DNA of 37,598 nucleotides from a virus, in the IMG/VR virus record IMGVR_UViG_3300022839_000043, positions 1-37,598 of that record; one strand, written 5' to 3'. The notes beneath the pieces are model-generated. The model saw only the letters and a program-made list of their open reading frames with translations, was not told where the DNA came from and searched no databases. The position numbers and the translations under genes are program-made. Positions 1 through 37,598 of this stretch are shown piece by piece. Numbering within the stretch: position 1 is the stretch's first letter; the number at the start of each line of letters is the position of its first letter.

Positions 1-1995
1 AAGGGGGTCAGCACCTTCCTGTCCAAGTGCGTTGTTAGTTTTATCTTGTAGATCAACCCTCATACCAGCAATAGTACCAGCGTTGGCAGTGCTAACATTG
101 TCTTTTATAGCTTTTGACTGGGCTACAGCAACAGCAAGTGCCTTTTCTAGACCTTGCCCAAAACCAACAAGGGATTGCATTGCAGCAGCAGCACCCTTTA
201 GACCACCTTCTAGTTCCTTAGACTCAGCCGCAGCCGCAGCTATAGCCTTTTCGTTAAGTACAGCAGCATCGTACAACCTCATTGCTGCAATTAAGTTATT
301 ACCCTTAATCTTGTTGTCTTCCAGCGCCAACTTGAAGGCAGCCCTAGCAATGTCAGCTTCTTTATTAGCAACTTCTTCGGAATCTTTACCGAACTGTAGC
401 GTTAACTTGGATATTTCGAGTCTGTTCTCTAGTGTTTTAGTGGTAGCTGCTACAGCATCTTTAATAGCGTTAACACCAGAAAGAGTTGCGGAAGTCTCTT
501 CTGTAGTCTTTTGTTGTAGGTCGTAGAAGCGTTGGATTGACTCAGTGCGTTTAAGCTCAGCCTCTAACAAAGATTCTGTTTTAATTCTAGCGTCTTCGAT
601 ACTAAAACCAAGCCTTAGTAACAACGCATTTCTAGCTTTTAGTTGTTCTCCGTAGGGTCCACTTAGTTCGCCAAGAAGAACCTGTGCATTAACAGCCTTT
701 TCCATGTTACTAACATCTTGAGCAAGTGCAAGAGACCTAACCTCTGAGCTGTTCTCCCCAGAACTCTGGATAGCCTTTTGCATAGCTATCTCTTGTTGTA
801 GGTAGCTATCACGTTCGTTAAAGTTGTCCTTCTGTTCACTAGCAAGTTTATCTTCTAATTTAAATACAGTACCTATAGCGGCAAGAAATGAATCAAAAGT
901 CTTATCTATAGACTTTTGTGATGCTTCGCCCCCACCAAAAAGGCCCTCACCTAGTATTCTCATACCCTTGTTTGAGTTAATGTTGCTGCCAGATAACAGC
1001 TCATCACGTGCTTTCCTAAAAGACTCTAGGTTATTTCTTGCCTTGTCCAGAGACTCTGAACTTGTAAGCTCGTCGGGTGTAATACCAAGAGAGATAGCCT
1101 TTTTAGTACGTTCAAACTCTTTTAAGGAGTCTGTTAGGGCTTTAACACGAGTTTCTAAAGTCTGTACAGGTTCAGAAGCCTCTTTAGCAGCTTTTCTGGC
1201 CCTAAGTAAAGAACCTGCAATAGCAGTTGAGATAGGTATAATGATACTGAAAGCTGCAATAAGTGCTGTCACAGAGACAGTGAGTCCAAGTATGGGTACC
1301 TGAGTAGCAAGGACAGCAGGTGGAAGAAGGTACAACGCACCAACTAACTGTGTAGCCTGTTGACCAAACGCAACCATTACGTTAGCACCAGACTGAACTT
1401 GAACCGCAAAGTCACCAACCTGATAACCTGTCTGTTGCATCATAACACCAAGGTTATTAGTACCCCTAATGTTACCGTTGTTTACGAGTCGAAGTCGCTC
1501 TAGTTGCGCCCTGTATTGTTCAATAGTAATGATACCAGAGCGGTATGCCTCACGTAGACTACGCATAGCCTCACGTTGCATAGCGAAGTTTGCATAACCC
1601 TCTTGGAACCTCATACGAAGCTCTCTCTGACGGTCTGCTAATGCCTTACTTGCCCTTGCGGCTTGCTCTAGTGCAGCAGCAGCAGCCTTAGCAGCAGATT
1701 GGTTACGCAACTCATTAGCAAGTTGTTGTACTCTGGCACTAGCTAACTGAGATGACAGACCAAGAGCCATTAAAGCCCTCTTCTGTTCTAGTAGACCCTG
1801 CTGGTAAGTACGTGAACTAATCTGTCCCTTAGCTTGTGCAGCTACAAGTTGCTTTACGCCACTCTCTACAGTACCAAGCGCACTGGTTAACCCTAGTACA
1901 GACTTGTTGTTACCAAGTTGAGCTTGAAAGGCAGCAACCTTTTTCTTAGCATCTGCTATAGAGCTAGTATCAATTACAATCGCAAGATCAGCCAT
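1..1995 (-). CDS. Tail tape measure protein (C-terminus beyond window)
   Basis: The frame is open from an ATG at 1995 to the left edge, giving 665 residues with the C-terminus missing. The product should set tail length and help DNA ejection. The first 200 residues are Ala/Gln/Arg-rich and helical (coiled-coil-like). Next comes a stretch reading VGDFAVQVQSGANVMVAFGQ, typical of phage tape measures, and then a hydrophobic segment at about residues 225-270 that could cross a membrane. The rest is again helical and Ala/Lys/Glu-rich. The start overlaps the stop of the upstream tail gene by 8 nt, as expected for a coupled tail operon. Identification rests on composition, the conserved stretch and position after the tail assembly chaperones. 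Confidence 0.9.
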   Translation of the reverse strand, partial: MADLAIVIDTSSIADAKKKVAAFQAQLGNNKSVLGLTSALGTVESGVKQLVAAQAKGQISSRTYQQGLLEQKRALMALGLSSQLASARVQQLANELRNQSAAKAAAAALEQAARASKALADRQRELRMRFQEGYANFAMQREAMRSLREAYRSGIITIEQYRAQLERLRLVNNGNIRGTNNLGVMMQQTGYQVGDFAVQVQSGANVMVAFGQQATQLVGALYLLPPAVLATQVPILGLTVSVTALIAAFSIIIPISTAIAGSLLRARKAAKEASEPVQTLETRVKALTDSLKEFERTKKAISLGITPDELTSSESLDKARNNLESFRKARDELLSGSNINSNKGMRILGEGLFGGGEASQKSIDKTFDSFLAAIGTVFKLEDKLASEQKDNFNERDSYLQQEIAMQKAIQSSGENSSEVRSLALAQDVSNMEKAVNAQVLLGELSGPYGEQLKARNALLLRLGFSIEDARIKTESLLEAELKRTESIQRFYDLQQKTTEETSATLSGVNAIKDAVAATTKTLENRLEISKLTLQFGKDSEEVANKEADIARAAFKLALEDNKIKGNNLIAAMRLYDAAVLNEKAIAAAAAESKELEGGLKGAAAAMQSLVGFGQGLEKALAVAVAQSKAIKDNVSTANAGTIAGMRVDLQDKTNNALGQEGADPL

Positions 1996-2320
1996 TAGCT
2001 ACCCCCATATAAACCCTGTCTATCTTTACAATAGCTTCTACCTCCCAGTTAGCAATAGGGGTATCAGTGAGTTCTTTCCACGCTTTAATTTGTTCGTACC
2101 CTATAGGGGCAGGTCCAGAGAAACCTTGACTTCTGCTATTACTTAAACTAAGAAAGGCAGACCAGACATGAGATAGAAGCATAGGGAATTTAGTCGGGGG
2201 TTCCAATGCTTCAGGTCTACGTCCAGTCTGCCTTTCGACTTGTTCGAGGTGTTGTCTCTGTGTTGTGCCACCCTCATCAGGTGTGTTTAGTTTGAACTGG
2301 TGTTCAGCCCATTCACACAA
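1988..2320 (-). CDS. Tail assembly chaperone, downstream frame (GT-like)
   Basis: A 110-residue frame lies between the upstream chaperone gene and the tape measure, the place of the gpT part of lambda gpG/gpGT. There is no ATG: the first possible start is TTG at 2320 and no ribosome binding site precedes it. The frame is open back to 2353, so it overlaps the last seven codons of the upstream gene in the -1 frame. A TTTTATG run (2338-2344, minus strand) in the overlap could allow a -1 shift, giving ...LDF-YESLTRELCEW. I infer it is made as a frameshift extension of the upstream protein; an independent TTG start is the alternative. Confidence 0.7.
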   Translation of the reverse strand: MCEWAEHQFKLNTPDEGGTTQRQHLEQVERQTGRRPEALEPPTKFPMLLSHVWSAFLSLSNSRSQGFSGPAPIGYEQIKAWKELTDTPIANWEVEAIVKIDRVYMGVANG

Positions 2321-2328
2321 CTCACGAG

Positions 2329-2730
2329 TTAGGCTTTCATAAAATCCAGTGTCTTAGTACCTGCCTCTTCAACTTGGGTCTTAATCCAGAATACATCTTC
2401 ATATAGACTTTTTGCCTTAGCTACTGTCAACTTAGGCTTTTCACCACCAAGTGTAATATCCCAAGACTTAGTAACCTTAGCTAGAATCTCCAAGGAGGCA
2501 TCTTCTAACTCACCATAATCAACAGCATCATTACCAGACTTTTGCGACTTCTGTAGACGTTTAGTGATCTGCTCATGTTGTACCTTTTTGTACTCCTTAG
2601 AGTAAGGCGAGTACATAGTAATAGTCATTGGTGTGTTGTCACCATCATTAAGGATTGGTAGACTTGTAGACGGGTGATTAAGTGTCACAACAACATCATC
2701 TGTCTTTGGGGTGAGGTCTTTGAGGTCCAT
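2329..2730 (-). CDS. Tail assembly chaperone (gpG-like)
   Basis: This 133-residue, Lys/Asp-rich soluble protein sits between the major tail protein and the tape measure, the invariant position of the siphovirus tail assembly chaperone that coats the tape measure before tube polymerisation. The ATG has a good AAGGA about 10 nt upstream. Its C-terminal codons overlap a second frame in -1 register (see the entry at 1988-2320). I recognise it by position, size and overlap rather than by a motif. Confidence 0.75.
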   Translation of the reverse strand: MDLKDLTPKTDDVVVTLNHPSTSLPILNDGDNTPMTITMYSPYSKEYKKVQHEQITKRLQKSQKSGNDAVDYGELEDASLEILAKVTKSWDITLGGEKPKLTVAKAKSLYEDVFWIKTQVEEAGTKTLDFMKA

Positions 2731-2787
2731 TCGGGAAGTCCTTTAATAGTATTATTAAGTTGTTTGTCGGGGGTGTAGTAGATAGTC

Positions 2788-2893
2788 GTGAGAAGCCCTA
2801 AGCCCGACCCAAGAGCCTCTCACTAACCTTATTGCTAAGGTGTTACTTTATGACACTTAGGTCATACTTATAGTTTATGACTTAGGTATCATA
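2788..2893 (-). other. Group of stem-loops downstream of the major tail gene
   Basis: The 181-nt gap after the major tail protein stop holds three inverted repeats. They are TATGA...TCATA (2876-2893), TATGAC-ACTTAG-GTCATA (2849-2866) and a longer GTGAGA...TCTCAC (2788-2823). None is followed by a clear T-run on the minus strand, so they look more like mRNA stabilising or attenuating hairpins, lowering expression after the abundant tail tube protein, than full terminators. Confidence 0.45.
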
Positions 2894-2911
2894 TGTTAAA
2901 GTGCAGAGTGA

Positions 2912-3826
2912 TTAAGTTGGGCGAGTGATCTTGAGGTTAGTACCCTCAGTAGTATCGTAGAGCGCAACGAAAGGAAGGGTAATCATACGGCTAGTGGGTC
3001 CATCTACACCTACATCAGCACCATTAATCTTGATACGGGGGAATAGGAATGTGTAAGCATTAGCCCCAGTGGGGTCATTTACAGATACCTCAAGCTCTGA
3101 CTCTACTTCGTTTAGGAAGCGTGTGATAAGTGCAGCATCTTCAAAGTAAACTGTAATTGTACCCTCTACCTCAGCACGACCGTACTCAAGTGAAGGTGCA
3201 CTATCATCACCAATAACAAAAGTGGGTGCGTATGAGTTAGTCAGGGTAAAATCTAGTCCTGTTACGATAGCAGAGGCAGTAGAACTTGCCACGTTACCGA
3301 TAGCAATGTCACCGGAGTAAGCATCAAATGGTACTGCACCAGAGGAGGCTGTCTGTGTCTTCTGTGTAGCACCAATCGTCATGTTTTTGCCTACCATACC
3401 AAAGGTAGTTGTGACCATCTGGTTAGGTGCTAGTGAGATACCCATAGTGGAAACAGTACAACCTGTAAACAGACGGGCTTGGTCGATGTCAGCAGCATAA
3501 TCTTCAATAGACATATACTTTGGTGTTGTGCCTACCTTGAGTACATTAGTGACCCAAGTGTTAAGCATTGCAGACTCTAGGAAAGCATCGTATGTACCGT
3601 CACGAAGGTCCACAACAATATCACCGGCTACCTGACGATTACCGTGACGGTCTACACGGGCCATACGGTCAGCTTGAATGTCTGTACCTGTCAGTCGGTC
3701 TTTGGTAATGTTTAGGGACTGTGTACTAAAGGGTAGATTAAGGAAGTTACCAGCAGGGGTAGTTCCGAAGGTAGCTTCAACAACATAAGAAAGGCTAGAG
3801 CGTGAACCTTGTGCAAAAGTTGGCAT
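2912..3826 (-). CDS. Major tail (tube) protein
   Basis: A 304-residue protein that should form the tail tube. It begins MPTFAQGSRSSLSYVVEATF, with a Thr/Ala/Gly-rich, beta-strand composition and segments such as ITKDRLTGTDIQADR that are typical of phage tail tube proteins of this type. The ATG at 3826 has a strong AGGAG 9-10 nt upstream, fitting high expression. It lies between the tail terminator gene and the tail chaperones. Stem-loops follow the gene. The family assignment comes from recognition of the N-terminal pattern and the position. Confidence 0.85.
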   Translation of the reverse strand: MPTFAQGSRSSLSYVVEATFGTTPAGNFLNLPFSTQSLNITKDRLTGTDIQADRMARVDRHGNRQVAGDIVVDLRDGTYDAFLESAMLNTWVTNVLKVGTTPKYMSIEDYAADIDQARLFTGCTVSTMGISLAPNQMVTTTFGMVGKNMTIGATQKTQTASSGAVPFDAYSGDIAIGNVASSTASAIVTGLDFTLTNSYAPTFVIGDDSAPSLEYGRAEVEGTITVYFEDAALITRFLNEVESELEVSVNDPTGANAYTFLFPRIKINGADVGVDGPTSRMITLPFVALYDTTEGTNLKITRPT

Positions 3827-3847
3827 TTGTGTTTCTCCTATAAGGAA

Positions 3848-4255
3848 TTAAGAATAGTGATACCAACCGATAGTGACTGGTACTGCATAGAAAGCTCCAT
3901 CTTCGACACCAAGACCTCTCTCGGCATATCTTATAGAAACTATTGTCGTGCCATCAGTAATATCTGTTGTAGCCTCAAAGGCATCAATAATACTGTCTGC
4001 TAGATCGTCTACCACCGAAGGTCCATCACCCTGTGGTACATAGCAAGTAATAGTGTAGAAGCCCCTATAGAGCATCTGTGGATTTAAGCCCCGTACAGAG
4101 GGTTCTCTTAGCGTAGGGACTAGCACTGGCTTAAGGTAGGGAGTGCCTGTTGTAGGGACGTATTTGACGTTCTCCCAAGCGATCTGAGGTACGTTATTTA
4201 CAGCGGCTAGGTTCACTTCAAGTGTAGACCTAATGTTGTCATATATACTTGCCAC
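3848..4255 (-). CDS. Tail terminator / minor tail protein (DUF4128-like)
   Basis: A 135-residue protein starting at GTG 4255, which overlaps the upstream stop by 1 nt (translational coupling). It has an N-terminal helix (IYDNIRSTLEVNLAA), then beta-rich sequence including PYLKPVLVPTLREPSVRGLN and GFYTITCYVPQGDGP. This arrangement is seen in tail terminator-like proteins of siphoviruses (gpU or DUF4128 type), which cap the tail tube at the head-proximal end. The position directly upstream of the major tail protein agrees. Confidence 0.7.
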   Translation of the reverse strand: MASIYDNIRSTLEVNLAAVNNVPQIAWENVKYVPTTGTPYLKPVLVPTLREPSVRGLNPQMLYRGFYTITCYVPQGDGPSVVDDLADSIIDAFEATTDITDGTTIVSIRYAERGLGVEDGAFYAVPVTIGWYHYS

Positions 4256-4668
4256 TACCTTCTCCTGTCGCCCAGTTTCTGAAACACATGGTGCTTGTTT
4301 TCTACTGCAACAGAGTGCTTAGACCTGTTACGTAAAACAAAGCCATTAGATTCCATGATCTTTAACCCGTTAATATCAGACATTAGTTGTGAGAAAGCCT
4401 CTTGCTTAATACCGCCAGTGTCGGCCCTATTGTCATTACTCATATAGTCATCATTAGATTGTCTCATACGACCAGCACCACTTCCAGAAGGTACTATAGA
4501 CATAGACTTAACATATGCACCTGACCACACGGGGGAAATAGCTACAGCATCTTCAGCTAGGTCAATAAGGTAAGTCCTTACGGCTGGTTCAGCAATATCT
4601 TCTAGTTTCTTACTGATAGACAGGCTAACCGACTTACTAGCTTCTTTGAAGTTGTTTGTTACTCTCAT
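4255..4668 (-). CDS. Neck / tail completion protein (HK97 gp10-like)
   Basis: 137 residues. The N-terminal half is a helix followed by LAEDAVAISPVWSGAYVKSM, resembling the (A)P.dTGaL..S pattern of HK97 gp10-like neck proteins. The C-terminus is basic (QKLGDRRR). It lies 3 nt from the upstream connector gene and overlaps the terminator start by 1 nt. Likely role: joining of head and tail. Annotation is by motif similarity and gene order. Confidence 0.65.
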   Translation of the reverse strand: MRVTNNFKEASKSVSLSISKKLEDIAEPAVRTYLIDLAEDAVAISPVWSGAYVKSMSIVPSGSGAGRMRQSNDDYMSNDNRADTGGIKQEAFSQLMSDINGLKIMESNGFVLRNRSKHSVAVENKHHVFQKLGDRRR

Positions 4669-4671
4669 GCA

Positions 4672-5028
4672 CTACTCTCTAGCGTGACATAGGTAGCACA
4701 CAACACTCTCACCGGAATATATAGATTGTACTTTATACACCACTACGGTATCATCTAGTCCCGAGATAGTATCGTCTTCTGAGGGTTTAGCTACAGCATT
4801 GCCAAGTATATCGGTAGCACCTATGAGAACAAACCTACTGCCTAGTGTAACACCTTGGACTTCCTCTAGTGAGTATTCAGCGAAGTATGCCTTAACTTGT
4901 TGTGTTGTGTTAGCAGGTTTTGTATTAGTGCCAGTGGCAGGATCGTATGTACCTGCACCAGCAAAATTAAGGGTAGATACACGACCAAACTGTTTTAGCA
5001 TATGTTGGACTTGATAGGCAGCTAACAT
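4672..5028 (-). CDS. Head-tail connector / head closure protein
   Basis: 118 residues with AAYQVQHMLKQFGRVSTLNF at the N-terminus and a beta-rich body, the size and look of head closure (stopper) proteins that plug the portal after packaging. The ATG at 5028 has AAGGAA upstream. It falls between the adaptor (5040-5504) and the gp10-like gene, where stoppers normally lie. No catalytic motif is expected or seen. Confidence 0.6.
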   Translation of the reverse strand: MLAAYQVQHMLKQFGRVSTLNFAGAGTYDPATGTNTKPANTTQQVKAYFAEYSLEEVQGVTLGSRFVLIGATDILGNAVAKPSEDDTISGLDDTVVVYKVQSIYSGESVVCYLCHARE

Positions 5029-5039
5029 AAAGTTATTCC

Positions 5040-5504
5040 TTATAGTCCATCATTATCTACATGCGACTCTGTGTAAGGTCGATTACGGAAACCATCCCTA
5101 GTGATACGGGGTTGTACACGATTAGGTGAATTGTACCCGATAGTCATATCTGTACGTTTATAACCACCCGCAACAATACTGTAAGATGAATTGTCTTTCT
5201 TAGCCCTATCTTCTAGGCTATTGGCAAGCAACTTATACTTACTAGCTAGATCACCGTATTCGAGTTTCAGTTGACCATCTAATTGTGTTGTGACTAACCT
5301 TGTGTACTTAGCAGAGATACTGTCAGATACCTCGGAGGCTGTTGTGTATGTACCATTGGAGTTAATACCTAGGAGAAACTCAACCTCTTCGTTCTGAACC
5401 TGCTGGTCACTGCTATCTGTGTCTCCAACAAGGAACCTAACAACATTAAGGCGACCAGAAGAAGTCGTAGTATTGAGGTCAGTAGGATCGTAACTAAAGC
5501 TCAT
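5040..5504 (-). CDS. Head-tail adaptor protein (gp6-like)
   Basis: 154 residues. The sequence begins with a Ser/Thr-rich strand and VVRFLVGDTDSSDQQVQNEE, followed by helices (EVSDSISAKYTRLVTTQLD) and EYGDLASKYKLLANSLEDRA. This is the usual pattern of phage head-tail connector proteins that dock under the portal ring (VRxLIGDTD...LSDEEI type). It is followed closely by the closure gene. The ribosome binding site is weak (GGGGCGA). Confidence 0.7.
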   Translation of the reverse strand: MSFSYDPTDLNTTTSSGRLNVVRFLVGDTDSSDQQVQNEEVEFLLGINSNGTYTTASEVSDSISAKYTRLVTTQLDGQLKLEYGDLASKYKLLANSLEDRAKKDNSSYSIVAGGYKRTDMTIGYNSPNRVQPRITRDGFRNRPYTESHVDNDGL

Positions 5505-5527
5505 TTTGGTCGCCCCTATTTAGTATA

Positions 5528-5956
5528 TTACTTGGTGATAAGTCGGTCACGCTTCTCATAGAAAGTCTCTGTGATCCAAGCACTTCGATTTAGGAACTGT
5601 CTGATTAGACTACGTTGCTTGTGTTCAACACGAGACTTCTTACAGCGCTTATCCATATACTCTTGTTTGCTATTGGTTTTAGCTTTTACCTCGGCATTGA
5701 GTAGGTTCACAAGGGTTTCCATCTTACCCCAGTCCAACTCGGATAGACGATCACCAACCTTAGTCTCTTTCTCTAGCTCCTCGGAGTGGAAAAGGAGGTC
5801 AGCCTTAAACAAGAGGTCTACGGTAGCAACAGGAATACCAATTTCTTCCCAAGGTACATTTTCACCCCAGTTATATGTCCCATTACCGTAACGGAAAGGT
5901 GGTTGTTGCGCTCTTACAAACACAGGTCGATTATGTTGAAATGTTGTAGGGTTCAT
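5528..5956 (-). CDS. Unknown protein of the head-tail module
   Basis: 142 residues, highly charged in the C-terminal half (KCKKSRVEHKQRSLIRQFLN). The N-terminus NPTTFQHNRPVFVRAQQPPF includes proline-rich sequence. No recognised domain. It is expressed from an ATG with AAGGA upstream and lies between the major capsid gene and the adaptor gene, so a virion or assembly role is likely. An 88-nt gap containing a strong hairpin separates it from the capsid gene. Confidence 0.6.
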   Translation of the reverse strand: MNPTTFQHNRPVFVRAQQPPFRYGNGTYNWGENVPWEEIGIPVATVDLLFKADLLFHSEELEKETKVGDRLSELDWGKMETLVNLLNAEVKAKTNSKQEYMDKRCKKSRVEHKQRSLIRQFLNRSAWITETFYEKRDRLITK

Positions 5957-6008
5957 AAATAGTCCTTAAGTCAGGGTTAGGGTCTATATAAAAGACCTTG
6001 CAGAGTGT

Positions 6009-6036
6009 AGGGGGAACCTAATGAAAGGAACCCCCT
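6009..6036 (-). terminator. Hairpin after the major capsid gene
   Basis: Directly after the capsid stop there is AGGGGG...CCCCCT (6009-6014 with 6031-6036) with further inner pairing. A second stem GGTCT...AGACC lies about 40 nt further on. No clear T-run follows on the minus strand. It may be a partial terminator or an mRNA 3' end stabiliser that separates high capsid expression from the connector genes. Confidence 0.5.
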
Positions 6037-6044
6037 AAGTTAGC

Positions 6045-7052
6045 TTAGGCCAGTACGGAACTTACATAAGTACCCATAGAAGCGCCGACAAGCTGCATGT
6101 CATAAGACATCTTCATGTGGACCTCTTCAGAGATACCGAAGCGACGAAGGCTATCATCTGTGAAGGACTCTGCGGAGATACCGTAAGATACACCTTCTAC
6201 AGCGTTCCAAGCAAAGGTAAGACCAGCAGCAGGAGTATCCAGACCAGCTTCAGCAGGGGTATGTGTGAAGAGGATTTTATTCTCCAACATGAAAGCAGGT
6301 GTAGCAGTTGCGCCAACAGCAGCAGCGTTAGTGACTGCATCAGCAAGGATAATCTCTTCGATACCAAAGATGTTGGCAAGAAGCGTCATATCAATCAAGG
6401 CAGGGTTAGCGATAGTAGCACCACCGTTAATACGACCAAGAACTTGTGGGTTAGCCATAAGGGCATCAACAATGTCCTGTGTGACCACCATCTTATTGAT
6501 CTCAAAGCCGTAGTTACGGACCTTGAACTGCTTCTTAAACAGTCGAATGTTATCAATAGGAGTAGAAGCTGCGTTGTTCCACTGTACAAACTGGTTAGTA
6601 GACGGGCTAGAGGCTACACCAGTAAGGTCTTGACCCCATACACCAGTCTTCATGTATGTTGCAATAAAGTCACGGTCCTTCTTCTGGCTCATCATGTTAG
6701 CACCTTGACGTGCTTTACGCTGGCGAACCTTCAGTTGCTCATCTTCGTTAGCTTCAGCTTCCATCAGCATATCGAAAGATGTACCATATACCTTCGCCAT
6801 GTAACTACCAGTCCCATGCGATACGTCGAACTTACGTGGGGTTGTACGAGGTGCTACCAGACCTACAGCGTCTTGGTTTTCACGATTAGACTCGTTAGGG
6901 TCAAACTTGTAGTATTCATCAGACTTCTTCTGTACTTCCACAACAGGGAAGACAATATCCGCGAGATATCGCTGTTCAGTTACATAGTCCAAAGTCAGAT
7001 CGGTAAGAATCTGGTCGATGTGGACGGACTGGGGGGTGTTATCAAATGCCAT
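6045..7052 (-). CDS. Major capsid protein (lambda E / major capsid protein E family)
   Basis: 335 residues forming the icosahedral shell. The N-terminal pattern HIDQILTDLTLDYVTEQRYL followed by ADIVFPVVEV resembles major capsid protein E-type sequences. The middle contains RLFKKQFKVRNYGFEINKMV and TQDIVDALMANPQVL, also typical of this family. The ATG at 7052 has AAGGAA. It follows the decoration protein and precedes the connectors. No N-terminal cleavage signal is obvious. Confidence 0.88.
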   Translation of the reverse strand: MAFDNTPQSVHIDQILTDLTLDYVTEQRYLADIVFPVVEVQKKSDEYYKFDPNESNRENQDAVGLVAPRTTPRKFDVSHGTGSYMAKVYGTSFDMLMEAEANEDEQLKVRQRKARQGANMMSQKKDRDFIATYMKTGVWGQDLTGVASSPSTNQFVQWNNAASTPIDNIRLFKKQFKVRNYGFEINKMVVTQDIVDALMANPQVLGRINGGATIANPALIDMTLLANIFGIEEIILADAVTNAAAVGATATPAFMLENKILFTHTPAEAGLDTPAAGLTFAWNAVEGVSYGISAESFTDDSLRRFGISEEVHMKMSYDMQLVGASMGTYVSSVLA

Positions 7053-7064
7053 TAGTAGTATTCC

Positions 7065-7439
7065 TTACGCTTTTACAGCTTGAGCAGGTTTGTAGAATGT
7101 AATCATGGCAAGGCCACCAGCAGCAGCGGCAGTGCGCGCAACACCAAGGATCACATCAGTTGAGGCAGCGACTACGGCTTTACCGTCAGCATCAGATGCA
7201 ACTTCGTTACCGATAGCCAAGCCACCCGTACCAACGTAGACATTAGGTTCACCACCAGTTGCTACAGAAGCAGCGTCAGCAGCCACAGGGTTGTTCAGGA
7301 GAACACCGATTGCAGCATCACCGTTGCCAGCTACAGACACTTCATCACCATCAGAGGTAACAAAGAGATACTGACCAGCAGACAGATCAGCGCCAGCAAT
7401 GTAAGTTTTAACTTGGTTGTAAAGGTTGTTGTAAGCCAT
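7065..7439 (-). CDS. Capsid decoration / cement protein (DUF2190-like)
   Basis: 124 residues, rich in Ala, Gly, Val and Thr, with the pattern AGQYLFVTSDGDEVSVAGNG and AIGVLLNNPVA. This resembles small capsid stabilising proteins (DUF2190 type or lambda gpD position). The gene touches the stop of the protease/scaffold gene and precedes the capsid gene, as the lambda order C-D-E. The ATG has AAGGAAAA upstream. Confidence 0.72.
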   Translation of the reverse strand: MAYNNLYNQVKTYIAGADLSAGQYLFVTSDGDEVSVAGNGDAAIGVLLNNPVAADAASVATGGEPNVYVGTGGLAIGNEVASDADGKAVVAASTDVILGVARTAAAAGGLAMITFYKPAQAVKA

Positions 7440-8896
7440 TATTTATTTTCCTTAATGGATTGCTTGTAGAGAGTAGCACCTTCCGCAGTCGCAAGGACTT
7501 TAGTAGTGGCTTTCGCTTTAGTCATTTTATGCTCAGTGGCATACTCGGAGATAGCTGCATCAAGTTTCTCTTTCGAGGTAGAACCCATGTCACCATCTAC
7601 GTCACTAGAGCCACTCTCTCCCATCAAGCCACCAAAGGCTTTATCAACAGAAGCTAGAGCAGCAGCAAGTTCGGCCTTCTCTTCACCCTCAAAACCTGCC
7701 AACATCTTAACCAAGAGTTTACCTTGTGTTGCGGAGAAGTTAGGGAAGTTCTCAAGTGCCTCTTTAGCAAGGCTTGCTTCAACCTTATCTGCACTAGCAG
7801 ACTCTAGGGCTTTCACAACATGTTCAGGAAGGGAGTGTTTGTCGGTCATTACACCAGCAATCTCAATCATCTCTGGTTGTTGTGCCTTTTCGATACCATT
7901 CTCTGTTACTGTGTACCCCTCAGCGGAAATAGCCGAAGTCAGTGTAGAAAGGGTAGCTTTAGTAGTCTCAAGATCAGCTTGGGCTACAAGATAGTCAGCC
8001 CCCAGCTTTTCTACGTCAATATCATTTTCCATCTTTGGTCCTTTGGTGGAATAGAGTGTTTTAGGGTAAACTCCTTGGAGTCCCGCGAGTTCTTTTCTAG
8101 TTGCCCCCAAAGTGCGGACACCATCGACAAGGCCAAGCTCTTCAGCTTTCTTACCTTTGTACACCCGTGCTTCTGTGTCACGGATTGCTTGTGGGTCAAT
8201 ACCTCTGGCAGTAGCCACGGCACTAACAAACATATCATACGAGTCATTAACAGACTCTTGCAAGTAGCTAAGGGCTTCACCCTCTAGGGCAGTGTGTCCA
8301 TTACCTGCTGTCTTATAAGAACCAGCCTGAATAAAGGTAGGTTTAATGCCCTCTTTAGCATTACGCTCAGACTGGTCTACGTGCATAGCCACAACACCAA
8401 TAGAGCCTACCTGTGAGGTCTGTGTTGCATATACCTTAGTGGCAGCAGCGGAAATGAGGTAAGCCGCAGAACACATACTATCACGAGCAAGCGCATAGAT
8501 TGGCTTAACCTCTTTAGCTTGTGCAATGAAGTCAGCTAGGTCAAACGCACCTGCTACAGCACCACCAGAACTATCAACATCAAGTAGAATAGATTTAATA
8601 GTAGGGTCATCTAGTGCCATCTGTATCTTGTCTTGGATACCCTCGTATGACATAGTGCCAGACATACTATCCATCATACCGCCGTGGTGTACCATAGACC
8701 CCCGAATAGGAAGCGTATAGACACCCTTGGAAATACCCTCTAGCTTTTCCTTAGTGGCCTCTTGTTTAATCTCAAACATACCCTCTGGCAGATTAAGTCG
8801 GTCAGCAAGAACAGCCAGTACAGTCTCAGCGTAGTCTGGGGTACACATGTGAGGTTGATTAAACACTGCGTTGTGTAGTTGTAGATAACTCTTCAT
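7439..8896 (-). CDS. Prohead protease (S49/SppA family) with C-terminal scaffold
   Basis: 485 residues. The N-terminal ~270 residues are an S49 peptidase (ClpP-crotonase fold). Visible features are LLDVDSSGGAVAGAFDLADF, DSMCSAAYLISAAATKVYAT with Ser143 as likely nucleophile, VGSIGVVAMHVD, and SYKTAG with Lys195 as the likely general base. The remainder is Ala/Glu/Lys-rich and helical, with LGADYLVAQADLETTKATL and a charged C-terminal tail, suitable as an internal scaffold like the lambda gpC/Nu3 arrangement. Whether a separate scaffold starts inside (for example near the ATG at 8032) is open. The ATG at 8896 has AAGGAAG. Confidence 0.88.
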   Translation of the reverse strand: MKSYLQLHNAVFNQPHMCTPDYAETVLAVLADRLNLPEGMFEIKQEATKEKLEGISKGVYTLPIRGSMVHHGGMMDSMSGTMSYEGIQDKIQMALDDPTIKSILLDVDSSGGAVAGAFDLADFIAQAKEVKPIYALARDSMCSAAYLISAAATKVYATQTSQVGSIGVVAMHVDQSERNAKEGIKPTFIQAGSYKTAGNGHTALEGEALSYLQESVNDSYDMFVSAVATARGIDPQAIRDTEARVYKGKKAEELGLVDGVRTLGATRKELAGLQGVYPKTLYSTKGPKMENDIDVEKLGADYLVAQADLETTKATLSTLTSAISAEGYTVTENGIEKAQQPEMIEIAGVMTDKHSLPEHVVKALESASADKVEASLAKEALENFPNFSATQGKLLVKMLAGFEGEEKAELAAALASVDKAFGGLMGESGSSDVDGDMGSTSKEKLDAAISEYATEHKMTKAKATTKVLATAEGATLYKQSIKENK

Positions 8897-8914
8897 ATTA
8901 CTTCCTTACTAGAC

Positions 8915-10342
8915 CTAATCAACTTCAGTCTCTTCTTCCTTATTGTTGCCTTTATCGTAGAAACCGTTTCGAGCCTTATCAGCTTCTAATGCCCTATTCC
9001 TACTTTCAGAGTAGACCTCTTTATCAAGAGAAGGCAGTTCAGCATTTTCTAGGAGTGCATCAACAATATGGGTCTGGTCAGCAAGGCTAATATCAGCACC
9101 GTTAAGGTTGCGAAGGTAAGCACCAAGTTCACGGAGATCATGGGGGGCTACATCACCAGCTTCGATCTTAGGCATAAGGCCATAGTCAAGGCCGTTAAGC
9201 TCCCACAGACGCTCTACTAGCTGTTTGTTGAGTACGTCTACAATAGATTGAATGTAGCTCTCTAGCGCACGTAAAAAGAGGTCTGTCTTTGATTTGCTCA
9301 GTGCATATGACCCAGAAGGACCAGCACCTAGCATAATAAACTCAGAGAGTACACTTCTAGCAATGTCGTGCTGATACCTAGTGATAATAGGGCCAGTATC
9401 AATAGACCTTCCTGAGTCAGTACCCATCAGGCGAATGTTGACCATCTTTACACTAGAAGGCTTACCATCAGCATCATTGTAAACATCTGAGGGTAGAATA
9501 ACAAAGGACTGTTCGTTTTGTTTAAGGTCACGACCAATCTCTTCAAGGGACTGTCGTACAGCTACCTGTGACTCTGTTGCATCAGGGGAAAGGTACTCAG
9601 CAGGAACCTCGATAATAGGGATACCTACTAGGTCACGCTCAATACCGATAGCTTCTCTCATCTGAACCATTTGCAGGATTTCATAAGAGGTGTAAGCATT
9701 ACGAAGAACTGGCCTACCCGCAGGATCACCGTTAAGGGCAGTGGTTTTGTAGTGGAGAGACTTGTTCAGGGGGATATAGCGACCACGACCAAGAATAGTA
9801 CCAGTGTCCTGATATACGCCACACAACTCCTTAGGCTCACCGTCCTCACCACCCATGTCAAAACGGTTAATAGTCCAAGGCGCTCTTACAATTAACTTCT
9901 TTACACCAAAGCGACCGTCCGAGTATTTAGACCGCTTCTTTGGGTTGCGAGTAAGTGGGCCTTCACGGCGCTTATACACAACCTCAAACCAAGAGAACCC
10001 GTATGATAGAAAAGAGATTGCCTCAGATACGTGATCGTCTAGGGTATGGTCCATATCCTCTAGGACAGACTCAACATACTCAGCTTCTACCTTAGCTGCA
10101 TCTGAGTCGTCTTTAGGTTTAACCTTTAGCTTTACATCACGAAGGATTTGCTCTACAGCGTACATTACAGCACCAATAGTAGCATCGTTCTCCCGCATTT
10201 CCGCATACTTCTTAATAGCTTTGTTGCCACGAAGTTTGGGGATGAAGTCTTCACCACGGATAGTACCATTACGAATACTAGCGCCATGAGCGCCAAGAGT
10301 CTTAGTCGCAGTGGATTGAGTAAGTTTCTCTTGGGTTGCCAT
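8915..10342 (-). CDS. Portal protein (DUF935-like)
   Basis: 475 residues, the dodecameric portal through which DNA enters and leaves. Features: MRENDATIGAVMYAVEQILR near the N-terminus, SFLSYGFSWFEVVYKRREGP, APWTINRFDM, LHYKTTALNGDPAGRPVLRN, then LVGIPIIEVPAEYLSP. These match the DUF935 (Mu gp29-like) portal pattern. A helical C-terminal part follows (DLFLRALESYIQSIVDVLNK). It lies between large terminase and the prohead protease. The ATG at 10342 has GAGG at proper spacing. Confidence 0.88.
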   Translation of the reverse strand: MATQEKLTQSTATKTLGAHGASIRNGTIRGEDFIPKLRGNKAIKKYAEMRENDATIGAVMYAVEQILRDVKLKVKPKDDSDAAKVEAEYVESVLEDMDHTLDDHVSEAISFLSYGFSWFEVVYKRREGPLTRNPKKRSKYSDGRFGVKKLIVRAPWTINRFDMGGEDGEPKELCGVYQDTGTILGRGRYIPLNKSLHYKTTALNGDPAGRPVLRNAYTSYEILQMVQMREAIGIERDLVGIPIIEVPAEYLSPDATESQVAVRQSLEEIGRDLKQNEQSFVILPSDVYNDADGKPSSVKMVNIRLMGTDSGRSIDTGPIITRYQHDIARSVLSEFIMLGAGPSGSYALSKSKTDLFLRALESYIQSIVDVLNKQLVERLWELNGLDYGLMPKIEAGDVAPHDLRELGAYLRNLNGADISLADQTHIVDALLENAELPSLDKEVYSESRNRALEADKARNGFYDKGNNKEEETEVD

Positions 10343-10353
10343 TGATAGCCTCT

Positions 10354-11769
10354 TTATTTACCTCTTGCTGAGGCGTAAACAATCTGTAGTTGTGGGCGTT
10401 GTACACCATTAAGCATTAACTCGGTCATACTCCATACAAGAGCATCTAGGCGGTCAGGGGAACCGATAGAACCCAAAGGCTCCCAAGTTGTCATCTGTGT
10501 TTCTAGTTCACCAAGTGATGCTTCAGGGTCAAGAGTATCTTTGACGTGATGGATCAAACCACGTTCGTACATGGCCGAGATAGGCTCTGCCCTAGCATAC
10601 TTACCACGAGAGGCTCTAACGGCCTTGTACGGGATCGTATCATCAATACCGTGGATAGTGGTCTTAACCATGTCACCACCCTGATTGACTTCCGCGATGA
10701 TCCTATCAGCATCAAACTTATGATAAAGCTCAATAGCCTTGGAAGCCCATTGTTGAGGAGAACCTTTAAGTGTATAATCACCTAAGACATAACCATGACC
10801 ATTTACATCTACACCAGACACAACAATACCAGTCATATCAGATTCTTTGTTTGCAGTCACGGCAGGGTCAATAGCCACAACAATACGGTTTAGGTTGGGG
10901 ACTTCACTACGAGTGACCTTACAGTCCTCAATAGTATCCACTGTCCAAAGTGCGCCTTCAGCTTCCTCAAGTATCTCTGCATAGAGTTCTTGTCGGCCAA
11001 GGCGCCTACCCTCATACTGATCTTTTACAGCCTGTAGGTAGGTATCTGCTAGGTTAGCAGCATTATCGAAGGTAGACCCTGTAGTAATAATAGTCTTAGG
11101 GTCTTTAAGTAGCTTACGAATAAGTTTAGTGGGCTTAGGTGTTGTAGTAACACAAATACGGGGGTGCTTACCTAAACGGAGACAAAACTGTAGCATGTCC
11201 CAAGTATCTTGGTCCTTGTTCCAAGCTGCTAACTCATCCGCCCAAGAAAAGGAGAACTGTGGTCCACGAAGGCGCTCAGGTTCTTCTGCCGAGTAACACT
11301 CAATACGAGAGATTTCTCTTGCAGAGTGGTCGCCGTTCTCGTGCCAACTTAAAAGCCTTTTAGTCGGGGACCAAAGAGGCATCCCTATCAACTTGCCTTT
11401 ATCGTTTCTGTCACCCTTATAGCAGTTGTTAAGGAAGCCACTCTCACCTTTGACCATAACACGTTCAATATCGGAGTTAGTAGATGCTATAGCAGCCCCA
11501 CGCTTGTGTCCCGCTTTAACCTGCGCTCTGCACCACTCAACACCAGACCTAGTCTTACCAAAGCCACGGCCTGCATTTATGAACCAAGTGTTCCAGTCTT
11601 TACCAGAAGGCTCTAGTTGGTTGTCTCTGGCCCAGAAGTTCCAGTCGTACTTTAGTTCTTCTAGCCGGACTGGACCTAGAGCAGTGATAGCTTCTTTGAC
11701 CTTAGCCGGACTTAGCTCCCTCAGCATAGCAGAGGTGAAAGCTCTTTCTCTTATCTGGCTATGTGTCAT
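10354..11769 (-). CDS. terL: Terminase large subunit
   Basis: 471 residues. The ATPase domain has Walker A GRGFGKT (67-73), Walker B FSWADEL (about 174-180) and the coupling motif TTTPKP (208-213). The nuclease domain begins with VVAIDPAVTA, where Asp301 is the first metal ligand, and ends with DRLDALVWSMTELML containing another acidic metal ligand. It drives packaging into the prohead. The ATG at 11769 lacks a strong ribosome binding site. Two tRNA genes separate it from the small subunit, which is unusual inside a packaging operon. Confidence 0.95.
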   Translation of the reverse strand: MTHSQIRERAFTSAMLRELSPAKVKEAITALGPVRLEELKYDWNFWARDNQLEPSGKDWNTWFINAGRGFGKTRSGVEWCRAQVKAGHKRGAAIASTNSDIERVMVKGESGFLNNCYKGDRNDKGKLIGMPLWSPTKRLLSWHENGDHSAREISRIECYSAEEPERLRGPQFSFSWADELAAWNKDQDTWDMLQFCLRLGKHPRICVTTTPKPTKLIRKLLKDPKTIITTGSTFDNAANLADTYLQAVKDQYEGRRLGRQELYAEILEEAEGALWTVDTIEDCKVTRSEVPNLNRIVVAIDPAVTANKESDMTGIVVSGVDVNGHGYVLGDYTLKGSPQQWASKAIELYHKFDADRIIAEVNQGGDMVKTTIHGIDDTIPYKAVRASRGKYARAEPISAMYERGLIHHVKDTLDPEASLGELETQMTTWEPLGSIGSPDRLDALVWSMTELMLNGVQRPQLQIVYASARGK

Positions 11770-11812
11770 TCTAGGGGGGTTACTTACTTCTTATTAGGTG
11801 GCCACAACAATC

Positions 11813-11897
11813 TGGTGGGGGGTGGATGGGTTCGAACCAACACACTTTACAAACTTGTTTACAGCCAGCCGCGCCTCACCACCTGCGCCGCACCCCC
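11813..11897 (-). tRNA. tRNA-Tyr (GTA), somewhat degenerate
   Basis: 85 nt as in a class II tRNA. The acceptor GGGGGTG pairs fully with CACCCCC. The D stem is GCGC/GCGC. The anticodon loop CTGTAAA with anticodon GTA is the same as in bacterial tRNA-Tyr. A long variable arm follows, then the T arm GTTGG-TTCGAAC-CCATC and a genomic CCA. Odd points: one mismatch in the anticodon stem, one in the T stem, C instead of T at position 8, and one extra nucleotide before the ACCA end. It may be functional or decaying. Confidence 0.6.
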
Positions 11898-12017
11898 AGT
11901 ATAGTAAATATGTGTACCATTACTTGCCCATTACGTCACTGGCATTGGGTTTTTGTTTTGCTACGCTTTCGGATACCCTATCCGACTATGACCACTTGCA
12001 CACATAAATTAGTTATT

Positions 12018-12091
12018 TGGCGGAGGTACTAGGAATCGAACCTAGCTCTAGGGTTTTGGAGACCCGCGTGTTACCGATACACCATACCAAC
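12018..12091 (-). tRNA. tRNA-Trp (CCA)
   Basis: 74 nt including a genomic CCA. The anticodon arm CGGGT-CTCCAAA-ACCCT has anticodon CCA and a loop identical to bacterial tRNA-Trp. D arm GTGT...ACAC, T arm CTAGG-TTCGATT-CCTAG perfectly paired. The acceptor GTTGGTA against TACCTCC has two mismatches (positions 2-71 and 3-70), and pair 27-43 is C-T. It starts 4 nt after the small terminase stop, within the late operon, so it is probably processed from that transcript. Confidence 0.8.
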
Positions 12092-12095
12092 GTAG

Positions 12096-12503
12096 TTAAT
12101 CTTTAGTAGTATCTTCCGCCTTGATGCCCAACAGTGCCATAAACTCATCAGCAGCACTTAGGTCAGTCTCAGGGTCCATGTCCTGCTCGACTTCGACATT
12201 GGTGTTAGAGGGGGACCAACCTGCCTTAGACCGAAGGAAAAGCTCTGCTGCCCACTGGGTAGACTTATCTTCCATAGGACCAACCAAAGCATGGTCAATT
12301 ACCCGCTTACCTACTGCACCACTTAGCCTAGCCCTCTCAGCCTCCATAGCCACACCATACGTCTTGTACAGGGTAGCCATGGCACTAGGGGCATTAGGTA
12401 GACGCTGGATAGAAGCTAGGGTCTGCTTGACTGTTACACCACCACGGATGCACTCTAGGATATGCTTCTCGATCTTATTGCAGTGGGGTATCTTCTCAGC
12501 CAT
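12096..12503 (-). CDS. terS: Terminase small subunit (probable)
   Basis: 135 residues. The N-terminal half carries a probable DNA-binding helical part (IEKHILECIRGGVTVKQTLA) that fits recognition of the packaging site, then GKRVIDHALVGPMEDKSTQW, and an acidic C-terminus (QDMDPETDLSAADEFMALLG) as often seen for interaction with the large subunit. It is the first gene of the late operon. The ATG at 12503 has GAGG at about 8 nt. A copy of the 21-bp element lies just upstream. Confidence 0.75.
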   Translation of the reverse strand: MAEKIPHCNKIEKHILECIRGGVTVKQTLASIQRLPNAPSAMATLYKTYGVAMEAERARLSGAVGKRVIDHALVGPMEDKSTQWAAELFLRSKAGWSPSNTNVEVEQDMDPETDLSAADEFMALLGIKAEDTTKD

Positions 12504-12515
12504 TACTGATCCTCT

Positions 12516-12536
12516 AACTAAAGTTCAAACTATAGA
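12516..12536 (-). promoter_or_regulatory. 21-bp element ahead of small terminase
   Basis: On the minus strand this reads CTATAGTTTGAACTTTAGTT and stands just before the ribosome binding site of the small terminase gene. The same TTTGAACTTTAGT word stands just ahead of the first replication-operon gene at 22859-22871. It is a single copy of the element found as inverted pairs at 12813-12890 and 22725-22803. Function unknown; an operator or leader element is likely. Confidence 0.5.
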
Positions 12537-12812
12537 TCACGGTATTCATTTCATTCATGTAAGCAGTGCGAACACTCACTTAGTATTCACAACAATAAGA
12601 TTTAACCTATGTGGGTAGTCGAAATGGAGATGTGACTAAAGTTCTTAGTTCTAACTTAACTGCCTATCAGCAGAATCACAACAATAAGTAATGAAACGAT
12701 AATTGTTCGTATTCTGGTTAGCAGTCAAGTATCTCTTTGGGCTGTACTTAAGTTCCTTACTTAAGTTTAACTACTAGTTATAACAACTACTAGATTGATT
12801 AACTAGAACCTG

Positions 12813-12890
12813 TACTAAAGTTCATACTATAGTCTTAACTACTAAGTAATAATATCTAGTAGTTGTAAAACTATCAGTTGAACTTTAGTA
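12813..12890. repeat. Inverted pair of the 21-bp element (left copy)
   Basis: The left arm (12813-12833) begins TACTAAAGTT and ends ACTATAGT. The right arm (12870-12890) is its reverse complement at 17 of 21 positions and ends GAACTTTAGTA. A 36-nt loop separates them. An equivalent pair with a 37-nt loop is at 22725-22803. The conserved spacing suggests one protein dimer binding both arms, or a cruciform or RNA hairpin. Confidence 0.6.
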
Positions 12891-12913
12891 GGTACTTAAG
12901 TTAACCCCTTACC

Positions 12914-12953
12914 CCTTACTTATAGATAGGGCCACATAAGTAGTGTTTGTAAC
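12914..12953 (-). promoter_or_regulatory. Conserved promoter-like element, copy 1 (leftward)
   Basis: Read on the minus strand: GTTACAA, 10 nt, TGTGGCCCTAT, then CTATAAGTAAGG. The same arrangement occurs at 22687-22724 and 28286-28325 on the plus strand. The core TGTGGCCCTAT is identical in all three. Each copy faces the next downstream operon; this one faces the small terminase and all structural genes, with a leader of about 410 nt. It is a strong candidate for a phage-specific late promoter, perhaps read with the sigma-like protein at 22097-22675. Confidence 0.6.
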
Positions 12954-13131
12954 AAACTAAATGAGATAAACTTAGATAAACTTACAAGTAGTTGATAACT
13001 ATACACATAAACTTAATCTTTTATTGTTGTGATTCTGTTGTGGGTAGCCGAAGTCCTGTATTTAGGTATGAAACCTTGACGTGTTGTCTGAACGTAGGGA
13101 AGAACTACTAGGTCTTAACGATAGTAATACC

Positions 13132-13237
13132 GTGTGTCATTTATGCAACACTATGTAATAATCGTACCTGACCGTAAATATATTTGTTCTTAACCTTGGT
13201 GGTAAAACCTTAGTGTGTCATTTGTGCAACACTTTGT
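13132..13237. repeat. Dispersed 25-bp direct repeat, two copies
   Basis: Copies at 13132-13156 and 13213-13237 both begin GTGTGTCATTT and continue TGCAACACT; they differ at two positions. Spacing start to start is 81 bp. Function is unknown; a protein binding site is possible. Confidence 0.6.
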
Positions 13238-13327
13238 CTGTAGGGTGTGTTCACTACTTGTTATAGTATAACACTTTGCCCAAATAGTTTTTTCTTGTTT
13301 TGGATTTGTAGGTGCATAAGGGCTCCG

Positions 13328-13386
13328 CCCCCGAATCACCCCAGTTTCCACTAGGGTCCCATGTTTTATTATAGACGATTCGGGGG
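13328..13386 (-). terminator. 10-bp perfect inverted repeat, possible terminator of the leftward small-gene operon
   Basis: CCCCCGAATC (13328-13337) and GATTCGGGGG (13377-13386) are perfectly complementary with 39 nt between them. They lie downstream of the last gene of the leftward small-gene operon. Both arms contain a GANTC site. No run of T follows on the minus strand, so the element could instead be a protein-binding inverted repeat. Confidence 0.4.
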
Positions 13387-13516
13387 TCCCGTCAATGGAA
13401 AATAACGCTTGACAGGACTAATGTGATGATTCGTTACACTACTGTAATAATTCGTGATGATATGAAGATAGGGGTTGACAAAAGTTTTTTACTAAGGCAG
13501 GGGGGCGATTCGGCAT

Positions 13517-13560
13517 ACACTTATGAGACCATATTGATACACTTATAGGAACATATTGAT
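13517..13560. repeat. 22-bp tandem repeat, two copies
   Basis: Two adjacent 22-bp units (13517-13538 and 13539-13560), both starting ACACTTAT and ending CATATTGAT, with three differences in the middle. It lies downstream of the leftward small-gene operon. Function unknown. Confidence 0.6.
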
Positions 13561-13765
13561 ACCCTAATTGTACCCCAGTCTAATACGTTACAAGACTCCT
13601 CAAGGTTAACCCCGTTGTGTAACGCTTTAACGCCTAACGCTAAACGGTTGTGTTTGTTAGATTATAACATAAGGTCACAACCACAGTATAAGGCCCGCAC
13701 AGTGCAAGTAGAACCGGTAGGCGGTAGCCCTAGCTTGAACACTAGAGCCACCCACCTGTGCCTCC

Positions 13766-14002
13766 TTACATTGCCCCCCTTGTCCGCTTGCTGTCCAAGT
13801 ACGCGTCAGTAGCTTTCAACCAAGCGGGGTCCGCATTTGTCATGTCAGGCGGGAAAAATTCACCTACTTCCCTGACCGTCACAACGTTTCTAACAGTCGC
13901 GTTTAGATGGTCCGCTAGTGCCTGAGCATTTGCCTTCACATCCCACACAACCACGCATTGCAAGGGGTGAACACCCTCTACCGTTACACTGTAGAGTTTC
14001 AT
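13766..14002 (-). CDS. Small unknown protein
   Basis: 78 residues: MKLYSVTVEGVHPLQCVVVW starts a beta-rich half, followed by a helix (NAQALADHLNATV) and another strand with VVTVREVGEFFPPD. This alternation resembles small ferredoxin-like folds, but no family is recognised. The ATG overlaps the upstream stop by 4 nt, and AAGGAT lies upstream. It is the last gene of the leftward small-gene operon. Confidence 0.7.
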   Translation of the reverse strand: MKLYSVTVEGVHPLQCVVVWDVKANAQALADHLNATVRNVVTVREVGEFFPPDMTNADPAWLKATDAYLDSKRTRGAM

Positions 14003-14217
14003 AGTCTATAATCCTTGTACTTATTTGTAGGGATATACCAGCCAGAGGGTAGCCTATTTGCATAGCCAAGCTGCTCAAGAACGTCTAAGTCCGAGAACAT
14101 GCCGGACAGATGTTCTGGCAATGTAGCGGGATCTACCCCAGCTTTGTTCAGACGCACCTTAAGTAGTGCGCTTGCCTGAAGATCAAACCCGCATTTTGGG
14201 CAGCAATCGATTGTCAT
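13999..14217 (-). CDS. Small protein with N-terminal zinc-knuckle-like motif
   Basis: 72 residues. The N-terminus MTIDCCPKCGFDL has a CxxC knuckle; only one such pair is present, so metal binding would need a partner or dimer. The C-terminus, SGWYIPTNKYKDYRL, is basic and aromatic. The ATG has AAGGAATC upstream. It overlaps the next gene by 4 nt. Unknown function; a small DNA- or protein-binding factor is conceivable. Confidence 0.7.
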   Translation of the reverse strand: MTIDCCPKCGFDLQASALLKVRLNKAGVDPATLPEHLSGMFSDLDVLEQLGYANRLPSGWYIPTNKYKDYRL

Positions 14218-14247
14218 TATATAGATTCCTTATTTGTTGTGAATTGA

Positions 14248-14481
14248 TTAGTAAGAAGTCGCGGCTATTTTCTGGAAAGTAGCGACTGCCCTTACAATAC
14301 CATGCGACTTTATAGAGCTCTTAAACTCCGATATTGATATATCTCTGCCTGTAGAAATACGCCTGATACCTACAAAGCAATTCTTGCCCGTTGTATGGTC
14401 TTCTATAGACAAGATTCCGCCGTTATATCCATACCATTCCACGAGGTAGTTTTGATCTTCGTATATAGTTTCAAGTTTCAC
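14248..14481 (-). CDS. Small unknown protein
   Basis: 77 residues beginning at GTG 14481, which overlaps the upstream stop (GTGA), a sign of coupled translation. Sequence: strands (YLVEWYGYNGGILSIEDHTT) and a C-terminal helix (GIVRAVATFQKIAA). No family recognised. Confidence 0.65.
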   Translation of the reverse strand: MKLETIYEDQNYLVEWYGYNGGILSIEDHTTGKNCFVGIRRISTGRDISISEFKSSIKSHGIVRAVATFQKIAATSY

Positions 14482-14684
14482 GATTCCACCCCAGCCCTGA
14501 TTGACTCCTGAATTGTGAAACCTGCGTTTACATCACATGCTATGTCATAAAGCTGGTCCAAGTCTATACCGACGCCGATACAAAATTCAACCTCTGACCG
14601 AGTCAACGGCTGTTTGTTAGTATGGCCATAATACGCCCAACGTTCGTTTATAATATTGATATATCCGCCAATTTTATCGTTCAT
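14478..14684 (-). CDS. Small unknown protein
   Basis: 68 residues, with NKQPLTRSEVEFCIGVGIDL and LYDIACDVNAGFTIQESIRA that look helical. The ATG at 14684 has a strong AAGGAG. Adjacent to the gene at 14687 and overlapping the next one. Function unknown. Confidence 0.65.
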   Translation of the reverse strand: MNDKIGGYINIINERWAYYGHTNKQPLTRSEVEFCIGVGIDLDQLYDIACDVNAGFTIQESIRAGVES

Positions 14685-14686
14685 CT

Positions 14687-15001
14687 CTATTCTACTCCTT
14701 CGCTTTCCAGTTCATCCAATGCCTCACAAGCGGCGCAATACAACGTCGCATAAGCAATCCGGCAGGCTATTGATCCGAATGTGTCGCCTTCTTGTGCAAT
14801 ACCCCCGCAACCCTCAAGCCATTCCTCACCATCGTCAGTATTTTGATCAGCGCAAAATTGAATTGCTTTATGGTAGTAGATTACATCTTCATACCCGTCG
14901 CAAGTTTGATGAATGTAATCGCGGGCAGTTTCGAAACACCCCTCGGATTCTTCCAATGCCTCTTTTGCGATTAGTTTCGCTTCTGTATATAGGTGCATCA
15001 T
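14687..15001 (-). CDS. Small acidic Cys-rich helical protein
   Basis: 104 residues, strongly acidic, with eight cysteines scattered through helical sequence (ALEESEGCFETARDYIHQTC, AIQFCADQN, AEGC near the middle, TLYCAACEALDELESEG). Two start codons stand in tandem (ATGATG at 15001) with no ribosome binding site, so translation is probably coupled to the gene just upstream. Function unknown; a DNA mimic is possible from its acidity, but this is speculation. Confidence 0.65.
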   Translation of the reverse strand: MMHLYTEAKLIAKEALEESEGCFETARDYIHQTCDGYEDVIYYHKAIQFCADQNTDDGEEWLEGCGGIAQEGDTFGSIACRIAYATLYCAACEALDELESEGVE

Positions 15002-15003
15002 GA

Positions 15004-15177
15004 TTAAAAGCTTTCCAGATTGATTGTGCAGATACTCGCGGCAGGTGATAAAATGCGCATTTTACTCGCGTTGAATTCCGCTTGTTTCAACGTCATCGGC
15101 GGCAAATCAATCCGATTCAGTCCGTGCTCTAAAATGACGGCGATTCCGTAGGTGTTCACTGTGTTAGCGTTTTTCAT
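15004..15177 (-). CDS. Small unknown protein
   Basis: 57 residues starting MKNANTVNTYGIAVILEHGL. I chose the ATG at 15177 because AAAGGAAA stands at proper distance and it overlaps the upstream gene's stop; the frame could also begin at 15216 but without such a site. The body (PPMTLKQAEFNASKMRILS) looks like a small alpha/beta protein. Unknown function. Confidence 0.6.
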   Translation of the reverse strand: MKNANTVNTYGIAVILEHGLNRIDLPPMTLKQAEFNASKMRILSPAASICTINLESF

Positions 15178-15365
15178 ATTGTGTTTCCTTTGTCTGACAT
15201 TTCTTCTCTGTTGCAAAACTCGGCAGCTTCTTTGGCGTCCATCCGGTCTATGGCATATCCGGACATGCCATTTGCATATATCGAATGCCTGTTATCCATT
15301 TTCGACAATGAGTCTGAGACGTGGGTGTAACCAAGTCTCAGTAGCCGTTTTGTGATACTTTTCAT
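15174..15365 (-). CDS. Small unknown protein
   Basis: 63 residues with a basic N-terminus (MKSITKRLLRLGYTHVSDSL) and an acidic C-terminus (DAKEAAEFCNREEMSDKG). Its stop overlaps the start of the next gene. No family recognised. The N-terminal half could be a helix that contacts nucleic acid. Confidence 0.6.
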   Translation of the reverse strand: MKSITKRLLRLGYTHVSDSLSKMDNRHSIYANGMSGYAIDRMDAKEAAEFCNREEMSDKGNTI

Positions 15366-15439
15366 ATCGTCACACCTTTATCAGGGTTGAATTATAATAA
15401 TAAGGGCAATGACCATAAAGCAAGTCACTAAAAACGCGA

Positions 15440-15628
15440 CTAGCAAAGGACGTTCCTGCCGTATGATTTACCGTTCGGATAAGTGATTGTGAATCTTGGG
15501 TTTGCACCCTCTTTCCAGTTCACAATCTTACGGCTTAGTTCAACCGACTCTTTGATTGCAAGGGCTTTTGATACGTTAGATGCATGCGCATGGTAGCAAG
15601 CGCCAATTTTGATTGATACTGTAAACAT
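15440..15628 (-). CDS. Small unknown protein
   Basis: 62 residues: strand-helix-strand pattern MFTVSIKIGACYHAHASNVS, ALAIKESVELSRKIVNW, then FTITYPNGKSYGRNVLC. AAGGATAAAAAC precedes the ATG at 15628. Function unknown. It is separated by about 75 nt from the next gene. Confidence 0.6.
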   Translation of the reverse strand: MFTVSIKIGACYHAHASNVSKALAIKESVELSRKIVNWKEGANPRFTITYPNGKSYGRNVLC

Positions 15629-15682
15629 TGTTTTTATCCTTATTAGGGCAAATACCCATAAAACAGGTCACTAGAAACGTGA

Positions 15683-15880
15683 CTAACATTCCAACGGCCT
15701 AGCAAATACTATTGATGTTATCTCTATTTCACATCCGTCTGCTACCTCACCAATCTTGCCGACAGAGGACTCGAATTGTGCGCAAGCATCCGCAAGAGAT
15801 TCGCTATAGATAGTTGTACGGCAGTTCGTATTCGTATTTTCGAACTCTATCTCGAACCATTCAAAATTGTACTCGCCCAT
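15683..15880 (-). CDS. Small acidic unknown protein, first gene of the leftward operon
   Basis: 65 residues, acidic, with MGEYNFEWFEIEFENTNTNC at the start and a central helix (SLADACAQFESSVGKIGE). The ATG has AAGGAAATAAAAA upstream. Being the promoter-proximal gene of the leftward set makes an immediate-early, host-directed role plausible, but nothing in the sequence identifies it. Confidence 0.65.
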   Translation of the reverse strand: MGEYNFEWFEIEFENTNTNCRTTIYSESLADACAQFESSVGKIGEVADGCEIEITSIVFARPLEC

Positions 15881-15937
15881 TTTTTATTTCCTTAGTTGAT
15901 ACCGACTCTTGATTGAATCGGTACGAAGACAGGAAAA

Positions 15938-15965
15938 ATTGTATATAGGCCATATAGGCGCGCAA
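15938..15965 (-). promoter_or_regulatory. Sigma70-like promoter for the leftward small-gene operon
   Basis: On the minus strand TTGCGC (-35), 16 nt, TACAAT (-10), about 55 nt ahead of the first leftward gene at 15880. The -10 matches TATAAT at 5 of 6 positions and the -35 matches TTGACA at 4 of 6. Confidence 0.5.
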
Positions 15966-16164
15966 CAGGCCCGCCAGACCCATTCCCCCTTTCCCTATAT
16001 GGGCGGCGGCATAAGAATCTTATGGGGGAAGATTCGCGCACTGGCAATCCCTAAAATACATTAGTTTGCGCAGGCGCAATCCGTGCGCGTAGCGAGTATA
16101 TAAAGGAATCGGGCGCGGGTGCATAGTCGGATTCGGTAAAGTCTGTAAAGACCCTAAATATTTC

Positions 16165-16193
16165 TTGCGGCAGCACTGGCGATAGGTTATAAA
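16165..16193 (+). promoter_or_regulatory. Sigma70-like promoter ahead of tiny membrane protein gene
   Basis: TTGCGG (16165-16170), 17-nt spacer, TATAAA (16188-16193). The start codon of the small gene at 16225 is about 30 nt further on. Confidence 0.5.
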
Positions 16194-16224
16194 AATTTAA
16201 CAGAAACACAAAAAGGATTCTAAC

Positions 16225-16377
16225 ATGCTCTACCTGGCCCTACTTTCCGTTTGCGTCTGGTTCTTAATACCTAACCTAGCCTTGCTGCTTGTAACACGTG
16301 ACGAAAACTACCATATGGGATTAGGGTTTGCCGCTTTTATACCATGGTCACTATTTGGCCTATCCCTTCTTCAGTAG
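16225..16377 (+). CDS. Tiny two-helix membrane protein
   Basis: 50 residues: MLYLALLSVCVWFLIPNLAL then LLVTRDENYHMG, then GFAAFIPWSLFGLSLLQ. Two hydrophobic segments of about 20 and 17 residues flank a short polar turn, so it should span the membrane twice. The ATG has AAGGA at about 8 nt and a promoter-like sequence upstream. No family recognised. In the divergent control region an immediate-early membrane effector (for example exclusion) is possible, but that is speculation. Confidence 0.65.
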   Translation: MLYLALLSVCVWFLIPNLALLLVTRDENYHMGLGFAAFIPWSLFGLSLLQ

Positions 16378-16534
16378 TTAAAAATAGGGCTTGCGAATCA
16401 ATCGTGAGTCCTATATACCTATAGGTAAGGAAAGGAGGACACCAGGAAAATTCTACTAGGGCCAGCTCTTCGGGGTGCGGTCGCAAAATTCGGAATCGTG
16501 GGGAATCGCTTTTCGGTGTAACAAATAAATTTAC

Positions 16535-16563
16535 TTGACTCGAAATAGGTTTGCCTATACTAT
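16535..16563 (+). promoter_or_regulatory. Sigma70-like promoter facing the repeat arrays
   Basis: TTGACT (16535-16540) followed after 17 nt by TACTAT, or after 15 nt by TATACT (16556-16561). It would transcribe rightward through the three repeat arrays, possibly to make a leader or primer RNA, or serve the early operon at 17077. Confidence 0.5.
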
Positions 16564-16590
16564 TCGCGATTCTTTTGTTGTGATTCGGGC

Positions 16591-16740
16591 AAAAAGTAGT
16601 TTAGCACTAAACTATAATCCAAAAAGTAGTTTAGCACTAAACTATAATCCAAAAAGTAGTTTAGCACTAAACTATAATCCAAAAAGTAGTTTAGCACTAA
16701 ACTATAATCCAAAAAGTAGTTTAACCCTAAACCTTTTAAC
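16591..16740. repeat. 30-bp tandem repeats with palindrome (four perfect, one partial)
   Basis: Units at 16591-16620, 16621-16650, 16651-16680 and 16681-16710 are identical; a fifth (16711-16740) keeps only the first part. Each contains TAGTTTAG-CA-CTAAACTA, an 8-bp inverted repeat, after AAAAAG. There are no spacers. The arrangement suits binding sites of a replication initiator (iterons) or a partition/transcription factor. Confidence 0.9.
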
Positions 16741-16747
16741 CTTAAAC

Positions 16748-16831
16748 CTTTAAGCATGAAACTTTAAGCATGAAACTTTAAGCATGAAACTTTAACCCTA
16801 AACCTTTAAGCATGAAACTTTAAGCATGAAC
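16748..16831. repeat. 14-bp tandem repeats (six units)
   Basis: Six consecutive 14-bp units of CTTTAAGCATGAAA; the fourth (16790-16803) is diverged to CTTTAACCCTAAAC and the last differs at its end. This AT-rich array lies between the 30-bp and 23-bp arrays, as an unwinding element would in an origin. Confidence 0.85.
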
Positions 16832-16839
16832 CTTTCGGT

Positions 16840-16931
16840 GGTGCCCCCTCTAGGGGAATGATGGTGCCCCCTCTAGGGGAATGATGGTGCCCCCTCTAGG
16901 GGAATGATGGTGCCCCCTCTAGGGGAATGAT
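16840..16931. repeat. 23-bp tandem repeats (four units) with CCCCT/AGGGG palindrome
   Basis: Four identical 23-bp units starting at 16840, 16863, 16886 and 16909. Each holds CCCCT-CT-AGGGG, a 5-bp inverted repeat, followed by AATGAT. It is GC-rich compared with the two arrays before it. Part of the probable origin region. Confidence 0.9.
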
Positions 16932-17000
16932 GGTACTCGTTACACTCGCTAGGCGATAACATAATAAAAACAGGTTGTTACACGGTAAAATAAAAACCGA

Positions 17001-17029
17001 TTGACAAGTAGTAAGAACCAATCTACAAA
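17001..17029 (+). promoter_or_regulatory. Early rightward promoter, copy 1
   Basis: TTGACA (17001-17006), 17 nt, TACAAA (17024-17029), then a leader of about 47 nt to the ATG at 17077. The sequence TTGACAAGTAGTAAGAA is repeated exactly at 17507, again with a 17-nt spacing to a -10-like CATAAG. Confidence 0.6.
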
Positions 17030-17076
17030 GATAGGCACGACAACAACAACAAATAAGTAACTCATAGGGTAGTTAA

Positions 17077-17517
17077 ATGACAAATACCAATAAAGTAGAC
17101 AAAGGTTTTAAGGTGGGTGATAAGGTAGTAGTAGTAGGTACACACTTGATATGCAGTATGCCCAATGGAACCATAACTGTAATAGAGGACCTTTTCGTTG
17201 GTTCGGTTTGTGTACAGGGTGGTTGGCACTTCTCAGAATACCAACTAGAGCATTATGTAGACCCTCCACAAGAGTGGGTACTAGCCGATACCGACTACCA
17301 GCAAAAGTCTAACCACGATGTAACTACCTATAAGGGTGTTGTTGTGGCCTACCGTGAAAAGGTCTCTGTGTCTGAGCATAAAGAACATAGAGTAAACTTT
17401 AGTGGTGCTGGGGGATTAACTTACTCCCTTAGCCCAGTTAATACTAACGCCACAATGACAGGTACAACTATAAACGGCAAATATGTAGGTACTTGGACGA
17501 TTGTTGTTGACAAGTAG
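17077..17517 (+). CDS. Unknown early protein with N-terminal SH3-like (KOW-type) pattern
   Basis: 146 residues. The start GFKVGDKVVVVG followed by PNGTITVIEDLFVGSVCVQG is the pattern of small SH3-like barrels; similar starts occur in the proteins at 33146 and 36904. The second half (QEWVLADTDYQQKSNHDVTT, then VVVAYREKVSVSEHKEHRVN) is beta-rich. It is the first gene of the rightward early operon. Its last codons form the -35 region of a second promoter. Function unknown; such barrels often bind nucleic acid or proteins. Confidence 0.7.
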   Translation: MTNTNKVDKGFKVGDKVVVVGTHLICSMPNGTITVIEDLFVGSVCVQGGWHFSEYQLEHYVDPPQEWVLADTDYQQKSNHDVTTYKGVVVAYREKVSVSEHKEHRVNFSGAGGLTYSLSPVNTNATMTGTTINGKYVGTWTIVVDK

Positions 17518-17535
17518 TAAGAATCATACCATAAG
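17507..17535 (+). promoter_or_regulatory. Early rightward promoter, copy 2
   Basis: TTGACA (17507-17512), 17 nt, CATAAG (17530-17535). The -35 lies inside the final codons of the preceding gene. It repeats the 17-nt word of the promoter at 17001 and precedes the gene at 17571 by about 35 nt. Confidence 0.5.
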
Positions 17536-17570
17536 TATAGGTATAGAGAAAAACAGTAGAGAGACAAACA

Positions 17571-17816
17571 ATGGATAACTTCAGTAAAGCAATCGAAGCC
17601 AAGGGTACTAAGATCGCAACAGTAACCTTCATCAAGGCAGACGGTACAGTACGAGTAATCAATGGCCTATTTAAGCCTTCTAGTAAGATCATCGGGTCAG
17701 ATCGTGGTGTTGCTCAAGGCGAAGCTATGAAGGCACGGGGGCAGGTGCCAATCTATGAGATTTCTAGTAAGATGTGGAAGTCTTTTATGCTCGACAAGGT
17801 GACTAGCGTAGCCTAA
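17571..17816 (+). CDS. WYL_2 / DUF2693-like Sm-like barrel protein
   Basis: 81 residues. The pattern KIATVTFIKADGTVRVINGL, then PIYEISSKMWKSFMLDKVTS, matches phage and plasmid proteins of the DUF2693 (WYL_2, Sm-like SH3 barrel) group, in which a K.DGT.R strand and a final W.SF..D.V strand are conserved. Those proteins have no firm function. It is probably read from the promoter at 17507. Confidence 0.65.
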   Translation: MDNFSKAIEAKGTKIATVTFIKADGTVRVINGLFKPSSKIIGSDRGVAQGEAMKARGQVPIYEISSKMWKSFMLDKVTSVA

Positions 17817-17851
17817 TAGTATTTATACCACCAAATAAAAGGAACGACAAA

Positions 17852-18259
17852 ATGAATATCACGGAAATCCAGACAGAGCTTAATAAGCTAATTGTACTTA
17901 TGACAGAGAAAGGTCTAGTTTACCCAGACTCAAATGTCACTATAAAATCTGATGGTAGATCACACTTGTATTTAAGTAGCACCAGTAATGTTTTTGATGG
18001 TAGTGAATACCTATTTATTTATGGCACTGCTGATGAGTTTATTCTTAGCACTGTTGAGGAGATGTTCAAAAAAGCATTTGAACTTATCAACAACCTACCA
18101 TCACCAGAGGAAGCGGTTACTCGTGAGTACCTATCTAAAGTAGCTGATGCCGTGGACTACGCAACAGAGAATAGTATTGCGGATGAGTATGTGAACCCTC
18201 TACGTGGAGTTAGTTGTGCCATGACTGATAATCTACTTACTAAGGGGGGTGTGCAGTGA
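17852..18259 (+). CDS. Unknown early protein
   Basis: 135 residues, acidic, with an N-terminal helix (ITEIQTELNKLIVLMTEKGL), a beta middle (GRSHLYLSSTSNVFDGSEYL) and a helical C-terminal part. AAAGGAACG precedes the ATG. Its stop overlaps the GTG start of the next gene, where base composition changes sharply to GC-rich. No family recognised. Confidence 0.65.
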   Translation: MNITEIQTELNKLIVLMTEKGLVYPDSNVTIKSDGRSHLYLSSTSNVFDGSEYLFIYGTADEFILSTVEEMFKKAFELINNLPSPEEAVTREYLSKVADAVDYATENSIADEYVNPLRGVSCAMTDNLLTKGGVQ

Positions 18260-18621
18260 GAGCGCCTGATCGGATATGGGTGAACCTAGATAACAATGAC
18301 GATTCATGCTGTCCGGTTGAGGATCAACCTCAAGGTGATGGGCGTTATTTTCATGCACCCACCGCCACCGAATACGTCCGCGCAGACCTTGCCCCGCAAT
18401 GGCAGGACATAGCGACCGCGCCGAAGGATTCCACCATTTACCTTGGGACCACCGAGGGCAACCAGCAAGCGTTCTGGTGTGAAGGCGGCAATGGGTATTG
18501 GGCGAACCCAATCAACGGCGGGGAGATACATGGCGATGCGTACAAGTGGCTTCGTGATGTCAAGTACGGCCCCACCCCACCGGAATGCAATCAAGGGCGC
18601 GACTGCCCGAGGAGACACTGA
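18256..18621 (+). CDS. DUF551-like small phage protein
   Basis: 121 residues beginning at GTG 18256. The segment WQDIATAPKDSTIYLGTTEG and the later AFWCEGGNGYWANPINGG follow the W..I.TAPKDGT pattern of DUF551-type phage and prophage proteins, whose role is unknown. GC content and codon choice are clearly higher in G+C than in neighbouring genes. It is the first of a four-gene GC-rich block (18256-19327) that looks transferred from another phage. Confidence 0.6.
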   Translation: MRAPDRIWVNLDNNDDSCCPVEDQPQGDGRYFHAPTATEYVRADLAPQWQDIATAPKDSTIYLGTTEGNQQAFWCEGGNGYWANPINGGEIHGDAYKWLRDVKYGPTPPECNQGRDCPRRH

Positions 18622-18622
18622 C

Positions 18623-18826
18623 ATGACCACATATGACCGCCTGACCGCGAACCCGCCAGACGAACCTCACGAGATAGGCCACGAGGAGGACGAGACGTGC
18701 GGACGATACCCAGAGCCAGACGAGGATCAGCCACGCGGATACAGGCCGAAACGGTGCCGAGGCAGGATGGATAGCATCGGCAATGGTTTATACGAGTGCG
18801 ACACATGCGGCGAGATTGGAGAGTGA
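18623..18826 (+). CDS. Small zinc-ribbon-like protein
   Basis: 67 residues. I chose the ATG at 18623 with GGAG upstream; the frame is open further back, but that part overlaps the preceding gene. Four cysteines in two groups (ETCGRY and KRCRG; then YECDTCGE at the C-terminus) suggest a zinc ribbon. Highly acidic N-terminus (PHEIGHEEDETC). GC-rich like its neighbours. Function unknown. Confidence 0.6.
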   Translation: MTTYDRLTANPPDEPHEIGHEEDETCGRYPEPDEDQPRGYRPKRCRGRMDSIGNGLYECDTCGEIGE

Positions 18827-18828
18827 AT

Positions 18829-19146
18829 ATGCCCCAAACAACAAGCCTAGCCGCAGCGCAGAAACGGATCATTGAGTTGGAATCACAGGTGAAGGCGGCA
18901 AGAGGTGCTCTGGATATATGCAGCAAGTCTTGGGAAGGGTGCAACACCCAGATTATCGCTGCACAGGCACAGGCCAAGACATCGCGGGATGATGCCTTGC
19001 GGGAGGCGGCGGCGTCTACGGTCATGTCTGATTATAACTACGACGACGAACGGCGAGCATGGGATTATGCTAGGTTCAAAATCCTCGCCCTGATCCCGCC
19101 CACCCCCACAAACACAAGCCGCACTGACGCGGCAATGGAGGAATAG
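18829..19146 (+). CDS. Small coiled-coil protein
   Basis: 105 residues. The N-terminal half (SLAAAQKRIIELESQVKAAR) is a coiled coil followed by further helix (TQIIAAQAQAKTSRDDALRE). The rest includes YDDERRAWDYARFKILALIP. Small coiled-coil proteins of this kind are common in phage early regions and have no known function. The ATG at 18829 has GGAG upstream, 2 nt after the previous stop. GC-rich. Confidence 0.6.
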   Translation: MPQTTSLAAAQKRIIELESQVKAARGALDICSKSWEGCNTQIIAAQAQAKTSRDDALREAAASTVMSDYNYDDERRAWDYARFKILALIPPTPTNTSRTDAAMEE

Positions 19147-19150
19147 ACGG

Positions 19151-19327
19151 ATGAATGGAGATTTCTGCGACCACCCCGAAAAATCAATATCACTATCTTG
19201 GGTTAACAAGGCCACCGGATATCAAAGCACAGGCCCGATCTGCAATGCCTGCGCGGCAAAACTCTGCGAGTGTCTAAAGCAATACCCCTGCGCACATGAG
19301 GCAATCACCATAACCCCCACGCCATAA
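19151..19327 (+). CDS. Small Cys-rich (zinc-binding) protein
   Basis: 58 residues. FCDHPEKS near the start and GPICNACAAKLCECLKQYPC later give a CxH...CxxC set able to bind zinc. GGAGG stands about 10 nt before the ATG. It is the last gene of the GC-rich block. Function unknown. Confidence 0.55.
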   Translation: MNGDFCDHPEKSISLSWVNKATGYQSTGPICNACAAKLCECLKQYPCAHEAITITPTP

Positions 19328-19345
19328 GCTAAAAGGATCAAAGCA

Positions 19346-19726
19346 ATGGTAACAGCACTTATGTGCCTAGCCACAACAATATACTTTGAGGCCAGAGGAG
19401 AGCCTATAATGGGTCAGTTTGCTGTGGCACAGGTAGTTCTCAATCGTGTAGAAGACAGCAGGTATCCTGATACTATTTGTGGTGTTGTGAAAGACCCTAA
19501 CGCCTTCTCTTACATTAAACCAAAAGGAGACTATAGTATGGTATCTTATAAGGCTAAGTATAAAGCCCTTCAGGTAGCTACCTTGGCAATCAGTGGGGGT
19601 GGTATAGCAATCCCATCTACACACTACCACACGAGCGGCATACGGCCCCACTGGGCTAAACACTTCGACTTGGATGGCAAGATAGGAAGTCATATCTTTT
19701 ACACTAACAACACACCTTATAAATAA
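19346..19726 (+). CDS. Cell wall hydrolase (SleB / Hydrolase_2 family), probable endolysin
   Basis: 126 residues. The pattern LATTIYFEARGEPIMGQFAV, AQVVLNRVEDSRYPDTICGV, then NAFSYI and a final region with ISGGGIAIPSTHYHTSG is that of SleB-type peptidoglycan hydrolases, with Glu16 of FEARGE as catalytic residue. No signal peptide or membrane anchor is evident. It likely lyses the cell at the end of infection, yet it sits in the early operon far from the structural genes and with no recognised holin next to it. Confidence 0.8.
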   Translation: MVTALMCLATTIYFEARGEPIMGQFAVAQVVLNRVEDSRYPDTICGVVKDPNAFSYIKPKGDYSMVSYKAKYKALQVATLAISGGGIAIPSTHYHTSGIRPHWAKHFDLDGKIGSHIFYTNNTPYK

Positions 19727-19729
19727 AAG

Positions 19730-19752
19730 AGTTGCTAAAGGTTAAAGCAACT
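19730..19752 (+). terminator. Stem-loop after the hydrolase gene
   Basis: AGTTGCT (19730-19736) and AGCAACT (19746-19752) form a perfect 7-bp stem with a 9-nt loop, 4 nt after the stop codon. There is no strong T-run after it, so it is a weak terminator or an mRNA end stabiliser. Confidence 0.45.
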
Positions 19753-19793
19753 GTTATAGGTTTATAAGAACTTAACAAAAGAAAGATAACAAC

Positions 19794-20072
19794 ATGTACG
19801 ACTATGAAGTTGAAGAAGAAGTAGTGTCCTATGACGAAACTGGCTACATCACTGGTTTTGCTCTATACAAGTGTGAAATTGGTAATGGTGATGATACTGA
19901 CGTAGGTGGTACTAAAGGCCAAGAGTGTCTTTCTGCTACACTATACAGTTTTGTTGTGGGTGGCCTATGTCTGTCCCGTGAACAGGTTGTACTGGTAGCT
20001 GGCGAGGAAGAGGTATCAATCATGGAATACGATGCTATGGTGGCTGTAGACGAGAAGGGTTTGTACCAATAA
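19794..20072 (+). CDS. Small very acidic protein
   Basis: 92 residues, very acidic (MYDYEVEEEVVSYDETGYIT at the start), with beta-strand-rich sequence (CLSATLYSFVVGGLCLSREQ, VVLVAGEEEVSIMEYDAMVA). Charge resembles that of DNA-mimic proteins, but no family is recognised. GAAAGATAACAAC precedes the ATG. Confidence 0.6.
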   Translation: MYDYEVEEEVVSYDETGYITGFALYKCEIGNGDDTDVGGTKGQECLSATLYSFVVGGLCLSREQVVLVAGEEEVSIMEYDAMVAVDEKGLYQ

Positions 20073-20148
20073 AATCTGGAATTCAACCTTCTCGTGTATC
20101 ATATACGGGACAGTTGGAATAAAAAGTTAGTAGATAGGAAATATATAT

Positions 20149-20334
20149 ATGTTGTGCTATAAAGATATGACCTTTTGTAGTAAGGTTTGTGGTAACAAAG
20201 GGTGCCATAGGAATTACACAAAAGAGGTAGATGATGCTGCTTACAAGTGGTGGGGTAAGTCTGGTGCGCCAGTGGCGTTTAGTGACTTTAGTGAGTCATG
20301 TGGTATGTATAAAGAGGTAGGAGAAAAGCAATGA
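20149..20334 (+). CDS. Small Cys-rich protein
   Basis: 61 residues: MLCYKDMTFCSKVCGNKGCH at the start, with four of its five N-terminal Cys in FCSKVCGNKGC. Then DDAAYKWWGKSGAPVAFSDF and SESCGMYKE. I have a sense that MTFC..xC.N..C.R / DFS..C..Y proteins recur in phages, without known function. A zinc-binding fold is likely. Overlaps the next gene by 4 nt. Confidence 0.65.
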   Translation: MLCYKDMTFCSKVCGNKGCHRNYTKEVDDAAYKWWGKSGAPVAFSDFSESCGMYKEVGEKQ

Positions 20335-20573
20335 TTGAGTATACAGTTAAAGTTTCTAAGTCTGGTGATAAGTTTTGGTCTCTTAACGGTAAGCTACACC
20401 GTGAGGATGGTCCTGCTATTGAGTATTCTAATGGCGATAAAGTTTGGTACCTTAATAACAATCGACTGTCAGAAGAACAACATAAAGCTGCTACTGCACC
20501 TAAACCATCTTGTAGTGGCAAAGAAGTAGTAATTTATGGTATTACTTATGTCCTGAAAGAGAAAAAGCAATGA
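20331..20573 (+). CDS. Small protein with one MORN-like repeat
   Basis: 80 residues. KFWSLNGKLHREDGPAIEYS followed by NGDKVWYLNNNRLSEEQ is the hallmark N.G.LHReDGPA pattern seen in MORN-like repeats of phage proteins. The C-terminus (SGKEVVIYGITYVLKEKKQ) is a short strand pair. 4-nt overlaps on both sides (ATGA) show tight coupling with its neighbours. Function unknown. Confidence 0.65.
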   Translation: MIEYTVKVSKSGDKFWSLNGKLHREDGPAIEYSNGDKVWYLNNNRLSEEQHKAATAPKPSCSGKEVVIYGITYVLKEKKQ

Positions 20574-21286
20574 TTGAAGCTACACTGATTGACAGTATGG
20601 GCAGTGACCTTAGCGTAGTAAATGCTGCACGGGTGAGTTTCGGTAAGAAGAGTGGGTGGGAGTGTGCTTGCGGTGCTACAAATTGGGTACATGACTACGA
20701 CTATGAATACTTCTGTGGGTCATGTATCTCTGGTGACAGTCAAACACTATCAGCTAAAGACACTAAGCTAGTCAAATACCTAGCAAGTCATAAGCACCTG
20801 TCACCTTTTGGCCATGCTTTTGCTTCCTTCCACGTTAAAGCCCCTATCTTTGTTGCCCGTCAGTTGGTAAAGCACAAGTTTCTTAGGTGGAATGAGATTA
20901 GTCGTAGGTATGTAGATGACGAACCTGAGTTTTATACACCGAGTCAATGGCGGGGTAGGTCTGAAGATAAGAAGCAAGGGTCTTCTGGTGTGGTAAACCT
21001 AGTGTGGGGACCAGAACACCTGCACGAAAAACCTCTAGCGGTCTACAAACGTATGTTAGAGTGTGGAGTGGCCCCTGAACAGGCTCGTATGGTACTGCCA
21101 ACATCACAGATGACAGAATGGTACTGGTCGGGTAGCCTAGATGCCTTCGCTGCCATGTGTCGTCTTCGTTGCGCCCCTGACACACAAGCTGAAACCCGTA
21201 TTGTTGCTGACCAGATTAGCGATAATATGCAAGAGTTGTTCCCTGTTAGTTGGGAAGCCTTGATGAAAAATGATGTAGGAGAATAA
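20570..21286 (+). CDS. thyX: Flavin-dependent thymidylate synthase ThyX with zinc-ribbon insert
   Basis: 238 residues. ThyX makes dTMP from dUMP using methylene-THF, FAD and NADPH. Visible: VVNAARVSFGK, LSAKDTKLVKYLASHKHLSP, FHVKAPIFVARQLVKHKFLR and WNEISRRYVDDEPEFY. The signature RHR-x7-S reads KHK-x7-S (101-111) here, a conservative variant. Between VSFGK and LSAKD there is an insert with CAC (32-34) and CGSC (49-52), apparently a four-cysteine zinc ribbon not part of the usual ThyX fold. Coupled to the gene before it by a 4-nt overlap. It supports phage dTTP supply with the RNR and MazG genes. Confidence 0.9.
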   Translation: MIEATLIDSMGSDLSVVNAARVSFGKKSGWECACGATNWVHDYDYEYFCGSCISGDSQTLSAKDTKLVKYLASHKHLSPFGHAFASFHVKAPIFVARQLVKHKFLRWNEISRRYVDDEPEFYTPSQWRGRSEDKKQGSSGVVNLVWGPEHLHEKPLAVYKRMLECGVAPEQARMVLPTSQMTEWYWSGSLDAFAAMCRLRCAPDTQAETRIVADQISDNMQELFPVSWEALMKNDVGE

Positions 21287-21290
21287 TGAA

Positions 21291-21530
21291 ATGAATAACT
21301 TGAGCGTAGAGAATAACCCTAGCGTAGCGAAGAGTCACTGGCTAACACTAATCCGAGAGACACTAGCTATCTGCCCCGATGTGGAACCTGATAGTGTTGT
21401 GGACATGATCCTAGACCGTCAGGCAGAACTTGAGCAAGCCCCCTTAGTGGAAAATAATGTACCTTTTGATGAGTACGGGAACTACGGTGAAAACAATGGT
21501 CCTCTGGTGGGATGGGAGAAATACACATGA
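21291..21530 (+). CDS. Small acidic unknown protein
   Basis: 79 residues, acidic, helical first half (HWLTLIRETLAICPDVEPDS, VVDMILDRQAELEQA) and a Gly/Asn-rich tail (YGNYGENNGPLVGWEKYT). It follows ThyX after 4 nt. The stop overlaps the likely start of the next gene. No family recognised. Confidence 0.55.
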   Translation: MNNLSVENNPSVAKSHWLTLIRETLAICPDVEPDSVVDMILDRQAELEQAPLVENNVPFDEYGNYGENNGPLVGWEKYT

Positions 21531-21751
21531 AAACAGGTGGTACAAAAGTCCCGCTCAGTAAGCCAAATAACAACACAAAGTTTGAAGATGGTGACACACT
21601 CATTTGTGTAAAGTCTGCAAGTCCAGCCTACAAGTCTGGTAAGGAGTACGAGGTCTATAAGAATGATAAAGGTTGGAAGTGCATGAAGGGAGAGGACGGC
21701 TTAGAGGATATTATGTCGATGATGGTATCTAGTTTTAAGATTAAAGGGTAA
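21527..21751 (+). CDS. Small unknown protein
   Basis: 74 residues from the ATG at 21527, chosen because GGGAGA stands 8 nt upstream and the ATGA overlaps the previous stop; an ATG 15 nt earlier is less likely. The body FEDGDTLICVKSASPAYKSG, KEYEVYKNDKGWKCMKGEDG is a short beta-rich domain, SH3-like in look. Function unknown. Confidence 0.6.
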   Translation: MKTGGTKVPLSKPNNNTKFEDGDTLICVKSASPAYKSGKEYEVYKNDKGWKCMKGEDGLEDIMSMMVSSFKIKG

Positions 21752-21755
21752 CAAC

Positions 21756-21794
21756 ATGGCCTTAAATAAACAGAACAAAGGTACAGCACAATGA
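21756..21794 (+). CDS. 12-codon mini-ORF coupled to the next gene
   Basis: ATG at 21756 encodes MALNKQNKGTAQ and ends in ATGA at the start of the next gene. AAGGG lies about 8 nt before it. It could be a leader peptide that feeds ribosomes to the gene at 21791, which has no good ribosome binding site of its own. Real translation is uncertain. Confidence 0.3.
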   Translation: MALNKQNKGTAQ

Positions 21795-22081
21795 CACAAT
21801 ACAACGATGGGGAATGGCATGATTGGATGGGACGCCCTTGTCCTGTAGATATACGTAGTTTGATTGACCATGTGTGGCACGACGAGCATAAAAGTACAGC
21901 AGGTATAACAAAAGACAGAGTGGCAGGTGGTGCAGCTTGGGGGCAGACCCTAAGGTTCCGAGTCACCAAAGAATACAAAGAGCCTCCACAGCCGCGTGAG
22001 TTTTGGCTTGCGGGTGGTAGAATCTATACAACCAAGATTAACACACCACCTTACGCGATCCACGTAGTAGAAAAGACATAG
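21791..22081 (+). CDS. Unknown early protein
   Basis: 96 residues: MTQYNDGEWHDWMGRPCPVD then IRSLIDHVWHDEHKSTAGIT, then TLRFRVTKEYKEPPQPREFW and a beta C-terminal end (TKINTPPYAIHVVEKT). The start resembles small phage proteins of the (D/E)W..W.G...P type that carry no assigned role. It precedes the sigma-like gene by 15 nt. Confidence 0.6.
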   Translation: MTQYNDGEWHDWMGRPCPVDIRSLIDHVWHDEHKSTAGITKDRVAGGAAWGQTLRFRVTKEYKEPPQPREFWLAGGRIYTTKINTPPYAIHVVEKT

Positions 22082-22096
22082 GGAGGGAATAACAAC

Positions 22097-22675
22097 ATGG
22101 ATAAAGTAAAAGAGAAGCTAAGTACAAAAGAGGTCGTATCTATGTGCAAGTCACTAGCAGGTAAGTTCCGTAGTCCTTCACATAAAGACGACCTCGTACA
22201 AGAGGGTATCCTTACATGCTACACTATCCTAGACACAGAGCCAGATGCACACCCTGCGAAGCTCTACAGGGAGGCTAAGAGGCGTATGCACGACTACCTT
22301 AACCTAGACACACACCCCCTTACCATACCTGCCCACAGTGCCTCTCGTAGGCTCACTCACAACATTGATAGTGACAACAGTGGGAACAACCTGTCAGATG
22401 GTAGCTATGAGTGGCTCAGGACTGTACTATCATCCACTTTTGCGGACTATGATGAGGTTAGTGAGATGAGTGGACAAGTCGATAACAACGATCCCGACTA
22501 CCTATTTACTGTTGCAAAAGGGACACTAGACCAAGAAGAGTACCAAGTTATCTGGTATCGCTATCACGAAAGTATGTCACAACAACAAGTAGCTAACATT
22601 ATGGAAACTAACAAGATGTGGGTCTCTCGTAAGGAAAAGAGTGCTACAGCCAAGCTATACAGTGAGTTTGTGTAA
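22097..22675 (+). CDS. Sigma70-like RNA polymerase sigma factor
   Basis: 192 residues. HKDDLVQEGILTCYTILDTE resembles sigma region 2 (DLVQEGILGL type) near residues 30-50; the C-terminus (QVIWYRYHESMSQQQVANIM, ETNKMWVSRKEKSATAKLYS) is a region 4 helix-turn-helix. The DNA-melting residues of region 2.3 are not clear. As the last gene of the early operon and directly before a copy of the conserved promoter-like element, it is a natural candidate to redirect host RNA polymerase to middle and late phage operons. That link is inference. Confidence 0.75.
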   Translation: MDKVKEKLSTKEVVSMCKSLAGKFRSPSHKDDLVQEGILTCYTILDTEPDAHPAKLYREAKRRMHDYLNLDTHPLTIPAHSASRRLTHNIDSDNSGNNLSDGSYEWLRTVLSSTFADYDEVSEMSGQVDNNDPDYLFTVAKGTLDQEEYQVIWYRYHESMSQQQVANIMETNKMWVSRKEKSATAKLYSEFV

Positions 22676-22686
22676 CAATTTGTGAT

Positions 22687-22724
22687 GTTACAAGTCTTAT
22701 TTTGTGGCCCTATAGGTAAGTAGG
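22687..22724 (+). promoter_or_regulatory. Conserved promoter-like element, copy 2 (rightward)
   Basis: GTTACAA, 9 nt, TGTGGCCCTAT, then AGGTAAGTAGG. Same arrangement as at 12914-12953 (minus) and 28286-28325 (plus). It lies 12 nt after the sigma-like gene and about 170 nt before the first gene of the replication operon, and points to it. Confidence 0.6.
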
Positions 22725-22871
22725 TACTAAAGTTTAAACTATAGTTTTTCACTCTCTAGTATTATAACAACTAGTTAATAAGACTATAGTAGGAACTTTA
22801 GTATGTACTATAGTAGTCTTTTTATGTTGTGTATCTTATTGTGTTGTGGTACTTAGGTTTGAACTTTAGTA
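22725..22871. repeat. Inverted pair of the 21-bp element (right copy) plus extra half sites
   Basis: Arms at 22725-22745 (starts TACTAAAGTT, ends ACTATAGT) and 22783-22803 (reverse complement, ends GAACTTTAGTA) enclose 37 nt, which contains TATAACAACTAGTTAATA, a word also present near 12.78 kb in similar form. Extra half sites: TACTATAGT at 22806 and TTTGAACTTTAGTA at 22858-22871, the latter just ahead of the first replication-operon gene. The 200-nt region 22676-22891 holds no gene. Confidence 0.6.
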
Positions 22872-22891
22872 GGTAGATGGAGATAATAGTT

Positions 22892-23074
22892 ATGGATAAG
22901 ACAGTAGCTCGGTGGACTGGGTACGTCTATGGGGGTGATTACGGCGATCATGTTTATGTGGAAGAAGACCCAGATGGGGACTATGTTAGTTACGAAGACT
23001 ACAAGGTTCTGCTAGATGAGTGTGACAGTTTACGTGGTATGATTAAAAACATCGAGGTATTCTACGATGAGTGA
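22892..23074 (+). CDS. Small acidic unknown protein
   Basis: 60 residues from the ATG at 22892, preferred because GGAG stands 9 nt before it; an in-frame ATG lies at 22877. Acidic: TGYVYGGDYGDHVYVEEDPD, then a helix (YKVLLDECDSLRGMIKNIEV). It overlaps the primase-helicase start by 8 nt and heads the replication operon. Function unknown. Confidence 0.6.
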   Translation: MDKTVARWTGYVYGGDYGDHVYVEEDPDGDYVSYEDYKVLLDECDSLRGMIKNIEVFYDE

Positions 23075-24656
23075 CCACCACCACCTAGAGTGTCCCTATG
23101 AGAGTTGTGGCTCTAGTGACGCCTTCAGCTACAACGATAAGGGGTTTGGTAAGTGTCACTCATGTGGGGAACACTACCCTGCCAACAGGAAGATGTTTAG
23201 TTGGGCCAAGGAAAAGTACCCTACTGACGGAACAATAAAAGCCTATAACAGCGGGGGTTATGATTTGTCGGAATACAAGACTGAAGTAGAAGAGGTCACT
23301 GGTAGGGGTGCATATGTCAACATGCGAGGTATCAACACTAAGACCATGGAAGACTATGGTGTACTGACTTATAGTAACCGACAAGAGTATAAGTACCCGT
23401 CCGGTGGAATTAAGGTGCGTACACTGCCAGAGAAGGGTTTCTATGCTAAGTCTGGCTTTAAGGGTGATGAACTATTCGGTATGAACCTGTTTACTGCTGG
23501 TAGTTCTAAGATGGTTACTATTACAGAGGGTGAACTATGTGCTATGAGTGTCTCACAGATGTTAAAGAGTGGTTATACCAATCCTGTTGTGTCTGTTCCT
23601 TCAGCAACACCAAGTCGTAAACTGTGGGAGAACTGTAAGGAGTGGCTTGATAGCTTCGAGAAGATCATCCTGTCTATTGATAATGATGCTGCTGGTGATG
23701 CTCTAGTTGAGAAGATGTTGGACCTCTTTCCTAACAAGGTCTACCGTGTAAATCACTCTCCCTACAAGGACGCTAATGACTTCCTACAGGCAGGTAAGGC
23801 AGCAGACTTCAAGGCAGCATGGTGGAACGCTAAACGACCCTCTCCAGCCGGATTTACCTCTGGTACTGAGTCGTGGATCAAGGCAGTACGTGAGGAAGAC
23901 CCCTACAGCTATGTACCTACCCCGATCAAGGGACTTAACGATAAGATCAGGGGTTGGGTTAAGGGAGGTATCACAGTTATTAAGGCACCGCCCGGCGTGG
24001 GTAAGACAAGTATCGTTCGATATGCCCAGTATGACCTCGTTCGTAACCAAGGGCAGGTAGTAGCTAACCTAGCAATGGAAGAAATGAGGTCCACAACAGC
24101 AAGGGGTCTAGCAACATACGAGCTTAAGGCTAATGTTAATACCCAAGAGGATGCTGATTTAAACGGTTTCGACTTGGGTAAGGTAGAGCAGGCTGTTATT
24201 GATGTTGTGGGTGATGATAGGTTCATCGGTTTTGATATTGACCCTAGTAACCCTCTTGAGTCGTGCCTCACACAGTGTCAACATGCTGTAGCTATCTATG
24301 GTGCGGATTACATCTTCATCGACCACCTACAACGCCTAGCATACCTCTCTGGTGTTGACAATGCTACTGGTGGCCTTACTGAACTTGGTGTTAAGCTAGT
24401 AGAGTTTGCTAAACGTAAGAACGTGGGTATTGTAGCTATCTCACACGTAAATGGGGATGGTCACACTAAGTATGCTAAGGCTATCGAGGAAGAGGCTATC
24501 ATCCTGATTGAGCTAAAGCGTGATAAGCTAGCAGAGGATATTGAAGAACGTAACACTACGCAACTGACAGTTACTAAGAACCGTCCTTTTGCCTTGACGG
24601 GTGAAGCAGGTTCGATTAAGTATGATAGTGACACAACAATGGTAAGAGGAGAGTAG
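23067..24656 (+). CDS. Primase-helicase (T7 gp4-like)
   Basis: 529 residues. N-terminal zinc finger with Cys9, Cys14, Cys30 and Cys33; TOPRIM with TITEGELCAMS (Glu154) and SIDNDAAGD (Asp205, Asp207); linker; then a RecA/DnaB-type helicase with Walker A APPGVGKTS (307-315), Walker B YIFIDHLQ (about 415-422) and a late VTKNRPFALTG motif. It should unwind DNA and make primers for the phage polymerase. The start overlaps the previous gene; the stop is 2 nt before the exonuclease part of the polymerase, and the two could be translationally coupled. Confidence 0.92.
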   Translation: MSDHHHLECPYESCGSSDAFSYNDKGFGKCHSCGEHYPANRKMFSWAKEKYPTDGTIKAYNSGGYDLSEYKTEVEEVTGRGAYVNMRGINTKTMEDYGVLTYSNRQEYKYPSGGIKVRTLPEKGFYAKSGFKGDELFGMNLFTAGSSKMVTITEGELCAMSVSQMLKSGYTNPVVSVPSATPSRKLWENCKEWLDSFEKIILSIDNDAAGDALVEKMLDLFPNKVYRVNHSPYKDANDFLQAGKAADFKAAWWNAKRPSPAGFTSGTESWIKAVREEDPYSYVPTPIKGLNDKIRGWVKGGITVIKAPPGVGKTSIVRYAQYDLVRNQGQVVANLAMEEMRSTTARGLATYELKANVNTQEDADLNGFDLGKVEQAVIDVVGDDRFIGFDIDPSNPLESCLTQCQHAVAIYGADYIFIDHLQRLAYLSGVDNATGGLTELGVKLVEFAKRKNVGIVAISHVNGDGHTKYAKAIEEEAIILIELKRDKLAEDIEERNTTQLTVTKNRPFALTGEAGSIKYDSDTTMVRGE

Positions 24657-24658
24657 TT

Positions 24659-25108
24659 ATCAAAGTACAAGTTTTTGACATAGAAACGGATGGTCTCCTC
24701 GAAGAACTAACTAAGGTACATGTTGTGTCGTGGACTTCAGATGGAGAGACTATCCAACATACACACGACTACGGGGAAATGCGTAAGTTCTTCGAGGATG
24801 CAGATGTCCTTGTAGGCCACAACATAGTTATGTTTGATGTTGTGGCTGTTGAACGTGTGCTAGGTATTAAGATCAAGGCAAAATTGGTAGATACTCTTGC
24901 TCTTAGTTGGTATCTAAACTATGACCGTATGAAGCATGGTCTTGAGAGCTACGGTGAGGACTATGGGGTGCCTAAGCCTGTGATTAAGGACTGGCACTCG
25001 CTTACACCTGAAGACTACGCTCATAGGTGCGATACTGATGTTCAGATCAACTGGCGGCTATGGAAGTCACTAGAGATTAAATTAGGGAAGTTGTACGGAT
25101 GGAAATGA
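24659..25108 (+). CDS. DNA polymerase I, 3'-5' exonuclease part (separate frame)
   Basis: About 149 residues from ATC at 24659. Exo I is KVQVFDIETDG with the catalytic Asp and Glu, Exo II is VLVGHNIVMFDVVAVE, Exo III is YAHRCDTDV. The first ATG/GTG/TTG in frame is GTG 24725, which would remove Exo I, so the gene probably starts at ATC 24659 (or GTT 24656), 7 nt after GGAG, or is reached from the helicase frame by a shift. The frame ends in the first codons of the methyltransferase gene. The polymerase domain follows in two further frames, so this is a fragment of a family A polymerase. Confidence 0.75.
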   Translation: MKVQVFDIETDGLLEELTKVHVVSWTSDGETIQHTHDYGEMRKFFEDADVLVGHNIVMFDVVAVERVLGIKIKAKLVDTLALSWYLNYDRMKHGLESYGEDYGVPKPVIKDWHSLTPEDYAHRCDTDVQINWRLWKSLEIKLGKLYGWK

Positions 25109-25833
25109 ATCTTATGCTAGGTGATTGCCTAGAGCGTATGAAAGAGATACCCGATGGTAGCGTAGATATGGTCCTGACCGATCCTCCCTACGGCACCACG
25201 GCTTGCAAGTGGGACAGCGTTATTCCTTTTGAACCGATGTGGGAGCAACTCAAGCGGATAGTAAAGCCTAGAGGGGCTATCGTGTTGACAGCTTCGCAGC
25301 CGTTCACTTCGGCGTTGGTGATGAGCAATGCGGCAATGTTCAGGTATTGCTGGGTTTGGGAGAAATCAAAGGCAACAGGCTTCCTCAACGCCAAAAAGCG
25401 TCCGCTGGTTGCCCATGAAGACGTGTTGGTTTTCTGCCAATCTGTTTCAGCATATAATCCACAAAAAACAAGTGCCGCAGCATACGATAAGGGTGTGCGT
25501 AAGGCGCAAACGGAAAATGACGTGTACAGTAAATTTGCACAAGTTGGCGTCAAAAGTAGCGGCGAACGCTACCCTAGATCGGTGCAGTATTTCAAGACAG
25601 CAGAGCGAGAGGGCGGGTATCACAAGACCCAAAAGCCCGTTGCGCTGATGGAATACCTAATCAAGACATACACAAACGAAGGTGAAACCGTGCTGGACTT
25701 CACAATGGGCAGCGGTACTACAGGTATAGCTTGTGTTAATACTGAAAGAAACTTTATAGGTATTGAGATGGACCAAACTTATTTTGATATAGCTAAAGGT
25801 AGGATTGAAGATGCAGAAGCAGCTAGACGATAG
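25099..25833 (+). CDS. DNA methyltransferase (beta class, DPPY) inserted in the polymerase locus
   Basis: 244 residues. DPPY at 28-31 comes before the SAM-binding motif DFTMGSGTTG (200-209), the beta-class order for N6-adenine or N4-cytosine methyltransferases. ASQPFTSALVMSN and LNAKKRPLVAHEDVLVF are typical of this phage group. It overlaps the exonuclease frame by 10 nt and the polymerase frame by about 23-29 nt. The central part (about 25190-25715) is GC-rich while both ends use AT-rich phage codons, a mosaic suggesting recombination with another allele. Sequence specificity cannot be read. Likely protects phage DNA. Confidence 0.85.
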   Translation: MEMNLMLGDCLERMKEIPDGSVDMVLTDPPYGTTACKWDSVIPFEPMWEQLKRIVKPRGAIVLTASQPFTSALVMSNAAMFRYCWVWEKSKATGFLNAKKRPLVAHEDVLVFCQSVSAYNPQKTSAAAYDKGVRKAQTENDVYSKFAQVGVKSSGERYPRSVQYFKTAEREGGYHKTQKPVALMEYLIKTYTNEGETVLDFTMGSGTTGIACVNTERNFIGIEMDQTYFDIAKGRIEDAEAARR

Positions 25834-26728
25834 TGCATGGAAGTTAATCGACTATCTTACGTTCAAGATGCAGTGTGCTAGTGAACAAGAGCTTACTAAG
25901 TGGAAGTTGGACGTAGAGCTTACACAAACGTCTTATGATGAGATTATGGCCCTCAAAGATGAGAAGGTCAGTCAACTAGCAGAGGCTATGCCACGCAAGC
26001 AACTAACTAAGGTCGCAACACAACCAAAGATCATGTATAAGAAGAATGGTGATCTATCCGAACTTGGTCACAAGTGGTTTGCCTTGTGTAAAGAGAACAA
26101 GCAACCTAAGACTTCCCTCTCTTTTGTTGTGAAAGTGGGTGAGGAACTTGGGAACCCTAATAGTACAGATCAGGTTAAGGACTGGTTGTATTCACTAGGT
26201 TGGCAACCACGTACCTTTAAGTTTTTACGTGACAAGGGTACTGGGGACGAACGTAAGATCGAACAGGTGCGTAAGGACGGAGAACTGTGTGAAAGTGTGC
26301 TAGAGCTATCTGAGGCTGACCCTGCTGTAGATGTACTTGATGGTCTGACTGTACTGACACACAGGGCAGGTATCCTTAAGGGGTTCCTAGATTCTCATAA
26401 TGGTGGTTATCTAAAGGCAGGTATTGCAGGTTTTACTAACACCTTCCGGTTTAAACACAAGAAGCCTCTGGCTAACTTACCTAGTGTAGATAAGCCCTAT
26501 GGTAAGATCATACGAGGGGTGCTTACCTGTGAGGAGGGTGAGGTGCTGTGTGGTTCGGATATGATTTCACTAGAGGATACTACTAGGCGACACTACGTTA
26601 AACCCTTGGACCCAGTTTTGGTGGAAGAGCAAAGCCAGAAAGGTTATGACCCACACTTAAAGATTGCTGTTCGTGCTGGTATGTTAAGTGAGGAAGATTA
26701 TGAGTTCTACACAAATTATAAAACCTAG
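25811..26728 (+). CDS. DNA polymerase I, central part with motif A (separate frame)
   Basis: 305 residues from ATG 25811 (a TTG stands at 25805). It contains thumb-like sequence (WFALCKENKQPKTSLSFVVK), the stretch LANLPSVDKPYGKIIRGVLT and polymerase motif A in a phage form, GSDMISLEDTTRRHY, then YDPHLKIAVRAGMLSEEDYE. It stops at TAG 26726 just before the part that carries motif B. The frame cannot polymerise alone, because motifs B and C are in the next frame. See the 34-nt segment entry for a way both may be joined. Confidence 0.85.
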   Translation: MQKQLDDSAWKLIDYLTFKMQCASEQELTKWKLDVELTQTSYDEIMALKDEKVSQLAEAMPRKQLTKVATQPKIMYKKNGDLSELGHKWFALCKENKQPKTSLSFVVKVGEELGNPNSTDQVKDWLYSLGWQPRTFKFLRDKGTGDERKIEQVRKDGELCESVLELSEADPAVDVLDGLTVLTHRAGILKGFLDSHNGGYLKAGIAGFTNTFRFKHKKPLANLPSVDKPYGKIIRGVLTCEEGEVLCGSDMISLEDTTRRHYVKPLDPVLVEEQSQKGYDPHLKIAVRAGMLSEEDYEFYTNYKT

Positions 26729-26758
26729 TGGTGTCTCAGGATAACTGTCGCTGAAAAC
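26725..26758 (+). other. 34-nt segment separating two polymerase frames, flanked by AAAAC repeats
   Basis: AAAAC occurs at 26720-26724 and 26754-26758. If the 34 nt from one repeat to the other are skipped, the reading ...NTNYK side continues as YK-TQGDQMQSESNQERYNRI without a stop, joining motif A to motif B as in intact polymerases. The segment contains the TAG and a hairpin GTGT-TCAG...CTGA-ACAC (26731-26760). Options: a recent insertion that broke the gene, a ribosome bypass like T4 gene 60, or an assembly error. Confidence 0.6.
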
Positions 26759-26771
26759 ACAAGGAGATCAA

Positions 26772-27302
26772 ATGCAAAGCGAATCAAACCAAGAGAGGTA
26801 CAACCGTATTCATGCAGTACGTAAGAAAGCAAAAGTTGTAACCTACAGTGCCATGTATGGGGTTGGTTCAGCCAAATTAGCTCGTGAGACTGGGACGACA
26901 CGTAAGCAAGCACAAGCCCTACTAGATGCCTTTTGGGGTATTAACTGGGCTGTAACTAAAATTGCTGCTAGTGCAGAAAAAAAAGAACTGTTTGGTACTA
27001 TGTGGGTACGCAACCCTGTCTCATGTTTCTGGCAGCAACTCAGGACAGAGAGAGATGTTTGGTCTACCCTCAACCAAAGTACAGGGGTTTACTGTTTTGA
27101 TACTTGGGTAGGGTTCTGTATGGAAGGTGGTATGAAGTTGACTGCCAGTTTCCATGATGAGGTAGTTGCAGGTTGTGTTGTAAAAGGCGACTTGGATATG
27201 GTACTTAAAGTTGCGATGGACAAAGCTAATGAGAAGCTAAAGCTAAATGTTAAGCTGGGTCACGACACTCAGTATGGTAAGAACTATGCAGAAATACATT
27301 AG
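26772..27302 (+). CDS. DNA polymerase I, C-terminal part with motifs B and C
   Basis: 176 residues. RKKAKVVTYSAMYGVGSAKL is motif B (O helix, with Arg/Lys and YG), and TASFHDEVVAG is motif C with the catalytic Asp. An AAGGAG lies 6 nt before ATG 26772, so separate translation is possible and a two-subunit enzyme cannot be excluded. The frame is open upstream only to 26745. It ends in YGKNYAEIH. The reading frame differs from the preceding part. Confidence 0.85.
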   Translation: MQSESNQERYNRIHAVRKKAKVVTYSAMYGVGSAKLARETGTTRKQAQALLDAFWGINWAVTKIAASAEKKELFGTMWVRNPVSCFWQQLRTERDVWSTLNQSTGVYCFDTWVGFCMEGGMKLTASFHDEVVAGCVVKGDLDMVLKVAMDKANEKLKLNVKLGHDTQYGKNYAEIH

Positions 27303-27313
27303 GAGACGAAACA

Positions 27314-27412
27314 ATGAAACAAACACGCAAGGGCGCACTGCAAGAGTTTCTGGCAATCATCGAAGCGGTTTCCGCAGCAAATACAACAACGGGACAGGAT
27401 CAAATAATATGA
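27314..27412 (+). CDS. Small unknown 32-residue protein
   Basis: MKQTRKGALQEFLAIIEAVS then AANTTTGQDQII. AGGAG lies 8 nt before the ATG and the stop overlaps the next start (ATGA). Mostly helical with a basic N-terminus. It opens a GC-richer block of three genes (27314-28241) lying between the polymerase and the SSB operon. Confidence 0.5.
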   Translation: MKQTRKGALQEFLAIIEAVSAANTTTGQDQII

Positions 27413-27888
27413 CCGACACACTTAGCACGCTGTATGACCTGCACGTCAAAGAAGGTGACAAGGTTTTCTTCAAAGTTGACAACAGCACAGGGACACACGT
27501 AATCGGGAAGCCGCACAAGGTTTCTGAACTAAACGCGGGCGCTAGGATTTGGAGCATCGTTTCCCGAGCATCCGACACCCCGACAAAATGGGCAGACATG
27601 ACGCCGGAGGAAAAGGGCGCGCTGTTGCTGGCGAAACATGAGGGGGTGGTTATCCAGAGGTTATCTGGAGGTTTATGGGTAGAAGTTAACCCAAATTGGA
27701 GCCCCTTAGGAGCTTACCGCGTAAATCCAGAACCAAAGCGTGAAACGGTGACTATGGTTGGTTATGAGATTAACGGTTGGTATTTTGCCGAAAAAAATAG
27801 TCAAGCCGTTGACACCCACCGCATCACATTCGACACCATCGACGGCGAGCCTGACTGCGCATCAATCCGCATGGAGCTCCTGACATGA
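27409..27888 (+). CDS. Unknown protein with a W..MTPEEKGALLLA domain
   Basis: 159 residues from ATG 27409, chosen for its 4-nt overlap with the previous gene. First part: LHVKEGDKVFFKVDNSTGTH, beta-rich. Second part: KWADMTPEEKGALLLAKHEG, then LWVEVNPNWSPLGAYRVNPE. A similar second part (MTNSERGELLTAYLDG...YRIKPKPP) occurs in the protein at 33146, so both carry a related domain that is common in phages and of unknown role. Composition is mixed GC-rich and AT-rich. Confidence 0.6.
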   Translation: MTDTLSTLYDLHVKEGDKVFFKVDNSTGTHVIGKPHKVSELNAGARIWSIVSRASDTPTKWADMTPEEKGALLLAKHEGVVIQRLSGGLWVEVNPNWSPLGAYRVNPEPKRETVTMVGYEINGWYFAEKNSQAVDTHRITFDTIDGEPDCASIRMELLT

Positions 27889-28241
27889 ACAACAACAAAA
27901 TGCTGGATAAGATTGCACTGATTCACGCGCACGAGCGCAGGTCTGAATGGGCTGACGCACAAGACTTTCATGCAGCAGATGCCATTATTGCCGCCCTGCC
28001 CGATATGATTGCGCCGCTGGTTTGGGAGTCGTGCGGAGGTTCGCACAAAGTGGAATCTGTAGTAGGAACTTACAGAATTGAGGTAGGGCCAAACCAGTTG
28101 GAAACAGGCAAACCTCTTATCGGCTGGGCGCATAACGATGAATACGCTTATCACCACGGTGAACTGGCTGACACCTTGGAAGCCGCCAAAGCCGCCGCCA
28201 ACGCCCACCACCGAGCCTCTATCATGGAAGCATTTAAATAG
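27885..28241 (+). CDS. Unknown small phage protein (ALPDMIAPLVWE type)
   Basis: 118 residues. ADAIIAALPDMIAPLVWESC followed by YRIEVGPNQLETGKPLIGW and an Ala-rich C-terminal helix (ADTLEAAKAAANAHHRASIM) resembles small phage proteins with a helix, a LVWE turn and a short beta sheet. Function unknown. 4-nt overlap with the previous gene. GC-rich compared with the genes on both sides, and followed by a hairpin. Confidence 0.6.
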   Translation: MNNNKMLDKIALIHAHERRSEWADAQDFHAADAIIAALPDMIAPLVWESCGGSHKVESVVGTYRIEVGPNQLETGKPLIGWAHNDEYAYHHGELADTLEAAKAAANAHHRASIMEAFK

Positions 28242-28271
28242 TAGAGTCTTTTAGGCAACACTATGACTCTA
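28242..28271 (+). terminator. Hairpin after the GC-rich gene block
   Basis: TAGAGTC (28242-28248) pairs with GACTCTA (28265-28271), loop of 16 nt, followed by AAAGGG rather than a T-run. It ends the preceding operon just before the promoter-like element at 28286. As a terminator it is weak. Confidence 0.45.
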
Positions 28272-28285
28272 AAGGGTAAAACATA

Positions 28286-28325
28286 GTTACAAAGCAGTGT
28301 TATGTGGCCCTATATATAAGTAAGG
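28286..28325 (+). promoter_or_regulatory. Conserved promoter-like element, copy 3 (rightward)
   Basis: GTTACAA, 10 nt, TGTGGCCCTAT, then ATATAAGTAAGG. Nearest relative is the copy at 12914-12953, from which it differs mainly in the 10-nt spacer. It stands about 95 nt before the SSB gene and faces it. Confidence 0.6.
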
Positions 28326-28418
28326 TCACTCTGATCGTAGTGAAGGACTACTAGCTACGCTCGCGGGTGTTCGTTACACTCACGGTTACAACAACAATAC
28401 ACATAAAGGTAGGACAAT

Positions 28419-28961
28419 ATGACTAAATACACAATGGATATGGTACTTGAGTACGCTAAGGTATTTGAGGGCAATCGTGATATGGGCAGTGATAAGAACA
28501 GTGCAGCTAAGAAGGCTATGAAGCACAACGGTCAGTATGTTGTGAACGCTTACTTCACTAATGAGGGTGACATTGAGAAGATTACAGCCGATGGTATTGA
28601 ACTTAAGCCTATGGGCCATGATCGTATTAAGGAGGGTGCAAGTCTTGGTATCGGTAAGTACATTAAGTTGTCTCGTATGCACGACCATGTAATGACCTTC
28701 AAAGATAAGAATGGTGACGATGTAGATGTTAACTTGGGTGGCCCACCTAAAGTTGTTAATCTTACAGAAGGCCCAGAGAATAAGCGGTACTGGTTGTTTG
28801 ACGAAGATGGTGCTTTGGGTAACGGCACTAAGGCTAAGGTACAGTGGGAGACATATTCTAACGGTGCTGGCACTCGTCTTGCTAATATCGGTGTGATGGA
28901 GCATGTTGCCTTTGAGGGTAGCGCACCAAGTGCAGATGATGAAATGTTTATGTTGGATTGA
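28419..28961 (+). CDS. Single-stranded DNA binding protein (T7 gp2.5-like)
   Basis: 180 residues. A central OB-fold-like part (IKLSRMHDHVMTFKDKNGDD, KAKVQWETYSNGAGTRLANI) and an acidic C-terminal tail ending DDEMFMLD with a terminal Asp are the marks of phage SSBs, whose tail contacts the polymerase and primase-helicase. AAGGTAGGA precedes the ATG. First gene after the third promoter-like element, suggesting strong separate expression. Confidence 0.78.
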   Translation: MTKYTMDMVLEYAKVFEGNRDMGSDKNSAAKKAMKHNGQYVVNAYFTNEGDIEKITADGIELKPMGHDRIKEGASLGIGKYIKLSRMHDHVMTFKDKNGDDVDVNLGGPPKVVNLTEGPENKRYWLFDEDGALGNGTKAKVQWETYSNGAGTRLANIGVMEHVAFEGSAPSADDEMFMLD

Positions 28962-28963
28962 TT

Positions 28964-29170
28964 ATGAAAAATGTTAATTCTCTTAAGGGCGTTAAACCTT
29001 CTGGTGTTGTATCTCTTGTCTTTCTGCTATCTGCTTTTTTGGTGCTTACGCCACTTGCAGTGATCTGGTCACTTAATACATTATTCACAACACTACTTAT
29101 TCCCTACACAATCAAGACATGGGCTGCTGTTGTAGTCCTTATTGCAACACTAGGAGCAAAGGTTAAATAA
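28964..29170 (+). CDS. Small two-helix membrane protein
   Basis: 68 residues from ATG 28964 (an in-frame TTG is at 28958). Two hydrophobic segments: SLVFLLSAFLVLTPLAVIW and TWAAVVVLIATLGA, with a short polar N-terminus (MKNVNSLKGVKPSG). The size and two-segment layout would fit a holin or a membrane-associated accessory protein. There is no lysis gene beside it, so the role is open. Overlaps the next start by 1 nt. Confidence 0.6.
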   Translation: MKNVNSLKGVKPSGVVSLVFLLSAFLVLTPLAVIWSLNTLFTTLLIPYTIKTWAAVVVLIATLGAKVK

Positions 29171-29364
29171 TGAAAGTAACTATTCTGTTTGAAGATGATA
29201 ATTATGGTGATAAGGTAACATCTATGTCTACGCGAGAGAATGTAGAAGACCTAGCCACTTTGGCGCTATTCTTTACTGATGCTGTGAAGGGAGCAGGTTG
29301 GGATTATGTTGTGGACGTAGGTTTTGAGAAGGATGATGGAAACGTAGTCTTCTCCGGTTATTAA
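29170..29364 (+). CDS. Small acidic unknown protein
   Basis: 64 residues: MKVTILFEDDNYGDKVTSMS, then a helix (ENVEDLATLALFFTDAVKGA) and a final strand (WDYVVDVGFEKDDGNVVFSG). A small alpha/beta protein of unknown role, coupled to its neighbours by 1-nt overlap and a 1-nt gap. Confidence 0.6.
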   Translation: MKVTILFEDDNYGDKVTSMSTRENVEDLATLALFFTDAVKGAGWDYVVDVGFEKDDGNVVFSGY

Positions 29365-29365
29365 C

Positions 29366-30085
29366 ATGGATAGAGGGAAGGTTATTATTGATGGTGATAT
29401 TATCGCCTACCGAGCCTCATTCGCAACACAAGACAAAATGGTATCATCGGCTAAAGACAAGGTTGACGAGCTTATCGACTATGTGTTACAACAGACTGTT
29501 GATCTACCCTTTGTGGATGTTGGAGACTACAGTGTATATCTTACTGGTAAGACTAACTTCCGGTTTGACGTAGCTGTCTCCTACCCCTACAAGGGAAATA
29601 GAAAGGCAGTAGAGAAGCCTATTCACCTATCTGCTACCAGAAGCTACATGATTGAGCATTATGGTGCTGTAGTTAGTGTGGATGAGGAGGCTGATGATCT
29701 TATCGCTAAGGAGGCTACTGCACTAGATTACGATTGTGTTGTGGCCTCTATTGATAAGGATATGCTTCAGCTACCTTGCTGGCACTTTAACTTCGTTAGG
29801 GGGGACTGGACTAAGGTGTCCCCCTTCGAGGGAATTAAGTTCTTCTATACCCAGATACTTACAGGTGACGCGGCTGATTTTATTAAGGGTCTACACAGAG
29901 TTGGGCCTAAGACTGCTGATAAGATGCTTGCAGATTGCAAGACTGAAGGTGATCTATGGGAAGCTGTATACAGTGCTTATGATGGTGACACTGTGCGTAT
30001 CATAGAGAACGCTAGGTTGTTGTGGCTACGACGATATGATGGTCAAATGTGGGAGCCTCCGAAGGGAGCTACTTATGAAAGATAA
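29366..30085 (+). CDS. 5'-3' exonuclease (FEN/PIN family)
   Basis: 239 residues. GKVIIDGDIIAYRASF at the N-terminus, YPYKGNRK, VDEEADDLIAKEA, VVASIDKDMLQLP and LTGDAADFIKGLHRVGPKTA are the acidic metal-binding and helix-hairpin-helix motifs of the FEN-type exonucleases. Role: removal of RNA primers, and probably degradation of DNA for recombination or nucleotide supply. Next gene overlaps its end by 11 nt. Confidence 0.88.
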   Translation: MDRGKVIIDGDIIAYRASFATQDKMVSSAKDKVDELIDYVLQQTVDLPFVDVGDYSVYLTGKTNFRFDVAVSYPYKGNRKAVEKPIHLSATRSYMIEHYGAVVSVDEEADDLIAKEATALDYDCVVASIDKDMLQLPCWHFNFVRGDWTKVSPFEGIKFFYTQILTGDAADFIKGLHRVGPKTADKMLADCKTEGDLWEAVYSAYDGDTVRIIENARLLWLRRYDGQMWEPPKGATYER

Positions 30086-30479
30086 ATATAATAGGTCCAA
30101 GAGAAGCTATAGGTATGGTGTTAAGAATGGCCTAGAAGAAAGGGCTGGTGATACTCTTAAAGCTGGTGGTATGGACCCTGATGCTATATATGAGTCTACT
30201 AAGATCAAGTACATTAGGCCACAAAGCAACCATACCTATAATCCAGATTGGCCCTTACCTAATGGTGTTATAGTAGAGACTAAGGGTCTATTTGAGTTAG
30301 CAGACCGTAAGAAGCACTTACTAATAAAGGCACAACACCCCGATTTAGATATTAGGTTCGTCTTTAGTAACTCTGCTACTAAGATAGGTAAGAAGTCAAA
30401 GACAAGCTATGGGGACTGGTGTACTAAGAACGGTTTCAGGTTTGCGGATAAGATAATTCCAAAGGATTGGTTAAAGTGA
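30075..30479 (+). CDS. Endonuclease I (T7 gp3-like Holliday junction resolvase)
   Basis: 134 residues from ATG 30075 (the frame is open upstream inside the exonuclease gene). Features: RYGVKNGLEERAGDTLKAGG, YESTKIKYIRP, then HTYNPDWPLPNGVIVETKGL with the PD-(D/E)xK-type acidic residues and ETKG, RKKHLLIKAQHPDLDIRFVF, and KTSYGDWCTKNGFRF. It should resolve branched DNA before packaging. Overlaps exonuclease end and touches the next start (1-nt overlap). Confidence 0.88.
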   Translation: MKDKYNRSKRSYRYGVKNGLEERAGDTLKAGGMDPDAIYESTKIKYIRPQSNHTYNPDWPLPNGVIVETKGLFELADRKKHLLIKAQHPDLDIRFVFSNSATKIGKKSKTSYGDWCTKNGFRFADKIIPKDWLK

Positions 30480-30745
30480 TGATAGATAAGTTCTGGGGTA
30501 TGTTTACTGGTGAGAAAGGAAAGGGTGTAGACAAACCTAAGTTTCTTATCTGGGACGTTGTGGGGGAACCTTATCCTACTGTGATTCTTGGTGATGTAGG
30601 TTTTCTCCTGCCTGTTAAAGTGGAGTACGATGGTGTTGTGTCTGATACCGAGTTGTACTATAGTACCCATGACGATGCTATGGGAGTAGTTCGATATTTT
30701 AAGTCTAAGATAGAGCCTTTGGAGGTTAACTATTATGATCAGTAA
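30479..30745 (+). CDS. Unknown small protein
   Basis: 88 residues from ATG 30479 (TGATG overlap with the endonuclease stop). Sequence KPKFLIWDVVGEPYPTVILG, DVGFLLPVKVEYDGVVSDTE is beta-rich, with a helix later (HDDAMGVVRYFKSKIEPLE). Overlaps the phosphoesterase start by 11 nt. No family recognised. Confidence 0.6.
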   Translation: MIDKFWGMFTGEKGKGVDKPKFLIWDVVGEPYPTVILGDVGFLLPVKVEYDGVVSDTELYYSTHDDAMGVVRYFKSKIEPLEVNYYDQ

Positions 30746-31529
30746 GAGTACACAAGGTAAGACTGCTGTGGTATGGACCTGCTCCCATGATCGACCAGAA
30801 GTGTCACAAGAGCGTTTCAAGTGGCTAGGTTCTCTGATTGAGGATATTAAGCCTGACTACTGTGTTGATTTAGGAGATGGGGCTGAAATGGCTTCCCTTA
30901 ATAGTTTTGACAGTCGTTATCCACAGGCTATCGTAAGTCAGAACTATGAGGCAGACATTGAGTCCTACAACAAGTCTCAGGATATCCTTTGGGGTCGCTA
31001 TAAGAAGGCCAAGAAGAAACGACCGTACCGTATTGGTTTTCAGGGAAATCACGAGGCTCGTATTGATCGTGCTATCAAACATGACCCTAGGCTTGAGGGA
31101 AACAAACATGGTATCTCTTTCAGTCACCTGAATACGGACCACTGGTTTGACGACTACCATAAGTACGAAAATGGTGGGCCAGCTATCGCAGAGTACGATG
31201 GTGTATCTTACGCCCACTTCTTCTCTAGTGGTAACATGGGGTCAGCTATGAGTGGTGTACATCATGGATATGGCCTACTTGGGCTAAGGGCTACAAGTGC
31301 TACCTGTGGTCACTCTCATAAGCGATCTGTCTACTTTAAGGATGGTGTAGGGCAATCGGGTAAGGGTATGATTGGTCTTGTAGCAGGTTGCTTTAAGGGT
31401 GCTAAGGAGAGCTGGGCAGGGCAACAAGCAGATTGGTGGAAGGGTGTTTTAGTTAAGCGTAATATCTCTGGTGGTATGTATGAACCCCAGTTTGTTAGTC
31501 TGGAATCCTTGGAGCGGGAGTATGGGTAA
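30735..31529 (+). CDS. Metallophosphoesterase (calcineurin-like)
   Basis: 264 residues. Metal-binding blocks: CSHDRPEV, VDLGDGAE, GFQGNHEAR and CGHSHKRS near residue 200, with a H(F/Y)xxSG segment (YAHFFSSGN) between. The first block lacks the exact D-x-H. Phage enzymes of this type may repair DNA ends or remove 2',3' or cyclic phosphate groups; the substrate is unknown. Placed between recombination nucleases and a methyltransferase-like gene, which fits DNA metabolism. Confidence 0.78.
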   Translation: MISKSTQGKTAVVWTCSHDRPEVSQERFKWLGSLIEDIKPDYCVDLGDGAEMASLNSFDSRYPQAIVSQNYEADIESYNKSQDILWGRYKKAKKKRPYRIGFQGNHEARIDRAIKHDPRLEGNKHGISFSHLNTDHWFDDYHKYENGGPAIAEYDGVSYAHFFSSGNMGSAMSGVHHGYGLLGLRATSATCGHSHKRSVYFKDGVGQSGKGMIGLVAGCFKGAKESWAGQQADWWKGVLVKRNISGGMYEPQFVSLESLEREYG

Positions 31530-32193
31530 GAGGAGTGATTTCGACAGGCTTAGTCGTGACTTTTATGCCACTATAGACCCCAAAGCCCTACCAGACACCT
31601 TCCTAGGGTGTATCTCTGGTGCTACCTATGCAGAGCCTTGCTATGGTAATGGTGATCTTGTCAAGTTGATAGGTGGTCGTGCTGAGTGTCTACATAAGAG
31701 TGATATTGAGGGTGGTGAAGGTTGCCAACAACTTGATGGTGCTAAGTTGACATACGGTGATCTATGGAAGTGTAATGCTGTAGTAACTAACCCACCATAC
31801 AAACGCACTATGCTAGACCCTCTGTTAGACCAGTGGTTAACTGTTAAGAAGCCTATCTGGTTGTTGTTACCTGCCGACTATATGCACAACATCACCTTTG
31901 GTAAGTACATGGAGGAGTGTTCTAAGGTAGTGTCTGTAGGTAGGTTATTCTGGTTTAAGTCTGTTTGGGTTGTTAATGAGCAGATAAGTCTTGACAGCAG
32001 ACCTGAGTGGTGTAGAGATGGTAAACACATTACTTCGGAGAACCATGAGAAAGGAACCTTGGGCTATACAGGATGGTGGGACAACAATAAGGGTTCCCCC
32101 ACTAAGACAGAAACAACTAGGGGGACAGATAATTATGCTTGGTTTTGCTTTGAAGAGGGTAACAGTGATGGCACAACATTCTATGGGAGATAA
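31522..32193 (+). CDS. SAM-dependent methyltransferase-like protein (NPPY)
   Basis: 223 residues from ATG 31522, which overlaps the phosphoesterase by 8 nt. YAEPCYGNGDLVKLIGGRAE looks like motif I for SAM, and CNAVVTNPPYKRTMLDPLLD carries the NPPY catalytic motif; LWLLLPADYMHN-like sequence follows. The order (motif I, then NPPY) is that of gamma/alpha-type adenine methyltransferases. Short and without a clear recognition domain; it may be non-specific or act on free DNA ends. Confidence 0.72.
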   Translation: MGKRSDFDRLSRDFYATIDPKALPDTFLGCISGATYAEPCYGNGDLVKLIGGRAECLHKSDIEGGEGCQQLDGAKLTYGDLWKCNAVVTNPPYKRTMLDPLLDQWLTVKKPIWLLLPADYMHNITFGKYMEECSKVVSVGRLFWFKSVWVVNEQISLDSRPEWCRDGKHITSENHEKGTLGYTGWWDNNKGSPTKTETTRGTDNYAWFCFEEGNSDGTTFYGR

Positions 32194-32195
32194 CT

Positions 32196-32597
32196 GTGTT
32201 TAAACCAAACAAGAACAAGATGAGTGGTGCCCTAGATAACATTCAATCCCGATTTATCTACACAAAGGATGGTAGGGTAGATACTTGGAGTGTTACTAAG
32301 GGTAACGGACCTATTGAAGATGATTGTGATGGTTATGCTCTTACAATGTTGTGGAAACTATCTGGTGAGAACTGGTTTAGGTTCTGGTGGTTGCAGTTAT
32401 CTTTCCAAGCATGTTTTTGGTACGTTACATCCTATAACGGAAATGGACATGCTATCCTCTGGTACAAAGGTTGGTGGACGGATAATATGGAGGATGGTTG
32501 GTACAAGACAAGGCATATGAGGCACACACGTAGGTTGCCTTATTGCATACCTGCTGTACTTTATAAGATGTTTCTCGGAAAGGTACTTGTACGATGA
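32196..32597 (+). CDS. Transglutaminase-like cysteine protease fold protein
   Basis: 133 residues from GTG 32196. EDDCDGYALTMLWKLSGENW holds the likely catalytic Cys followed by helix, and NGNGHAILWYKGWWTDNMED supplies His and Asp in the expected order Cys-His-Asp. This resembles the bacterial transglutaminase-like proteins (BTLCP type: GDCDDYA...GHAVL...DN) encoded by some phages. Very rich in Trp and aromatic residues. Substrate unknown; MazG follows by a 4-nt overlap. Confidence 0.6.
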   Translation: MFKPNKNKMSGALDNIQSRFIYTKDGRVDTWSVTKGNGPIEDDCDGYALTMLWKLSGENWFRFWWLQLSFQACFWYVTSYNGNGHAILWYKGWWTDNMEDGWYKTRHMRHTRRLPYCIPAVLYKMFLGKVLVR

Positions 32598-32965
32598 TTA
32601 CTATTGAAGATATGGATGCTATGGGCTACAAAGACATTAAGGAGACCAGTAAAATGACTTTCGATCAGTACCAAGAACAGGCAGTCAAGACGGCGATCTA
32701 CCCAAGTAGTGCCCATATTACCTACCCCGCTATGGGATTGGCTAATGAAGCTGGTGAGGTACTGGGTAAGGTCAAGAAGTTTATCCGTGATGGTACACTA
32801 GATCGTGAGGGTGCTATTGCAGAGCTTGGTGATGTGTTGTGGTATGCTGCTGCACTTGCTCGTGATCTTAATACTGATCTTAGTGTTATTGCACAACAAA
32901 ACCTTGACAAACTAGCAGATCGTGCTAAACGTGGTGTACTAGGTGGAAGTGGAGATAAACGATGA
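32594..32965 (+). CDS. MazG-like nucleotide pyrophosphohydrolase
   Basis: 123 residues. LANEAGEVLGKVKKFIRDGT supplies the EAGE and following E/K of the all-alpha NTP-PPase fold; ELGDVLWYAAALARDLNTDL gives the ExxD pair. MazG proteins cleave NTPs or dNTPs and in phages are proposed to lower alarmone levels or to clean nucleotide pools. Operon with nucleotide enzymes. Overlaps both neighbours by 4 nt. Confidence 0.85.
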   Translation: MITIEDMDAMGYKDIKETSKMTFDQYQEQAVKTAIYPSSAHITYPAMGLANEAGEVLGKVKKFIRDGTLDREGAIAELGDVLWYAAALARDLNTDLSVIAQQNLDKLADRAKRGVLGGSGDKR

Positions 32966-33144
32966 ATACTAACCTTGTAGGAGACGAAAAAGATGTTGAC
33001 ACGGTTACTTTAGATAAGTTAGTGTTTATCGATCTTCTCAACGACTCTATGCTCCTTGGCTGTCTTGAGGAAGTAGGTGTGGATGGTTGGGACGGATATG
33101 ATGTTGCATTAGAAATGGCAGTTGAAATGATGGGAGGTGAATAA
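32962..33144 (+). CDS. Small acidic unknown protein
   Basis: 60 residues, acidic, helical: TVTLDKLVFIDLLNDSMLLG, EEVGVDGWDGYDVALEMAVE. ATGA overlap with MazG gene. No family recognised. May assist the neighbouring protein; no evidence beyond position. Confidence 0.55.
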   Translation: MNTNLVGDEKDVDTVTLDKLVFIDLLNDSMLLGCLEEVGVDGWDGYDVALEMAVEMMGGE

Positions 33145-33145
33145 A

Positions 33146-33694
33146 GTGAGTAAATCTGATATTAAGGTGGGTGATAAGGTTCGTGTCACTGGCAATACTT
33201 GTAGGCATGGGTTTGAAATAGGTAGTGTTGTTACTTATATGGGATACAATTACGACTACAGTTTCTCTGACCAAGAAAATGTTACTTGGTGGTTAAGCGA
33301 AGAAGACTGGGAGTTTGTTGATGAGTACCCTACTTTTGCCCAAATGACTAACAGTGAACGTGGTGAACTTCTTACTGCTTACCTTGATGGTGAGGGTATT
33401 GAGTGTAAATATCAAGGGGAAGGCTGGAGTAAGTCTGTAGACTTTCCTAGTCGTACCTCTGGTGGTTTGTCCTATCGTATCAAACCTAAGCCCCCTGCTA
33501 AGATCAAGGTAGGTGGTAATTACACAAGCAAGTGTGGGGACACTTGGGTCTGTATCTTTATTAAAGATGATAGTGCATGGCTTACTAACAAAGGTTATGG
33601 TAGTGCAGCTTATAGCTTTGGGCTTGGTGGTAAAGCAAAGTGCTTAGATTCTCTTGATAGCAGGTACGACATTGATCTTACACGACAAGGTTAA
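33146..33694 (+). CDS. Unknown protein with SH3-like N-terminus and shared C-terminal domain
   Basis: 182 residues from GTG 33146, chosen for GGAGG at 8 nt; another GTG 9 nt earlier is possible. SDIKVGDKVRVTGNTCRHGF is an SH3/KOW-like start as in the proteins at 17077 and 36904. The middle MTNSERGELLTAYLDGEGIE to SYRIKPKPP resembles the second part of the protein at 27409. The end (KIKVGGNYTSKCGDTWVCIF) looks like a further small barrel. Function unknown; the family appears to have been shuffled within this phage. Confidence 0.6.
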   Translation: MSKSDIKVGDKVRVTGNTCRHGFEIGSVVTYMGYNYDYSFSDQENVTWWLSEEDWEFVDEYPTFAQMTNSERGELLTAYLDGEGIECKYQGEGWSKSVDFPSRTSGGLSYRIKPKPPAKIKVGGNYTSKCGDTWVCIFIKDDSAWLTNKGYGSAAYSFGLGGKAKCLDSLDSRYDIDLTRQG

Positions 33695-33759
33695 CAGAAC
33701 CCTATTACAACAATCCACACAACAACAATAACAACTTTACAACAAATAGAAAGAATAAT

Positions 33760-34737
33760 ATGATTAGTAATCACCTCCCTACAGATTATCAGGCTTTTAT
33801 ACACACATCTAGGTACGCACGTTGGCTAGAGGAAGAGGGTCGCCGTGAGAGTTGGACAGAGACAGTCGAACGATACATGGATAATGTTGTAGGGCGTAAG
33901 ATAGACGACAAAAAGACTAAGGTAGAGCTACAAGAAGCTATCCTAAGCCTTGGTGTTATGCCTTCTATGCGCGCCCTTATGACTGCTGGTCCAGCACTAG
34001 ACCGTGATAACACAGCGGGGTTTAACTGTTCATACCTCCCTGTAGACGACCCCCGTTCCTTTGACGAGGCTATGTTCATTTTGTTGTGTGGCACTGGTGT
34101 AGGCTTCTCTGTAGAGCGTCAGTTCGTATCTAAGCTACCAGATGTACCAGCAGAGTTTAATACAGGGGCTACCATTGTAGTAAAGGACAGTAAGGAAGGT
34201 TGGGCTAAGTCACTTCGTAAAGTTGTATCAGCACTATACAAAGGGAATGTGCCTCAGTGGGATGTGTCTCAAGTTCGGGCAGCAGGTACTAAACTAAAGA
34301 CCTTTGGTGGTCGAGCGTCTGGACCTGCTCCCCTTGTAGACCTGTTTAACTTTGTCATTCGTACCTTTGTAAATGCTAAGGGTCGTAAGCTGTCCTCTAT
34401 TGAGTGCCACGACATCATGTGTAAGATTGGTGAGGTTGTTGTGGTTGGTGGCGTAAGACGCTCTGCTATGATTAGTCTTAGTAACCTTAGTGATGATCGT
34501 ATGCGACATGCTAAGTCGGGTTCATGGTGGGAGGCTCACCCACAACGTGCCTTGGCTAACAACTCTGTGTGCTACACGGAAAAACCTGATGCAGTCTCTT
34601 TTATGCGTGAGTGGCTGGCCCTTGTAGAGAGTGGTTCTGGTGAACGGGGCATCTTTAATCGTCAGGCAGCTAAGGCACAAGCGGCTAAGAACGGACGTCG
34701 AGATACTGACTACGAATTTGGGACAAACCCATGTTCT
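33760..34737 (+). CDS. nrdJ: Class II (B12-dependent) ribonucleotide reductase, exon 1
   Basis: 326 codons. Features: GVMPSMRALMTAGPALDRDN, NCSYLPVDDPRSFDEAMFIL with the first active-site Cys, CGTGVGFSVE, and VGGVRRSAMISLSNLSDDRM. It ends in GTNPCS, where the intron begins; exon 2 begins with EIILRP. The catalytic NxCxE motif (radical Cys and the Glu) is therefore split by the intron between Ser and Glu. Joined product is 633 residues, the size of monomeric adenosylcobalamin-dependent triphosphate reductases. An A/C-rich leader of 65 nt precedes the ATG. If unspliced, translation would stop just after the junction at a TAA. Confidence 0.9.
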
Positions 34738-35900
34738 AAGTAATTTTGGAACCTCGTTAAGTGATTAACGTGTAAAACTATGCGAACTGCTGGAAACCTG
34801 TTAAAACAGATTGGCTACAACATGACCTGAAAAGGTGGGTGTGAACGCTTGAAAACAATCTGTGTTGGGCAATCAGCAGCCAAGACCCTTGACTGGGTAA
34901 GGTTCAACGACTAAATGTGCATAGCCCTTTGGCTATACTTTTGGAGTTAGAAGATGAAATGCGAATTTGATAAAATCTTGTCTATGGCCGTCTACATCAA
35001 AGACGTAAACTACTTTGGTAAATGCGTGAAAGAAGTTTCTGATAAGTATGGGGTCTGTAAGAAGACTGTGTACAACAGATTTAAGAGTATGTATGGTTGC
35101 TCCCCAAGAGAGTTCTTGTCTGGTAAGATAGAGCCTACTACGGCAGAGCTTAGTTCCATTGTTCTATCTAGTGCAACTACACTAGAGGTAAGGGAGTTTC
35201 TTGGCCTAAGCACCAGCCAGTTTGTAGGGATGTACGACAGGCACTATGGTGTTAGCACATTCTCAGCGGCTAGGGAAAAGCTACTAATGGCTGTACCTAG
35301 TAAAGTTAGGGTAAAACCTTTCCGTGAGGATAACGTGTCTATCTTGATGTCACAACACTTAGGGGACGGGTGCTACTGTAAGAAAAGGCACGCGCTCAGG
35401 GTAATACACGGTGTTAAGCAAGCTGAGTACCTGAAGTGGAAAGTTGCTCTTATCTTTGAGGGTTATAACAAAGTCTCTACCCGTGTAAGTGAGCATGTTC
35501 ACACACAGGGCCACGGTTACTTTGCTTGGTACTCTGGTAAACTAGGTAATGTTGACTTTCCAGAAAGAAAAGAAGATGCAGTTAAACTACTGACACCTAT
35601 TGGTTGGTTGTTGTTGTATCTTGACGATGGTTGCTATGGGCAGGATATGCTCATCACAACTGAAAGTGAAACTCTGGCTGTTGCCATGCAGGAAGAGTTA
35701 AAAACTTATGGTGTTACATCACGGGTAAACAGGTGTGGGCAAACAAACTCATATAATGTTTCTATGTGTGGTGGTCAGCAAACTATAGGTTTCTACAAGA
35801 ATTTTATTGAACCTTTCATCGAAATAATACCAAAATGTATGGAGTACAAAACAAAGGTGAAGATATAGTCTGGGGTGGTATTGTTCTCATAACCACTCAG
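34738..35900 (+). mobile_element. Group I intron in the ribonucleotide reductase gene
   Basis: 1163 nt. P1: exon GTTCT (34733-34737) pairs with the internal guide GGAAC (34748-34752), with the required T-G wobble at the 5' splice site. Core sequences include AATCAGCAGCCAAG (34871-34884) and GGTTCAACGACTAAATG. P7 is GACTA (34909-34913) with TAGTC (35866-35870). A hairpin ATAGCC-CTTT-GGCTAT precedes the ORF. The intron ends in G35900; joining 34737 to 35901 restores the RNR frame. Homing is expected from the endonuclease within. Confidence 0.92.
34954..35868 (+). CDS. LAGLIDADG homing endonuclease encoded in the intron
   Basis: 304 residues. Two LAGLIDADG-type helices: ILMSQHLGDG (130-139) and GWLLLYLDDG (217-226), each ending in an acidic residue for metal binding; the first is followed by YCKKRHALRVIHGVKQAEYL. 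The N-terminal 110 residues carry helix-turn-helix-like stretches (EVSDKYGVCKKTVYNRFKSM). GGAG lies 8 nt before the ATG. The stop codon TAG is part of the P7 pairing strand, so the ORF is embedded closely in the ribozyme. It should cut intronless nrdJ alleles at the insertion site. Confidence 0.9.
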   Translation: MKCEFDKILSMAVYIKDVNYFGKCVKEVSDKYGVCKKTVYNRFKSMYGCSPREFLSGKIEPTTAELSSIVLSSATTLEVREFLGLSTSQFVGMYDRHYGVSTFSAAREKLLMAVPSKVRVKPFREDNVSILMSQHLGDGCYCKKRHALRVIHGVKQAEYLKWKVALIFEGYNKVSTRVSEHVHTQGHGYFAWYSGKLGNVDFPERKEDAVKLLTPIGWLLLYLDDGCYGQDMLITTESETLAVAMQEELKTYGVTSRVNRCGQTNSYNVSMCGGQQTIGFYKNFIEPFIEIIPKCMEYKTKVKI

Positions 35901-36824
35901 GAAATAATCCTTCGTCCATTCCAAATGTGCAACCTAACAGAAGTGGTTGTACGTGCTACAGACACTATTGAGACACTATCCGAGAAAGTACGACTTGCCA
36001 GTATACTAGGTACTATTCAATCTACACAGACGCACTTCCCTTACCTACGGGATATTTGGCGTAAGAACACGGAGGAAGAACGTCTACTGGGTGTATCACT
36101 AACGGGTATCATGGATAACCCACTTATGACACTTGAGAACAAGGGGCTAGATAAAACACTAAACCACTTGCGAGATGTAGCAGTCACAACAAATAAAGAG
36201 TGGGCAGACAAACTTGGTATTCAACAGTCTACTGCTGTTACGGCTGTAAAACCTAGTGGTACGGTCTCTCAGCTTGTAGACAGTGCTTCGGGTATCCACA
36301 CACGTTACTCAGAGTATTATATTCGTACTGTTCGTGGTGACAACAAAGACCCTATGACACAGTTTATGGTTGACCAAGGTGTACCTAATGAACCTGATGT
36401 GATGAAGCCAGATGCTACTACAGTGTTTAGCTTCCCTGTTAAGGCTCCTACTGGTGCTGTTGTGACATCTGACCTTAGTGCTATCCAGCAGCTGGATATG
36501 TGGCTGGCCTATCAACGTCACTGGTGTGAACACAAGCCCTCTGTGACAATCAATGTAAAGAGTGATGAGTGGTTTGATGTAGGTTCTTATGTCTACAAGC
36601 ACTTCGATGAAATGTCTGGTGTATCTTTTCTGCCCTTTAATGAGCATACATACCAGCAGGCACCGTATCAAGAGATCGACAAGTTTACTTATGAGGAAGC
36701 GCTACGTATTATGCCAAAGGGTATTGACTGGTCAAGACTAAGCGAGTATGAGAAGAGTGACAACACAACGGGAAGCCAGACCTTTGCTTGTATCGGTGAT
36801 TGTGAGATTGTAGACATTAACTGA
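35901..36824 (+). CDS. nrdJ: Class II ribonucleotide reductase, exon 2
   Basis: 307 codons, in frame with exon 1 after splicing. It begins EIILRPFQMCNLTEVVVRAT, goes on with STAVTAVKPSGTVSQLVDSA (conserved loop near the active site) and SGIHTRYSEYYIRTVRGDN, and ends with FACIGDCEIVDIN, in which CxxxC-like cysteines (CIGDC) shuttle electrons to the active site. Makes dNTPs from NTPs with adenosylcobalamin, independently of oxygen. No ATG of its own should be used; in-frame ATGs exist in the intron but not in a believable context. Confidence 0.9.
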   Translation, partial: EIILRPFQMCNLTEVVVRATDTIETLSEKVRLASILGTIQSTQTHFPYLRDIWRKNTEEERLLGVSLTGIMDNPLMTLENKGLDKTLNHLRDVAVTTNKEWADKLGIQQSTAVTAVKPSGTVSQLVDSASGIHTRYSEYYIRTVRGDNKDPMTQFMVDQGVPNEPDVMKPDATTVFSFPVKAPTGAVVTSDLSAIQQLDMWLAYQRHWCEHKPSVTINVKSDEWFDVGSYVYKHFDEMSGVSFLPFNEHTYQQAPYQEIDKFTYEEALRIMPKGIDWSRLSEYEKSDNTTGSQTFACIGDCEIVDIN

Positions 36825-36864
36825 TTTAACTGTTGTCAAACACCTAAGCACTGTGTAGAAAAGG

Positions 36865-36894
36865 CTTACCTTTAACTGGGTTTAATTAGGTAAG
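36865..36894 (+). other. Stem-loop overlapping a ribosome binding site
   Basis: CTTACCT (36865-36871) pairs with AGGTAAG (36888-36894) around a 16-nt loop. The 3' arm runs into AAGGGAG, the ribosome binding site of the gene at 36904, so the fold could lower translation of that gene or end the RNR transcript. No T-run follows. Confidence 0.4.
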
Positions 36895-36903
36895 GGAGTT
36901 AGA

Positions 36904-37476
36904 ATGAGTAAGTTGTATAAGTTTAAGCTAGGTGACACTGTGGTATGCGATAGCCCTACAGTTGTGTGTGAAGAGTTTGGGGGTGTTGAGGGGATTGTTG
37001 TCAATGTTATTGGTAAACACAGTGGTGAAATACGTTACGGTCCCTATTGGGATTCCAATCAGACTGCCTACTCCAAAGCGGACTCCGTGAGATTGGTTAG
37101 GGAGGCTAAAGATACCCCCGCAGTGGAAATTAATGGGCGTGGACCGTGGGTAGAAGTTAAGTCAGGAGTACAGTCAGATGGTGGACCCTCATCCTACTAT
37201 GACTTCCCTCCTACATGGGTAACATGGAATGACCTAGCAGACGATAAGTCTACCCTACAGTGGAAAGAACATTCGTTTCACCTTGGCAACATCGGTAAGG
37301 CTATTATGCGGTGGGGCGATAAGGGTGGCACAACAATCAAGTATGATACTCACAAGATCATCTATTCAGGCTGTCGTGTTCTAATGATGATGGTAGGTAA
37401 GCAGGGTGTCCGTGACTATCTACAAAAGCTGTTGGATGATCCGCAGTTTATTGTTAACAAAGATGAGGGAAAATAA
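36904..37476 (+). CDS. Unknown protein with SH3-like N-terminus
   Basis: 190 residues. YKFKLGDTVVCDSPTVVCEE followed by VEGIVVNVIGKHSGEIRYGP is the third SH3/KOW-like start in this window (with 17077 and 33146). The middle (GRGPWVEVKSGVQSDGGPSS) and end (GCRVLMMMVGKQGVRDYLQK) are alpha/beta. Good AGGGAG before the ATG. Function unknown. Confidence 0.65.
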   Translation: MSKLYKFKLGDTVVCDSPTVVCEEFGGVEGIVVNVIGKHSGEIRYGPYWDSNQTAYSKADSVRLVREAKDTPAVEINGRGPWVEVKSGVQSDGGPSSYYDFPPTWVTWNDLADDKSTLQWKEHSFHLGNIGKAIMRWGDKGGTTIKYDTHKIIYSGCRVLMMMVGKQGVRDYLQKLLDDPQFIVNKDEGK

Positions 37477-37478
37477 AG

Positions 37479-37598
37479 ATGTTTAGTATTATTGCTTTGG
37501 GTTGTAACCTTATTACAGCAGAGTGTTCGGTTGTGACACATAGACCTAATTTACAGTTTAATACCTTTGATGTATGTGAAGTAGAAGCAAACAAACTT
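37479..37598 (+). CDS. Unknown protein, N-terminal 40 codons only
   Basis: Starts MFSIIALGCNLITAECSVVT two nt after the previous stop and runs open to the right edge (...FDVCEVEANKL). The start is mildly hydrophobic with two Cys, possibly a short signal-like segment, but too little is visible to say more. Confidence 0.55.
   Translation, partial: MFSIIALGCNLITAECSVVTHRPNLQFNTFDVCEVEANKL

Follow-up and report, generated by a model that had tools for sequence, protein, structure and literature searches.

Conserved tandem-repeat arrays beside GANTC-dense DNA in the divergent control region of CRP-6-type marine phages, a candidate replication origin

Iteron-type origins of phages and plasmids, which include lambda ori and P1 oriR, are characterized by tandem direct repeats of approximately two helical turns beside AT-rich DNA, located at a single locus per genome. 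At the primary origin of T7, as in the region analyzed here, a promoter-like site is followed by AT-rich DNA, and the associated replisome comprises a primase/helicase, a family A DNA polymerase, an exonuclease and endonuclease I; to our knowledge, T7 carries no repeat arrays of the kind described below, and the start of replication in phages that possess a T7-type replisome but no RNA polymerase is not settled. GANTC is the methylation site of CcrM of Alphaproteobacteria, and methylation-dependent GcrA promoters carry it in the promoter spacer. In the repABC replicons of Alphaproteobacteria, promoters and origins are richer in GANTC than expected, and initiation at Agrobacterium ori2 is influenced by CcrM methylation (PMC11514494). 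The closest cultured phage to the one analyzed here is Roseobacter phage CRP-6 (MK613348), and a text search of the corresponding paper (PMC6918029) returned no mention of repeats or of a replication origin.

The stretch of DNA under study, hereafter the window, is a 37.6-kb virus record whose genes form two divergent modules, structural to the left and early/replication to the right. The leftward structural genes (terminase small and large subunits, portal, protease and major head protein) start at 12.5 kb, and the interval from 12.5 to 15.9 kb is occupied by small leftward genes with no assigned function. The rightward genes, from 17.1 kb, specify a WYL_2 protein, a cell-wall hydrolase, ThyX, a phage sigma factor with regions 2 and 4 (22097 to 22675, plus strand; assigned from profiles), a T7-type primase/helicase (23067 to 24656, plus strand), a family A DNA polymerase divided among three frames (24725 to 27302), an exonuclease and endonuclease I. 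A DNA methyltransferase gene (25099 to 25833) lies between the first two polymerase frames, an insertion which is absent in two relatives (L003 and L004). As read from the translations, a ribonucleotide reductase-like gene is present in two parts at 33760 to 36824, which are separated by a 304-amino-acid homing-endonuclease-like frame. A further protein (20331 to 20573) consists of 23-residue repeats encoded by 69-bp DNA repeats, LNGKLHREDGPAIEY, whose copy number varies and which is duplicated in relatives (L030, L066, L132 and others).

No nucleotide relatives of the window were detected among 50,697 phage records. Relatives were collected through TerL and the primase/helicase, and array patterns were searched in 1.36 Mb of related DNA. 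The closest relative carrying the array region is contig L082 (TerL identity of about 90%), while CRP-6, which has the same gene layout, shares 56% (TerL) and 48% (primase) identity with the window. The group of marine phages related to CRP-6 is widespread.

Immediately upstream of the first rightward gene, the window harbors three tandem-repeat arrays, all on the plus strand. The initial annotation had described three successive arrays of 30-, 14- and 23-bp units, and Tandem Repeats Finder (TRF) bore this out across 16590 to 16934. Array 1 (16590 to 16732; period 30, 4.8 copies, 98% match, score 272) comprises four perfect units and one partial unit of CAAAAAGTAGTTTAGCACTAAACTATAATC; array 2 (16720 to 16835) comprises AT-rich 14-bp units; and array 3, designated the C-array (16839 to 16934; period 23, 4.2 copies, 100% match, score 192), comprises four perfect GC-rich units, GGTGCCCCCTCTAGGGGAATGAT. 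For array 2, TRF called 16748 to 16835 (period 14, 6.3 copies, 87% match, score 141), with the 14-bp register beginning earlier, at about 16720. The arrays rank among the top-scoring repeats of the window, in which otherwise only a two-copy 68-bp repeat (12742 to 12873) reaches a score of 155. The copy numbers given previously held, whereas two details of the units required correction: the 8-bp palindrome attributed to the 30-bp unit is an 18-bp dyad, TAGTTTAG-CA-CTAAACTA, with 8-bp arms and a 2-bp center, and the 14-bp units are a mixture of two types, TTTAAGCATGAAAC and TTTAACCCTAAACC. Because the truncated fifth 30-bp unit grades into the 14-bp units, with which it shares the core TTTA..C..TAAA, arrays 1 and 2, both of which are termed B-type here, appear to be related by descent. 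In L082, whose contig ends within the third array, the same three arrays follow one another in this order, with differing copy numbers and units that are slightly altered (the 14-bp array being represented by 15-bp units). As this arrangement is retained, and as arrays of the 23-bp type were found 28 times in related DNA against none in shuffled sequence, the arrays are not attributable to chance.

The C-array is the hallmark of the group. Its unit follows the consensus ACCCC, n(2-5), GTGG or GAGGG, AAAT (the window version being CCCCCTCTAGGGGAAT), and the loose pattern retrieved its 28 arrays of at least three units from the 1.36 Mb of related DNA, with a single array in most loci, the zero count having been obtained with block shuffles. 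Of the 17 loci that extend from terS into the early genes, CRP-6 included, 16 possess a C-array in the same place and orientation (15 by the loose pattern plus L155, whose form the pattern misses), reading toward the early genes and usually forming one cluster per genome. The relatives carry 3 to 6 units with a spacing of mostly 19 to 27 bp, and the window, with 4.2 copies of 23 bp, has the at least three near-identical direct repeats of 17 to 25 bp that are expected of an iteron origin. When 2.9 million viral contigs were scanned for the consensus GACCCCNCCGAGGGAATTA, with no use of gene content, 29 contigs matched; all of them bear genes of the CRP-6-type group, and 28 contain at least three tandem units. 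Several of the 29 had already been part of the set, so that the matches are not all independent. The same consensus produced one isolated match among 84,980 bacterial genomes, in an actinobacterium, which is ascribed to chance; prophage copies were thus not seen, and an array for a lysogenic repressor is less likely. The exact 30-bp core and 23-bp unit of the window had no match in IMG/VR: since array units diverge fast, only consensus searches are effective. A relaxed version of the 30-bp core matched 86 stretches, largely near chance expectation, and was dropped except for matches inside relatives. GGGTC, the T7-type primase site, fits many C-units, though not all, and not those of the window; a use of the units as primase sites is no more than conjecture.

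The DNA directly before the C-array is modular. In 14 of 18 genomes another tandem array, AT-rich or dyad-bearing, occupies this position, and these B-arrays fall into at least seven unrelated types, among them GTTGCAAAAATGTCAC (CRP-6, in which the unit is 16 bp, L104, L129 and L139), TATCGAAAGATA (L088, L117, L115 and L142), ATATTCGAATATAAGC with GGCTCAGGCTTGGCAAT (L125, L134 and L152) and the AGTAGTTTAGCACTAAACTATAAT type of the window, L082 and L128, the last carrying a 32-bp version of the 30-bp unit, AAAGTAGTTCAACGTTAAACTATAAT. CRP-6 differs from the window in this B-array type, with its arrays at 44509 to 44871 arranged in the same order; elsewhere in its complete genome, tandem arrays are coding apart from short, low-scoring ones. 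Many B-units are dyads, as would be expected for the sites of dimeric binding proteins, and among the matches listed no obvious DNA-binding gene family was seen to switch with B-array type. Copy number, which reaches 18.8 across the group, and B-array sequence turn over quickly between relatives. Adjacent easily melted DNA, a further feature of iteron origins, is evident from the stability ranks of this flank: in 15 of 18 genomes, a 100-bp stretch of the flank ranks within the 8% of lowest stability in its record, and in three the flank includes the very least stable 100 bp. In the window, the least stable 100 bp upstream of the C-array falls within the 0.3% least stable positions.

We propose that the arrays may well form the core of a region that unites a replication origin with early control in CRP-6-type phages. 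This proposal draws on the conservation of the array module despite turnover in copy number and sequence, on the constant place, strand and spacing of the C-array, on the AT-rich, low-stability flank with its B-arrays, on the coding location of the other CRP-6 arrays (short, low-scoring ones aside), on the single bacterial match to the unit, on a gene complement that includes a T7-type replisome and a phage sigma factor and in which, as far as genes were examined, no RNA polymerase was recognized, and on the repABC precedent for GANTC excess at origins and promoters (PMC11514494). The primase/helicase must be loaded at whatever sequence serves as origin, and it co-occurs with the sigma factor in 64 of the loci compared. 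RNA polymerase genes were found neither among the scanned genes of the window, which is an incomplete genome, nor in the annotation of CRP-6; T7-type promoters are thus not expected in these phages, which, unlike T7, encode a sigma factor instead. Under this proposal, the polar C-array units would be bound cooperatively by some protein, as iterons are by their initiator, while the phage-specific, AT-rich B-arrays would melt and/or serve as sites for another dimeric protein, particular to the lineage. The primase/helicase would then be loaded and would prime synthesis. Rightward transcription, whether crossing the region or starting in it, would give rise to the early mRNA and may help melting, thereby taking the place of the T7 RNA polymerase that is apparently missing.

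Several observations stand against the proposal. The iteron-type origins have a cognate initiator gene, whereas no initiator family was recognized among the genes scanned in the window and in the GANTC-dense segments described below, in agreement with the initial annotation. A GP88 or DUF7227 protein is encoded in that segment in most relatives (CRP-6 locus L162, 43218 to 44024; L088, L104, L129 and others) but not in the window, for which reason its candidacy as initiator was dropped. Early candidates for DNA or RNA binding that are shared across the group are limited to WYL_2 and the sigma factor. A DnaA-dependent origin was rejected, as all but one of 18 genomes lack DnaA boxes within 700 bp of the C-array. 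The cobaviruses (ICBM1, ICBM2 and CRP-5) share the divergent-module layout, replisome, host family and general GANTC avoidance of the window, and their similar replisome operates in the absence of such arrays. The initial annotation had suggested GC skew as a check on its reading of the arrays as a probable replication origin. The cumulative GC-skew minimum does fall at the control region; however, in both the window and CRP-6 the skew flips where gene direction flips, for which reason it was rejected as origin evidence, and a comparison at fourfold sites does not separate replication from transcription effects. Loss of the repeats from closely related phages, which that annotation had named as grounds for refutation, was looked for and not seen. 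What persists of that reading is a set of iteron-like, conserved arrays by AT-rich DNA in the control region, at the skew minimum; that replication starts there did not follow.

The main rival explanation is that the arrays are purely regulatory, serving the early promoter as multi-site operators or as leader elements in RNA, with replication starting elsewhere. A phage or host regulator, perhaps WYL_2, would bind the conserved unit, either in promoter DNA or in RNA ahead of the Shine-Dalgarno sequence, and so set early transcription or translation. The region was previously described as a divergent control region next to promoters, and promoter-like sites are indeed present on both sides: TTGACT-17-TACTAT just before array 1 (16535 to 16563, plus strand), within a 56-bp block that is identical in L082, and TTGACA-17-TACAAA after the C-array (17001 to 17029, plus strand), where the relatives have their conserved early promoter. 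Because a sigma-70 consensus scan of the region did not rise above chance, the argument for these promoters is their conservation. TTGAC is present at the early-gene end of the C-array in 19 of 19 testable genomes, followed by TAnnnT at exactly 17 bp in 12, and in relatives the distal C-units overlap this promoter while the final unit runs into the Shine-Dalgarno sequence of the first early gene. The units are always in the sense of the downstream gene, and single units directly precede the WYL_2 ribosome-binding site in L125, L134 and L152 (mutually close members of one subgroup), L134 also having a second cluster of 4 units ahead of an early gene. The WYL_2-type small protein (81 amino acids; 17571 to 17816, plus strand, in the window) is encoded by the only early gene present in all 25 relatives carrying the early side of the array, and is a candidate array binder or regulator. 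These C-unit positions fit a regulatory element at least as well as an origin, and it is mainly on account of the early promoter adjoining the C-array and the single units before WYL_2 that the arrays are not called an origin outright. Conversely, the C-array of the window has no TTGAC and occupies the interval 70 to 165 bp ahead of the promoter-like site, copy numbers of up to 18.8 and the stacking of two or three arrays go beyond the usual operators, and the low-stability flank is left unexplained. No lysogeny genes were recognized, so there is no obvious need for an operator array. A purely regulatory role is accordingly regarded as possible, if somewhat doubtful.

Other promoter-like elements were noted in the window. 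A noncoding stretch at 13310 to 13420 (minus strand) contains a strong TTGACG-16-TATAAT site with GAATC in its spacer; a single C-unit and GGTGATTC lie downstream of this leftward site at 13357, and positions 13398 to 13461 are 86 to 91% identical in L083, L114 and L119. Similar 88-bp elements containing repeated AACTTTAGTA/TACTAAAGTT are found in opposite orientations before terS (12540 to 12900, minus strand) and before the helicase block (22700 to 22880, plus strand), and are possibly promoters of the phage sigma factor.

It is unlikely that the arrays instead mark a physical genome end or concatemer junction, at which a terminase or maturation factor would bind a terminal-repeat or packaging site. 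The T7 terminal repeat is flanked by blocks of short repeats. The cobaviruses, with the same two-module layout, have direct terminal repeats exactly in the divergent region, as seen in ICBM1 and ICBM2 (PMC6775973). Their ends, however, carry neither such arrays nor a GANTC-dense segment, no terminal repeat is annotated for CRP-6, and the C-array usually lies about 3 kb (2.4 to 5 kb) from terS, with variable small genes between. Neutral expansion of a functionless noncoding spacer by replication slippage would account for the quick turnover of copy numbers and B-array sequences, and is nevertheless very improbable given that C-unit sequence, polarity, position and exclusivity are kept while flanking DNA is not, and that L082 retains without change the 56-bp block ahead of array 1.

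The most surprising part of the locus, absent from the initial annotation, is the segment between terS and the C-array (12504 to 16838), which contains 34 GANTC sites, or 7.8 per kb against 1.7 per kb elsewhere; none lies within the arrays themselves. Across the 18 genomes examined, the observed/expected ratio is 3.62 in this segment and 0.34 in the rest of the genome, and the contrast is apparent in 18 of 18 (5.7 to 13.2 sites per kb inside, 0.7 to 2.8 outside), always on one side of the arrays. Among 16 palindromic five-letter words, no other was comparably enriched inside and depleted outside; CCNGG had the next largest inside/outside ratio but is avoided in both. The segment takes in coding DNA: in CRP-6, in which it extends from 42433 to 44882, gp68 has approximately 15 sites in 807 bp. 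Within the early module, where GANTC is rare, TTGAC precedes it in 22 cases (8.5 would be expected), with GANTC mostly 13 to 15 bases beyond TTGAC, that is, in the promoter spacer, as anticipated for GcrA/CcrM-type control of sigma-70 promoters. The available part of a report on pelagiphages describes GANTC depletion and makes no mention of a dense segment (PMC9516812), and the cobaviruses have none. The repABC replicons resemble the phages in GANTC excess at promoters and origin (PMC11514494); the GANTC-dense stretch of the phages extends further and stands out more strongly from the remaining genome, and repA, repB and repC were not recognized among the scanned genes of the window and GANTC segments.

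The crowding of GANTC beside the arrays suggests that the phage reads a host cell-cycle mark, its hosts being presumed alphaproteobacterial. Through the GANTC-rich flank, methylation by host CcrM, together with GcrA, would govern when transcription or replication begins, and we tentatively suggest that the origin or early region of a lytic phage could in this manner be tied to the cell cycle of its host.

The initial annotation had, therefore, picked out a real and conserved element, whose function as an origin is plausible but unproven. The arrays constitute a new variant of the iteron-type control region in a widespread marine phage group, set apart from known iteron-type origins by two array classes, one group-wide and one swapped, by the overlap of the relatives' arrays with the early promoter, and by the packing of host methylation sites on one flank. 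They offer a single, group-wide target for origin mapping in a cultured phage (CRP-6, 44509 to 44871). With 6 to 13 GANTC sites per kb next to origin-like arrays, in a genome from most of which the site is purged while being kept in early promoters, the group would, if methylation matters, represent a rare case of a lytic phage using, and not only avoiding, a host epigenetic mark.

Follow-up and report, generated by a model that had tools for sequence, protein, structure and literature searches.

A short gap in a phage family A DNA polymerase gene is most likely the scar of a deleted HNH endonuclease gene

Introduction

In the Aeromonas phage Aeh1, the free-standing HNH endonuclease gene mobE divides nrdA, an essential enzyme gene, into two open reading frames (ORFs), and the split ribonucleotide reductase is active (PMC2988022). 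In the account given there, the two products of the divided gene 43 of Aeromonas phage 25, 43A and 43B, co-purify and have polymerase activity, the gap in gene 43 of phage 44RR is an untranslated spacer, and it is left open whether the endonuclease made the split in these phages or invaded a gene that was already split. In phage T4, a homing endonuclease has split the topoisomerase gene (the mobA region), and gene 60 carries a 50-nt non-coding insert that ribosomes bypass, aided by matched GGA codons, by stem-loops and by a nascent peptide (PMC5009743). Split RNR genes have been described, some of them with short unexplained spacers (PMC3653736), as has a family B polymerase that a split intein divides (PMC6892783), and 29% of the IPA-HNH endonuclease genes in one published set lie near DNA polymerase genes (PMC10448857). 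In the Methylophilales phages MEP401 and MEP402, a family A polymerase occupies two ORFs (PMC10580990). We considered MEP401 (OP830906) as a parallel to the gene studied here and rejected it: unlike in our gene, the break precedes motif A and encloses a 77-aa ORF; it does not fall between motifs A and B.

Our locus lies in a 37,598-base stretch of viral DNA (IMG/VR virus record IMGVR_UViG_3300022839_000043; G000 in our set), which we call the window. Like gene 43 of phages 25 and 44RR, as these are described, it has a phage replicative polymerase gene in two parts, probably with two chains as its products. Unlike gene 43, which encodes a family B polymerase and in phage 25 is accompanied by a seg-type endonuclease, the polymerase of the window belongs to family A, and its spacer can be traced to an endonuclease gene that has probably been deleted. 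The arrangement resembles Aeh1 nrdA/mobE in that a free-standing HNH endonuclease gene divides the gene for an essential enzyme; it differs in that mobE is still present in Aeh1, according to the published description, and the gene divided there is nrdA. T4 gene 60 and mobA likewise combine an endonuclease-split gene with a short non-coding insert, but the window lacks the codon and peptide features reported for gene 60, and its potential fold is not significant. None of the literature matches listed, which we judged by titles and the opening lines of abstracts and which come mostly from outside the subscription journals, describes such a scar in a family A polymerase.

Results

Open reading frames and profile matches place the DNA polymerase of the window in pieces: an exonuclease part that ends at 25108, a methyltransferase gene at 25099-25833 that follows it, and two further ORFs on the plus strand, pol-N and pol-C. 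Pol-N (25805-26728) is the first portion of a DNA polymerase of family A (T7/Pol I-like). It starts at TTG 25805 or ATG 25811, matches PHROG 17 with an E-value of 2e-35, carries motif A (GSDMISLED) and ends in ...YTNYKT before its stop codon, TAG 26726-26728. Pol-C (26772-27302, 176 aa) matches Pfam DNA_pol_A (E 1e-10) as well as PHROG 17 and carries motif B (RKKAKVVTYSAMYG) and motif C (FHDE). The three motif labels are our own presumptive assignments, on the pattern of family A polymerases. Reading the sequence directly, we found the frame of pol-C open from 26745, with an AAGGAG at 26761-26766 ahead of the ATG at 26772-26774. An earlier note on this DNA, made from the letters alone, had placed the stop of the motif A frame and the opening of the motif B/C frame at these same positions, and both sequence and translation bear it out. 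The spacer between the pol-N stop and the pol-C ATG (26729-26771, plus strand) thus measures 43 nt, or 46 nt with the stop codon included. Within PHROG 17, a DNA polymerase profile, pol-N matches positions 832-1056 and pol-C positions 1061-1233; because these matches adjoin, almost no polymerase sequence is missing between the halves. Together the two span a protein that is uninterrupted in the profile and in the alignment with the fused polymerase of the relative L004 and others.

The same polymerase has a second break at 25099-25833, where the gene between the exonuclease part and pol-N encodes an N6/N4 DNA methyltransferase. At the corresponding place, a small ORF with the end ...KCIKDNE is found in L003 and L004, and in L002 the two parts directly overlap. 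L006 has a single ORF here, and the annotation of phage CRP-6 gives one polymerase CDS. This second break looks like another site of gene swapping.

We collected relatives by protein searches of viral contigs, taking the best 80 of 213 confirmed loci for one half and the best 80 of 311 for the other. Combined, these gave 151 distinct loci, of which 5 hold one half only and 146 hold both; since a contig can contribute several overlapping pieces as loci, the count of loci is not a count of contigs. Across the join, 134 of the 146 two-half loci in this best-80 sample are uninterrupted, with neither a stop nor a frame break, and 12 have extra sequence. The extra sequence comes to 46 nt, as in the window, in L001, L085, L003 and L081, to 485 nt in L002, L082, L006 and L007, and to 453-455 nt in L008, L129 and L077. 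In L149 it is a longer linker that stays in frame, and we dropped this locus as a case of an inserted gene. We also dropped L029, which the screen described below had flagged as split, as a split at the join, which it reads through; its polymerase is open apart from a single in-frame stop further downstream, 3' of motif B (..RE*FGSMW..), which may be genuine or may stem from a sequencing error.

The uninterrupted polymerase is found in the close relatives L004 and L005, whose DNA is 91-96% identical to that of the window in the matched pieces of 23067-27321 that lie outside the tract discussed below, and 68% identical at 27574-28027. The split form with the 46-nt gap recurs in L001, in which pol-N and pol-C are 100% identical to those of the window, and in contig L003, which is 97.6% identical to the window over 1494 nt and has TAA as its stop codon where the window has TAG. 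Because both have the same 46 nt, the gap is not the error of a single contig, and the alleles of this type are known from three records (the window, L001 and L003), L001 and the window being the same wherever they were compared. In a scan of viral contigs, three contigs, one of them endonuclease-bearing, contained a 28-nt pattern drawn from the 3' part of the scar; one scan of genome contigs yielded no relatives of pol-C. A single metagenome, 3300028369, yields both the scarred, split allele (L003/L154) and a fused allele (L083), in related phages that are 92.8-96.6% identical over their two longest matched pieces.

The origin of the gap can be read from L002, in which pol-N is 95% and pol-C 97% identical in amino acid sequence to the halves of the window and the join measures 485 nt instead of 46 nt. 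The alignment of the window, L003 and L002 contains one indel at the site, a stretch of 439 nt that is present in L002 and absent from the other two. In L002, these 439 nt complete a 187-codon ORF (ATG 3490 to stop 4053) that begins within the end of pol-N and extends beyond the ATG of pol-C. PHROG 374 identifies this ORF as an HNH endonuclease (E 6e-57), as it does the ORF in L006 (E 9e-56); a Pfam search returned no match for either of the two. The L002 endonuclease also weakly matches (E 0.002) the homing endonuclease structure 1u3e, which we take to be I-HmuI.

The window keeps the first codons and the last 30 residues of this endonuclease. In the alignment to L002, the 5' remnant of the gene occupies 26690-26744 (plus strand) and comprises a Shine-Dalgarno-like GAGGAAG and an ATG at 26700, in an out-of-frame overlap with the end of pol-N; its reading frame now runs for 14 codons (MSSTQIIKPSGVSG) and then meets TAA 26742-26744. 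By tblastn, residues 1-19 of the L002 endonuclease match 26700-26756 (E 0.002). The 3' remnant (26740-26824, plus strand) retains the C-terminal codons ...ITVAENTRRSNAKR... and the former stop, TAA 26822-26824, and overlaps the start of pol-C, again out of frame; here, residues 158-187 match 26732-26821 with 93% identity (tblastn, E 3e-13). The deletion junction, where the 439 nt of L002 are absent, falls at 26739-26740 with an ambiguity of 1 nt (G), and the blastn pieces meet at 26739. A full endonuclease ORF between the polymerase halves is absent from the window and present in L002, L006/L007 and L173. Elsewhere in the window, tblastn with E-values up to 1 found none of the nucleases tested, and the ends of the L002 endonuclease occur at this site only. 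Because the window retains just both ends of an L002-type endonuclease ORF, we interpret the 46 nt as a deletion scar. The earlier note had listed a simple insertion among its alternatives, and this holds in outline; the details point to the insertion of an endonuclease gene followed by an internal deletion.

A homologous endonuclease occupies the same place in distant phages: that of L006/L007 (the same contigs as L165/L166) is 58% identical in amino acid sequence to that of L002, and that of L173 is 59% identical to that of L006. Because these homologues share the site, the endonuclease-bearing split is best read as older than the divergence of the window and L002, and the state of the window as a loss. 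The converse, a 439-nt insertion that completed a conserved ORF by chance, is not credible.

Group I introns and inteins are well known in phage polymerase genes (cited in PMC10580990 and PMC6892783), and an intron, an intein or an error of sequencing or assembly might be invoked for the gap. At 46 nt, however, the gap is short (for inteins, the argument is one of gap size), and an Rfam search of the whole window at gathering thresholds returned two tRNAs and no self-splicing intron. Moreover, the same gap is present in contig L003 with one substitution, and that substitution aside, the ends of the L002 endonuclease gene account for the gap sequence. This group of explanations is exceedingly improbable. 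The two tRNA genes, Tyr (gta) and Trp (cca), lie on the minus strand at 11817-11897 and 12018-12091.

The earlier note had likened the gap to the translational bypass of T4 gene 60: ribosomes would leave the message close to the TAG, pass over 34 nt and resume at a second AAAAC, producing one fused polymerase. Part of what it described is there. The AAAAC copies lie at 26720-26724 and 26754-26758 as it said, but the 34 nt that they were said to flank run from start to start, with 29 nt between the copies. Omitting 34 nt does join both frames as described, the stop lies near the putative take-off, and a hairpin is a possible fold. Yet an in-frame repeat of at least 5 nt across the stop arose in 1832 of 5000 shuffled sequences (37%), and the hairpin is not significant over shuffles, whether folded as the 52-nt segment of the window (z -1.36; 20 of 200 shuffles fold as well), as the same segment of L003 (z -1.09; 27 of 200) or as 91 nt (z +0.33; 120 of 200). 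The copies of AAAAC and the arms of the hairpin sit on opposite sides of the 439-nt junction, and would thus have been brought together by the deletion. The exact matched take-off and landing codons of gene 60 are absent, as the note itself had remarked: the codon before the TAG is ACC, which does not occur in 26729-26771, and the AAA that does have a match is followed by ACC, not by a stop. Furthermore, the last 40 residues of pol-N contain no KKYK-type nascent peptide motif, pol-C has an ATG and a Shine-Dalgarno-like site of its own, and L002 keeps both frames even with a 485-nt gap that holds the endonuclease gene. The alignment to homologues, which the note had proposed as a check, shows an open join in most loci and, against L002, the absence of 439 nt. 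A gene 60-like bypass is not supported and appears highly improbable; the alternatives named beside it, an insertion and two subunits, fare better.

The sequences that flank the site differ in their affinities from the rest of the gene. The DNA of the window is 93% identical to that of L004 over 25820-26649 and 91% identical over 26982-27321, and no blastn piece covers 26650-26981. From blastn, protein comparison and trees, we delimited a presumed co-conversion tract at 26650-27062 (plus strand). In the tract, up to RDVW (27062), the nearest protein after those of L002 and L003 is that of L006 (68% amino acid identity), and L004 is absent from the eight rows nearest to the window; downstream of the tract, the proteins of the window and L004 match at 100% identity. 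The block is not a clean one: KELFGTMW (26982-27005), inside it, is common to the window and L004 and is not found in L006.

For the trees, we started from a split screen of the 151 loci and three named phages, which after removal of incomplete or identical rows (L005 among them, as identical to L004) left 101 rows, 8 of them flagged as split. The trees contain 41 rows, made up of the window, 11 chosen loci and 29 of 89 others that remained after dropping those at least 90% alike; they leave out L001 (the window's twin), L173 and L174. Inside the tract, the window, L002, L003 and L006 form a clade (100/99.9), and holding the window, L002 and L003 with L004 costs 39 log units, a marginal result at p-AU 0.046 with an unsettled bootstrap; L004 is a long branch here and may itself have changed. 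Outside the tract, in a quick search run without bootstrap, the window, L002, L003 and L004 form a clade (SH-aLRT 100), and a grouping with L006 is rejected (p-AU 0.0003). The window is L006-like around the site and L004-like elsewhere, a mosaic that would fit homing with co-conversion. The trees and the distribution of alleles suggest that an L006-like donor supplied the endonuclease together with polymerase DNA on its flanks.

The loop between motifs A and B has also received an unrelated gene. An endonuclease VII-like gene lies at this place in L008 (1143-1580), L129 (4920-5357), L077 (1100-1534) and L174 (2571-2966), and the polymerase is split in each. The nucleases of L008, L129 and L077 match Pfam Endonuclease_7 (E 3e-18 to 5e-23), and that of L174 is 66% identical in amino acid sequence to that of L008. 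These genes are an independent invader of the same site. In the outside-tract tree, L008 groups with L009, L129 with L026, and L077 with L078/L080; because the carriers group apart, their three nucleases look like separate arrivals. In an AlphaFold2 model of the fused L004 polymerase (mean pLDDT 89), the site corresponds to a short loop, residues 304-309, that connects two helices; motif B lies on the second. The model superposes on T7 DNA polymerase 2ajq (Z 31.5, 4.9 Å over 414 residues) and on the Klenow structure 1d8y (Z 30.6, 2.9 Å over 379 residues). A phmmer search of PDB sequences with the fused L004 polymerase returned nothing at E 0.001, and a profile of 24 polymerases did match.

Between the window and L003, both of which are scarred, dN/dS is 0.18 for pol-N and 0.185 for pol-C. 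These values derive from a small number of changes; in pol-C, 7 codons differ synonymously and 5 non-synonymously. Synonymous codon changes exceed the neutral expectation in both halves, with 17 of 29 in pol-N (p 1.5e-5) and 7 of 12 in pol-C (p 0.005), where the p-values compare the codon counts with the synonymous share of single-base changes. Values of dS against L006 were saturated, and we left them out. Because the DNA of pol-C is identical in L003, which has the scar, and L002, which has the endonuclease, the alleles must have been shuffled by recombination; some of the changes may therefore predate the deletion, and the pol-C comparisons of the window with L003 and with L002 count as one. 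With this caution, the values show purifying selection on both polymerase halves, at a dN/dS of about 0.2.

The split polymerase could also be a decaying gene, non-functional and made dispensable by the host's or another polymerase. The loss of the endonuclease gene shows that deletions happen here, and the exonuclease part, too, stands apart, with the methyltransferase gene in between. By contrast, a decaying gene would not be expected to show the low dN/dS and significant synonymous excess between scar alleles, nor halves that jointly span the family profile with motifs A, B and C kept, nor split alleles that stay open even between the window and L006 (55% and 63% amino acid identity). We consider decay very unlikely.

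The best-supported reading is that of two subunits, the second most likely starting at ATG 26772, behind the Shine-Dalgarno-like site and within what were the last codons of the endonuclease. This site (AAGGAG, 26761-26766, plus strand) is aligned in the window, L003, L002, L006 and L173, in all of which AAGGAG or AGGAGG precedes the ATG of pol-C. In L002, L006 and L173, the same bases encode an Arg-Arg of the endonuclease (AGG AGA or AGG AGG). The deletion left the site intact.

Discussion

We conclude, with a probability of roughly 0.9, that the 46 nt are the scar of an endonuclease gene, that the polymerase most likely consists of two cooperating chains, and that the gap is most likely not skipped by the ribosome. 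The sequence comparisons suggest the following course of events. An HNH endonuclease gene, arriving with L006-like flanks, would have inserted into the loop between motifs A and B and split the family A polymerase into pol-N and pol-C, its own ORF overlapping the pol-N stop and the pol-C start. In the lineage of the window, and likewise in L001 and L003, the gene would later have been deleted with the loss of 439 nt. Pol-N would end by termination at TAG or TAA, and to make pol-C, ribosomes would re-initiate at ATG 26772, just after AAGGAG, either independently or by coupling. The two chains would then join into one active polymerase, an assembly that purifying selection and the precedents of other phages make plausible.

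In closely related phages, one polymerase gene occurs in fused, endonuclease-bearing and scarred form, and these three states suggest how the split of an essential gene can persist once its selfish element is gone. They bear on the question, left open for phages 25 and 44RR in the account cited above (PMC2988022), of whether the endonuclease splits a gene or invades one that is already split. The Arg-Arg codons of the endonuclease, which double as the ribosome-binding site of the downstream half, suggest that this half may be expressible at once. Tentatively, and with considerable doubt, we propose that the homing cycle can come to rest in the scar allele, a stable end-state in which a two-chain family A polymerase outlives its parasite and bears no endonuclease cost. 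Such an allele would be immune to re-invasion because the leftover ends keep the target site interrupted. If this is true, such relics could be a general origin of phage genes that are split for no evident reason.
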